This document shows, piece by piece, positions 1-64,000 of a stretch of 64,000 nt of DNA. The position numbers were made by a program, and so were the translations under genes. Origin of the DNA: Daphnia pulex (lineage: Eukaryota > Arthropoda > Branchiopoda > Diplostraca > Daphniidae); contig NC_060026.1 of NCBI RefSeq assembly GCF_021134715.1, positions 2,914,001 through 2,978,000 of the forward strand, given 5' to 3'. Below the pieces are notes generated by a model, which was not told the DNA's origin, did not search any database, and worked only from the letters and a program-made list of their open reading frames with translations. Every line of letters begins with the position of its first letter. Positions within the stretch are counted from its first letter, which is position 1.

Positions 1-2
1 CC

Positions 3-77
3 ACGGGTGTCGTCCTCCACTCGTTGGTCTACGCTCCTCGCCCTTACTCGGCCCCCAAGAACATCAATCCCTCCTAA
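3..77 (+). CDS. possible 3' end of an upstream coding sequence
   Basis: An open frame enters from the left edge and ends in TAA at 75-77. Its last residues read about VYAPRPYSAPKNINPS. The codons are GC-rich, unlike the AT-rich DNA that follows directly, which fits a coding end. It cannot belong to the PDZ gene downstream because it stops before that gene's first visible exon, unless it is an alternative terminal exon. The product is not recognised and only about 25 codons are visible. Confidence 0.3.
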   Translation, partial: TGVVLHSLVYAPRPYSAPKNINPS

Positions 78-946
78 TTTCTAATAACCAAAAACCAAAC
101 AAAAATCAAATTTCAAATAATCGTAGCGAATTTCAATCAGAGCCTCTCTCTTTAATCTCATCATATTCTTCTTTCTTATTCTATTCTTCTTTTCTCACAT
201 TGCCCTGATTAATAATAATCATCCGGATGTCGTAGTTTGAAAGGATTTTTCTTTGTTTGAATATTTTCTTCTCTTTCTTTTTACCCCTTTTGAAAAATTT
301 GTCTCTTAAAAAATCGATGAGATAGAATTGAGAAAAAAAAACCAAATTTATGTTGCAGCTTCTCTTAATAATCCCGTCGGGAACCGGATGATATACAGAA
401 ATAAAGAAAACAGAAAATTGGAAAAACGAAAATTGAATGACATTTGGAAGACTCAAAAGAAAAGGAAAAACCGGTTCGATGGCTGCGCGGAAGAGTTGGG
501 GCATTCGGTGATTTTTCGAATGGAAATGTACTCCACCCACCTTTGTGTTATTTGCGTTCACCTTGACGGCAATCCGATTGAGCATCCGCCCACTGTGCGA
601 TCGTGAAAAAATGAAATCAAAAACCCCCGGTCGTTTTAAACATTTATTTGAACGGGTCGTTTATGTGGACGACAATTTTTCGGGGAAGGAAGAAATGATT
701 TTTTTAAGACTTCCAGGCAAACCTTTTTAATCTCAGACTCGTGTATTGGATATAAATATTAAGATTCTACTTACCTTATTTTATACGATTCCGGCAGGAT
801 GAATTTCTCTCTCCCATTTTTCTATATATTTTTTTTTTACGAAACAATTTGAAGACACACAAAATGGTTGCAAGTGTATTTGTTTTTTTTTTCGAGAATT
901 GTTTCCGTTATGTTTATTTTTTTTTTTCTCGACATTTTTTATTTAG
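78..946. other. non-coding, AT-rich
   Basis: No convincing coding exon is seen. The stretch holds long T- and A-rich tracts and ends in a pyrimidine-rich acceptor (TTTATTTAG at about 938-946) for the first visible PDZ-gene exon. It is probably an intron of that gene, possibly with the 3' UTR of an upstream gene. Confidence 0.5.
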
Positions 947-3900
947 AGACACGATATCAACCGTTCTTCCAGTAGTAGGAGTAGTGAATGTAGTAGCAGC
1001 AACAGCAGCAGCGAGGACGAGTACGTCTACCAAGTCCAGGTGAGTTCATTTACTCCACTTTTTATCTCTACTTTTGACATTTTGGGACCCTCGTTTTTAT
1101 TATTTTATTTTTTTCCGCCGATCGACTGGCCCGTTATCCTCGACGTTTCTCACGTGTCCTTTTCGCAATGGATTCAATTAGGAAATCCAACAGCGACAGG
1201 CCCCCCCATTTCAGGCTAAAAGAGTCAATTCCGTTAATAGACGCGCCATCGTCATTCGTCCGCCCCCCCTATCCTGTTAGAGGAAAAAGAAAAAATAGTT
1301 AAATGATGAAATCAACAACAGCTTTTGTAGTATTCCCCCCTTGGAAAGTATCTCACAAAAACTACTGAAAATAGAATCCCCAAAAATAGATTTAAAGAAA
1401 AAAAGAAAAAAATCAAAAAGCCAAAAGGAAAGGTGGGCGTGTCGGAATGGAAGGAAGCCGTAGCGCTACCGCTGCCGCACTTCCTGTAGAAAATTATGTG
1501 TGTGACACACACACGGGGTTCTTTTTTATTGTCTTTCTTTCTTTCCCCGTGACTCTTTTTGATTTGTTTCTAATAACGTCATAATAATGATGATGAACCA
1601 GGAAACCAATTATTTTTCGAAAGCTTGTTTCCCGTCGATGAAAAAGAATCAAAGAAACAGAAGACATTCAACCAAAAATTCAATTTTTGAAAAAAAAGAA
1701 ATCAAATAGTAACCCAGGGGCCAACGGTAAAACTCAAAACTAGCTCTTTCTGGACAATCCGGTAACTTTTTTTTTGTTTTTTGTTTTGTTGCCGGCCGCA
1801 ATCAAACCGGAATGAAAACAAGTATTATCTACATACAGCGTGGGAATACGAGATAGGAATTGAAATTAATTGTCAAAGGTTTTAATCTTTTTTTCTGTGG
1901 GTTTTGTGGGTGCGAAATTTAAGGTAAATTCCCGTCCGATTTGATTTTCTTTCATCACATTTCTTGATAATCGAATAATTTAGAAAAATGGTTCCACGTT
2001 ACCTGAGTACTTTGGCGTCGTTCCCGTCTCTCCATCGGCGTCCTCCCTGCTCGACGTCCCAAGTGGCAACTGCTCGAACAAAATTTTGAACGAAAATAAA
2101 ACAACAGCGGAAATATCTCCCATTTTCCCGAGTTTGGAAGTTCTCCGAGCTAAGAGCCACTCGCGCTCTGGCGATGAATCCCTACGACTATCTTAAACAA
2201 CACCCGACGCTGTCTGTAACGAATGAGCGAATGCCAGTTGGTTGCCTGGATGTAATACGCACTCTGAGAGGGCGTTAGCCGCAGAGAAAGAGAGACAGGT
2301 AATCCTCGCTCCGGGGCGAAATTCCGTGTCCGGTTGGAGAGAGAGAGACGGGCCCCCTCACTCATCAACAATTGTGGGTGTACTACATTTTTCGTGTATA
2401 CATGTTCATTCGAGATAGAGATGGATAGGATAGTAGTAGCACAATGTCCGTTTTTTTGTTTTTTTTTTTTTTTCATTTCGGGGAGTGCGGAGCGATGGAT
2501 GAGGTCTATGGTTCCGCCAGGCTGTTGTTCAACAACACAAATGACGGACAGCAGTCGGAGCTGGGGGATGTCATGGGAAACTTTTTCGGGGGAACTTATC
2601 TCGATAATGAGGCGACAGAAATAGAAGAGAATCTTTTATTTTCTCAGAATGGCGGTGGTGGCGGTGGTGGTGGTGGTCCGACCACCAAATATCACCGGCC
2701 GGCAACGAGAAAAGAGAAAAAGGCATCCAGATTCCGTAGTGATGTGTGGGAAACGTTTCAACTCCAGCTGCTGCTGCTGCTGCTGCTGGCAATCTTTAAA
2801 AACTCTTTTGTGTGGTGCTGGTTATATTATTGATGATGATGATGACGACGTCGTCGCCCGGCTGACTCCCGAGTCCATCATCCTTTTCCGTTTCACGAAC
2901 CAAAAGAAAAAGAAGAACCGGTTTTTAGTTTTTCTTAAAGAGTCACGTCCCCTGCGGGCCTTTTCTAATAAATAGCGGAACAGTGTGGCCGGGAACTTGC
3001 ATCTGCCCGCTAAAGAATCTCGTCGGGACAAATCAAAAATTAAAACGGGCAGTTTAGTTAACGTTACGGGTATGACTGGACCCCGGAAAAGAAGATACTG
3101 GAAGAACATTTTTGTTGGTTTTTTTTCCGGTTTTTCTGGAACTGCTACTGGTCTTACCCACTTAGCTCTTTCTGGTCTCTCGGCAGCTGATTTGTTCATT
3201 AAATGTTTTGCTGTTTTCAGGAGCAGTCGGTTTTACCGCTTCCTCCACCTCCTCCACTACCGCAGACGGAGCCTCCTGATACGGATTCGTCTGAATCTGA
3301 AATGCCTAATCCGCTTTTGGTGAATGTGGCCACGGAGCGGCTTCTGCTCAGCTCGGGATCGTCCGCATTCGATCACCACCACCATCACCATCCGGGCGGA
3401 GGAGGAATGTCGGATGGAGGGCCGCTGCCGTCGGCCCTGGAGCGGACGGTCCGGATCAAGAAGGGCGGCGATCCGCTGGGCATCAACGTGGAAGTGGTGG
3501 ACGGCGGGGCCAGCGGCGTCCTGGTGACTTCGGTGGCCAAGGGCGGAGCCGTCCACCGGGACGGTCGCATCCGCACGGGCGACTTTCTCGTTTCCGTCAA
3601 TCACGAGACGATGAGGTTCGCCACCAACGCGCAGGCACGCGCCATCTTGCGGCGGACGCAGCTCGTCAGCACTGACGTCAGGTAAAATAAAAATGATTAA
3701 ATATGCAAATTGATTATTTAAATTTAAATTGATACACAATTTTGAATGATTTGCCTTAGCTGCAGCCAATTGTAATTGTTTAACGTTCGTAAATCGTAAC
3801 GTCATTAGGATGTTGAACGCAAGGAGTGGCGGTTAACTGCCGCGTTAAGAAGTTTTCCGCATACATTATGTTGTTGCCATCCCCTCTGGGGATTTTTGGC

Positions 3901-6900
3901 TGCGATTGAAAACTTTTCACTCTAAAGTTTGACTTTTTGGTAATGAGGAAAAGAAGCTTAAGATACGAACGGGGGGATTGAGTAAGCGAGTGAGTGGGAG
4001 GATGTTTTCGCGACCCTAAAGTGGAGTTGTTGTTGTTGTACACGACTCAATTAGAAACGGACATACTGGCCGAGTATCGATTTCCTCCGCTGAGAAAAAA
4101 ACTAAAAAGTTGAACAGAACAAAAATTCAGGCAAAACAAACCAAACAAAACTGCTGATTGGACTCGAGTTTGTTGTTTATGTTTGAAAAATCAAGAAATG
4201 AAATCGAGTTCTAATTATTATTTGTCTGTATTTTTGATTTGCAGTATTGTGTACATCCCGGCCGGCGACGCGGCCATCTACCGCCAAACGACGCTGATGA
4301 CGCAGCTCGCCCAAGACATGGATAGTAATGCCTCTGTTGTCAAACCCTCTTCCTCTTCCTCCACCACCACCACTATGACTAGGTAATCAAAACAAAACAA
4401 CCTCTACCCAGAATTTCTCCTTGATAGACGGAACTTTTATTTTTTTTTTAAATTTTAAATACTTACCACTTACTACTTCAACAACACCAAAACACACACA
4501 CACACACACTTGATTTTTTAAAATTCTTTTTTCGATTACTATTCACACAAATTACGTCTTCCCTCTTCTTCTTTTTATTACACACTTTTTAAAAAATGAT
4601 GCAAAGAAATCAATTTACAATAAAAAACATCTGCACCGCCTTCGGCAAATTCCGAAAACAAAACAAAATCAAACCATTTTGCAGTCCCTTATTTTAATTT
4701 TAATTTCATTCACTTTTTTTGACTGGTCAAATATTTTGCACATTCTATTTTTTTTTTCTTTTCTTAACTGAGAGCGAGAGAGGCAAACACACACACACAC
4801 GCACACAGAGACAAAAAACCAAAACAGATGTATACAACAAAACAAACGAAATTGTGAGAATCGATCATGCGCTAAAGGAAAAAGGCAACAGAAAAACAAA
4901 ACAAAAAACGAACGAAGTCGAGGAGCGCAAAGAAATGAATGTTGAAGTGGTGTAGATTTGACAAGGACATAAAAATGGCGACCGTGACCGGTCGCGTGCG
5001 TGAATATTCAAGTCCTTGTGAGGGGGTCTGTTTCTTGTGTCACGGTTGTTCTTTTTTCTTCTCTTCTCCGGGTCATTTCTCTTCATTTTCTTCTTTTTTT
5101 CTCGTTTCTTTCTTTCTCTTTTTTTTTATTCCATTTCATTTTCACGCTACTACGCACGAATGGCAAAACTGTTATTCATTTCCATTCGCCAGGATATACC
5201 CGCAATATTATCGGTAAGAAGAAATCTGCACTAGGCAGAGAGACTAAAACAAAAGAGTACGAACGATCAAAGATTCCAGTGTCATATTTCCCCGTTCTAG
5301 AATTTTTCTCCTTATCTATATTTCGGCTCCTGTCTTTTCTACTGCTGCTGCTGGCCGTCGCATGCGCATGTTTCTGTCTCTTCGTGTATTTGTGTTTGCA
5401 TGTCGGGGAATTCGCCATCGCGTGTCGCTCCGATCGAACCCAGCAATCACCCAAACTTTTTTTCTCTTTTATTTCGCCTTTTTCAAAAAGGTTAAAATGA
5501 TTCCCACTTTTTGGCTCCTTTATTCGGTTGTTGACTGGGCCAGGGTTGCGCTTGCGCTCGATTGTATACGGACGCGACACTCTTCTGTGTACCTCACTCT
5601 CTCACTCACACACACAATTCAATTATGAAGAAGAGTGGGAGAAAGAGAGAGAGAGAGAGGGAAGAGCCCTTAAAAAGGTCTAGAGTTGGGAAACCCGGCG
5701 AAATACTTGACGGAAGGCCCAGCAGTGTGCTGCTGTGTCCATGTGTTTGCCATTTTGGGCGGTCGAGCTGGGCAAGTCTTTCCCGACTCTCCTTTTTTTC
5801 CCGATATCAACTTATTCCGCGGGCCTCCATTTTCTCTCGCTGGCCGTTTGGCGACGGACGAACACCCGCACGGCTGTTCGGCAAACATTTCCAACAAATT
5901 TTTCGCTCCCCTCTCCCAATGTGCATGTCATTGCCCGCCCTATTTTGGTTTATTTTTCTTCTACTTCTCATTTGAAAGAAGAAGGAGAAGAAGCGAAACA
6001 TTTTCTCTCTTTGTGTTTGTGTGTGTGCGCGTGTGTGTGTGTCTTGAGAGAGAGAGAGAGATCCGACTTGTTCCGAAGGGCCGGAGCGTGAAAACTTAGA
6101 CCTAATAACGCTGCCCGGCTAGTTGCTAACAGACACACCACAGGTGAAGTTGCTCGACACAATTTTTTGGGTGAGGAAAAAATGCTGACACCCCTCCGCT
6201 GAGCTCTCGTCTTTTTTATTTCTGTTTTTGTTTGATTTGTCGCTTTTTTTATTCATTCAAAATTCCGGTTCTTCTTTGCTTTTTGACATTTTAAAAAACT
6301 AGAAGCTTTTCGGTATATGTCAATTTTTTTTTTCCTCTTTTGGAATTCCTCTTGCCCTTCCCCACCCAATCCCACGGAATACAAAAGGAAAAAAGCCAAA
6401 AAGGGAGGATTGTAATCCAGTTACCTTTTATTAAATCCGTTTGCTATACGAATGGAGCGATGAAAGCGAAAGAGATAGAGAACGAAAAGAAGCCCTTCTA
6501 TCTCTCTCTCTCTCTCTATCTTTTTTTTTCTTCCTTTTTTACACTCTCCATTGGCTTTATTATTTGTACGGATGTCAATATTTTTACACGGAATCGAATT
6601 TTTTCCTTTTTTCTCCCTTTTCTTTCATTGCCGGTTGTTTCTCGCCCGTCTTGTTCTTTGTACTCTGCACTCTCCCCCTCTTGTGTGTGTGTGTGTGATC
6701 TTTTTGAAGTTTTTGAATTTCGCGCGCTCTCACCGACTTTTGCTATTTGCAGTATACTACGTAATTACTTATCATAATAATATAGTGCATTTTGGTTGAT
6801 TTTTTTTCTTCTTTTTTCTTTTTTAAATTGTTGTTTGTCGCTGTTGTTGCGCTGTTGTTGCGTGTGCGCTGGATGAATTTTGTTTATTGCCAATCTTGTC

Positions 6901-9900
6901 TTTAAACACGGTCCCCTCTGTTCAGCTCGCCTTCGGTGACGGTGCCATCGCCAAGAATCGACCCGGAAGTGCAAGAAATCAACTCGGCGACGCTGCCACC
7001 GACGCCGTCAGGAGCCCAAGGAGCTGAAGGAGCAACAGCTAGCGAGCACGAGTCCAAGGACAGCCGACTAGAGGAGCCTGAGCTGCTGCTGCTGTCGGAG
7101 GAAGAGGAGGAGGCCCAGCCGGAACTAGGAGACGGTCTTCCAGCGTCGAAACGAGTCGAGTCGCCGCAGTTGCCTATCGATCCAGCAGTCCAGCAGGAAC
7201 CGGCTGTTTCGTCTTCAATCTCTACCACCATCGCACAGGTATTTACTTAATTCTTTAGACTTTTAGAGAGTTTTATTTGTTTTGTTTGATTCAATTTGAA
7301 ATTTGATTGAAAAAAACAGGTGGCGTATCCCAGCGCCAATCCCCCCGTGGCCGCCACGAACGGAACTAGCGGAATGATGGCCATCTATTCACGGCACTGG
7401 GGCCCCGAGCGGAGTGTGCAAATTCTTCGCGACCCCACCAAAAGCCTCGGCATCAGCATCGTAGGCGGCAAGGTATATTCAAACCTAAATAGTCGACTCT
7501 TGAGACTAGACGGACGCTATTCGGCTCAAAAGTTAACTTTGATCTCCTTGAAAATGTGTTGCCCAACAACCCCAGGTCGACGTGGCATCGGGAAGTGGTG
7601 CGCCCATTACCGGCATTTTCATCAAGAACGTTTTGCCTGAAAGCCCAGCCGGACGCACTGGACAGTTGAGAGTAAGAGAGCTAGAGAGTACAAACTTACT
7701 TAAGTAACCACCTTACTCCGCCCGCCCGCCCCCACCCATCCCAAACCACACACCTTGCTATATACTACCCCACTGTGTATCGATTATTGCATTTGTTATT
7801 TCACTTTTTCTTCTTTTTGTTTTTTTGCTTTGATTATTAAATCAATAGACGGGCGACCGGATTCTAGATGTGGACGGTGAAGACTTGCGTGAAGCCAGTC
7901 ACGAGAGAGCCGTTGAAGTCATCCGCAAAGCCGGAAATCGCGTCACTTTCCTGGTTCAATCCCTCGTCGATTTTGTGCGTTTTGATTTTTTCAAGTTTGT
8001 TTGAAAAGTTTGTCAAAACGTTTCAATTTTTCTTTTTCTTTTGACAGGAACAAGATCAAAATGGCATTACGGCCACCGGATCGCTGGCCGCAGATCAAAA
8101 TGGCATTACGGCCACCGGATCGCTGGCCCCGTCTGTCTCCTCGCGGTACCAATCGGAAGGAGCTGAAACGCCGACGACGGATGCCGAGCACCTGACGCCG
8201 TTGCCATCGCTCCTGAACGGCGACTTGAGCCAGAACAACACGATAGAACTGCCCAAAGTGGCTCCTAGCGGACTTCCTTCCAGTGATACGCCCATGCCGG
8301 AAGTCATCCAGGTACAAAAAAAAAGTTGAATTTGAAACAAAATCGGATCTTTTTTAAAACTTACCGACCGGAATTGATTTAGAGCGGATTCGAACCCAAA
8401 CCGGTGATCAATCGCCAGCAGACGGAAGACGATGACGAAGATGACGACGACGGCGGAGACACTCAAGGGCGGACCATCACGGAAGCCGGCATGGAGGTCT
8501 GACGTCATACTCATTATAACCGGCAACCCCCAAAACTTTTTCCAAACACTTTTATTTTATTTTAATTTTTCTGACTTGGTGCAGATTGAACGGGCCAGCG
8601 CCGGAAACATGAAACTCACCTCGTCGGAAAAGGCGTCCGATCCGGACCAGCCGGATGATTTCGGTTACACGCAAAGTAAGTTTACTCCGCAATGCCTACA
8701 TGGGGGAACGACTTTTAGGTTGGCAAAAGTTGTTTTGTTTTTTTTCCATTTAAAACATTTAAATTTCCGCTCGCACGTGTGCGAAATTTCGCTGCGCTTC
8801 CGAAGGTTGTAGACGGTGAGGAGAGGCGCAGGCGCCGTTGCGTCTCTCTCTTTCCCTTTCCTTCAATATAGAAGGTCCCCACTGAAATCTTGTCCGTTCA
8901 ATACCGGAACGAGCGCTGCAAACTGCGATACCCTCCCGTCAGCAGCTGTGGGATGTTATTCACATGTTCTCTCATCTCTTGTTCGCCTTGGCTCTTTTTC
9001 CCTCCTCTTCCTTCCTTCTTCTTCTTCTTCTTCTTCTTGTTCGTCTCTTTCTTCCGTCTCCGTAGAGACTTTGGGTTGTGTGGAGTTAGTTGGTCGGACT
9101 CTTTCCCGCCGTGCGGATGCGACCGCCAATCACTCCCGTCACTCTCGGCATTTGAGTCTTACCTTGCGTCAAATATTTTTTTTTTGCAATTCATCCTCGA
9201 GCGACGGAAGAAACAATTTTTTTGTTAAACTTGAAAAAAAAATTTTGGCGCCAAATTTTTAGTGATTTTTTTTTTTTTTTTTTTTTTATTCTCTGTGGGT
9301 GAACGGAAAAACGGAAACCAAAACAAGAAAAGGGATGCGGTGAATCGACGATCTCGATTTCTCTGTGTTTGTGTGTATTTTCTTTATTTTTATTTCGTGA
9401 CAAATTGCGGATGAGTTGACTCGACGATCCTGCCCGGAGGAGGAGGGTAAGGGCGAGGGCTCCTTAAATCGTTTCCATTTTTGTCCGCGTTGGATTCGAC
9501 ATTTCGCGGTAAAGCCGCTCGATTCCTCCCTACTACACCGCTGGTTGTCGATAATTAATTACACCAACAACCAGAGACGCCCCTCAAGTATATCCCATTC
9601 TCATTCCTGTTCACTTTGAACTCTTGACGTTTTTGAAAATTCCTAATCGCAATCTCCTCCCTCCCTCCTGCTCATATGCTGTTAAATTAGTGCACTATTC
9701 GGCGACACAGTGACACACAGTCATTTATAGCGCGTGATCTCTCCCATCGTCATGGAAACGATTTTCGAAGCTCCCGAACGTGAAACAGGTACAGTGGTAC
9801 ACACATTTCTTCTTCTTCTACTTGTCTAAGATGAATTGCATCACAGTTGTCTCTCGTCTGCCAAATTAATTAAAAAAAAACAAAAAGAAAAACCCTTTGT

Positions 9901-12900
9901 TGTGGAAGTGGGTGGAAACTGTGCGAATCGTTACGTCGGAGGGTAAGGGTAGGGTAGATGGTGGGGGATTTCTTTGTCGGCTTCCATAAATAGTCGGACG
10001 CCCGAGACAATAAAGGAGAAACTAGAAGAAGAAGGAAGAAGAAAACGGTTGGCTTTTGTCTCATCGTCGTGAATTCTTAACATGTCCCACAATGTCGAAT
10101 GGCGATGGGTGGGAAAAAGAAAAGACCCTGCCCTTTTTTCTTCTTTTTCTTCTTCTTCTGCTTTGGCGATGGTGATAAAAGGGTAAGGCCGGCCAGTGGA
10201 TGGATATCTTTGATCGATATGGTCGAGAGACCTCCTAGCAGATTGGTATGCACCCGAGCTAACTGGGGCCGTCTAGCACAGCCTAGACGTCGTGGGGGGG
10301 GGGGGTCTCGTGTACTAAACGTTTGATTGGATTAGTGGAGCAGAGCAATCAGATGAAAAGAAATGGATAGAACGGACAGCTCTCTTTCTCTCTGGCCCGT
10401 CATCACCTCGTCAGGCCGAGTGGGTGGCAGGGGGAGGGGGTGGAAACATGAGGTCTGGTCGAGTGTGTGCCAAATGGTGGCGTCCAATCTTGACACGGAC
10501 CGTCCGTCTTGTTGCAATTTCGTTTCTTTTCTTCTATTTCTTTTTCCCCCTTTTTACTCGGCTGGTTGGGTCGTGTACAACAAAGCTTGATTGCATCTGA
10601 CTAAGCTCCTCCCACCACCACCACCACCGCCGCTGCCACCCCGGTTTGAATACACACACAGCAGACGGGCAAAGGGTTGGGCCGATTTCAAAGTTTCCCA
10701 AGCGCTTCTTCTTCCCTTATTCTCGACTCGACTTCTTCTTTTGTGCCCATCGCAACTCTCTCTTGACTCTCGGATGCTGCCAACTCAAATCCCCTCCCGC
10801 CTTTCACGTGACTTTCTTCTTCTTCTTCTCTCCCCTCCTTGTTTGTAGTGGGAGGAGGAGGAGGAGGACGATGTCTACTAGCAGATAGACCCGAATTTCT
10901 TTTTTCTTCCCTTCCGTGTTTTATGAAGAGGCTCCCGCCGCGCCCCTCCCACTCGTCGACTCGTTATTCATTCCCGAGGAGCCCACCCGACAACGACAGC
11001 CAAAGACGACGACGACTCGGTTTACTTTTGCCTTACATTTTCCATATAGAAACTAAGAAAAAGAAGAAGAAGGAGTTCTAAGGCAGTTTTATTTTTTTTA
11101 TTTTTTTTATTCACTTGTTTATGTACACAAAATATGCTCCCGCTGTTGCTGGATGCCGCCGGAAGGGTGTAACAGAGTGGAGGAAAGGAAGAAAAAAAAA
11201 ATGAAACAAATTTTTCTTTTTCTTTTTCCTTATTCCTCCTCCTCCTGTGTGTGTGTGTGGCTTTTCATTTCTCTCCTCGATGATTAGGTTTTTGTGTGCG
11301 TCTCTGGGCGGCTCAATCGAACGCGGTGGAACTTCCTTCCAGCCGTTCCAAAAAAGAAAGAAAGAAATTAAATTAAAAAAGTAAAAGAAGAAGAAGAAGA
11401 TTATTCGAAATGGATGAAAGCAAGTTTTTCTTTGTCATCGGCAATCTTTTTTTTGCTTCTTCTTCTTGCTGGCTGGCTGGGAGGGGGCCCAGCTGCTTTA
11501 TAATAAGACTAGGTACTCCGTTTATCTCCGCCAAAAATACGAAGAGTGAGGGGTAGATTTGAGAGAGAGATTGAACGGATAATCAGTTTCTTTTTTTTCA
11601 CTCGCTGAGAATTGTGCGTGTTTTTTTATTTTTCAAACATTTTTCTCGCTAGTTTTATTTTTTATTTTATTTTCAACCCAGTCGTCCCGGTCGATATCTT
11701 CGCTCTACGGTAATAAGATCTAGACCGGAGCATGTCGGCCGAGATTTGAGAGAAACAGACAGTGTGTGCAATATTTTTCGGCCGTTTTTTACCATCTTAT
11801 TCTTCTCTGCGCGAGTTGGTTAGATAATACTTGGCGAAAAAACATTTACCGAGAAACTTTTCGTTTTGTTTCCCAAAGTTGCGTTTTATTTTGATTTGTT
11901 TTTCCCGCCATTGCGCTGAAACGAAAAAATAAAAAAATATAAAAGGGAAGAAGTTTGAAGATGGAAATGATATCCGTCCCCCGCGTTGTTGATCCTTCCT
12001 CCGTGTACATATCAGTCTTGAACCAACAGTAATAACCAGTAGTAGTAGAAGAAGAAGACTGTTGGTTTATTTTCCCCTTTTCTGGGTCTCTTATTTGAGT
12101 ACGAAATGGGAAAATATGAAAATCGTTCCGGGGGACCCCGTTTCCAATCATAACCACTCTCTTCTCTCTTCCGCCGATGGATGTTGTACCACCAGAGACC
12201 CTTTTCTTGTTTACACTCGGGATCGTTTCTACCCGAGAAGAAAATAAAAATAGACACCGTCGAAAAAATGTCAAAGAAAAAATAATTTTCACTTGGATCG
12301 ATCGAGGACGGACTTCATTTAACAATGTATCCAAGAACCCTGGGTACAAACTGGGGTAAAAAAATCCCGGTGTAAGTCTAGTGGATATTGAACTCCTTCT
12401 TCTTTTGTTCATGAGACTTTCTCTGACTTTGGTAAAAGATAAAATAAAAATAAAAGAAGGAATCGATAATCGACGACGGTTCAATGATCCTTTCTCCCTC
12501 CCCCTTTTGTTGGCCGAACCCCAACTTTGACGTCTTGATGCCCATATCTCTCCTATTCTTGACTGGGCAATTTGTCTTAGCCCCCCCTGTAACTACGACG
12601 ACTACTGCTACGACTACAACAACTAAACTACGGACTATATTTATGCGCCTGTGAGCCTCCTAACGCACGGAGAAAATCTTTTATCCTTTCCAATGTTCAG
12701 TTTGATGGCCATCAAATTTAAAAGCTCGAAAGAAGAAAAAGAGAAAAAAGCTTTTTCTTGGACGGGGGGGAATAATAGCCAGCAACCGGGCAATATAAAT
12801 AAGGTCGCAGCGCACACGAATGTAGACATAATTCTTTTTCGATTATCTGAGCAGTGAGAGTACTTGTATGCCCAGCTGGCCGGTTTCGAAAGAAGCTTTA

Positions 12901-15900
12901 TGTGTTGCCGTGCATTGTGTGGTGATTTATGTTCTTCTTCTTATTCTTGTCCGGCTGTTTGTTATTTCTTGAACAGAGAAAATCCATAAGAAATGGGGAG
13001 ACCTCAAGGGCGAAATTGTTCGAGTCGATTTGGACCGGACGTCGCCCGGCGGCGGGGCCCTGTCGACGGTGAGTCTGGGCCTCAGTCTGGCCGGACACAA
13101 GGATCGAACCGTCATGGCCGTTTTCATCTGCGGTCTCAATCCGAGCGGCATCGCCTTCAAGGACGGCCGTCTCCAGGTGGGCGACGAGCTGGTCGAAGTC
13201 AACGGCAACGTCCTGCACGGGCGGTGTCACCTCAACGCCTCGGCCATCATCAAATCCATCGGCGGAGCCCGCGTCACCATCATCGTCCTGCGGAGGGAAG
13301 GAGCCCTCCAGGAAGTGGCCGTCCCGCCCATCACTCGATTTCCCATCTCCTTGGAGGAACAACCGCCGGAAGAGCGATACTCGCGATTCAAAAACCTCCG
13401 CATCATCACCCTCAAAAAGGTTTTTTTTTTAATTATTATTTTTATTATTTTAACGGCCCGGATTAAAAAAATTCCGGTGATCCTTAACGCTCATTTTCTT
13501 GGCATTTTTTTTTTTTTTTTTTTTTTCCTTTAGGGTTCGGCTGGACTGGGCATCATGATCATCGAAGGCCGTCACGCCGACGTCGGTAGCGGCATCTTCA
13601 TTTCGGATATCCAGCGGGAAAGTGTTGCGGAAGAGGTGAGTTATTATTTGAATGATTATTGATTTGCCGCCGAGTCGATATGATCCAATAACGACAACGA
13701 TTTTCGCTCGCTGATGAAATGTTATAACAATCCAGGCTGGACTCGCCGTCGGCGATATGATCCTCTGCGTCAACAAGGACGAGCTTCTCGGTGCCGATTA
13801 CGATACGGTAAGGGACATTGTTTGATTTGTCGTGGCCCGTTTGTTTGACGACTCGGTTTTTTATGCCCGTCTCAATATCAGGCGGCCGGTGTCCTCAAGA
13901 AAGCCGAGGGTATCCTGACCATCGTTGTGTCCAATCCCAAAACGGCCGATCCCATCAAAAAGGAAGAGCCCAAGCCAAGTAAGTCGTTTTGTCTTATTTC
14001 ACTTTTTGTTCGATTTTTCTTTAAAAAATCTTTGGTGCTGCCCAGTGGGTTTCTCTCTTTTTATTTCAAATTCATTTAACCGGAATGACTCTCGGCATGT
14101 TAACGTTTCTTTGTCCGTGCATGGTCCATTTTTTTTCCCGCCTCTTCTTTTTGAAACAAAACCAAAATTTGTTGTCCTCCTCCTCCTCAAATGTCTTGAC
14201 TTGCACGCACTGCTCCCGAGAATGCTGCTGTTTGCCTGGGGGTGGCCGTCACACAAACTCCATTTTCCTTCCCAATTCTTTCTACTCCGTCCGTGGCCGC
14301 ATGTGAGTACATCTGGATATCCTTTTCTTTCTTCTTTTCTAACGTGTGGTAGAAGTAGATGTGGTGAAACGCCAAAATTCTTTTTTTTATTTTTATTTTA
14401 TTTTCTGGATGATGATATGATTTTTCTGGCCGTCGTGACAGTTGATCCACTGGCCCGTTATGGGCTGCTCTCTTTTCCCTCTGCTGGCTCTTTAATTACT
14501 TTTGGCTTCCTCCTTCTTTCTCGGCTTTTTCCATCTCGTTGGCCGTTTTTTTTTTTTCCTTCTTCTTCTTCTTCTGTTTGTAATGAAAGACACAACTCGT
14601 GCGCAGCCCCTGTCGCTACGAATGAACTTGTCCGCTCAATAACAAGTCAACCGTAGAAAATCAAAGTTTACGCTTGTCCAGTTTCGTTAGCCGTCCAGCT
14701 CGCTCGCTGGATGGGTTGAACATTTGATTTGAAATAAGTCTAATTTGATTTGAATTTTTTTTTGGCGGGAATTTCACAGAATTACCTCCGAAACCGGCGA
14801 TTGCACCGAAACCGGCGTCCATGTCGGCCGGCCGGCTGGGCTTGAATTCGAGTTCGGCGTCGCATAACGTGTCGTCGACGTCGTTGCCGTCCTCGTCGGC
14901 CGTCATGGCCGGACTGGACGTGCATTCGACGACGGTGTCGAGCCAATCGGCGCCGCAGTCGCCGCTGAATGCGCCCGGCCTCCTCCCGTCCTCCCGTCCC
15001 GTCTCGTCCTACTCGCCGTCTCAGTCGCCGTCGCCGTCGATGGCCGCCATTTCGGCCTCGTCGCTCGACGCCAACGTCGTCAGCGACTCTCTGACGTCGA
15101 CGATGGCCACGGCGACGGCCACGCCCGTCGATCCTTTACCTTCCCTTTCGGCTTCCTCGTCCTCTTCTTCCTTCCTGCCGTCGGCCTCCCTGACAGCCCC
15201 GGCCGTCGTCACCGCCGCCGGACGGACACCTGGCTCGGTTCCGGCCTCTTCCGGCGGCGGCGGCGGCGGAGGAGGGTACAAGGGCGTGGCCATGGGCGGC
15301 AGCGCTGGCGGCCACCAGGGCAAAGCAGTTCTCCGGCAGCACGGCGGCCCGTCTTCGCACTCTAAATCTTCTGTTGGCGGCAATTTAGTTGTCAAGGTGC
15401 CGGACGAACCGCTGCCCGACCCCACCGTTTGCGAAGTCAAGCCGGGCAAGGAGACGACCATCGAAGTCAACAAGGACAAACTGGGACTCGGTTTGAGCAT
15501 CGTCGGCGGATCCGACACTCTTTTGGTAAAAAATTTGAATTAAACTTTTCCATTTTCCCGGCAAAAAACTCCGGCCCGTCGATCAAATGAAAAAATTCAA
15601 TTACTTGATCCATAACAGGGAGCGATCCTGATCCATGAAGTGTATCCGGACGGTGCGGCGGCCAGGGACAAGCGCCTCAAGCCGGGCGACCAGATCCTGG
15701 AAGTCAACGGCGAGAGTTTCCGCAACATCACCCACAGCCGGGCGCTGGCCGTGCTGAGGCAGACGCCTGCCAAGGTCCGCATGATGGTCTACCGTGACGA
15801 GACGTCGCTCAAGGACGACGACATGCTGGACATTATCGAAGTGGAGCTGCTGAAGAAACCCGGTCGCGGTCTCGGTCTCAGCATCGTCGGCCGTCGCAAC

Positions 15901-17835
15901 GGTCCCGGCGTTTACATTTCCGACGTCGTCAAGGGCGGAGCCGCCGAAGCCGACGGCCGGCTAATGCAGGGTGACCAGATCCTGACAGTCAACGGCAACG
16001 ATTTGCGAACGGCCTCGCAGGTAAAATTTTGAAAATTTGAAAAATTTGAAAGAAGAAAAAAGCGCGCGAAAATTGAATTGAATTGTTTTTTTTTAAATTT
16101 TCTAACCCGTCAGGAGCAAGCGGCAGCCATCCTGAAGACGGCCATGGGCAAGATTGATTTGAAGGTGGGCCGTCTGAAAGCCGGAGCCGCTAGTCCCCGT
16201 TCAGCCACTTCGGCCGAATCGTAAGTTTCCCATTTCCAATCATTTTCCTTTTTTATTTTCTCAATCTTGTGTGTATCTTTTTCTTCTTTCTCTTCACTCT
16301 GAGACGACGACGATATCCGTCGTCTCATTGGATTGGATGGTGCAAAGTAACCAATGACAACAAACAAGGAATCCTTTTCTCTCAGCTCGAGATTGGATTC
16401 CATGATTGATCCGATCGATGATTCAATCGTCTTTTATCTATTTCTGTCTTCTCTGTGTGTTTATAACTCTTGAAGAAAACAAAAAACAATTCTTTTTCAT
16501 TTATCGCTGGCCCGATCGTGTCACCACCAGGATTAATAATAAGAAATAGTCATCGACTCTCTGGTGTCCAGGTAAAAACATAACAAAAACAAAAACAATA
16601 CGATCATTTGAACTGTTTGACACTTGCGCATGAGCTGCTGCTGCTGCTGGAAATGTTTTTAGAAACGAAATTAAGTAGAGTAACTCGCTCTCACGTTGAA
16701 CATGATGATTATTTTTCATTTGTGTCTATTCGGCTTGATTGTGTTATCGGATAGACGTCATCCCCCTTTTTTTTGTTTTTAATTTTATTTTTTTTCCGAC
16801 GCAACGTAAGACCCCCCTCCCTCCTCAACCAACCAATTGCCGGAGCAACTTGGCATCCAGCTAATTAGTTCGACTTAATTCTCTCTATCCTATTGTTCCG
16901 TTTGCTGATGTGGCGAAAAAAAGAGAAAAACAAAAGAAACTTTTGTTTCTGTGTGTGTACATCTCACACTCAGTTTTTTATTTTTTATTGACAGAACCCT
17001 CCCTCCATCCACTCATCCGGCCGGCCGGAGTTATTAGTGTGTAGTAGCTTGTTAGTAGTTTGCCTTGTCTCTCCGGCTTTTCGCTCTCTGTGTGTAACTA
17101 ATTGATTTGCATTTTTTGTCTTGCGACTATCCGTCTGTCCGTCTCTCTCGGCTAATGGGCCGTTGCGACGACCTAACTCGAAACAACTAAAGCGTTTGCT
17201 TGTTATGTCCTACTTTTTTGGTCGATGGATTGTGATCATCTTTTATTTATTTATTTTTATTTTTTCCCCTGTTCCGGTTTTCTTGTAGAAGTCCCGCCTC
17301 GTCCCACCTGCTCCCGCCAGCACCACCCATCCGCGAAGACAGTCTTCCCTCAATGTTGAACATTTCCGCCGCCGCCGCTGCCGCCGCCGCTTCGTCGGCC
17401 AACGATCCGCCATTGGTGCCGACGCCGACGACTCCGCCACCTCCGCCGCCACCTCCTCTGCCACCCGTGCCCGTCCTGCCCGTCTCGCTGCTTCAGCTGG
17501 ACCCCGTCAACGCTCTTCCGTCGCCGGCGGGAGCCTTGGCGGCGGCTGCTGCTTCTTCGTCGACGGCTCCGCCCACTTTCACGAGGATCGTCCTGGAGCG
17601 AGGAGCCGACGGCCTGGGATTCAGCATCGTCGGCGGACTGGGCAACCCACAGGGTGACCTTCCCATCTTCGTCAAGACCGTCTTTGAGCGCGGAGCGGCC
17701 GCCCAGTCCAATTTGAGGCCGGGCGACCAGATCCACGCCGTCGACTCTACGCTGCTCGACGGCAAAACGCATCAGGAGGCCGTCGCTCTGCTCAAGAACG
17801 CCAAGGGAACCGTCACTCTCACCATCGTCTCCTAA
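947..17835 (+). CDS. Patj: multi-PDZ scaffold protein, PATJ/MPDZ (MUPP1) family, 5' end outside window
   Basis: A polarity scaffold of the apical Crumbs complex by family knowledge. Exons: 947-1039, 3221-3681, 4245-4382, 6926-7238, 7320-7472, 7576-7671, 7849-7974, 8048-8311, 8383-8496, 8585-8675, 12977-13419, 13534-13635, 13736-13807, 13882-13978, 14780-15525, 15619-16020, 16114-16220, 17289-17835. All junctions are in phase and give 1,454 visible residues. Seven PDZ domains lie at about residues 105-192, 366-460, 630-728, 758-838, 1081-1167, 1174-1257 and 1371-1454. They carry carboxylate-binding loops such as [32 protein letters not shown] and LGFSIVGG. The last three match the final PDZ domains of MUPP1/INADL in order and sequence, and the third matches MUPP1 PDZ10. 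Linkers are rich in Ser, Pro, Ala and Glu, with one His6 tract (exon 2). The protein ends directly after the last PDZ. The N-terminal L27 domain expected in this family is not visible. Drosophila Patj has four PDZ domains, so this is the longer, vertebrate-like form. Confidence 0.93.
6018..6061. repeat. compound (GT)n/(GA)n microsatellite
   Basis: About 25 bp of GT repeats (with GC interruptions) are followed by about 16 bp of GA repeats in an intron. Similar tracts occur at 4492-4509 (AC), 5641-5659 (GA), 6495-6520 (TC) and 6680-6698 (GT). Confidence 0.85.
8054..8128 (+). repeat. in-frame tandem duplication in a PDZ-gene exon
   Basis: A 36-bp block (8054-8089, beginning GATCAAAATGGCATTACGG) is repeated exactly at 8093-8128 after a GCA codon, giving two copies of [12 protein letters not shown] in the linker after PDZ2. 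The perfect identity suggests a recent event. Confidence 0.9.
8676..12976 (+). other. 4.3-kb intron of the PDZ gene
   Basis: The longest intron of the gene, phase 1. It contains TTC repeats (about 9015-9038), a run of 22 T (9266-9287), a run of 12 G (10294-10305), and further GAA/TTC and GT tracts. Apart from the candidate alternative first exon at 9752-9788, nothing coding could be supported. Confidence 0.7.
9752..9788 (+). other. candidate alternative first coding exon of the PDZ gene
   Basis: An ATG at 9752 opens a 37-nt frame ([12 protein letters not shown]) that ends at a good donor (ACAG|GTACAG) in phase 1. That is exactly the phase needed to join the acceptor at 12976/12977. The join would yield a short isoform starting just before PDZ3 and keeping PDZ3 to PDZ7. 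The preceding DNA holds CATTTATAGCG at about 9722. This is phase and context evidence only. Confidence 0.35.
13505..13526 (+). repeat. T22 tract next to a 3' splice site
   Basis: An uninterrupted run of T directly upstream of the acceptor at 13531-13533 forms an extreme polypyrimidine tract. It may also be length-polymorphic. Confidence 0.8.
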
Positions 17836-20800
17836 GTTCACCGTTTTGGTTTTTTTTTTTCGTTTTTCGTATTCGCCGATTTTTTGGGTTCCAGCTCTGC
17901 CCCTTCCATTTGTTATTTTTCATCTTCGCCCAACCCTCCCGCTCAACGTCATATCAAAAGGGGAAAACCAAAAACCAAAACAAACAAAAAAATTTTTTTT
18001 TTACAAAGAAAATTTGAAGCTGCTAATCCTATACAACCAAATTTTGAAGAGACGTGCTGAGAAATTGCGATGCGCGCGCGCGGTGGTGGTGGAGAGAGAA
18101 AATGTTTGGTTGGAAATCGATCGAATCTACTTCCTCCGTGACAACCTGACTTTTTGATAATTGTTTAATCCAAAGATTTTTATTATTTTTTTTCTTCTCG
18201 TGGCAGCGTGCGGAGTGCCGGAGTCCCACCCCAAACCCCCCCCTGAGATTCCTATTCCTCTCCCACCATTTCTTACCTGCTGGATCAGAAACGGGATGAA
18301 CGCTAGGCGCGGTTGTGGTTATTTTTATTTATTTTTTTTTTTCAAATTTCGCGGGGATTAAAAAAAAAACGAAATGAAGACTCGACATTTGAATTTCCCG
18401 CGTTCTAATTAGGATCCCCCCATCGAGTCTTTGGCTGCCACGTTATTCTTGAATAAGGAAAAACGATAATCGTTTCTGGTTTAAAAAAGAAGAAAAAAAA
18501 AGAATGTGCATTTTTTTTCTTTGGTTTAATGACGACTTCCTCACCACACAGTCACGCTGCAACAATAAAGTATGTTGAGTGTGCGTGCGTGTGGGTGTGT
18601 AAGTGTGTGCGTGTGTGCTCTACTCCTTCCCTGTACTCGTCGAGTGACCCGTTTTCTGTTTTTTTGAAAAAAATTCGGGAGTCCTTTTTCTCCACAAAAC
18701 CTGATTTATCATTTGTGCTGTAGACTTTTCGCGGCGGATCCAGTCGATTTCATTTTTTGTTGTTGTTGTTGTTGGGTTTAAAAAATGGGGAATGGGAATA
18801 ACAAAGGTGGCGGTGGGATTTTTATTTTCTCCCCGTAGACGATCCTTGATTGTCGATCCTTAAAAGTGATTGAATTTTAAAAGGAAAAAGAATGCGAACG
18901 GGCATAAAAATTATGATTTTAGAGCAACTAGTTGACGAAGAAGTATTTGTCTACCACGGCAAATTCTATGCAAAAGTGCCCCCCCTCCTCCTCCTCCTCC
19001 TCCCTGATTATATATACCGATTATCATGACGCTCTCTCTCTCTCCTTTGATGACATTTACCCGCCGTTGTATTGACTTGATCGATTGATAATTGTTATGA
19101 CATATTCCCTGCACTCTCTTCAACTCTTATCTTTACTCTATTATTCTATTCCGTATACTTCCTCGTCTGCCTGTTATGAATCGACTTGTTTTCCTCAATC
19201 AAATCTACTCCCCCCCCCCTCCCCCTCCCTGTTTTACATACATTTAACAATGTCGAATCTTTTCTTGTTTGTGTCTGAAAGAAACGGAAAAAGGTGAAGA
19301 AAACACCTTTTACCGTTCTAACCTACTTATATACATCTTTTTTTCCGGAAGGAAAAAAAGAAAAGAAAGAAAAAATTATCCGAAATTGAATTTTTTATTT
19401 TCGTTTCACGATGATTTTTCGAAAAAATCAGAAAAAAATGTCGAAATTTCAGTTTGAGGGGAAAAAAATTTAATAAATTGTGTTTGTTTTTGGATGAATC
19501 GAACAATATGATATGACAAAAGAAATGCGATATCCGTTGAACCATTAACTCTCTCTCTTCCTGATTATTATAATTAAGTTTCAACTTGAAAGAAGAAAAA
19601 GGAAAACCAGCTTAAAGAAAAGAAGTGCTCTCGTTATTTTGTTTCCCAGTCTTGAATTGCCTCCTCCTCTTTATCTCTCCTTCTCTCTCTCTCTCTTAAC
19701 ATTATTATTATAATGAATTGAATTGCCCTTTGATTTTGGTACCTTTACTCATTGACACTACCGTGCATACTCACTGTAGCCTGTTAAAGAAATATATTTG
19801 CAATAACAAGAACGTTTCCCGTGTCCGACACTAAAGCTCCGGAGAATATTCCGCCGGATGGAAAGCCGGAAAAAAGTTTTTTGGGTTTTTTTTGGGGGGT
19901 TCCAGCCTCACTCTCCCGACTCTTTTGGTTAATCAATCCGAATAGAGTAGGAATAGAGAACGGCAAAAGTTTTTGTAACAGTCCATCGTCCATTGGAAGA
20001 TGGATCGGATTACTCGAATCCATCGCGGCCCCTTGTTCTTCCCAGCCGAGCCGGAATAAAAACCAAAATACTAGCAGGAAAGACTCTTTTTTTCCCTGGG
20101 AATCGATACATCAGAATCTCTTGTTTTGAGCTTCCGTTCGATCCTGGGCCAACGAGATTGTACGGTGCGAGAAAGTGTGTAAGCTAGAGGACTCTCTCTC
20201 TCTCTATGTAGGGTCTATCGTTTATTACACTCAAGGCCCTGGGAGATGGATACAGCCAAAACAATGGGGGTGACCAATCACAACAACGGGAGGGAACTGT
20301 TGTGTGTAATATCCCGGAATAATGGAAATACAGGAGCGCCAGCGAGATCCTGAAAATTTCTTTTGATTGGATCTTGTTCTATCCCTACGTAGATGTATAT
20401 AGACTCAATCCTCCCGTCTTATTCTCCACACTGCGAAAGGAAATTGTGTAAGACTCCCTCGACGCCTTAACGACTGTCAGGATCTCCCTTTTTTTCTTTT
20501 GTTTTCTTTCCTTGGTCCATTTAATCCCGATGGTCGTTATTTGAAGAATTTAGTCGAGTCCACGGAATATCTCGTGTAGGATTACGTGGGCCAGCCAACT
20601 CGACAACAAATGAGAATAAATCTGCCAACAACTTTGCAGCATTAAAATAAAAACCAGCGCGAATTTGAACGTTGGGTGGGAGCTAGATATAGGACATTGT
20701 CCGCAGGATCAAAAAGTCTATAGGTCGTAAAACAGCCAACAATTGTGGAATCTCTTTTTGTGTGTGTGTGTGTTATTGTCTGTGTTAAACTCCGGGGAAA

Positions 20801-22478
20801 ATGGCAGTTTTACGAGTTTGATGGAAAAGTTTACACCGCGCGTGTCCCAAAGTTTTACGACCGGAATCGCGGATCATTAGTCGGATCGTGTGAATAAAAC
20901 TATCGAATCTAAAAAAAGAAAGTCAACAAACAAAATCTCTATTCAAAACTCACGTTCCCATTTTTATTACTTGACTTTTTTTTTTATCCCGTCCATAGCC
21001 TCACGCGTCATCCGCTCCCGCACATTCGTGGGTAATTACGGGAGGAGGGGGGAGTGAGTCGAAAAGATTATTCCTTGGCAGGAGCTAGCTGGAGGGTGCT
21101 CCCAATCTGGAACTGCGATCATCATCTAACTAATGATGAATTGAGTTTGGTCTGAAACGAGTCAAATGGTGGCTTGATGATCAATACCCTCCGGCAGTTG
21201 CCGTTCGCGAGACTATCGAAAGGAAATAAAAGAGCCACGGATGAGTGGATGAGGAAACCGGAGCAGTCGATGGATGGGATGAAGGAGGGGTAGAGAGAAA
21301 AAGGGGAGGAAGGGAAATGTGCTTTGAAGATACAAACGTGGTGGAGATGGATGGATGCATCAAAAGAATCGATCGGGTCGGACGTGAGTCGTGCCTTTTG
21401 CGCTTTCTCATCACGCCACTGCTGCATTAATGTGGCTGGGGTGCCTTTCATCAGTGACGTGATAGACCGCCATTGGATGGCCGACGATATTTACTCGTCG
21501 CTTTCCCGCCCCCGAATCTCTTTTTTTATTATTATTATTATTATTAAAATGATGTATGAATTATATCATCTAAGCGAGAACACCTTCCAGGTTTTCTATT
21601 TCTGGATCGAGTGTCCGGTTTAGTTGGTTTTTAACCATCAATCAACGAGCTCGTCTCGGATGACGGTTGATTGATCAAGAAAAAGAAAAATGGGACCGGC
21701 TAACGCACAATAGGAAATAAAAATAAAAAACAAGGATGACGGAACCGGATCCAACATTGCTGGCTCAGTATGTTGACGCTGCAAGAAGTGTTGTAATTCA
21801 ATCGGACGTTCGGTTCGGTGGCAGCACGCAACTCCCAAGCGACCACCCAGGCCCCCAACAGCAGAAGCGGCTAGAGCGGAGTAATATTGTTGAACGTATA
21901 GCACACACAGACTATATATACGTAACAGCACTATGGAGAGTGATGTGTTCTCTACATTCGTTTTTTTTTTTTAAACAAACAAAACAGCTGGCGCTTTTTT
22001 ATTATAGTAGCTCAACAAAAAAAAAGCTTCCGGAATCTTAATGGATTCGATGTATGTATACCAAAGAGCTCTTTTCCATCCCGTTGGGAGAGGTTTGTTC
22101 ATGTCACCTGATCGTAGGAGAGATATACGCTAATTCTTATACGGCTGGTTGAAGGATAAAAGTCGATGCGATTTACTTTGATAAATGGGTGGTTTCTACT
22201 GAGATAAAATGGCGGTGTTTTGTCTTGTCAGTCTAATAAATAACCGCTATTCAAAATACAAAGATAAATGTTGTCGCTAGATGCAACGAATGCGTTTGGG
22301 TGGAAAAGAGTAATTCGAAACTGAAATAATGCTAGGCTTTCCATGTAGGCTTGATAGGCGACTAAAAGACCTGATTGCATGTCGTGTGAATTTCACCGGA
22401 AACGAGTCGTATATATTTTTATTTTCGTCTAATTGTTGGGTAGAAATTGTAGAAAAAGGAAACAAAGGTTGCTATGGT
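17836..22478. other. intergenic, microsatellite-rich, no supported gene
   Basis: Contains the PDZ gene's 3' UTR and then low-complexity DNA: TC tracts (about 19030, 19685, 20190), C runs (19209-19230), CTC repeats (about 18985-19002) and ATT repeats (21528-21546). Open frames here are short and compositionally biased. I see no domain, splice structure or RNA gene I can support. Confidence 0.6.
18564..18618 (+). terminator. likely polyadenylation signal of the PDZ gene
   Basis: AATAAA at 18564-18569 is followed at once by a strongly GT-rich stretch (about 18571-18618), the usual order of poly(A) hexamer and downstream GU-rich element. It lies about 730 bp after the PDZ stop codon, so the 3' UTR would be about 750 nt. 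Confidence 0.5.
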
Positions 22479-22556
22479 CAGAGCTATAGATACCTGGTCA
22501 GTTCATGGCTGTGTTGGCTTCCCTATCCCGGTTTCAGGGTAAACGTAAGCCGATTT
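22479..22556 (+). repeat. left terminal inverted repeat
   Basis: 78 bp identical in reverse complement to 24350-24427. A further block at about 22598-22625, reading GGAAGAATGAAT then AGCGCC and TCTAGTGA, matches the sequence inside the right TIR. The two left blocks are separated by about 40 bp absent from the right end. Confidence 0.95.
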
Positions 22557-22728
22557 TCAGGGGGTTTTAGGGCGGAGCTTGTCAGAAGTTGTGAAGTGGA
22601 AGAATGAATCAGCGCCATCTAGTGATAAGACGTTGAATACTTTCGGCGGCCATTTTTGTGTAATATGTGAATACGGCGGCCATCATCGTGTATTACGTGA
22701 ATGAAGCCTAACCATAATTTCTGTAAAA

Positions 22729-23969
22729 ATGGTTGGCAGGTGTGCTGTTCCTGGTTGTAAAACAACATATTACAAAGGAAATCAAAAAGAAAATGATGTT
22801 ACTTTGTTTGCAGTTCCTAAAACTTCATTATCAAAATGGCAAGAACTAATTCCATGTAGCAATTTGACGAGCACCTCACGTATTTGCTCCCGTCATTTTG
22901 ACGAAAGTGACTTTAAATCAGGGATTGAAATTTTTAACGTGTTCCATCCTTTCCAACGTAGGCATCTTAATGCTGGAGCAATTCCCAAACATTTTCTCAT
23001 AAATGGTATGTATTTCCTTTCCTGTAAAATCTTTAATGTCACACAGAAACTAAACCATTTTCATTTTAGATACAATCTAGCCGACAAGCAATGCAAAATG
23101 TTGATGGTTTTAAATGGAGAAATAACCTTAATGGTATTTTTACATATGTTTATTTTGTTTAACATCAAATAACGCTATTCTTAAATATGTATTGCAGTGG
23201 AAGCAAATGCTAGCAATGCATCAGTAAGGAAACGACCAAAAGTAGACAAACCACCTACTACGTCAAAGAGAAAAAAAGTTGACAGTACAGGTATTGATAA
23301 TAGTTCTCTTTACATTTTATTTTGAAGAGCAATTGCTTTAATTTTAATCTTATAGCACCCTCCATGGAAGTTACCTCTACTATTCAAGAAACAATCGACA
23401 TTCACCAGGCTGCTGAAGAAGGAATTGTTGATCCACTTCCTGATTCAATCAAAGAAAATCTTGCTGTTGTCATTGAAGATACGACAGTTGCATCGCCTTC
23501 TATGGAAGCTACCTCTACTATTCAAGAATCAATGGACATTCCCCAGGCTGCTGAAGAAGCTATTTTTGATCCACTTCCTGATGTAATGAACAAAAATGTT
23601 GCTGTTGTCATTGAAGATTCGACAGTTACATCACCTTCTATGGAAGCAAGCTCTACTAATTTCAAGTCTAATTTTGTGACATTTCAGTCACTAGTAACTT
23701 TATCAATGATACCAAAGAATTGGATATGGTCTTTTGATCAAATCAAACAAATGATTTATTGCATTTCGATGGATCAACTACCAAATGGAAATTATAATGT
23801 GAAAAGTGTACATTTTCAAAACAAACAAGAAGTAATGTATTATGTCAACAGAAAGAACATTCCATCAAGCACTACTGCTTTGTCAAACCATTTCACAACA
23901 GTTGAAAATATAACGCAATTGATAAAGGATTTCAACGATCGAAAAATTTGTTCATGCATTCCTCATTAA
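22729..23969 (+). CDS. THAP-domain protein encoded by the transposon, truncated P/THAP9 transposase-like
   Basis: Exons 22729-23005, 23198-23290 and 23356-23969 give 327 residues in a consistent phase. The N-terminus is a C2CH THAP zinc finger: C5, C10, C53, H56, with P30, W37, F57 and a terminal AIPKHF matching the family AVPxxF box. It should bind DNA, presumably the element's own ends. A basic stretch (about residues 105-123) may be a nuclear signal. Residues of exon 3 contain two near-identical copies of a 45-residue unit (SMEVTSTIQE / SMEATSTIQE) and the start of a third. The last 100 residues, with a conserved-looking Pro-Lys-Asn-Trp segment, YYV and IPSS, resemble the central region of P-element-like transposases. 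The protein then stops, before the RNase H fold. A DNA-binding repressor role is inferred. Confidence 0.82.
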
Positions 23970-24349
23970 AGGTTCATAAATATTAACCTTTAATCTCGTC
24001 TTTCTGGTATATTGGACTCAGCTGGCGTGTTAAGATCGAAATATTGCAGAAAGAGAATAAAATTCAAAGTAACTAAGAATAAAACGTACCATGTATTTAC
24101 ACCACATTTTTTTTTTACACAACCAAACAATAAAATGTAAAAATGTGAGGACACTTAAAAAGATTGGACACTTTGAAGTTAGATAAAACTTAGAGGTTTG
24201 ACAGTTGGATACTTCTCCTTTTTATTATTGTTTACTTCTTGTAGAAAAGTAAGCTGTGATTGGCCAATGAGTTTTTCATAGACCCTTCCTGATTGGCTGG
24301 CTTCACGTAGTAGCTGACACACTCACTAGAGGCGCTCATTCATTCTTCC

Positions 24350-24427
24350 AAATCGGCTTACGTTTACCCTGAAACCGGGATAGGGAAGCCAACACAGCCA
24401 TGAACTGACCAGGTATCTATAGCTCTG
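24350..24427 (-). repeat. right terminal inverted repeat
   Basis: Exact reverse complement of 22479-22556. Inside it (about 24320-24349) the repeat continues without the extra segment found in the left end. Confidence 0.95.
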
Positions 24428-24434
24428 CTATGGT

Positions 24435-24807
24435 TGCGTACTTGCTTTAACTACTTTCGAACACAAATGCGTTTTTTAAAATCCGGCAGCGTGGCCCTGT
24501 CAGACCCAGAAAACGTCTAAGCGGATTATTTGGACACGAGAAATTCGATAGAATTCGAATGATTCCTTAAACCAACCAGCAGTTTACGGTTTTATTTGTT
24601 TGACGTTTATTCGTGTTTTTAGATTCATTATTTGACCTTAATGTTTTACCCTTCTCGTACCAGTGTACTTGCTTTTGTCGCTCTCATTGCTGGCCTCTAC
24701 CTCGCCCAACGTGTACGAACTTTTTTTATTACTTCTCTGTCACTTTGGCTGTGCTGTTGTGCTGCAAACTGATTGACATATTCATTTGATTTTCACTGTA
24801 GAACACA
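24435..24807 (+). promoter_or_regulatory. upstream region and 5' UTR of NME7
   Basis: Between the transposon's right flank and the NME7 start codon. An acceptor (CTGTAG at about 24796-24801) lies 6 bp before the ATG, so a non-coding 5' exon is spliced on. The pre-insertion sequence reconstructed around the transposon reads GTTGCTATGGTTGC and resembles half of an RFX X-box. Confidence 0.4.
24641..24772 (+). CDS. short upstream ORF with a hydrophobic N-terminus
   Basis: A 43-codon ORF beginning MFYPSRTSVLAFVALIAGLY lies in the probable 5' exon of NME7. It has one clear hydrophobic segment (about residues 9-21). It is out of frame with NME7 whether spliced at the donor-like GTGTAC (24711) or read through. 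It could be a regulatory upstream ORF or a small membrane protein; the product is not recognised. Confidence 0.25.
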   Translation: MFYPSRTSVLAFVALIAGLYLAQRVRTFFITSLSLWLCCCAAN

Positions 24808-26496
24808 ATGGAGGAAGAAAAATTCACCATCAGTGTAGAGTGGTATGATGACATATCTTCACTGGTGCGTCCATTTGTCTTGTTTTACTACCCCTCAGAC
24901 AGGACAGTTGAAATGGTAAACACAATTGAAGTATACAAATAAAACTTTTAAATAATATTTCTTTTATTTAATAGTATGACAGCAAGCAAAAGAAAACATT
25001 TTTGAAGAGATCATTCTGTGAGACAGTGGCAGAAATCGATTTGTACATTGGGAACAAAATTTCAGTTTTTGGAAGAGAACTGAAGCTGATAGAATACCTC
25101 GACAATACAACCAAAACTGAATTGGCAAAGAAATCAGAAAGGTATGTAAAATGGTTATCTCAGTTCAGTGCAATTTTGTGATCAAGTGTAAATGAACTAT
25201 AAATGTTTCCAGGACTTATGCCATGCTCAAACCTGAAGTCATTGAGCAGATGGGAAAGGTCCTATCCTTTATTGAAGGAAAGGGATTCAGATTCAACAAA
25301 CTGATGCTGACCAAAATTGGTGCAAATAGAGCAGCGGAATTTTACAAGGAACACCAGGGTCGAGCATTTTATGAGTACGTGTGCAAATCACTTTTGTTAA
25401 ATACGCTTTGATCATTTATCGTTTATTATCTACACAGAAAACTTGTAAATTACATTTCGTCCGGTCCTGTTCTCGCCATGGAACTGTTGGCCCCGTCAGC
25501 CATCAGGTATTGGCGAGTAAGTTTAGGACCAACCGATCCAGATGTGGCTCGCAGTGATGCACCCAACACACTTCGGGCCCTGTTTGGAAAAGATACTACA
25601 TATAATGCTGCTCATGGATCGGATTCACCAGAAGCTGCTGCAAGGGTAAACTGTTGGTCAAAGAATCCATTGTGTGTTTCTTAATATTAAGGCATGTATT
25701 TCTCTTTCTAGGAGCTCAACTTAATATTCAATAATTTGAATAGCCATTACGAACCTTCCTACATCAAAACTTTGTGCCTTGTTAAGCCACACATTCTCCA
25801 AGAAGGTATACATTTTAAACTAGTGTTTTGCCATTCGCTATGGGAAACCAACGACTTTATCTACGTGTACCAATTATTTTTGCAGGGAAGTTGGGCGCAC
25901 TCATCGCTGCCATTCAACAAAATAACTACAGAGTTTCTAGTCTGAAGCTTCACAGAATGAGTTTAACTGAAGCTGAGAAGTTCTTTGCTGCTTATAAAGG
26001 AGTTTGGGATGATTACCCGGTAATTCAATTGATCCTCTCTCCAATATTTTATCTTTAATCGAATTTATTTTCTTATCAGGCCCAAATCAAACATTTCACT
26101 TCAGGACCAGTCGTGGCATTGGCTGTAGATTCTGATGTCAATACATTCAGAGAATTTGTCGGTTCATTTGATCCGGTTAGTTTCATTTAAAAAATTTCTT
26201 AATTCTAAGTATTTTATTAACATCCGTTTTGTCTTTACTCTCTAGAATACTGCGCGGAAATTACATCCGTCGTCCTTGCGAGCCCGATTCGGACATGACA
26301 TTACACATAATGCAATCCATTGTACCGACCTACCCGACGATGGTGTACGAGAGGTATGTAAATTTAACTTTTTTGTAATTGTGTAATTGTTATTGAATGT
26401 ATAAATATTTTTATTTGATGATTTAAACAAATGTTTTTTTATTTCAAATTGATACAGGTTGAGTTCTTTTTCAAGGATGTTGGTGGGTTCCAGTAA
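24808..26496 (+). CDS. Nme7: nucleoside diphosphate kinase 7 homologue
   Basis: Exons 24808-24915, 24975-25141, 25213-25374, 25438-25645, 25712-25805, 25886-26019, 26080-26175, 26246-26353 and 26458-26496 give 371 residues (human NME7 is 376). Order: DM10 domain (about 1-90), NDK domain A (about 91-230) and NDK domain B (about 240-371). The catalytic histidines are present in NAAHGSDS (H205) and NAIHCTDLPDDG (H348). The first kinase domain starts YAMLKPE and the second TLCLVKPH. By family knowledge NME7 is associated with the gamma-tubulin ring complex and is an axonemal microtubule inner protein. The start codon follows the acceptor directly and begins the DM10 fold (SVEWYDDISSLVRPF). AATAAA begins 1 nt after the stop (26497-26502), so the 3' UTR may be very short. 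Convergent with the next gene. Confidence 0.97.
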
Positions 26497-26825
26497 AATA
26501 AAGGCAATATTGTGGACCATAATGCAATAACTGAACTCGTAAGCACCAAAACGGGAAAATTTCGGAATCGGGTAGAAGTAGGATAAACTAATGAAATTAT
26601 GTGGGTGATGAACATCTAAGTGGGTATTGAACTCATCCTATAAAAAATTTGGGGGAAAAAATACAGCAATAATAATAACAAATATTAGTCTCTCTTTTTC
26701 CTGTAAAATCATTTAGGCTATTGGTGAGCATTGTGACTCAAAGCTTCAGTCAGGCAAAAAGAGTGCAGAAGATAGTGAAAGAAAAAACCCGCGACCGATT
26801 TGTTAGCCACACATTCTCACACAGC

Positions 26826-29800
26826 CTACCGAACCAACGATAAGAGGGATCCTCTTCTGTCTCGCAGTTTTGGCCATAAAAATTTGTAAGCGGCAAAAGC
26901 CATACCAGAGAAGAGCAGCGTCAAGAAGATAGTCACTGTTGGGTGAGATAGCAGTAATTAGTTAGGTTAATTAATAATAAGCAAAAATGGTTGTAGCACT
27001 CACAAAATACTGTTCCAGTGACGTTCGTATTCGGGCAAACCGTTGGGTTGTCAGTGTTTGAGATAAATTTCACTCTCCCTTCGTTTCCGTAAGTCAGTGG
27101 TGTTAATTTTTTTATGTACTCTCGGAGAAAAATTTCATCGCGAACGCCTGCCGAAATCAATTGAAAGTTTAGTTTATGATTACAAAAGATTACGAATGAT
27201 GTCGACTGACCAGTGCTGTTTTTCAAAGCAAAATCTTCCATGGACGAAAATCTGCTGCCACCGTTGGCGATAAACGAGGGCATACCAATTCTGTAAACTT
27301 GGTTGTTTACAATTGGAGCCATCCCTCCTTGCGGGTTGTTCGTATCGCGGATGTAGATACTGGCCACACGCGAACCGCTGGGTTTTGATAGATCGTACTC
27401 GACTCGCATGCCGGACACGTGAAGAAACTCGCCGCGGTTGGGTGTAGTCGTGTCGTTATAGTAACTGACCGATTCTTCAAACAGTGTGATGATTTGCTGA
27501 CCATACATCAATGCTCTCACAACAACATTGGCGTAGGGGAACATAGTCAAAATGTCTCCGAATGTGATGGGACCTACAATAAATTATTTTAGTTTTTTAT
27601 TGAAATGACTAATCGTTTTTGGGTTTAATACCTGCACCGATGTCAAGATCGGTATCTGATAGCGCTCCTCCATGCCAGACAGTTGCGGCCACTGTTTCGG
27701 ACCATCCATTGCCAGCAGTCGTGTTCTTTTCCAAAAAAGCGCGAGCCGCATCGGCCATCAAAGCTCCACCGGTGCACTCGGTGTACCAGCAAATTTTCCG
27801 ATCGCTAATAATTGGGATTTTAGTATAACCGATGATCTCATTCGCCTGGGTCAATACTTCTCGTTCCCACTGATCAACCTTGTACTGCAGATCAGGATCT
27901 ACAGAAATTTTCAAATAGTCAATTCTGATCTACAGTAAAATAAATAAAACATGGTGGTAACGAACTTTTTGTCACGCTTGAATCCAAAAGAAATGGATTA
28001 GTTGCCACATAGCTGTTGATTCTACCCTCGTCGTTGATATTCATTTCGATTTTACCCAAATATTTGCCATAACGTGATGTCTGAACGAATAGTCTTTTCG
28101 AGCCTTGGCTGTAGCTCTCAATTGGGTACCGCCCTGCAATATTCTCATTAAGAGGCCCAACAGCAGCGTCTGCAAGACCACAAGAGTTTAATTTCGAATG
28201 ACAATGGACAGATTTTAAGAGATGCTTATACCGTTATATAGGAAAGTATTGCTGCCACCATTAACGAACAAATCGACGCTATAGGCTCTGTCCATCCAAA
28301 GTTTGGCATTTTCAAATCCGGCGCTACCCAGCGCAATGACGAAATAAACCTTTTGATTATACAGCGATGTGATCTCAGCTTCAATAGCGGCAACTGGATC
28401 TGTAAATTTGATTTTTCCCGTGTCCGCCATATACTAAAAAAATAAAATAAACAATGACTTCAATGTTTTAGTGACATATTCGTGATGAAATTGACTCACG
28501 TCTGCATCCTGCCCAATGTAGCCGATAATTCCAATTTTCCTGACACCATCTATGTTGATTACCATGGATTTCTTGTACAAATCACGCATCGAGGGTTCAC
28601 CGGAAATGTCCATGTTGGCGCAGAGCACCGTGACACCGGCGTCCTTCAACGCCTGGAGATATTTCACGGTTTCAGGTACGCCATCTTCGAAGTCGCGATA
28701 GCCCAGTGCCTTTCAGTAAAAATGCACGACATGTAACGACGGCCAATTAAATCACTGAGACCATAATCTTTGTTCGTTAACTAAATAAACACACGAATCT
28801 GTCGGTTAGGCTATGACAAAATAACTGATACATCGCCATAGCTACGTCAAAGATAACAGTAAGGTATTTGAGTAAGTGCGAAAGATAAGACATTGTGTAT
28901 AGATTGTTACCACCGCATTATAGTTGAGCGTTTTTATGGACTCGACTGCCGGGCCTGCTCCGAGGATTGGGTACCAGATGTAACCACCCAACATTCCACC
29001 GGCGTTCAAGTGCAAGAAAACTTTGCCGTTCGATTCGCTCTCCGTCTTCAGCTCTGTGACTTTTGTCAGGTGTCGAGGAACTCCGCCGTAGCATTGCCGG
29101 GACGCTTTTGGACTTTCGAAGTCTGTGCATGAATAATAAAAGTATTTTAGAATGTGGGCTGTCGCTCAATTGATTATCTGTTCATTAATTGTATAACAAA
29201 GTAACACATCACCGAATCCAAACAATATAAGCAGCTGTAGATGAGAAGCCACGACACAGCACAAAGAGCACACAGATTTCATACCTGCACAGCTGTTGAC
29301 TCACTTGGCTTTGAGGTGGTAGTGCTTAAGACAGTGCTAGATGTTAAAGTAGAAGTTTCGTTTCCGCCGGGGGAAAGAGTAGGGACTGTAGTGAAATTGA
29401 CCTGATCAGCATTTGATGGAATAGTTGAGTTGGCAAAGTACGAGGTGGTAGAGTTGATTTGGGGAAGACTATTATTGTGTGAATTAGTTGTTAGTGGAGA
29501 TTGACGGAGTTCCCGAACATTCGAGCGTGTCGCTTTCGTTAGTCTTGATGATGTAACAGGTTCTGTTAAAGGAAGACATTGAAAGCAAACGCCAGACAAA
29601 GACAGTGAGCATAAATATCAGACATAGGATGACTGGATGATAACAACGCACAGAACTTTGAACAAGGATTAAGCTACACAGACAGACGCCTAAACCTAGA
29701 CAGGTCAATTCAACGAAGTATTAGCATACTTCCAGTAAGTCATAAAAGTACCTGAAATTGATCTTGCATTTCTTTTTTGTTTCGCTTCAAATGCTTGTTC

Positions 29801-30217
29801 TTTCAATGATGCCAGTTTTCCAGTTCTTGATTTTGCTGTGGGCGGTTCCGTAGGGGTTGGCCCTTGTGTAGGGGTTGGCCCTTGTGTAGGAACTGTCGTT
29901 GTAGTTGTTTCAGTTGTAGTGGTAGGTGTGGTAGGTGTAGTGGTAGGTGTAGTGGTAGTAGCGGTAGTAGTAGTGGTAGGGGTAGTTGTTGCCGTAGTGG
30001 TGGTGGTAATTTCTGGCGGGACTGTTGTGGTTGTTGTGGGTGGTTGTGTCGTAAGTGGCGGCAGATCCTCGTAGCAAGGAGTATTGTCTCCCTGGATCTC
30101 ATCCAGTTGGTACCACAAATCATTCGAGTGCGTCACAACTAAAGTCCAATCCGCTGAGGTATGTAACGGAGCATGCAGCATCAAAATGGCTAACGCAATC
30201 CCCCACCATTGTGCCAT
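26826..30217 (-). CDS. 5'-nucleotidase (CD73/apyrase) family membrane protein, predicted pseudoenzyme
   Basis: Coding exons (minus order): 30217-29752, 29562-29305 (cassette, 258 nt), 29122-28911, 28709-28500, 28433-28232, 28169-27966, 27898-27632, 27573-27211, 27147-27004, 26935-26826. Length is 811 residues with the cassette, 725 without. Signal peptide (about residues 1-22), then the family's first motif, followed by about 90 residues of Thr/Pro-rich, probably O-glycosylated sequence that interrupts the metallophosphatase domain. The C-terminal nucleotidase domain is well kept (FPYANVVV, FIANGGSRF). A hydrophobic C-terminal segment (FLTIFLTLLFSGMAFAAY) plus a basic tail predicts a type I membrane anchor. 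Family metal and catalytic positions (CD73 numbering): D36 kept, H38 to Trp, D85 to Gly, N117/H118 to Tyr-Arg, H220 to Ser, H243 missing. Hydrolysis is therefore unlikely; a binding or structural role is inferred. A 5' UTR intron is predicted (donor at 30364/30363, acceptor at 30237/30236). Confidence 0.85.
29305..29562 (-). other. in-frame Ser/Thr-rich cassette exon
   Basis: 86 codons with phase 1 at both ends, acceptor TTTAACAG and donor CCAA|GTGAGT. Including or skipping it keeps the frame into the exon at 29122. The sequence is rich in Ser, Thr and Asn, with potential N-glycosylation sites (for example NST, NET), and extends the mucin-like stretch. A second donor 19 nt further on (CAG|GTATGA) would shift the frame. 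Confidence 0.55.
29897..30050 (-). repeat. Thr-codon minisatellite in the nucleotidase-like gene
   Basis: Degenerate ACN repeats with scattered CCN codons encode a Thr/Pro tract. On the plus strand it reads as GTAGTGGTAGG-type repeats. Such tracts usually vary in length between alleles. Confidence 0.8.
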
Positions 30218-30859
30218 TTCAGCCACAATTGTTTTCCTGTCTTAGCCACGCAAGCTGGTAAATAGTACAATACGCCAATCCTTTTCTAGTTAAAATAACG
30301 AAATTTTATCATTTTGCTTGAAGAAAAACTCTTTTCTTAAAACCAAACTACTTTATAATTTACCTGACTATTAAAAACTGAATTTGCTCGTGACGAGAAG
30401 CTGCAATCCGAAGTGACTTGACTCCACCGGTGCCGTGGATTGACTGCGTTACCTGAGTGTTACAGGAGACGGAAGGAACGAAAGCGATAGCAGATCTGGT
30501 TGGCCCAGTTCGCCCTTTGCCTGGTGACACATTTCATAGCGCACATGTTATCTGTACACACACGTCTGCTCTATCAATTCTCGCATGATAGAATTGTGTG
30601 CGTTTCTCCCTCTCTTTGTACCACCTTTCATTTTTCTTTCTCTTTCCACCCGTCTCGTTTACACGCCATTTCAATGCCTCAAACCACACGTACAAATGCA
30701 GCCAGTCTGCTTCAATAAATCATTGATGTAACTCGTTTATTTAATGGCACGACTTTCCATTTCATTCAGTTCACGATAAACTGATTTAAGTAGGAAAAGA
30801 GAAGTCGGGGATCAAGGTAAATCTATATCTTAAAGAACAAGGCAATTTAAAATTTTTCT
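30218..30859. other. intergenic, 5' UTR of the nucleotidase-like gene and 3' UTR of cathepsin C
   Basis: Holds the predicted 5' UTR intron of the nucleotidase-like gene near 30237-30363. At 30736-30741 the minus strand reads AATAAA, about 120 nt past the cathepsin C stop, a likely poly(A) signal. No other gene seen. Confidence 0.5.
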
Positions 30860-32871
<2,012 letters not shown>

Positions 32872-33067
32872 CTTGAGCTGTTAACTCTTCGAAGGCTAGA
32901 ATTACAATGCTCGAATCGAAAAGGAGAGGCGTATTAAGTCGACAAACCAACAGGAGGAGGGGTTTAAAAACCAAAACAAAAGAAAATCAAACGTCAACCT
33001 TGGTTGCTAAGCGATTGAGTTTCGTCTGCTATACATTCAGAAAACAAGATTCAATGTTATTGGTGTT
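32872..33067. promoter_or_regulatory. divergent promoter of cathepsin C and TXNDC15
   Basis: 196 bp separate the two start codons, so both promoters must lie here. The region contains GGTTGCTAAGC at about 33000-33010, resembling an RFX half-site, which would suit the ciliary gene TXNDC15. No TATA box is evident. Confidence 0.5.
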
Positions 33068-34208
33068 ATGTTATTAAAAATGAAGATTTCTTTACAAATT
33101 TTACTAGTTGGACACTTCATTATAGGTACATTTAATATTTCAATGAAGATTGTACATTTTTACATTTATTTTTTAAATCAAATGTATAGAGGTATTCGTT
33201 TTCGGGTCCTTGTGTGAAGTCATTGGAGAAGGACTCGACGATGCTGTTCGTTCTGATGACAATATTTCAGATCCAATTATGGAAAGTTTGAGTAGTAGCT
33301 ATCTGAATTCTTCGCTACTTAATAATTCTATCGAAATCACGTCAACCGGGAATGATTCTATTACCAATGACACCACAATTTCAAATGCTACACTGATAAA
33401 AAAGTTTACCTGTCTTCTGGATGACGCACCAGCTGAAGGAAATTCAACATTTCAGGTTTTTTTTTTTTTCATTTACTAAGGAATGTATCACTTCATTTCA
33501 TTTGAACTTTATTCAACTGTTTAGATTGTCAATGGAACAACTTTGTTGTCTGTACTGAAACAAAATCAAAATATCACTTCAAGAACTCAACCAGCAACAT
33601 GTCAAATAGTGGTGTTCTTCGCTTCATGGTGTCCATTTAGTATACAGGCTGCTCCCCACTTGAATGCACTGCCTCGAGGATTTCCCATGCTTTCTTTTTA
33701 TGCAATTGATGCCTATACCTATAATAGGTGAGTCAATCAATTCATATTATTACAAAATTAGTAATGTATATTTCACTACTTTATTTAGTTTGAGCACTAT
33801 GCAAGGTGTAATGGCTATCCCAAGTTTTTTCTTGTTTCATAATGGTAAAGCAGCAGCAAGATACAATGAAACAGAATACAAAGTAGATCTCTTTTCCAGC
33901 TTTATCACACGTTATACAGGTAAGAATCGTTATCCAGATCTAACACAACAGTAATCTGTATACCTAATTTTCTAATCTTTTTAGGAATACAGCCAATTGG
34001 AATATTGAATCGCACAACAGCTGATTATCAAGGACCGTTACCAACTAATGTTTTAGAACAAACAGACCAATGGTTGATCCTTGCTTGGATTGTACTCTTG
34101 CTTTCGATGGTGTATTGGTTTACTAGATCGAATCTCTTTTGGACATTAATGGAGAATATCCGAAATACGTGGAGAGAGGCAGAAGCACAACATCAGCATA
34201 TCGATTAG
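33068..34208 (+). CDS. Txndc15: thioredoxin domain-containing protein 15
   Basis: Exons 33068-33125, 33190-33455, 33525-33727, 33789-33919 and 33985-34208; 293 residues. N-terminal signal peptide (LLVGHFIIEVFVFGSLC), a Ser/Asn-rich lumenal stretch with several NxS/T sites, a thioredoxin-like domain (about residues 115-225) and one C-terminal transmembrane helix (WLILAWIVLLLSMVYWF). The active-site segment reads WCPFS, with one Cys, as in the vertebrate family (CRFS), so it is not a classical CxxC oxidoreductase. The LSTMQGVMAIPSFFLFHNG block matches human TXNDC15. By family knowledge it is an ER/ciliary membrane protein linked to ciliogenesis. Confidence 0.93.
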
Positions 34209-35270
34209 TCCGATATTATTTAAGGTCTCTTTAAGTGTTGTATTTTGTTTGATTAAATTACACATTTTTAACAATTCCGCCACTATTTTTCAATTATTGG
34301 TTTGTTAAGTCGTAGTTCTTAGCGATTGTAAGTACTTTAGATAAGTATAGACTCGAATAGAAAGGTCGATTATATGAATAATTTGAGGAAGCCGCAATTA
34401 ATAGCGATTTTTTTTTCGAAATAATACTTCTCAGTTATAAATTTTAACAAAAGTTTAGATAAAAAAAATTTTCAGCCGTCAAACTTGTGCTGCTTATCTT
34501 TCAAATTAGAAATACTGTAAGTGTTGGACAGATTGTGGCCATTAGATGATTAGATAAGCCCTTTTGCGACCATAGGGAGCGGTAGTTTTTCTTATAAGTT
34601 CTGTTCAGTTAACATTCGCTTCAATAGAATTCGGACGTTGTAGTGTAAAATGTCAATCGACTGGAAAAACCGTTTACCGCAATAGAGCTATTTCTCCCCA
34701 TGCAATTGAAATAAACATACTAAATTTCAGGTAAGAGAATTAGTTTGCTATAGATTGTGTGTCAATACGTAAGCAATAAGCATATATAAGGATGGTACCG
34801 GTAATGAAACTGAGAAAACCGCAACGATATGCTAAGATGGACCAGACAAACGCTGCATTCTCTTTTGCCCTGCCTTTGTCGTTGGTAATCCTTGAATGAT
34901 CGTGAATAACCAGCGAACAAAAAAATTTTAAAAAAATTTTAAACCGTATTTTAAACTATAAATCCGTATTCATTATCAAGGTACAGTTATTATTACTTAT
35001 CATGTCGCTGAAATCAGATATGAAATCTTATCACGTAGAAATTAGTTATTAAAAAAAAACACCAGTCTCTTCGCATTCTCCATCGTCTGTTGAAAAAATT
35101 TCAGATATTTAAAAAATATTAACTCAACATAATGGGCTGACAAAGTTAAAATAGTAAAGGTTTTAAGACTTATAGCAAATATAAAATACATTTATAGTAA
35201 ATAAAAATACATTGATCTATTTATATGGATAAAAAGTTACAGGTACAGCATTTGGAAACAAATTAATACA
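34209..35270 (+). promoter_or_regulatory. upstream region and 5' UTR of the NACHT gene
   Basis: An arthropod initiator TCAGTT lies at 34605-34610, with GGACGT (DPE-like, one base off ideal spacing) at 34633-34638. A strong donor TTTCAG|GTAAGAG at 34730/34731 and an acceptor GTTACAG at 35242, 28 bp before the ATG, predict a 512-bp 5' UTR intron. The rest is AT-rich DNA without an ORF. Confidence 0.4.
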
Positions 35271-38200
35271 ATGGAAAAAAGAGTCGCAACCTCGGCTGAA
35301 GCTGCGAATGAAGCACCAACTGCTAGAAAGAAACCACGTCAAATTGCGGGCAACAGTTCCGCAAATGATGCAACACTCCTAGCTGTATCCGAAAACCCAT
35401 CAGGAACTGGCATAAGAGGCTCAATGCACGGTGATATCTTTCAACTCAAGTTGCTGATGTTATTTTTAGTTAGAGGGATCACCTCGAAGTACAAATTCCA
35501 ATTGAGCACAGAAATGCCCGGACAGGGTGGCAAATTCGACGATCTCGTTTTCCATTATCAAGACGCTCCTCAAGGTGAATATCGCTATCGATACGTCCAA
35601 GCCAAACACAAACAGGGAGAAGACAATAAGATCACAGCCAGTGATCTACTTAACGAAACCAACGGCGATTATAGTTTGCAAAAATATTTCCGTTCCTACC
35701 GCAACGAAATTGCCAATCCAGGACAGAACGTCCAGGATTGCATTATTTGCACAAACATTGGTTTCGACGATAATGTGCTTGGATCGAAGGATTTCAACTT
35801 AACACTGATCAACTCAGACGATACATTGTTGGGAATTAAACAATACCCAAATTTTGACAAAGTACCAGCTCGATATCAGCTTAACATAACGCGTTTGGAC
35901 GAGTCCAAAATATTTGAATTACTCCATGAAAGTTCAGAGATCCATCAACTGGCAAAGAAGCTACTCGAGTACGCCAATCCTAAAAATAAGAAAAAAATAA
36001 CAAATAACGTAGCAATTTTCAAAATGTATCAGGTCGCTTTGGTAGAAGAAAAAGTAATTGATAGGGAAACGTGGAAATTTCACCAAGATTTCATTACAAA
36101 TAGTGATCTTTTGCCAAAAACAGCAACCAAATTTCGCGACGTCATTTTTAAATTTTGGAATAAAGACAAAAAAGGTGATAGGCCTGCTCATGAATTTAAC
36201 GATTATTTACAAGGCTTGCAATTTAATTGCAGCAAAGATTTCGGCATCAGCAAAGAAAAATCGGATAAAACATTTGACGATGTCGTAATTGACGAGCAAA
36301 TAGAATATTTTCTGAACAAGCTGGTGTTTGCTGTTGACATGCCAAACGAAGTCCGCCTGGGCAATATTCTCACAGAAGAAGTGGGCCAGCATTTTAATTT
36401 GCGCGGGTTTGACTTCCAATCAAGTTTCATGTTGGAGAAAATGTTGGACTGGTTGAAAAAGAGACAAGGCACTGTTATGGTAACGCTTGATGGTAACAAC
36501 TTGTTTGAACAAACTCGACAGAAAATGGTGGCACTTCGGGCTACAGCGTTTTCCATCGACTTCCGCTCGAAATATTTACCGTCCGATTTCCTAAATTCCT
36601 TCCAATACCAAGAGGAAACGATTTCAGAAAAAGCCAATGCGCTGAAAGATTTTTTAAACTCGGCAGACAGCAAAAAAACTTTACGAATCAGTACGCGATC
36701 CTTCAGATGCACGACCGTCAAAATCCTGTCGGCACTTGAAACGCTACCAGGCTTCAAAGATTTAGAAGACGGATATTTGCTGATGGAATCCCAACATCTT
36801 GCTGAGAAACACATGAAAGATTGGGTGAAGGGAGCGATGAAAGAAGAAAATTCCCACCGTGTCCTTATCGTAATCGGAGAAACTCCCCTTAAAGTCGAAA
36901 GATACGAAGAAGATTTTATGCCTGTTGACCGACCTCGCAAGAAGATGATTGTCATCTGCAGCGAAGAAAGCGTAACAGACGGGACCAACGAGTTTCAGAG
37001 GGACGAATTTGACTGCAAAATGCTGAGCGATGAAACGATAAACAAAATTATTTCGACACAAGTCGCATTCCAAGGGAATGAGAAAACCTTGGAGGATTTG
37101 GTTGGCGGGAGAAACGGACTGAGCGAGATGTTGGACTCGTCTTCAGTCGAGGAAATCTTATTCCATCGAAGCAAAGTGAATATTCCTTCGTTCAAGCCAC
37201 ATGAATTTGAAAAATCCCTCTGGATCGAAAGATTTCTACTGCCACCTCCTATTAAATTGGATGAAGATTTTCTACATGAGCTTACCAAGGAACTTGGCTA
37301 CACAAGGGATAAGCTTGATAAGAGCTGCAAATTTAATCCTCGGACAAATCGCATCAAGTGGTTGATCGATGGCACAGTCGAAAAGTCGAACATATGGCAA
37401 CAGGTGGAGAAATTATTATTAAAGAAGAAGGAATCTTTAGACACAATACCTGATTCAGAGACACCAATGATCTGCGGATCAATTCCAGAGATCAAATTGG
37501 CAACAGGAAGCGAATTGAAATCATGTTTCATAATAACTGGAGTGGCGGGATCGGGAAAATCGACGGCTTTGTCACGCCACTACGAACACGTAAAAACGGC
37601 AAATTCAAACGTGTGGGTCATCACCATTAATTTGATCAAACATTCGAAATATTTGTCCAAACTAGCAATCAACACCGCCAGCGATGCTGTCGACTTCCTT
37701 GTCAATTTCCCCGGTGTTACTGGTGACGGAGCGTTCGCACGATCGCTGCTAAAAAATCGATTAATCAACACCGGTGGAGTTGTACTCATGTTGGACGGTT
37801 TCGACGAGATCAACGACCAGTGCAAAAATACCATCATTCTTCTAATAAAAGCCATCAGTAACGGGAAAACCAAATTGGACCGATTGTTGATTACTACTAG
37901 ACCACATTTGGCGAAGGACCTTCAAGACCAACTATGCCAGTTTGCCTTTAGCCTGGAAAATTTAGGAAAAGGGCATCAAGTCGAATACTTGATGAAATAC
38001 TGGCAAAATAAGATAACCCTCAGTAAAGAAGAGATTGCCAGAAAGTTTGCCAATGATTTAATCGACCGGGTGACAGAGGCTCTGAAAGACAAAGAGAGAA
38101 CTTTTATCGGGATCCCATTGCAATGTCGAATTTTGGCAGAATGTTTCCAGCCACAAATTGAAAGCCTCACGTCTTATTCGGCTCCAGAAATCGGTTCCAA

Positions 38201-41200
38201 TTACAACGTAGCCCAACTTTACCACATGTTGTTCCAGAAGAAGCGCGATATCTTCCAAAACAAGAAAGCTACCGGCTCAACGGATTTCGATTTGATTGTC
38301 AAATGGGCATTGGACGAATTTCTCCAAACGATTGACTCGTACCATTTCAAGTTGGCGATCGACACCATTTTCGAGGAGAAGTACGCCAACCTTTTGTGGC
38401 CGCCACAGCAACTGTCTGACCGCCAAAGTGATGAAGACAGGAAAGAAGAGAAAATGAGACGATACGCCCTCCAGTTCGGGTTAACGTCAGTTGATACGCA
38501 AAACACTCGAAAGCTGCAGTTTCTTCACCGAACATTCGCCGAGTATTTGGTGGCCGAGTTTCTTTATAAAGGAATTCTGTCAGACGACAACAAACACAAG
38601 GATCAAATTCGAGATTCTGACGGACCTCTTCTGGATTTCGTGATTCGTGACATCTTTGTTGAGAATTACGAAGGTGTCCGAATATTTCTGGATTCCATGT
38701 TAAAGGACATGGCCATTACCAATCAAACATGGCGCGACACGATACCCAAAAGTATCAACGAATCGCAGCCCAACCAACTGCAAAGATTCGCTCATCATTT
38801 CTCGTTCAGTATGTCCGATTTCTTGTCAAGTGGCAGTGGTGCCGAAGCATTTCTCAAAACCATCCAAGAAGGAAATGTGGGCATATTTGATTTCATGCTC
38901 GATTGCCTTGGAGCAATCTACGACAGACATTCCGTGCAAGAGATGGTCACCAAAGCCATAGACATTGGGAGGTCCCACAAATTTTTCGGCCGCAGTGTCG
39001 AGATTCATCAACGCATCGTCAACTTTTTCAGCGACGCCGAGCTAAAAACCGTGAACGTATTGCTGAATTTAATGGTGGAACATTTCCCTTTTGCGAGGGC
39101 ACAGGGTTATTCCAATTTCCCGCCGAAAGCCCGGAAAACCTATTTAGCTTTCTTACTCGACTTTATGGAAAAGCACCAAAAGAATTTGGCCAATTTACTC
39201 AATCTAGAATTTCTCTCGTTTTACCTTCTCGAACCCAAGGGACATTTCGTCTTTGACCCATACTACGACGAAGAATTGCGCCGATTCCTGAAACTGGTGA
39301 TAACGAATAGATACACCACCCCATCGTCTGTTAATTATTTCGAGGAAAACTTGGATTATGGTGGCAAGGCGATGGGCGGTCGACATGAGAACTGGGTGAA
39401 CGGGAGCATTGAAAAGATCTTGACCATTTTGAAAGATCTCCAACAAGACAAAATGCTGGCAAAAATGTCGAGAGCCGTGCTGACGTCAAATCCTAACCTT
39501 TACGAACGGATTTACAGGCCGTGCATTTTTGAAAAGGACCGAATGTCAGAATTGCGTGAATCTGCGTTGGGAGGTGACAAACACGCCATTTCAGAAGTGA
39601 GATGGCAGTTTCTTGCGGCTGCCGTGGTTGGAAACGAAGAAGTTTGCGAAAATATGCTGCGAACTTTATTTTTGATTGGCAACGACTGGAAACAGCACAA
39701 AGGATTAATTGAGCACGCCCTGAGAATTGCGGAAACGCAATCGGCCGACATGTGGACTCTGATCGTTCGAGTTGTACGGCGACACTTTGACCGAGAGGGG
39801 AACAGCGGACAAGAAGCACTACGCGATGTTTTGACGTGGCAGTTTGATGTAATAAATGGTATGTTGATAGAGTCGTTCGACCCCGTCATCTTACAAAAAG
39901 TTGTCCAAATGAAAGTCACGCAAGAGGAAGACGGGGCGGATTGGTTTCGTGAGATTCTCCTCGGCACAGACTCGCCTACGCGAATGGCGAAGCATTACGA
40001 AGAGGGTTTCAGTTTGCTCTTGAAACACGTTTTGGGCTACTTCAATCAACAGCAGTTGATCAAATTCACAAGACTCATCACGTCCCAAGATTACAAAATA
40101 GAATTTCAGGGAGTTGGCTGCTCTATATGGGCTGCTGAAATCGCGAGATCAGTAATATTCTCAGCTAAATACAATAAATATGTTGATCACAATTTGAGTG
40201 GGAATTTCTGCAGTTTCTTGCAATTGGTAGCCAGTCGATTGGATCAAGAAAGCGTCATAAATCTCCTAAAACACCAAGAGGATAACGTCATTGTCCTTTA
40301 TCACACCGCACTGACACACGGCCAAGAAAATTTCGTCAACAAAATGTGTAGTCGCTATTTGTTGCCAGAAAATCGTGACACGGTCATCAGCGATTTTAAC
40401 GAAAAGGCACCCTACATCATCCTAGACTTGTTCGATCGACATTCTAGAGAAATGCTACCATACGAAACCAAAATCACGGCTTTGATTCCTTTCTTCGTGG
40501 ATCACGCGACAGATGACCAATTGTTACAATTAGTCGATATCATAACATCTAGCTCCTACTGGGAATATCTGTTCGACCATTTGAGCAACGAAGATGTTCT
40601 TCAAATCCTAACACGAGCATCGAAACTTCCGGTGGGATTTGAAGAAGTCGTACGAAAGCTGCTCTCGATCGACGACATACGAGGGCACGATGCCATCATC
40701 ATTCGAGCTGCACAGCAAAGAGGAGACGATTTCATTCAAACGGTGTGTGCCTTACTTCCAGAAATCACCCAGATAGAAATCGCAAACTTTTTGAAGCGCC
40801 ACGCAACTCAGCGGATCGAAGAAATCTTTTTCTCTGGGGAGCTTGATTGGTTTTGGGAATGCAATTCAGAGATCCGTTGGAATACTTTAAAGTTCTTTCT
40901 AAATCACGGCAACGATAATCAACGATCGGAAATGGTTAACGTTCTCACGGCCTTACGTCACGCCGATGAGAGAGTTTGTAGCATTTGGAACAGATGCATA
41001 GAAGAACTTGCGAATACTAAGGTATTTTTTGTAAAGGATTGTCCTAGAGTTCAAGTTTGCCGAAAATTAGAGACGTTTTTGGAGAAGGTTAACGAGAAAA
41101 TCGGAGGGGATGCTGTAATTAAATTACTACTTCACAAAGAAGGTCAAGAGAATAAAAGCGAAGTCGTTCTCATTCGAATCGCATTGTTATACTTGGGTAC

Positions 41201-42713
41201 TTTATCTAACGATCCCTACGAGTTCACGAGTCGCTTTACCATTAAAGATACTGTGCTGTCTCAAGAGAAACAAGTTGAACTTCGTCAGCTTTTGGAACCC
41301 GCCATCAACCAATTTAAACGAGAAAAATGCGACGTCAACTCACCGTTTTGGACAAGTGCCAGTCTGAAGGACTCCCAAGCTGATCACTGGACCGGCGCGT
41401 TACATTTTTATTTGGATTATTCCACGGGTCCTAATCTATCGGCCGATTTCTTTCACATCATGACCTACAAGCGTCCAAGATGGAATAAAACCAAAACTAG
41501 TATTTGGGAATCTTTTTTCGGTGATCAACCCGAGGAAGTTCGTGAGTGTTTTCATCTACTGCGACACGTTTCGGAGAAACTGGGGGAAGACGTTGTAAAA
41601 AAGCTGGCCCTGGAGAAAGACGGAAATGGAAGATTCCTTCTAGGCAAAGCTCTAATGGAACACGCTCATCAACACAGTGTAAAGAGCGTGTACGCCTTTT
41701 TGTCGACACAAGCTAGGAACGAAGTAATCAAAGAATTGCTCAGCGATCCCTACATTAGCAGCAAATTGGACGTCGAAATCGGTTCACGCTCTTTCTCTGA
41801 AAACACAAAGGGAGAACTGTTAATGTATTTAGAGCTTGTCAAATCTGTACGACAAATCGACGGCAAGAGTCGCAGTATTTGGACAAACTATGTCGGTAAA
41901 ATGGAGCTTATTAACACTGAGAAATTTGAACAACTACTGAAATTGGTTTTAGACAAACTGGGCGAAGACTACCTCAAACAACTCATACTCCACGACGACG
42001 ACGGTGACGGGGAATCGATTATTTCATTGGCAACATCACAAGAACATTTTTCGACAATCGACGCAATTTTTTCGTTTCTATCCCCAGCGTCTCAAACAGA
42101 AGTTCGTCAAAAAGGGTACACTGCCACTGGGTTGATTGAACGTATGGTGTCCAACAAAGGATCGGATTACTTGATTATACGCCACCTTAACATAAATTCC
42201 GCTGATGGAACGGCATCTAACCTTCCAGGCGGTTTCGACGTGTTAGCATCGTATTTTCTGGATAAATTCAATTTGGATCAATTGAAAAGCTTCGTCAAAC
42301 TCATCACGTCCCTCAATAAAGTAAAAAGAGAAACTCGAAGTATTTGGGGTGACTACATCAGAAAAGTATGCTCAATTAGGCCCTTTACTAAACAAGAAGA
42401 AGAAAATCAAAAATTTTCATTAAGTTCAATCGAACACTTCTTTAAAGTCGTTTCTAATAGATTAGGTTCAACAGCGGTGGTTCAACTATTGTACCATTAT
42501 GACAGCAGCTGTGTTGTCATAAACTATTTTGTTTTGAAAGACTGTCCAGAGATAGCCAACATGGCCTTCTGTCAACTGGAACAACACGAGAAAAATGGGA
42601 AAATTCGATTCTGTCCAATCAACGGTCGACCTATAGTAGAGCAGCCTATCGAGCTGTCTCTGCATCAACAACAACGAGGAAAGAAAAAACGAGACAGAAG
42701 AGCTAATAAGTAA
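35271..42713 (+). CDS. giant intronless NACHT (STAND) NTPase with N-terminal restriction-endonuclease-like domain and C-terminal repeats
   Basis: A single 2,480-codon ORF without introns. Residues 1-48: basic, NLS-like (ARKKPR). Residues about 50-230: a restriction-nuclease-like domain (GSMHGDIFQLKLL; E81, D90/D91 in KFDDLVF, Q110-A-K112 in YVQAKHK), matching the E-D-QxK core of Cap4/DUF4297-type PD-(D/E)xK enzymes. About 230-750: helical linker of unknown fold. NACHT: Walker A GVAGSGKST (757-765), Walker B VVLMLDGFDEI (D842, D845, E846), sensor-like LLITTRP (872-878), then the PL motif and winged-helix region ending LQFLHRTFAEYLVAEFL. About 1130-2440: long helical repeats, with SIW at 1618, 1904, 2077, 2202 and 2357, each later followed by a conserved LG-x(2)-V-x(2)-LLxH-like block. 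The end is very basic (GKKKRDRR). The architecture is that of NLR/Avs proteins: sensor repeats, an oligomerising NTPase and an effector nuclease. An innate-immune role is inference; the exact trigger is unknown. Confidence 0.9.
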   Translation: MEKRVATSAEAANEAPTARKKPRQIAGNSSANDATLLAVSENPSGTGIRGSMHGDIFQLKLLMLFLVRGITSKYKFQLSTEMPGQGGKFDDLVFHYQDAPQGEYRYRYVQAKHKQGEDNKITASDLLNETNGDYSLQKYFRSYRNEIANPGQNVQDCIICTNIGFDDNVLGSKDFNLTLINSDDTLLGIKQYPNFDKVPARYQLNITRLDESKIFELLHESSEIHQLAKKLLEYANPKNKKKITNNVAIFKMYQVALVEEKVIDRETWKFHQDFITNSDLLPKTATKFRDVIFKFWNKDKKGDRPAHEFNDYLQGLQFNCSKDFGISKEKSDKTFDDVVIDEQIEYFLNKLVFAVDMPNEVRLGNILTEEVGQHFNLRGFDFQSSFMLEKMLDWLKKRQGTVMVTLDGNNLFEQTRQKMVALRATAFSIDFRSKYLPSDFLNSFQYQEETISEKANALKDFLNSADSKKTLRISTRSFRCTTVKILSALETLPGFKDLEDGYLLMESQHLAEKHMKDWVKGAMKEENSHRVLIVIGETPLKVERYEEDFMPVDRPRKKMIVICSEESVTDGTNEFQRDEFDCKMLSDETINKIISTQVAFQGNEKTLEDLVGGRNGLSEMLDSSSVEEILFHRSKVNIPSFKPHEFEKSLWIERFLLPPPIKLDEDFLHELTKELGYTRDKLDKSCKFNPRTNRIKWLIDGTVEKSNIWQQVEKLLLKKKESLDTIPDSETPMICGSIPEIKLATGSELKSCFIITGVAGSGKSTALSRHYEHVKTANSNVWVITINLIKHSKYLSKLAINTASDAVDFLVNFPGVTGDGAFARSLLKNRLINTGGVVLMLDGFDEINDQCKNTIILLIKAISNGKTKLDRLLITTRPHLAKDLQDQLCQFAFSLENLGKGHQVEYLMKYWQNKITLSKEEIARKFANDLIDRVTEALKDKERTFIGIPLQCRILAECFQPQIESLTSYSAPEIGSNYNVAQLYHMLFQKKRDIFQNKKATGSTDFDLIVKWALDEFLQTIDSYHFKLAIDTIFEEKYANLLWPPQQLSDRQSDEDRKEEKMRRYALQFGLTSVDTQNTRKLQFLHRTFAEYLVAEFLYKGILSDDNKHKDQIRDSDGPLLDFVIRDIFVENYEGVRIFLDSMLKDMAITNQTWRDTIPKSINESQPNQLQRFAHHFSFSMSDFLSSGSGAEAFLKTIQEGNVGIFDFMLDCLGAIYDRHSVQEMVTKAIDIGRSHKFFGRSVEIHQRIVNFFSDAELKTVNVLLNLMVEHFPFARAQGYSNFPPKARKTYLAFLLDFMEKHQKNLANLLNLEFLSFYLLEPKGHFVFDPYYDEELRRFLKLVITNRYTTPSSVNYFEENLDYGGKAMGGRHENWVNGSIEKILTILKDLQQDKMLAKMSRAVLTSNPNLYERIYRPCIFEKDRMSELRESALGGDKHAISEVRWQFLAAAVVGNEEVCENMLRTLFLIGNDWKQHKGLIEHALRIAETQSADMWTLIVRVVRRHFDREGNSGQEALRDVLTWQFDVINGMLIESFDPVILQKVVQMKVTQEEDGADWFREILLGTDSPTRMAKHYEEGFSLLLKHVLGYFNQQQLIKFTRLITSQDYKIEFQGVGCSIWAAEIARSVIFSAKYNKYVDHNLSGNFCSFLQLVASRLDQESVINLLKHQEDNVIVLYHTALTHGQENFVNKMCSRYLLPENRDTVISDFNEKAPYIILDLFDRHSREMLPYETKITALIPFFVDHATDDQLLQLVDIITSSSYWEYLFDHLSNEDVLQILTRASKLPVGFEEVVRKLLSIDDIRGHDAIIIRAAQQRGDDFIQTVCALLPEITQIEIANFLKRHATQRIEEIFFSGELDWFWECNSEIRWNTLKFFLNHGNDNQRSEMVNVLTALRHADERVCSIWNRCIEELANTKVFFVKDCPRVQVCRKLETFLEKVNEKIGGDAVIKLLLHKEGQENKSEVVLIRIALLYLGTLSNDPYEFTSRFTIKDTVLSQEKQVELRQLLEPAINQFKREKCDVNSPFWTSASLKDSQADHWTGALHFYLDYSTGPNLSADFFHIMTYKRPRWNKTKTSIWESFFGDQPEEVRECFHLLRHVSEKLGEDVVKKLALEKDGNGRFLLGKALMEHAHQHSVKSVYAFLSTQARNEVIKELLSDPYISSKLDVEIGSRSFSENTKGELLMYLELVKSVRQIDGKSRSIWTNYVGKMELINTEKFEQLLKLVLDKLGEDYLKQLILHDDDGDGESIISLATSQEHFSTIDAIFSFLSPASQTEVRQKGYTATGLIERMVSNKGSDYLIIRHLNINSADGTASNLPGGFDVLASYFLDKFNLDQLKSFVKLITSLNKVKRETRSIWGDYIRKVCSIRPFTKQEEENQKFSLSSIEHFFKVVSNRLGSTAVVQLLYHYDSSCVVINYFVLKDCPEIANMAFCQLEQHEKNGKIRFCPINGRPIVEQPIELSLHQQQRGKKKRDRRANK

Positions 42714-43802
42714 ATTCCAGTACCTGTTTCCCATGTTTGTGTAACGGTTTGGTTTGTGCTTCACTTTGTTGACGAAATAATACCACACATCTGGTTTCTG
42801 GTTATACCTGCAAGTATCAGTGAACAACATTTTAATGTAGTATGATTAGGGGGAAAATCATTAGAAAAACTTGCATTAGTTTAAAATTAGAATTACATGT
42901 TATCCAACTACCTGTAGCAATGCAAACTTTAGCAAATGTAGTGAGTTTTCACGCTAGACCAAATCTTAATACAAAATTGCAGATACTTTGGGCAGCTTGA
43001 TTCTGTTTAACTTCTTCTGAATTTGAAATAGAAATATTTTGCTTCGTATCAGTGGTGTCATGGTAAACTGAAAACGTAGCTTTTTAACCAACCTGGTTTG
43101 CAAAAAAAAGGTGTCTTCACGATCAATTCTTTTCAAGCTCTTTACTCTTGTTATCATTCACAACCAAATATCGAAAAAACAAAATCGCAAATGAGTAATA
43201 ACCACAGAATAAGAGACCATCAAAATCCATTGGCACGACGAAGCATGGACGAAGTAAACAAAACACCTGGTGGCAAACTATTTCGAGACGAATTTGCCCG
43301 CCAAAAGAAATCCAACTCGCTTGCCGTATCCGCGTTCAATTTTACCGGATATTTCCCGTGCACTTTCAATTCTTTTCCGGGACACCACAAACTTTGTTGC
43401 AAAATTTGTCACTTAATTTTCAGTGTGACACTCATGACACCTATAGAATTTCCCCTGCGTAAGTTGGCAATGAGAAATGTGATTAATGAGAAATAAGACC
43501 GCTTTGGCGCTAGTGGGAGTAGAAATACCATTGTAAAAGCACGTAACCGCGCTATATTTAAGACTTTTTTTAAGATAATTAAAATTTGAAAAAGAAATTC
43601 GTTAAAAATCTGATTGATTATTATCGGTAAAAATATTATCTTTGATTATTTCTTACGCTGAAACATTTTTTCAAGAAAATTGTTTCAAAAAACGAGAGAT
43701 TAAGGGTTCAAAACGTCCTTGCCAATGATTAAGGCGTACATGCAATCCTTATAAGGAGGCTAGTGTCTGGCTAAGATCAATTCAAACTTAATCGCATTAG
43801 AA
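42714..43802. other. intergenic, with one doubtful ORF
   Basis: A plus-strand frame with an ATG at 43191 (MSNNHRIRDHQN) runs to 43496. It has no recognisable domain, no clear splice partners and contains a Cys-rich but unpatterned C-terminus. I do not call it a gene. CCTTATAAGG at about 43748 may be a promoter element for the following ORF. Confidence 0.4.
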
Positions 43803-44858
43803 ATGGTTTCAATGGCAACATCAGTACTCATCAAGATGAAATTGAATCGCATTGTCAAGATGTTGGGTTGGGGAAAGATCAAGAACGACCCCACCAAACC
43901 TGTTCAGACTGGAAAAACATCGGATGAAATAAATCCCAGCCCCTCCCATCAGGTGTCGACACCAGAACCCGAACCGATGGAAGACAAGACAATTGCTCGG
44001 GAGGATTCAGCGAAGGAAGGATCACGCGAGAAACCGAGAAAACAGTTTCGATTTTCCATGAAGTCTGCTAAACTACCAGTAGTGCATGGCGAATCTTCGT
44101 GCGTACAGCTTCTCAAATTTCGCACACTTACTGAGATCGAGATCGGAGATGAGATGGAGACCCCGGAAATGGAAGACCTTCCATCAGAATTTAAAGACGA
44201 GAAAAAATCGAATCGGTGGAGCAAACGAAAAAGCTACAACCTTAACACACCTGCTGTCAAAACACCTGCTGAGAAATCGTCCAAAGTTGTACTTTCCAAA
44301 TTTTGCCGTCTCAGCGAAAATGCAATGGAGAATACAGCCGTCCAAATTCACAAGGAAGAAGAAGTAAAGTCTACGACCGTCACGGAATTTCTTACTCAAA
44401 CCGGATTTTTGTTGGAGAAACCTCAGAAAAAGCCTGGTAAACTCCAACCGAAAAAAGAAAGCTATTTCTCTATCAAGTCTCTTCCGTGCAACCAAAATCT
44501 AATCCACCAACGAAACCACCATCGAAACGAACGACGTCACCTAAAATACGGAAAAGGGTTCCAAAAGAAGTGTCAGTGCATTTTCTGTGATTCCGCCTCA
44601 CCGCTGTCACCCAAATGTCCCGAGTGCAGATCCGTTCCAGAATCTTCCAAGACCGAAAAGCCGACGCAGATACCCTTTGTGTGCAAGTGTAAATGGTGTC
44701 AAACGAAAGCATCCGTATGCAGCATGTGCGGGAGACTGATTAAGAAAACGGAAACAAAAGACCCGACGAAGATGCAAGATAAAGTGACAAAACCATTGGT
44801 GCAGCCAGACGTTGTCGAAGGTCGACTGCAAGAGGGGACAGAAGAACAGCGCAATTAA
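43803..44858 (+). CDS. intronless hypothetical protein with two Cys-rich modules
   Basis: 351 residues, not recognised. The N-terminal two thirds are charged and probably disordered (many Lys, Glu, Ser). Near the C-terminus are two similar Cys modules: C257, C259, C262, C272, C275 and C294, C296, C299, C305, C308. Both follow C-x-C-x2-C-x(5-9)-C-x2-C, suggesting paired zinc-binding knuckles. It lacks introns like the NACHT gene just upstream and has the same orientation. AATAAA lies at 45112-45117, about 255 nt past the stop. The first ATG is followed by two others (residues 4 and 12) in frame. Expression and function are unknown. Confidence 0.65.
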   Translation: MVSMATSVLIKMKLNRIVKMLGWGKIKNDPTKPVQTGKTSDEINPSPSHQVSTPEPEPMEDKTIAREDSAKEGSREKPRKQFRFSMKSAKLPVVHGESSCVQLLKFRTLTEIEIGDEMETPEMEDLPSEFKDEKKSNRWSKRKSYNLNTPAVKTPAEKSSKVVLSKFCRLSENAMENTAVQIHKEEEVKSTTVTEFLTQTGFLLEKPQKKPGKLQPKKESYFSIKSLPCNQNLIHQRNHHRNERRHLKYGKGFQKKCQCIFCDSASPLSPKCPECRSVPESSKTEKPTQIPFVCKCKWCQTKASVCSMCGRLIKKTETKDPTKMQDKVTKPLVQPDVVEGRLQEGTEEQRN

Positions 44859-45466
44859 TGCTTATGCGTATCTCCTTGTAACCATTCTACTAAACGGATC
44901 GTCAACGCAGTTACAACACGATCGTGAACGAAAAGTAGAGCTTCACAGTGCTATTTCTTTTGGCTTCTTACAAGGACGACTATATTGGATAGGTGCTGTT
45001 GTTCTGATCTTCACGATTATGAGTATGTAATTGGTTACTATGGAGATACTCTCAAGCAACTTTTAATCCGTCTTAATTTTCATGATATCATTCAATTAAC
45101 TTTTCTGGAAAAATAAACACGATTCTTTCTAAAAAAAATTTTCCGCGCATTTTTTAAATTATTTTGAATAAGAAGTCTATGAAGAAAATTTTAAATCCTA
45201 GCAAATCTACATTAGTCAGCGCAATGTAAAAAAAAATAACAACCCTTTCAAGGACAATAACTATTAATGACCAATAATAGAGCGATATTATCCACCACTC
45301 GTAGTTGAAGGGTTACGCCTCAGGATTCTTAATCTTATACAACGGAGTTTTGGTTAAATGAATATTGATTAAAATACGCTATTATCTTAGTTTTTACGCT
45401 TACCTCCCACAGTTCGATCCAGATGAATAGACTAAGAGGATTGTAATAAAATCGAGGACAACTTTA
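44859..45466. other. 3' flanks of two convergent genes
   Basis: 3' UTR of the Cys-rich ORF up to about 45130, then AT-rich DNA to the ZCCHC4 stop codon. No further gene is supported. Confidence 0.5.
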
Positions 45467-47263
45467 TTATGTATTTCTATGCTCGGTCACGGTCCATTTG
45501 GTTGTGGATTTCGCAATAGAAAAACTGTCCGTCTTTATTTTCTGTAATAAACATACGATAAGTTCTATTAGATTAATTCCATTGTAAATTTAACCAAGTT
45601 TTACCTTAAGATTAGCTACTTCTTTGGTTCGCTCTTGAAACAGCATACACGGATGTTCTGCTAAAGCGCATCTGTTGCATTTCACACAGTGAATCCAAGT
45701 GGGTTTCACGCATCTTTGGCATTTGACGCAATGTACATAGGTCCTTCCATCCTATGTAAATAAATTCTTGTGAAACAGGTGTTTTGAATTTTGCATCTTA
45801 TTATAGTTACCTTAGATGTACACGAATTACAGCTCGAGCAATGTTTGTTTTCGGGACTTATCCATTTTTTACAAAGACCACAGTAGCGATATCCTTCACT
45901 GGCAGGTAACTTAAGTTTCTGCAAGTTGACGTTTGTAAATATTCGGACAGGAGATCCTTGCTTTCTCCCTTTAGGACCTTAAAGATGGAGTTAATAAGGT
46001 TCAACTTTAATACTATTTCAACCTATCGGTACCTTTCTGAAATTGGCTGTGATTGGTGTACTCGATTTTGTAGTCGAGCATAGCAAAATTTGGTAATTTA
46101 TTAAGAATTTGAGACTCCATGAAATAGGGAAATATCCAAAAATCTGTTAGGAAGAAGTTATTAAGTGAATTATACTTTTAAATGAGAACAATAAATTAAT
46201 TACTGGAGATCTCAGAAGACTTTACTCCATTCAGACGTTTGTACTCGCCGTCAATTTTTCGCAAGGTGTGCGCGATAATTTCCACTTTACCTCCAAACGG
46301 TGGGTCCATTACCACAGCCAAATTATTTTTAGCTTCTTTCAAAAACTGTTCATAAATGGAAAACCCTTCAATACCATTGAAAAAGTGGTGATTGAACATG
46401 TTGTAAAGTAAATATTCTTGGGGACCATAAAATTGACGCTAGAGAAAATAAGAAAACATAAGCAAAAAATTGGGATAAATTTTTTCTGTATAGAAAAACT
46501 TACAAATCGAATATCAAGGTCAAGCATCAAACATTTCTTGGAACCATCATTTCTCAGTCTTTCAAAGATTGTTGGGCAAGCAATGCAGAGTACATGATTA
46601 ACTTTTGCATCTTGAAGCAACCCTAATATTACATTTATGGAGTTTTCAGAGAAAAAATACTGTGCTTCCTTTTTGGAGTGATCTAATGGATCTAAAAACT
46701 TGATTTAAAAATCTGGAATTCATATTAAGCAATATATCAAGAAAACATTTGTAATACCTGAGAAGGTTTTTTTAGTAGATCTTCTGAGATTCTTTTTGTA
46801 ATTTGGTGATTAACATGTTTTTCGTCATGAACAAAAAGTTCCCCACATGAGTGACAATAGCTTTTATACTCCACAGACGAATCTGGTTTGTCCAAAATGT
46901 TTTCCCTGATGTAGTCTAGTTTCCTTGAAGTTGAGAGAAGTTGACTTTCCTTTGGCTCCTTTTCCTTATCGTTCTTCCAATCTGTTTCCAAAACATAGGC
47001 AGAACACAACTTTCGATCTCGATATGCCGAACATGCAAAAAATCTTTTGTCCACATTTGAACTTTTTTCAAATAGTAACATCGGTCCTGTCATAAAGTTG
47101 TTGAATACAAATTAGCAAAAAATTTTCGGAAGGTAAACAACTAGAAGAATACATCACTTTTCAAGAAATGCTTACCATGGTCACAAGAAGGCCGTTCCCC
47201 TAAAAAATCAAGCTTAATCTGAACTGAATCTCTAAACCCGTTGTCACATTGATTGTGTTTCAT
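45467..47263 (-). CDS. Zcchc4: ZCCHC4-type rRNA N6-adenosine methyltransferase
   Basis: Exons (minus order): 47263-47176, 47086-46758, 46698-46504, 46438-46204, 46143-46033, 45977-45811, 45751-45605, 45541-45467; 448 residues. N-terminal GRF-like zinc finger ([27 protein letters not shown]), then a Rossmann methyltransferase domain with catalytic DPPF at about D249-F252 (MDPPFGG), then a C2H2/DHHC-like Cys-rich zinc module ([41 protein letters not shown]). Blocks such as YNMFNHHFF and SPVRIFTN match vertebrate ZCCHC4, which by family knowledge methylates one adenosine of 28S rRNA. Human ZCCHC4 continues into a CCHC knuckle that this model lacks; the last exon codes 25 unrelated residues. The minus-strand AATAAA (45468-45463) overlaps the stop codon. 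Confidence 0.93.
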
Positions 47264-47421
47264 GGCAATAAATTATCGAAATCAATTACGTTTAAGCTTT
47301 TTAAAAAAACTGTAACTGGCTCACTACCTCTGCTAGACGACACGTGCAATCTAGCAGACTGATTTTACCGCGTCGTCTGCTCGGCAATAATAGTCAGCTC
47401 AAAATTGCCCGAAAATTTGGA
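47264..47421. promoter_or_regulatory. divergent promoter of ZCCHC4 and PTCD3
   Basis: 158 bp separate the two start codons. At its centre a 9-bp inverted repeat, TCTGCTAGA (47329-47337) and TCTAGCAGA (47350-47358), encloses a perfect E-box CACGTG (47341-47346). No TATA box is seen. Confidence 0.6.
47329..47358. repeat. inverted repeat around an E-box
   Basis: Perfect 9-bp arms with a 12-bp spacer that contains CACGTG. The symmetry suits a dimeric bHLH or other homodimeric regulator, or a cruciform, within the divergent promoter. Confidence 0.8.
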
Positions 47422-50272
47422 ATGATGTCTTGCCCGAACTTAAATTCATTAATTGTGCAGCATTTATTTAAGAATGGGAGGTAAAACTCTAAAGATTCTA
47501 TTTCTACATCGTTTTTTGCATTTCATAACTTTTTTGATTGATTTTAAAAGATTTCATTCTGTATGGAAATCTGGTCGACCGGTAGTCACGAATAACAGAC
47601 ATTCTTTTAGTTCTGAGGCAAAAGAGATTGTAATACCTAAATATATTCCGCGGGGTCCCACAGACATATTAGAGGTATTTAAAATAAAATATTGCCCTCT
47701 AGTGTATTGTTTATTTATTTATTTATTTTTTTTTCATTTTAACATTTAGGCTTTGGCATCAACGGTTAAGAGAGACCCTACTGGTCCTCATTACAAGTTC
47801 CATGATGATCCATATTTGATTCCTGCATCAAATCATGCCAAGCGTACTTATGCACTGGCACAGGAAGCAGGAAGGAAAGCTGCCAGTTGGATCAAACAGG
47901 AACATGCCGATTTGTTTAATCAAAGAAATGCAGAGCCTTTTATTGAAGCCTTTTCCCCAGTTGAAAAGCTTACCGAAAGTACTCCAATGACAGAAGACTT
48001 GTTAAAGAAGTATATTAGAACCTCACAAGTTGCAAATGCTATCCATGTCTATGGAAAGCTTGATTCATCAGGTAATTTTTGGACTAGGGAAATTTTAAGC
48101 AAATAACTAATAATTTTTTTTTCTTCAGAAATTAGGTCAGCAACAAAGCAATCTTTTTTGGAGTTTATTTCCTTTTATAATGAAGAGGATCAATTAAGTG
48201 AAGAATTGATTGAAGAAAGATGGTTCAGAAGTGGGGTGAAAGGCATGAGGGACCAAGTAAAGAGTACATGGAAGTTAGTACACATCAACTATAAATGAAA
48301 ATGATGTGCTGGAAATAATGCAAATTAATGATCTATAATTAGGAGCAATGGACTGGCAGAAAGAATTTTCAGTGGCTTGGACACAAAAACCCCAGAGGCT
48401 TATCATGCCCTGATTTGTGGAATGGTAAAGCACGGACAAGCTGTGGGTGCATGGGAGCATTATAATCAAATGCTAGGTATTGCTGTGGAAATTTTTCAAA
48501 TTTAAAAGCAGTCGTAATTGTATTTGTTTTTCTTATGGTTAGCCGACGGTTTCCAACCGGATTTAATGACCTACAATAGTATTTTGAAAATAAGCGGAAT
48601 CATCAGAGAAGATGGAGAATATATTATTTCATTGATTGACGTGAGTTTAAGTCTAAAAATTACCAAGTTACAAAATTGTAATGTTTTGGTCTTCTCAGGA
48701 TATTCTTACAAGTATGGCTCATGCTGGAATAAAGCCAGACGTCCGTAGTTTGAATGCCGCTTTGCAGTCCATTTCTCGTATGCCAATAACCCGAGTAGCT
48801 CGTGAAAAGGCATCAAGATTGATGTCAGATTTCAAGTCTATTGGAGTTAAACCATCTTTAGGAACTTACACCTCCCTCCTCAAGATCTTCTGTCGAGATA
48901 GTAAACAGAAATAATCATTGTTTAATCAAATAAATTTTATCGATTCTTTCTCATTTCTCGAAACAGAGGGTCCAAGGAGTAACATTCTTATAGACATTGT
49001 TCGCAGAATTGAAAACGAAATGCCACCAATCCAAGTGAGAAAATTACATTTTCAACGCAATACATCTTTTACATTAGGCAAATGTTTTGACGTTTCAGGA
49101 CGTAGAAGACGTCACTTTCTTTAGCGAGGCCATGAAAAATTGCAATTATCATTTAGACGACGTGCAATTGGCAAAAAGACTACACAGTCTTCTTTCCTCA
49201 TCTCAGAACCAAGTTTTCATCGGAGATTCCTACAAGGAGTCTGTTTACTAGTATGGATTGAAAGACATTTAAAAAAGAATTCTTTTTTGCTCCAACCTCT
49301 CTGTTTTTATGAACATTTTAGTCGCAGCTTTCTGCTTCTTCTCAGCCGAGCTGAAGGTCCAGAAGCTTTTATGGAAATGTACCGTCATCTGGTCCCCCAC
49401 ATTTACACGCCCGAACAGAACGTGTTTGAGGTAAGATTTCAGTTGTTGCATTTCTCATCGGCTATTTGTGTGGATAGTAAAAATAAAAAAATTTTTATCT
49501 TCCAACAGAATGTCATCAAATCCATATCCAGTTCCTCGGCCATCCAATATGTTCCCGAACTGTGGAGCGACGCCCGTTATTTTGAATTGTCTGAAAGGGA
49601 TTCGGTTCTAGAGGCTCTTCTGGAGGCTTTGACTTGCGGTTCAGGACCGGACCCTACGATCGTTATAGATAAAAATGACGTCGATCCTGTTTTAGCTACA
49701 GCTAGAGCGATCATGTCCCACGTCAATCAAGTTATTAAAACAGCCGAAGAGAAGGATCGAACCATTTCTTTGCGGTACTCTTTATCAGGAACTTTCTTCA
49801 CTAACTTGCAATGATAACAAAAATGTCTTAAACATTTATAGGTGGACCGGATCGATGCTCGGCAATCTGATGAAACTTTTTCTCCAATACGGCGACTTGG
49901 ACTCTGCGGATGAAGTCATGATTAAAGTCAACCAATTGAAGAATCAGTTGTCCTCCTACTTCCCGTTAGCAACGTTAAACATTTTCATTGAGAAATGTAT
50001 TGAGCGCCAGAATTCCGCAACGGCTTTGGTATGCCCACCACTTCTTTTCTATGCATCGCAATAATCACCCAAAATTATAAATTGACGTATAACAAATATA
50101 CCTTTTTTTTTCTGGGAAATAGATGGCGATTGACTACGCCGCCGAAATGGGATACGAAAACGTCACGACCATGGCGCAGAGAATCAGCGAACAATTAAAG
50201 CTCGACGAGAAGCAGCAACAGAAGCTTAGCAGCATCCTTAGTAACGCCCCCGCTCCATCAGAGGCATCTTAA
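47422..50272 (+). CDS. Ptcd3: PTCD3, mitochondrial small-ribosomal-subunit PPR protein (mS39)
   Basis: Exons 47422-47480, 47551-47674, 47750-48071, 48129-48273, 48343-48476, 48543-48640, 48699-48900, 48967-49034, 49099-49250, 49322-49430, 49509-49774, 49842-50028 and 50123-50272; 671 residues (human 689). The first two exons give an Arg/Ser-rich mitochondrial presequence, and the start was chosen so that exon 1 joins RFHSVWKSGRP in phase. The mature start IPKYIPRGPTDILEALAST and blocks such as DPYLIP, NHAKRTYAL and MTYNSILKI match the family. Pentatricopeptide repeats run through the middle (DGFQPDLMTYNSIL, AGIKPDVRSLNAAL, IGVKPSLGTYTSLL). By family knowledge it sits on the mitoribosome small subunit at the mRNA channel. 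The divergent neighbour ZCCHC4 also serves ribosomes. Confidence 0.95.
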
Positions 50273-51534
50273 CAGACTTTGTTCTCACAGGTCTATCAAT
50301 ACAAATGAGGTCGTAGCGTGTTAAAAGTCTGCGGTTCTTCTTCGCCTAGACACGAGTATATAAAGTGATCTCAATTGCTTTTTTAAACGATGCAGCCAAG
50401 CACGCCCTTTGAAGGTAGGAAAGCTTTTACGACTTATCGTTATTCACAATATGCTCTTTAGAAGCCGCAATTATCGTTTGGTTGATTGGAGAGCACTTTC
50501 CTGTTCTATTAGGCACAAAGCTCGAGTCTTTTATTCTCCAAGGCGGATAAGTAATGTGGTGAAAGATGCGTTGGAAATTTTCAATCGATTGTAAGAACGA
50601 AACAATAGACGTCAAATCCCTTTGAGCTAGAAAATAATGAAGCTGCGGCGTGAAAGTTTTGTTTCCATGTTTTATCCGAATGTACATATAGTCGTAACAC
50701 CCGAACTAGTTTCCAACATTTTGAACAAAAACTTGTGCGACATTTACATGAGGAGGCGTCATGACGTCACTTTTTCCGTTTGTATGATTCTCGAATAAAA
50801 GATGAACCCGGCGCTTTTTACAAAGAAACAACGTACACTACCCCCCTACCACACTCGCAAAAGTCGCAATAATAAGGAACCGTTATGTAAATGTCTAGCG
50901 AGTATTCTGGAGACTCCGCGTGGGAGGACGTGTATATTCAGATATTATTTCACCCTATTATTTTTATCAATGGGAAGTAGCTTTTTCGTGTTTCACATCA
51001 CACAAGTCGACACACACAAGTTCCTTTTTTGATAATGTATGCAGTCGCAACGTTTTTTCTCGGTCAAGAAGCTCAAAGTAAAATACCAAGCGTTCAAATA
51101 TTATAAATTCGGCAGAAATTACGGAGAGTGGATAGGACAGAAGCAAAGCAAGCCTATAACATTCTATGGGATAAAAAGGGAGGAAAATGTCAAGGATATT
51201 TTTAGGTGTTGGTTTTTTTTTTCAACATTGACGTCGGATATGTATTTTTTAAATAAGACTCCTATTTTTTTTCATTCAATGTTTTTGATATATTCACATG
51301 TTGGAATTATCAGCAGATATTAACGCAATTCATGAAGAATGATGTTAGGAGTACAAACTTTTAGTATTTTCCTTCAATATTTAAAAATGATGAAATCGGG
51401 AAACGGATAAAAGAGAAAATGGATAGTATTTAAAAGACTCGTAGGATATGGCCGTCAATCCTTTTTTTTCTTTTTTCGTGGAGCGGCTCATTTCATCTCG
51501 GCGCGTCGTTTTGTTTTTTTAGTTTATTCTTTTT
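50273..51534. other. intergenic between PTCD3 and allatostatin A
   Basis: PTCD3 3' UTR with AATAAA at 50794-50799, a palindromic CRE TGACGTCA at 50762-50769 and AT-rich sequence. On the minus strand AATAAA (51528-51523) lies 7 nt past the allatostatin stop. No further gene seen. Confidence 0.55.
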
Positions 51535-52446
51535 CTACTTGCCCAGCCCGAAATTGTAGACTGGCAGCCGTTTACCGAGATTTGGAAGATCGTGTGCTGC
51601 AGCCTGTTGATTAAAAGTGCGTGACTTGCCGAAACCGTGAGTATTCGCCCTCGCCAAATTGGACATGAAGGGCCCGCCGTAAAAAGCCGATTGCAAGTGG
51701 CTGGGGAAAAAGGCCTGGTGTTGTTGTTGCTGCTGTTGTTGTCCCGCTGCCATTTGAGATCGTTTATTGACATCCATGATCTCTTGAGAGTCGTCCTCTC
51801 TCCCTTCGATGTCTTCCTCCGTATCGTCGAATTGCGAATATTCTTCGTCGTTCTGCCACTGATCCAAATCGTCGTCTTTCAAGTTGCGTTTGCCCAGTCC
51901 GAATCCGAATCTGTAGAGATACTACCGTTAAATCTCTTGCGTCTAGAATACGTAAGAAAGAGCCATTTGTCAAATTAGCGAAATATATAATAAGTACCTG
52001 TCGGGTCGTTTGCCCAATCCGAAGTTGTATTTGGTAGGATTGCGCTTTCCCAGTCCGAACGAATAGGGAATTTGCTGCGGATAACTCTTGGCATTGCCGG
52101 CTCGTTTGCCCAGTCCGAAAGAATAAGGATTGATCGAGTAGCTTCTGCTTGTCCGTTTGCCAAGTCCGAAGGAGTAGATGTTGAGATTGGGATCGCCGGT
52201 AGGATTGCCGCCAAAGGATTTGAAGTAGCGGGCTCGTGTAGCCATTCCATCAGCGGTCAAAGCCGAAGACAGCTTGTCTTCGGTGGAGGCAAGACTCTCA
52301 GCTTTAGCCTGAGAGTCACCAGCACCACCCACGGCTTCGATTACCGACGAATCGTTGTTAACGTCCGTGCATTGGGAAGACTGAAGGAGAGCCACCAGCA
52401 GGAACAAGGCGGTCGACAGGAAGAGCATTTCGTTTTTCGGCCGCAT
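51535..52446 (-). CDS. AstA: allatostatin A (FGLamide) neuropeptide precursor
   Basis: Exons 52446-51998 and 51910-51535; 274 residues. Signal peptide (MLFLSTALFLLVALLQSSQC), acidic spacer, then dibasic-flanked peptides ending FGL followed by the amidation Gly and Lys-Arg. They include TSRSYSINPYSFGL, AGNAKSYPQQIPYSFGL, NPTKYNFGL, PDRFGFGL (made across the splice junction) and terminal LPVYNFGL, plus a longer first peptide ending NIYSFGL. Exon 2 also carries a 45-residue acidic spacer, a Gln tract and degenerate sites (THGFGKSR, LPNLGKR) that look like decayed copies. The first exon's acceptor (CGCAG, about 5 nt before ATG-proximal sequence) implies a non-coding 5' exon. FGL-amides inhibit juvenile hormone synthesis in some insects and act on gut and feeding through galanin-like receptors. 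The ATG at 52446 was chosen; the codon before it is TTG. Confidence 0.96.
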
Positions 52447-52798
52447 CAATTCGAATCTGCGACAAATTAAGAATTTATCTTTTTTTTTAATTCTAAATGA
52501 AGATCTTTTGTTCTTCCTTCAAGAGTTCTCCTACGTCACAGTCTTTTCTAAAAGCCGTCAAAGACTTACGACGTTAACGAGATGTATAGAATCATCAATA
52601 TGGCTTGTTGTGACGTCTATAAAGGTTAGCAAATTGGACTTTTCCCGCCCCCCGTTTGACAAATGAACCGTATTGACGAAAACCAGGAATGCGTATCACA
52701 ATCAAAACGCCCTTGTCCGCCTCCATATACTATATCACAAATCTTATAGCCACACATTGAAAATGTCTATATAGCCTTACCGAGAGAAAGTGTAGACG
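52447..52798. promoter_or_regulatory. region between allatostatin A and a divergent ORF
   Basis: Contains CTATAAAGG at about 52617-52625 on the plus strand, just after a CRE half-palindrome (TGACGTC), and the presumed 5' UTR intron of allatostatin A on the minus strand. Confidence 0.4.
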
Positions 52799-53236
52799 AT
52801 GACACACGAACGCGTACAAGATTGCAATCACTTTTTGGAAGAAAAGGGCGGAGGGGTGATAGAAAAGAAGAGACGAATGATGCCGGAATTCCTTGACACG
52901 CCGAGGTTTGTTGTATGTATGGTTGATCCTGAAAACGACTCGGTTGGCCCATGCCAGCATCCGGGGCTTTTATACCGTGCGAGTCGCGTGCGGATGGTCT
53001 ATAGCAACGCCTCCTTCTCTATCGAAGATTTCCCGGGTGGTTTCAACCTGCGCGTTAAGCGTCTCCCGCCGTATCGTCAGCGTCTCGGGCGCTTAATTGC
53101 CGGTGACGATGAGAAGAAGCAACTGCTTATTGCACAAAAAGAACTTGTGTTTGCCACACACATCTTGATGCCTGTGTATGTGGAGGACGAGCTGAAAGTG
53201 GATTCGCGTGTCGTGATTTTCAGACGATTCTCTTAA
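52799..53236 (+). CDS. hypothetical protein, 145 residues
   Basis: A single-exon ORF with an ATG start preceded by a plausible TATA box about 175 bp upstream. The protein is basic and mixed in composition (for example PEFLDTPRFVVCMVDPENDS, then FPGGFNLRVKRLPPYRQRL) without repeats or low complexity, which argues it may be real. No signal peptide or membrane segment; family not recognised. No competing long ORF on the other strand. Confidence 0.4.
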   Translation: MTHERVQDCNHFLEEKGGGVIEKKRRMMPEFLDTPRFVVCMVDPENDSVGPCQHPGLLYRASRVRMVYSNASFSIEDFPGGFNLRVKRLPPYRQRLGRLIAGDDEKKQLLIAQKELVFATHILMPVYVEDELKVDSRVVIFRRFS

Positions 53237-53558
53237 ATTGACTGTCAAACAACTCTTCTTTTGACTCGGTTATTCCTTTCAAGTATAGAGACTTTGACCT
53301 CCAATGTCCAAAAGAAAATTGTTCCTAACTTTTTGGGCGAATCCAACAGTTTCGCCATTGGGAAACGCGCAAAAATTCGGAACATATAAACGTCGTCATT
53401 CATCTCACTTGGTAACAAGTTAGGTAACCAAGTCTGGCGAAATTTTGTGTCCTCCATCTCAAGTCATATTTCATCTTTATTTTAGCAACGATCGAATTTA
53501 CTGTGCTTACATAGACTGTTGGAAATATCCTGGACTGAACGACGCCTATAATATGGGC

Positions 53559-53777
53559 CTACCAATGTAAACGTCTATAACTAATAACGCTTTTCTCTTG
53601 TAGAGAGTCGTCGTCGCTTTGAACTTTTTCACTGGTCAATAGAAGCCGCCGTCCAAAGTCGAACTCGGTTTGTTTGGCCGGAAACTCTTCCAGGCTATTT
53701 GCATACGTTGTTGAATAAAAAAAAAAGACAGAGAATAGGTTTATAGTACGGATTAGAAAACCACGACGAAAACGCAT
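53559..53777 (-). CDS. possible small secreted peptide precursor
   Basis: 72 residues: a signal-peptide-like start (MRFRRGFLIRTINLFSVFFF followed by YSTTYA), then a short acidic propeptide. It contains TEFDFGRR, where Gly plus Arg-Arg is a classical amidation and cleavage signal. The hydrophobic core depends on a T10 run, so a sequencing slip would destroy it. No introns or paralogues visible. Confidence 0.25.
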   Translation of the reverse strand: MRFRRGFLIRTINLFSVFFFYSTTYANSLEEFPAKQTEFDFGRRLLLTSEKVQSDDDSLQEKSVISYRRLHW

Positions 53778-56700
53778 AATAGATATTCCGGGGAAAACGT
53801 GCCGGCTGAGTCAACATCAGAAATGATGACGCGCATAGAGAACGACTGTATCTACGGACTTTTATTTTTATTTTATTTGCTCTGATTTAATAGAAGAAGA
53901 AAAAAAAGGGTACTACTGTTAAGTGGGCAATTCGTGTATCACGAAAGGTCCGTTGATGGCATTATAGCTAATAATCGGATGTCACGTCTACAACATCCCT
54001 ACTGAATAATAATTAGGAAGAACAGGCACCTCGACATGTCCACCATGTTCTGCCAATTTGGCTGCCGAGATGCATTTCAGAATAATGCAAATCAATTTCT
54101 CGGAGCGAGCCTTTAATACGATCAAGGCAGCAGCAGCAGCCAAACTGACTTTGATTGATGAACAGTATACCAGCCGGCTGCCGCATTCAGCCGCGACTTT
54201 TATTATACCGAAAACGAGATAGTTGAGATTGACAGACGGGGGTCTTATTTACCACCTCTGACATGCAGCACACTATAGCCACGCATAAAACGGCATCGTT
54301 AACAAATTCTATTGACTATATACTGGGTGTGTCCTTTTTTTATTTTTTTGTCACCCGCGCTGGTCACAAATTGGCTTGAATAATAAGATTTCCCAGCTGG
54401 CCTTTTAGGCCTATACGTACTATCCGTTTCATCCAAACGCAATCCACGTGAAAGAGTTTTTACGAATATCAGCTGCTATCTAGTCTTTTTGGTACGTCAC
54501 GACCCATCGCCTTTTGTTTTTTCCCCATCACAAACAAATTCCCGATAGCCGCGCTCTTTGATGGCCATCAGGGGATTATTTGTTTAGAGTTTTTCATTAC
54601 GCAAGAGTATAGCTAAAAGAAAGGGGAGAGAAATTCGCGCAGCACTCTGGAAGGTTTATTTAATCAAGTTCACTTAAACTTTTCGAGTTTGCTCTTGTTT
54701 GAACCCACGTGAAACTACTCGAACATTGAACGTAGATGAAAGACGCGTCGTCAGAGTTTCGGTGTATTCCATCCCAAATGGGAGTCCGCAAAAGTTAGAC
54801 TTCTGCGTGTACATCTGTACCATTTGATGTTTGAAAATAATTTGAATATTCGACCCTTAGGATACGTACAGAAAAGACTGCGTACTTATGTATCAAAGTT
54901 GGTGGTCGTCGCCCTGTTGTATATAGTCAAAGTAGTAATGTCGAGTGAAACTTCGTGACATGTTGAATGCTCGGGCGTATATCACTCCAAGTCGTCAAGT
55001 CATCGTTAAGAGGCGCCGTGATGACAACTTTTGTAATGCTAGACAAAAGACTAACTATACCACTGACCTTTTTATACTGTTGATAATCCAAATTCCCTTT
55101 TATAGATCAAAACATTTGTGACATTTTATGAAATTTTGCGGCTATAGTCGACAGTCAGATGACTTGTTGGTTTGACGTCAAACTCGGGAGGTGCAGTTGT
55201 AGAAATTAGATTATTGAAAACTTATTGGCTATCGAAGGTTGTAAATCGCTCACGGCCATAACGTTGAATCAAATGCAGTTTATAGCCTTGTATAGTGATT
55301 TATACGTATGTGTCAAGATTTCTTGACTGTATATCTATTGACCTCGTCGATCACATTCACTGAGACTGGCGTAATTCAATAGCTCATCGTTGGCGGTCGG
55401 CGGAGCTTTTGACAACCTTTGTCGTTTTGTCATGTCGAATAGCCCAGGCTATATCGACGTCAACCTCCGCACATCTTGCCATCTTGATTAACGTTATTCG
55501 ATGAAGAGATGACAGCCAAAAAAGGCGGGGGTCGGTTAAACGATGCGACGCTCAAGACTTGTTGTGCTCCAAGCCATCGGAATCACTACATGACGTCACG
55601 CACGAGCCTGAGCATTTTATCACGACGGTAAGTTTCGTCCATTTTTCACGCTTCTGATGTCGGTGATTGCTAAACTATTTGTTAATTAGATTCTAAATTT
55701 GCTCCGTCTGTTTCATTGATTATAAGCTTTTTTACCAAGTGATTCTCATTTCCATTTTCTTCCACGAGTTAATAGCCGCGGCTGATGTGTCGCCGTTTAA
55801 TCGGCTCAAGTCAATTACAGTAGCTGGGAATCGTGGCGTGAATAATGGCGGTAGAAATTCTGGCGAAATAATTTATTCATGTACACTTTTTCACGACTCG
55901 TTTACATTGACACCCACGTCAAATCAGATATCACCCCGCCGTTCTATCAATCCTTTTTTTCGAAATTTCCTCACAAATTTTAATAATTAGATGGTGTATC
56001 AAGTTATAAGTTCACGGTCAAGCCGAATGGTCGAGAAATTCGGTATTACCACGAATAATAATAGGAATACCATAGGTTACAGTGTACAGTACACGTACGC
56101 TATCTGATAGGCTGCACTTGTGTAGACTATGAAACATCAATAAGTCACAAGGAACCATTTTGAAAGGTGAAATGTTGAATGGTGTTCCACTTTAGTAGCA
56201 TTGGTTTTGATTGATTTAGAATCGCATGACTTCATGGGACGACTGTATACACACTCGATTCAATTTTCGTGGAGTTGACGTGATATAAATATGTCGTAAC
56301 AGAGATTACGTCTGCTGATGTCGCAGATACCATTGAGGGATTTATTTTGAATGTTTACTAAATAAAAAAAATTAAAAAAAGTAAAGCTTTTAACAAGCTG
56401 TCACTGTCAGGAACAGTAGGCCTTGGCTATACGTCGCGTGATTGTGACTACATTTCTTCACAGCTATAACATAAAACGTCGCCTATGATTTTCTCACGTG
56501 GAATGAACAAGTTCTTACTGAAAATGCAATTAGTTTGAAGCGCTGAGTGTAGCGCGGTGGTTGGGTCTTGTTAAGATTTCCCAGTTGAGTGTTAAGACGC
56601 TGTTGACGAATTATTTTCATGTTCAATTTTCGGCGTCATTATAAACAAAAAAAAATGACTTGACTTTAGTTTATGGCTGCCTTTTTGGATGATATTGAAG

Positions 56701-58090
56701 AGCTCATCGTTATTATTTAGTTACGGTAAGCTGAACGAATTGCCTTTCATAAAAGTTGATTTACGTCGAACACTATGCACGGATGGAAGCGAAATGACGT
56801 ATATTGATCCATTTTCAGACACCACTAATTTGTCCGAAAGTGGCGTGGTTAAATTATGCAACCCGGTATGAATCTATGACGACAATTTTGGTATACCCGT
56901 GTCGGTGTCGCTAATGAATTCGGCTAGGGAAGTTGAAAGCCTTTGAAGATGAATGCAGACAAGTTCGTAATTTGCGCGCCAGAGAAAAAATTCAAACCAA
57001 CGCAGGACAGGTAAGGATACTACGGGAGAAGTGGCTGTTAAAAATAGTTGTAGTGCTGCTCAACGACGTGTTTCAAATTGGGATTGCGTGTTTTCTTCTT
57101 CTACATTCCTTTTTATAAGACTGCAAAGTTCAATGTGGCTATTATGTTCGATCTACTGCTGCGAATTGCGTATTTAAGTGCTGTCGATTTGCCCTTTGGA
57201 GTTAACTCTATTTCGTCTCAATATAAATTTCACTCACGCACGAGAAGACGTTGTGCAAAGTGCATGCATCACTATCTATCGATCGTATCCAAGCTAACAT
57301 CAATTTGCATTTACACAAAGAGTACTTGAAAATAAAGAAAGGCGTGATATCCAAGTTTCAACATTTCTGTTTAAGTCCAACCATTTAAATTTAAAAGAGA
57401 TGAACATTAAACATGTTTCTATTCAGAGCCTATCAATGCAAAAAGCGAGCAGCATCGAGCAATAATATTTTAATTCTTGAAAACGCTGGCATTATTTTGA
57501 ATATTTGAGAAGAGTCGCAATAACCCCAGTCTTTTTTACTTGGATGGAGATCATGGGGGTCGGCGGGACTGTGGCAAAAGGAAGATGTAAAGAATGTTGT
57601 AAATAACAGTACCTACGTAAATCTATTATATGACAACAATACCGAAACTAAATGATAGAAAGAGCGGCTGGAGTACGGACCTAGCGGCCTGGCGGTGCGC
57701 TGCGGAGAAGAACTATTGTCACTTATCAGGTATTGTCCGGTTTCTTAAAATTATAATTACATTTAGAGTGTATTTGTAAGATCCTTGGGTTATAGGGGAT
57801 CATCAGGTAATAACGCAATAACGTATAAAACATAAAGACAAAAATTTGACCGAAAACGGTGAAAACTCCGAAAAAGTGAAAAATATATTTGACTTTTGCT
57901 CAGCTGTTGTTGTTGTGTAGCAGACGACGTTATTGCTATGAATCGCTATTCGGATTGAATTGAATTGCGTTCAATCTGTATGGATCGCTCTTTTCTAGTT
58001 TCCTTTCATTCAAAGATTTTTTTAGCTTCGTTTTAGCAGAAACACTTTTTTTTCTGCCATAGATTCGAAAATTGGTAACCCTTTCCCGAA
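53778..58090. other. gene-poor region
   Basis: 4.3 kb without a confident gene. It holds CAG-type short repeats (about 54130), an octamer-like ATGCAAAT (about 54091) and CRE palindromes TGACGTCA at 55173-55180 and 55591-55598. The ORF beginning at 55739 shows no domain. The base composition is even and not microsatellite-rich, unlike 17.8-22.5 kb, so distal regulatory DNA is possible. Confidence 0.45.
56689..57018 (+). other. two possible exons of an unrecognised gene
   Basis: An open stretch ending VVKLCNP before GTATGA (56867), then AFEDECRQVRNLRAREKIQ, ending at a good donor CAG|GTAAGG near 57010. Both read like protein rather than random sequence and join in phase if the acceptor GGGAAG is used. 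No start, downstream exon or homology could be established. Confidence 0.22.
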
Positions 58091-58901
58091 ATGGAACTGA
58101 CTAAGTTGTGTGCCAAATATTTCGATTGCTGCAATCTCTATGACGTTTTGGGTGCCGATAAAGCAACAGATGGAAGAAAACGTAAGAAAACCATCGTTTA
58201 ATTAGTTTTTAGTCAACAATCGTTAATAGCGTTTCAACGTGAAAACATACTTTAACAAATTATATTCTGAAACAGTCAAAAGGGCCTATTTCAAGAGGTC
58301 TCTAGCATTCCATCCAAACAGCAACAGCGAAAAAAGTGAAACTGATGAAGGTTTTGAGAAGTTTAAGACACTTTTTAAAGTATATTCCATTTTAAGTGAT
58401 GAAGAAAGAAAACGGGTGTATGACAAGACAGGTAAAAAATTTAATTTCATGTTTGGTTTTAATTGTATACATCATCAGCTTTGCAATTTGGCATCATAAA
58501 CAGGTTGTGTGTGGTTAGATGAAGAACTGATGGATAACAGTTTCAACTGGTTAGGCCACTGGGCACTTACATTCAAGAAAGCAAATGATTCAGTTATCAA
58601 CTCATTTTTGAATCAATACAGAGGATCAATGGAAGAAACTGAGGATCTGAAAAAACTTTATAGCCTTTATCGAGGAGATGTGCCAAAAATAATGAACATG
58701 GCTCTATTTATTACTGCTGAAGATGAAGTCAGGATTCGTGACAGTATACAGTTCATGAGTGATCAAAAACATCGCTCAATTAAAGATATTGTTAAAAAAC
58801 CTGTTAAACGAAATATGGTCGACGATGATGGTGGCAAGAGAAAAAGTAAAAAAGTTAAAAAACCCTCTCAAGGGGATCTTCCCCTATCTACAAATTTGTG
58901 A
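58091..58901 (+). CDS. DNAJC9 paralogue with a degenerate J domain
   Basis: Exons 58091-58181, 58276-58431 and 58504-58901; 214 residues. The protein aligns along its whole length with the intact DNAJC9 downstream: [33 protein letters not shown], then the central domain RGSMEETEDLKKLY. The HPD tripeptide needed to stimulate Hsp70 reads HPN, so co-chaperone activity should be lost. The intron present in the neighbour at the YE|GD position is absent. The C-terminal coiled, basic tail that DNAJC9 uses for histone binding is shortened to a Lys-rich stretch. Frame and splice sites are intact, so it is a diverged gene rather than an obvious pseudogene. Confidence 0.85.
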
Positions 58902-59576
58902 GGTTAGTTTTTTTTCTAGTTTACAATTTAATTTGTTAATTAATTCTTTATGATTTTAGATTGCAATTACAAATAACTGCTCATTGAACATTCAGTTATT
59001 AACAGTTTGACGAGTAGCTCTACAGAAGGGTGAAGGCAGAACCATAAAGTTAGAGTTAGGTCCTTATTTAAAAAATTAAATAAAATACTACGCCCTGGAT
59101 TACGCGAACAGTTGTAATGAACGTGAAATTTTGCCAGAAAATAATTTTTTGTACCGAATTCATGAAGAGAAATGAGATCGCATTCTACTCACAAATTTTT
59201 AGGCAACGAATAAATAAAAGACCCTTTTGAAGCTCGCCAACGCCCACTGCCATGCCAGAGTCCTATAACTCTTGCCATACCATACACAATTTGTGCCTTT
59301 TTAAAGAAGACGAAATACACTTTCTTTAAATAATTAATGGATTTTTTATTTTATTCCACATTTTAGCAATTTTTGGTTTTCAAAATTAGCGCCAAACTCT
59401 TTTTTGAATGATCCCGATCTGGCAACGCCTGTGTATTTGGCGGTGTTCAATTGTTTAACAGACGTCCCGTAAATGTGATGTGGAGAATATCTACTGCAGT
59501 CCTCGTGAAAACTTTTATTTAATAATTGTAAATCTGAATTACAGTATTTGGCAGTGATATTTATCTTGCATTTATC
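58902..59576 (+). promoter_or_regulatory. intergenic and promoter region of DNAJC9
   Basis: Holds a perfect E2F-type site GCGCCAAA (59389-59396, TTTGGCGC on the other strand) and a near match TTTGGCGG (59436-59443), 181 and 134 bp upstream of the DNAJC9 ATG. This fits an S-phase-regulated histone chaperone. The first 300 bp are the 3' flank of the degenerate paralogue. Confidence 0.5.
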
Positions 59577-60749
59577 ATGACAAGCTTAACTGAATTGTGT
59601 GATAAACATTTTAACTGCTCTTCTCTTTATGAAGTGTTGGGAGTAGAAAAAGATGTGGATGAAGCAGCAGGTAGGCATTGGCAAAGATAGAAATATACAA
59701 CTTGAAATGGTATTGCTAATGTAAATACCTTTTCCACTTCTTATGATTAAAAAAATGTAGTGAAAAGGGCTTACTACAAGAAGTCCCTAAAGGTTCATCC
59801 TGACAGAGTCGGCGAAGAAGACAAAGAAAATGCAACAGAAAAGTTTCAAACTCTTGGTAAAGTCTACTCAATCTTGAGTGACAAAGAAAAAAGGAAGATA
59901 TACGATGAAACAGGCAAGTAGAAATTATTACACTAATAGCTCTTGTAACTAATAAAAGTTTTATTTAAAGGCTGTGTTGATGACGATGATTTTTCAAAGG
60001 GTGACCAGAATTGGGAAGACTATTGGAGGTTTCTTTTCAAAAAAGTAACAGAGCAAGATATTACAGAATTTGAAAATAAATACAAAGGCTCAGAAGAAGA
60101 AACTACAGATGTTAAACAGCTTTATGAGCGTTACGAGGTAATTGCAGGCTTACATTTTGAATGACTAATGCTTTGACCATAACAATAACAAAATTAATCA
60201 TAAACTAATTTGTAGGGAGATATGGACATGATCATGAGTTCAGTTATGTGTGCTACTGCCGATGATGAACCTAGAATACGAGAAATTATCCAGAAGATGG
60301 TTGACAACGATGAGGTTACTGGCTATAAAGCCTTTACTTCAGAATCCAAGAAAAAGCAAGTCGCCAGGAAGAAGAAGGCTGATCGCGAAGCTAAAATGGC
60401 AGAAAAAATGGCTGAAGAATTGGGACTGAAGAATGATGGGTAACAAATTTTTATTCTTTTTAAGTTTCTGTATAAGTTTCACTTTATTAACATATTTTAT
60501 AATTGATAACTAAATCTTCTTAGAAGCGAAGACAGTCTTCGAGCTTTAATTCAGAAAAGGAACACGGACAGAGCCGCATCAGCTGACAATTTCTTCAGTG
60601 CTCTCGAGGCCAAGTACGGGGGTAAAGCGTCTAAAGAACGTACCACTAAAACGAGAAAGCAAAAGAAAGAAAGCAACGATGAAGACGATTCGGATAGTGA
60701 GGAAGTCATGCCTAAACGTGGGAAGAAAGGAATGGTTGGAAAGAAATAA
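59577..60749 (+). CDS. Dnajc9: DNAJC9, J-domain histone H3-H4 co-chaperone
   Basis: Exons 59577-59670, 59761-59913, 59971-60137, 60216-60439 and 60524-60749; 287 residues (human 260). J domain (about residues 15-82) with intact HPD in [18 protein letters not shown]. The central helical domain ([49 protein letters not shown]) and the long basic C-terminal coil ([27 protein letters not shown]) match human DNAJC9, which binds H3-H4 and recruits Hsp70. The second intron uses a GC donor (ACAG|GCAAGT). AATAAA (60745-60750) overlaps the stop codon. Convergent with POP1, 150 bp between stops. Confidence 0.97.
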
Positions 60750-60899
60750 AATAATTTGATGTTCTGCTTTCACTTTCATCCATTATACCATTACCAATAC
60801 AATCTCGCTATGGGTAATGTACTATTGTAACCAAGAATTGATGTTCTACATTACACATAAAATAACTTGTGATAACTTCAATTAGTTTGTCAATGTATT

Positions 60900-63326
60900 T
60901 TACTCCATTGTAATTTCAGCCCACATGTACAAATTAGTTCCAGGATTTCGAACCAACACAAGAGACAAAGGTATTTGTGAAATGGCACGAATGACTATAT
61001 ATCCACGACCAATTCCTTTTCCTTCGCTAAGACCGAAATCTCCTTGAGTGACAAATCCAATGATCGGCCTGGCGAATGAAGTTTTTAAATTGCAGGAAGA
61101 AGGCAGCCATAACGAGCGAGTCTTTTCTTTGTGAACAGCAATTGCAGTGGCGCTGGAGAAGTCCCCAATGGTTCCATCTTTATCCCGGAATTCTTTCCTC
61201 TTTTTCGCAAGACTCTTCAGAAGGGAACTGTGCTGTTGGCGTAACATTTTCCGTTCTTTGGCGCAGGGATCTTGGTGAATAGGCTCGTTAATTACTGAAT
61301 TAACTTTATCATCGGCTCCCGGTAAACAGATCATTGAAAATTCCTGAGGTGACCCGTGTTTAACTCGAACTGTCACGGGCACTAAATAAGGTTGAGATAA
61401 TAAGATTTCGGGTAGCACAATCCTATTCTTTTGACACAATCCACTTAGGAGCTTCTTGTCACGTAATACAGTGAAACCTGACTCAGACTGACCGATCCAG
61501 TCGATTGTAAGGCGATCCCAATCGACGCAGAACGGAAAAGGTGTGGCTAATTTGATGAAGTTGGTTCTTGTTTTAGGTGGTCTACGAAAGTATTCTTCCA
61601 TCAAATTCATTTTTCTGTCAACGGCAGTGGCTTTTCCTGCTTCACTGTCGATTTCTAAGCAGAGATCCCGACAAATTCCGTATTCAAAATTCATGCTTCC
61701 CGCATCTTTCAAACCTCCAGCGTGCCCTCCACTATAGATCAGTGCAAGCCAGAAAGCTGTAGCCCATCCAGCCGGCAAAATGACGTCACAGCCAGGAACA
61801 AAATCTTGAAAGGAAAAAAAAAGGTAAAAAAAAATTACATAATAAAAGAAATGTATTTACTTACCGCTGCTCTCGTGAGATGCATTCACAATGAGGATTG
61901 GAATGGGGATTTCTTCTGGCTGGACGGGTAACTCGGTGCCAGGAACAAGTAATTCACTACGACGGTTATTGATGACGTGATCGGGTAAACTTGTTCGCAT
62001 ATTGGTAATTTGATCTCGAACGCTGGCATCCCACAATTTACTTTGGCTCAATCCTACAAGTTCACAGTTACCTACCGTGGAACTGGACGCTTTGATTCGG
62101 GTTTGTGCGAGTATCATTCGAGGATCTCTGACTTCAACACTGGTGACAAACCCAGGTGATTGTGATAAACTTGACGCGCTCCTAGTTTCTTTGTCGAATA
62201 ACGACGATACAACTGAATGTGCAAAGGGCCCTCTTAATCTGAACCGATTTAGCTTTCCTTTGTTTAAGGTAATCTTGACTCCAGGAGGCTTGCATAATAA
62301 GTCGGAATCGGATTCGAAAATAGAATTCAGCTCACACAGAAACTGTTGGTAGAAAGCTGGATGGCTCCATATCCACAAGGTTCGCATATCCGGATTCCCT
62401 GTATTGCACCACAAAAACGTAACCAAGCCGATGGGGCCGCTCGAAAACTGATTTCGCTTGAAAATGATCACTCTTCCTTCACGAGTGCCATTAAGGAAAG
62501 TAGACGCACCAAACGTTGGGCCAGTTTTAGGATCACAGAGAGAGATAAGGCCTCGAACGATCTCATCCTGTGGACCTTGAATTTCAACGCAACACAAGTA
62601 CGATATGTCCTTTGAACAAAAAGAGGCAATTAATAATTACGTAAATCATTAATATTTTGAATTGATACCATTAGCAGGCAATGTTGAGCTACTGAACGGT
62701 AGCAGAATCTGTGACTGCGAGCGCAAGATCTTTCAGGAAGACGATGTCCCCACTTGATTACCATGTGAAACCTAAATGGTAAAAAGTAGTAACATGTCCT
62801 TAACATAACCTACAAATGGAAACAAACCTTTTGGCATGCCACAGGTGTGTTTCTAGCCAAGAGACTTTACTAGATCGCTTTTTATACTCTTCCAGCAATC
62901 TGCTTGGTCTGCGTCTATATTTCCTTCTAGGCCTCTTAGGCTGGGTTGCTGGACCACTCTTTGCCATCTAAATCCACATAAATATAGAGTTTATTCAGTG
63001 TGGAGCTATACTTTTATAAGCAGACTTACTTGGGCCTTGTGGGCTTCCCTTAAGGTTCTTGGCATTCTGTTTGGGTTATGGCTCATTGCTCTTCTTCGCA
63101 TATGACATGGCAGTTTTTGAAAAAGTAATTTGGTGCATTGTGGATTTTCTTAAGGCAAACAACATGTTAGCAAATGTTGATAGGACAACTCTTTTTTTGG
63201 GGAGGGGGGAAACTCACCTATCATTTTTGTGAGAGCAACAATTTCCTGGGCTCTAACAGAAGAAAATCGAACGACTGATAAATCAGAAGGAACATTTTGC
63301 GTCATTTTGTTTCTTTCGTCAGTCAT
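60900..63326 (-). CDS. Pop1: POP1, RNase P/MRP protein subunit, reading frame broken by one base
   Basis: Exons (minus order): 63326-63218, 63148-63030, 62967-62829, 62771-62669, 62609-61865, 61804-60900; about 706 residues if the frame were continuous. The N-terminal POP1 domain is clear (HMRRRAMSHNPNRMPRTLRE, WLETHLWHAKRFHM, SYLCCVEIQG, TFGASTFLNG), and the C-terminal POPLD region follows (NRRSELLVPGTELP, ILPAGWATAFWLALIYSGGH, GFVTQGDFGLSEG). POP1 is the large scaffold subunit shared by RNase P and RNase MRP. In exon 3 the frame of RRPSRLLEEYK meets the conserved KVSWLETHLWHAK one base out of phase, at the AAAA run near 62880-62884, so the literal sequence stops at a TAG about 25 nt later. 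All other junctions are in phase. An assembly or sequencing slip in the homopolymer is the simplest reading, since the gene is essential. Confidence 0.9.
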
Positions 63327-64000
63327 CTTACAAAAGGTGATTTTTACTTTTCTAGTAAGCAACGGTGATTAATTCAAATAAAGTTTGAAATTTTGAACAT
63401 CAACATCACATGCTCTAACTCACGTGTCAACTAACTTGTTGTCGTTTTCGTCTGCTGTGGTAATCGGTCAATCTCGTAATCTCGTTGCCAAACTTTCCAT
63501 TACAATTCTACGCAGATTCAATCTTCAATTTTTTTCTATTTTTCAAATGCTATTATTACCAATTTACCAGAACCACAGAACTACTGACTTACTCTGTTGT
63601 TTTATTTGAAGTGATCACGATATGGGTTAGAGCGGCGTTTTCATTTTCATATTCACTTTTTTAGTAGTTATCACATTCACATCACACATAACACAGTAAA
63701 TCACCTTCCGGGGCTTCAATAAAGAGTAATGGAAATTTTTGAATCAATAAATGTGCCGTCCGAAGACGGGAGTTCGGAATCCATTGAGAAGTAGAGTCTT
63801 TTCAGACCGCTGACCTCAGAGAAATCAGAACTGAATCATTTACTCTCAGATCAAGTACTAAATGAAACAATTTGTTGTAAAGGTTAAATCTCTCTTACAT
63901 AATTTGTTTTCCATTTGTGTTAAAGCGGGAAGAGAATTCCGTTCCGCTTCTACATATTAAGTTTTGGGAGGTCGCTGGTCGCACCGTCTAGAAAGAAGAT
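63327..64000. other. 5' flank of POP1, no gene seen
   Basis: AT-rich with no convincing ORF or splice pair to the right edge of the window. It presumably contains the POP1 promoter. Confidence 0.5.

Follow-up and report, generated by a model that had tools for sequence, protein, structure and literature searches.

A Daphnia pulex gene family that joins a Cap4-like nuclease domain to a NACHT NTPase and a C-terminal repeat tail: a candidate nuclease-armed NLR-like receptor of arthropods

Domain layout of the gene

The window analysed here is the whole stretch of 64,000 nucleotides from the D. pulex genome (G000:C10:2914001-2978000), and its forward strand carries a long gene that stays intact with the standard genetic code (Table 1). 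A preliminary description of this DNA had proposed a single reading frame of 2,480 codons with a restriction-nuclease-like core and a complete NACHT signature, and these claims were borne out. The translation contains GVAGSGKST, LMLDGFDEI, LLITTRP and FLHRTFAEYLVAEFL, and E81, D90, D91, Q110 and K112 all stand at the positions given for them.

Table 1. Coordinates of the gene and its features in the window
Feature	Position	Strand	Basis
Whole gene	35271..42713	+	single unbroken ORF, 2,480 codons and stop
Bipartite NLS-like segment, residues 3-23 (KR...RKKPR)	35277..35339	+	sequence; family-wide enrichment 5' of the nuclease
Cap4-like PD-(D/E)xK (Tox-REase-8-type) nuclease domain, residues 45-300	35403..36170	+	
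E81, core acidic residue	35511..35513	+	E in 99/101; matches invariant E40 of the Cap4 set
D90-D91, probable metal-binding aspartates	35538..35543	+	D in 100/101 and 101/101; align with Cap4 D48-D49
Q110-A-K112, QxK motif; K112 probable catalytic lysine	35598..35606	+	Q 100/101, K 100/101; K112 aligns with Cap4 K74
Middle region, residues 336-745: helices, then alpha/beta part (about 470-580), without Walker A	36276..37505	+	model; tentative
NACHT NTPase and helical part, residues 746-1160	37506..38750	+	
Walker A GVAGSGKST	37539..37565	+	sequence
C-terminal repeat tail, residues 1161-2480; diverged repeat blocks 1611-2472	38751..42710	+	
Basic C-terminal end (KKKRDRR)	42681..42710	+	sequence

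In Pfam, the NACHT domain was recognised over residues 753-913 with 32 bits (gathering score 26.7). The structure predicted for residues 336-1160 (pLDDT 81.5) has a NACHT fold of the NLR type, which resembles those of NOD2 and NLRC4. For the middle region, the fold matches were indirect rows only (NSF, p97, ClpC) and are tentative; the region, whose alpha/beta part has no Walker A, is perhaps what remains of a second NTPase that has decayed ahead of the NACHT domain.

The tail had initially been described as about 1,300 residues of C-terminal repeats. Repeats do exist, but they were recognised only between about residues 1611 and 2472, with a profile made from the window protein itself. Comparison of the tail with the PDB gave no match, and ankyrin signals in the tails of two paralogues stayed below threshold. 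Pfam scans covered the window protein, four paralogues at full length and a fifth in its N-terminal part. SAVED was unmatched in all of them, LRR families were unmatched in the window protein and the four full-length paralogues, and no death-fold family was found in these scans either.

Nuclease domain

An N-terminal match to the window protein was found in 101 of 102 homologues, and these 101 proteins keep the five core residues almost throughout (Table 1). H113, K138 and Y139 are invariant (101 of 101 each), and the signature positions of Tox-REase-8 are retained by most members (G54 in 99; Q58 in 87, with E in the other 14). A second homologue search, for which 120 of 144 matches were listed, included 97 new proteins among these 120. 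Of these 97, 94 align at the core; E is kept in 89 of them, Q and D90 in 92 each, D91 in 91 and K in all 94. For the 12 D. pulex genes with a nuclease domain (window gene included), QxK and D91 were found in all 12, E81 in 11 and D90 in 10, the other two carrying E at this place. The preliminary description had counted poor conservation of E81, D91 and K112 as evidence against its reading; they are kept in 99, 101 and 100 of the 101 homologues. The core is thus more than a chance pattern, since it is kept in nearly all of these 101 homologues and in the 94 additional proteins.

The predicted fold, which the same description had also named as a test, is Cap4-like PD-(D/E)xK, and E, FDD and QxK are all present. 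The nuclease profile matched CBASS Cap4 with a P-value of 7e-7. In the alignment with the Cap4 set, E81 corresponds to E40, D90-D91 to D48-D49 and K112 to K74; the structure entry 7yia is titled as the K74A mutant of Cap4. The family alignment (A5) consisted of the window domain and 21 of 30 N-terminal segments taken from the 101 homologues. Three of the 21 were shortened, and the nine others had been dropped by eye, including P0091, which carries proline at the Q110 place. The Cap4 alignment (A6) contained 9 of 27 plasmid Cap4 records. An earlier profile search with full-length rows (A2) gave mostly ankyrin-type chains in the best 60 rows and was replaced by the domain-only alignment A5.

Only alignments and folds were informative for the nuclease, and searches of the PDB, PADLOC and NCBIfam with the window protein alone gave nothing useful for this domain. 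The Pfam model of the Cap4 nuclease (PF14130) matched none of 22 family members at E ≤ 1, and a Pfam scan of the 22 members gave nothing beyond isolated weak matches. The PF14130 scan of the D. pulex genome gave no match, but neither did it in any of 14 control genomes. Among viral contigs, 296 pattern matches included no relative. A Foldseek search of BFVD gave no match at E ≤ 0.001, the top one being an Mrr-like Orpheovirus protein (E 0.042).

As an alternative to cutting, the nuclease fold might have been retained for binding only, so that the domain would act as a DNA-binding or dimerising scaffold. A precedent of this kind is provided by CifB of types I and X, which, according to the accessible text of PMC12445526, are toxic without catalytic residues. 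However, K112 and D91 are usually lost in dead scaffolds, whereas in this family they are near-invariant (100 and 101 of 101; 94 and 91 of 94), and we consider the loss of cutting quite improbable. CifB itself is defined in that text by two PD-(D/E)XK domains and a cifA partner. No second nuclease was found in the window protein, the middle region of which was modelled only within residues 336-1160. Neither the nuclease profile search (E ≤ 10) nor the 50 VIA rows listed contained a CifB chain.

Tox-REase-8 was defined by Zhang et al. (2012, PMC3482391) with the signature GxxxQ, DD and QxK, which is complete in the window domain (G54xxxQ58, D90D91, Q110xK112). As far as the accessible text of that paper goes, members are known from Wolbachia, Amoebophilus, Daphnia, mosquitoes, ants, beetles and Trichoplax, with ankyrin and TPR repeats. 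Judged by its signature, hosts and repeat partners, the window domain is probably a member of Tox-REase-8; the nuclease is of bacterial type.

To characterize the segment ahead of the nuclease, we counted NLS-like motifs in the 60 residues preceding it in those proteins that begin 30 or more residues ahead of it (n = 92), and 9,200 windows from the same proteins served as controls. Such motifs were found in 47 of the 92 proteins (8.0% of control windows, 13.2% of shuffles) and bipartite ones in 28 (2.0% and 5.0%, respectively). This motif count, as opposed to localisation, suggests nuclear DNA as the substrate.

Gene family in D. pulex and relatives in arthropods and their endosymbionts

A search of the D. 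pulex genome (133.2 Mb, 13 contigs) gave at least 25 family matches, and 14 stretches were examined. Eight of these (L009-L013, L016-L018) are single ORFs of 1,912-2,230 amino acids with nuclease, NACHT and tail. Including the window gene, nine genes have the full layout, and the coding part is uninterrupted in all of them. C10 carries eight of them, from about 0.92 to 3.21 Mb, and L009 is located on C2. L018 (2,168 amino acids) equals P0014 (Daphnia pulex LOC124206074) in length and has a tree distance of 0 from it. The remaining stretches are truncated, split or without nuclease (L014, L015, L019-L021) or contain no ORF of at least 250 amino acids (L022). L015, L019, L022 and G000:C5:4267241-4268067 are split, truncated or stop-bearing, which points to birth and death of family members in D. 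pulex.

Over the 36 pairs of the nine genes, mean identity was 46.2% for the nuclease, 38.7% for the middle region, 44.7% for NACHT and 29.7% for the tail. Four gene pairs gave dN/dS values of 0.18-0.50 in the 14 region values, out of 16, that were computable, where two of the four pairs include a truncated or split copy and one has dS above 1.2. All regions are under purifying selection, positive selection was not seen in these four pairs, and similarity is lowest in the tail, which would be expected of a sensor. Between L011 and L014, dN was 0.13 for the nuclease and 0.11 for the middle region, but 0.41 for NACHT (dS not computable), and perhaps this pair is a recombination mosaic.

The genomic arrangement bears on a selfish or allorecognition function, in which the nuclease would be aimed at individuals of the same kind as its carrier, as in mating incompatibility or toxin-like drive. 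Such a killer would fit with copies that are specific to the lineage and lie within about 2.3 Mb on a single chromosome, with the broken relatives and with the position of related Wolbachia proteins in eukaryotic association modules of phage WO, reported in the accessible text of PMC5062602. However, when an antidote gene was sought among ten ORFs of the window, none stood out, and several D. pulex copies cluster in the tree with genes from other Daphnia species. We rate this function as very unlikely.

The named arthropod homologues come from Daphnia species, beetles, ants, a bee, Nasonia, a stink bug, a lacewing, flies and a millipede, and the bacterial ones from Wolbachia, Mesenet and MAGs titled Rickettsiales and Oscillospiraceae. 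Members differ in their precomputed families: OTU or Ulp1 proteases in some, NACHT or NB-ARC, and ankyrin, TPR or neither. The tree was built by a quick method, and its 58 rows cover 11 D. pulex paralogues and those organisms that have a name, without the nameless metagenome rows. Daphnia forms a single group (support 98), and the 14 bacterial rows are scattered among insects, which needs 6 changes, at least 4 of them forced by well-supported branches. In our reading, the family has passed between arthropods and the bacteria that live in their cells. Any number or direction of transfers read from the tree is provisional, since some insect rows may be symbiont insertions or contamination.

Several individual rows deserve mention. 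The nuclease of Callosobruchus chinensis P0100 is nearly identical to that of Wolbachia P0098, so that a Wolbachia sequence has probably been inserted recently or is a contaminant. Wasmannia P0083 has another Wolbachia row as a near neighbour in the tree. The sole find of the genome-contig scan, L032, is a contig 4.4 kb long from a MAG with the title Oscillospiraceae; its product (P0128) is 50% identical in the best segment to a Wolbachia member, and the contig is perhaps a mis-binned host or endosymbiont sequence. The idea that free-living bacteria lack the family was dropped because Tox-REase-8 occurs across many phyla according to the accessible text of PMC3482391 and word-based searches cannot prove absence.

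The mixing in the tree raises the question of whether the arthropod genes are domesticated endosymbiont effectors. Arthropods would have acquired Wolbachia-type Tox-REase-8/STAND effectors and retained them for a non-immune job (genome conflict, germ line, transposon control), and the likeness to Avs would reflect a common bacterial toolkit. The dispersed bacterial rows, the Wolbachia and Mesenet proteins among the non-Daphnia relatives and the uninterrupted ORFs of the nine D. pulex genes are consistent with this origin, and the accessible text of PMC3482391 already proposes repeated transfer from Wolbachia-like endosymbionts. On the other hand, the Daphnia copies form one well-supported group with an old radiation of their own and an animal-NLR-like NACHT, and a multi-copy family whose genes come and go while the tail diverges behaves as receptors do. 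We regard domestication for a non-immune job as unlikely.

Receptor model and comparison with known systems

Our preferred explanation, to which we assign a probability of about 0.55, is that the family represents nuclease-armed, NLR-like STAND receptors of arthropods, for which we propose an immune action. The mechanistic steps that go beyond domain identity are ones that we infer. The diverged repeat tail would bind something foreign or abnormal. The NACHT module would exchange nucleotide and oligomerise, since its Walker A and B motifs are intact and its fold is NOD2/NLRC4-like. The oligomers would pair the N-terminal Cap4/Tox-REase-8-type nuclease domains for DNA cleavage, a step based on the analogy with Cap4 and Avs and on the conserved E-DD-QxK core. 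The basic NLS-like segment beside the nuclease suggests that the DNA cut would be nuclear, either the host genome (suicide), invader DNA in the nucleus, or both.

The preliminary description had compared the protein with bacterial Avs (AVAST) receptors, a reading that is supported in part. In agreement with it, nuclease, STAND NTPase and C-terminal repeats lie in one chain, where the repeats would act as sensor; however, the window protein hit no family at E ≤ 1 among the curated defence models of PADLOC. Its NACHT is nearer in fold to animal NLRs than to Avs3/Avs4, and it has an additional middle region of about 400 residues. With CBASS Cap4 the protein shares the nuclease fold and core residues of identical kind, but Cap4 carries a C-terminal SAVED domain where the window protein has NACHT and the repeat tail. 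An NLR-type NACHT fold is common to the window protein and animal NLRs (NOD2, NLRC4, NLRP3, shrimp LvNLRC), whereas the window family gave no LRR or death-fold match and carries its nuclease at the N-terminus. Animal NLRs are mostly known to act via adaptors, caspases or signalling partners. Bacterial Avs1-Avs4 nuclease effectors kill by cleaving phage and host genomes, as described in the accessible text of PMC12931631.

Earlier work had touched on several of these parts. In its accessible text, Zhang et al. (2012, PMC3482391) treat Tox-REase-8 as a toxin domain; neither NACHT nor NB-ARC is mentioned there, no STAND receptor layout is drawn, and the STAND NTPases named are those of Amoebophilus effectors. 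According to the same text, most Tox-REase-8 genes of insects contain one intron or more; the coding part of the D. pulex genes, by contrast, is uninterrupted. Homologues of the phage WO NACHT have been reported across arthropods and crustaceans, including Daphnia (Bordenstein and Bordenstein, 2016, PMC5062602, accessible text), and N-terminal homologues of gwv_1093 in mosquitoes, ants, beetles and Nasonia. The word nuclease is absent from that text. P0135, a TPR protein from the Wolbachia of Nasonia and a candidate counterpart of gwv_1093, has the nuclease core. In the literature searched (without preprints and with few subscription journals, so that a paper may have been missed), we found neither nuclease and NACHT in one animal protein nor a link of such a protein to Cap4 or Avs. 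The parts are known, and the nuclease-NACHT combination and the Cap4/Avs link appear to be new.

A wider version of the receptor reading, which we put forward tentatively and hold to be possible rather than probable, is that arthropods have a working Avs counterpart. Here, within a single-chain receptor, the fast-diverging repeat tail would sense an invader, the NLR-type NACHT would assemble and the Cap4-family nuclease would itself deliver the response by cutting nuclear DNA, without a death-fold or caspase adaptor. The receptor type would circulate with endosymbionts, whose copies may be decoys or weapons. If this is true, the Avs design is also functional in animals, and arthropods have a second kind of NLR beside the LRR-bearing one, which has already been published for shrimp. 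Moreover, nuclease-STAND modules shared with Wolbachia would become testable from the host side.

Some neighbouring features of the window were also recorded. Just 3' of the gene lies a basic ORF of 351 codons (43803-44858, +), whose Cys pairs near the end resemble a zinc ribbon and which had no Pfam match at E ≤ 0.01. Pieces of a 5'-nucleotidase C-terminal domain (26933-27550, -) and of a papain-type cysteine protease (31135-31653, -) belong by family to ordinary host genes. An exon-like ORF with POPLD and POP1 C-terminal domains is located at 60900-61778 (-), and a tandem repeat with a 138-base unit (2.2 copies, 23356-23658) lies within ORF 23322-23969.
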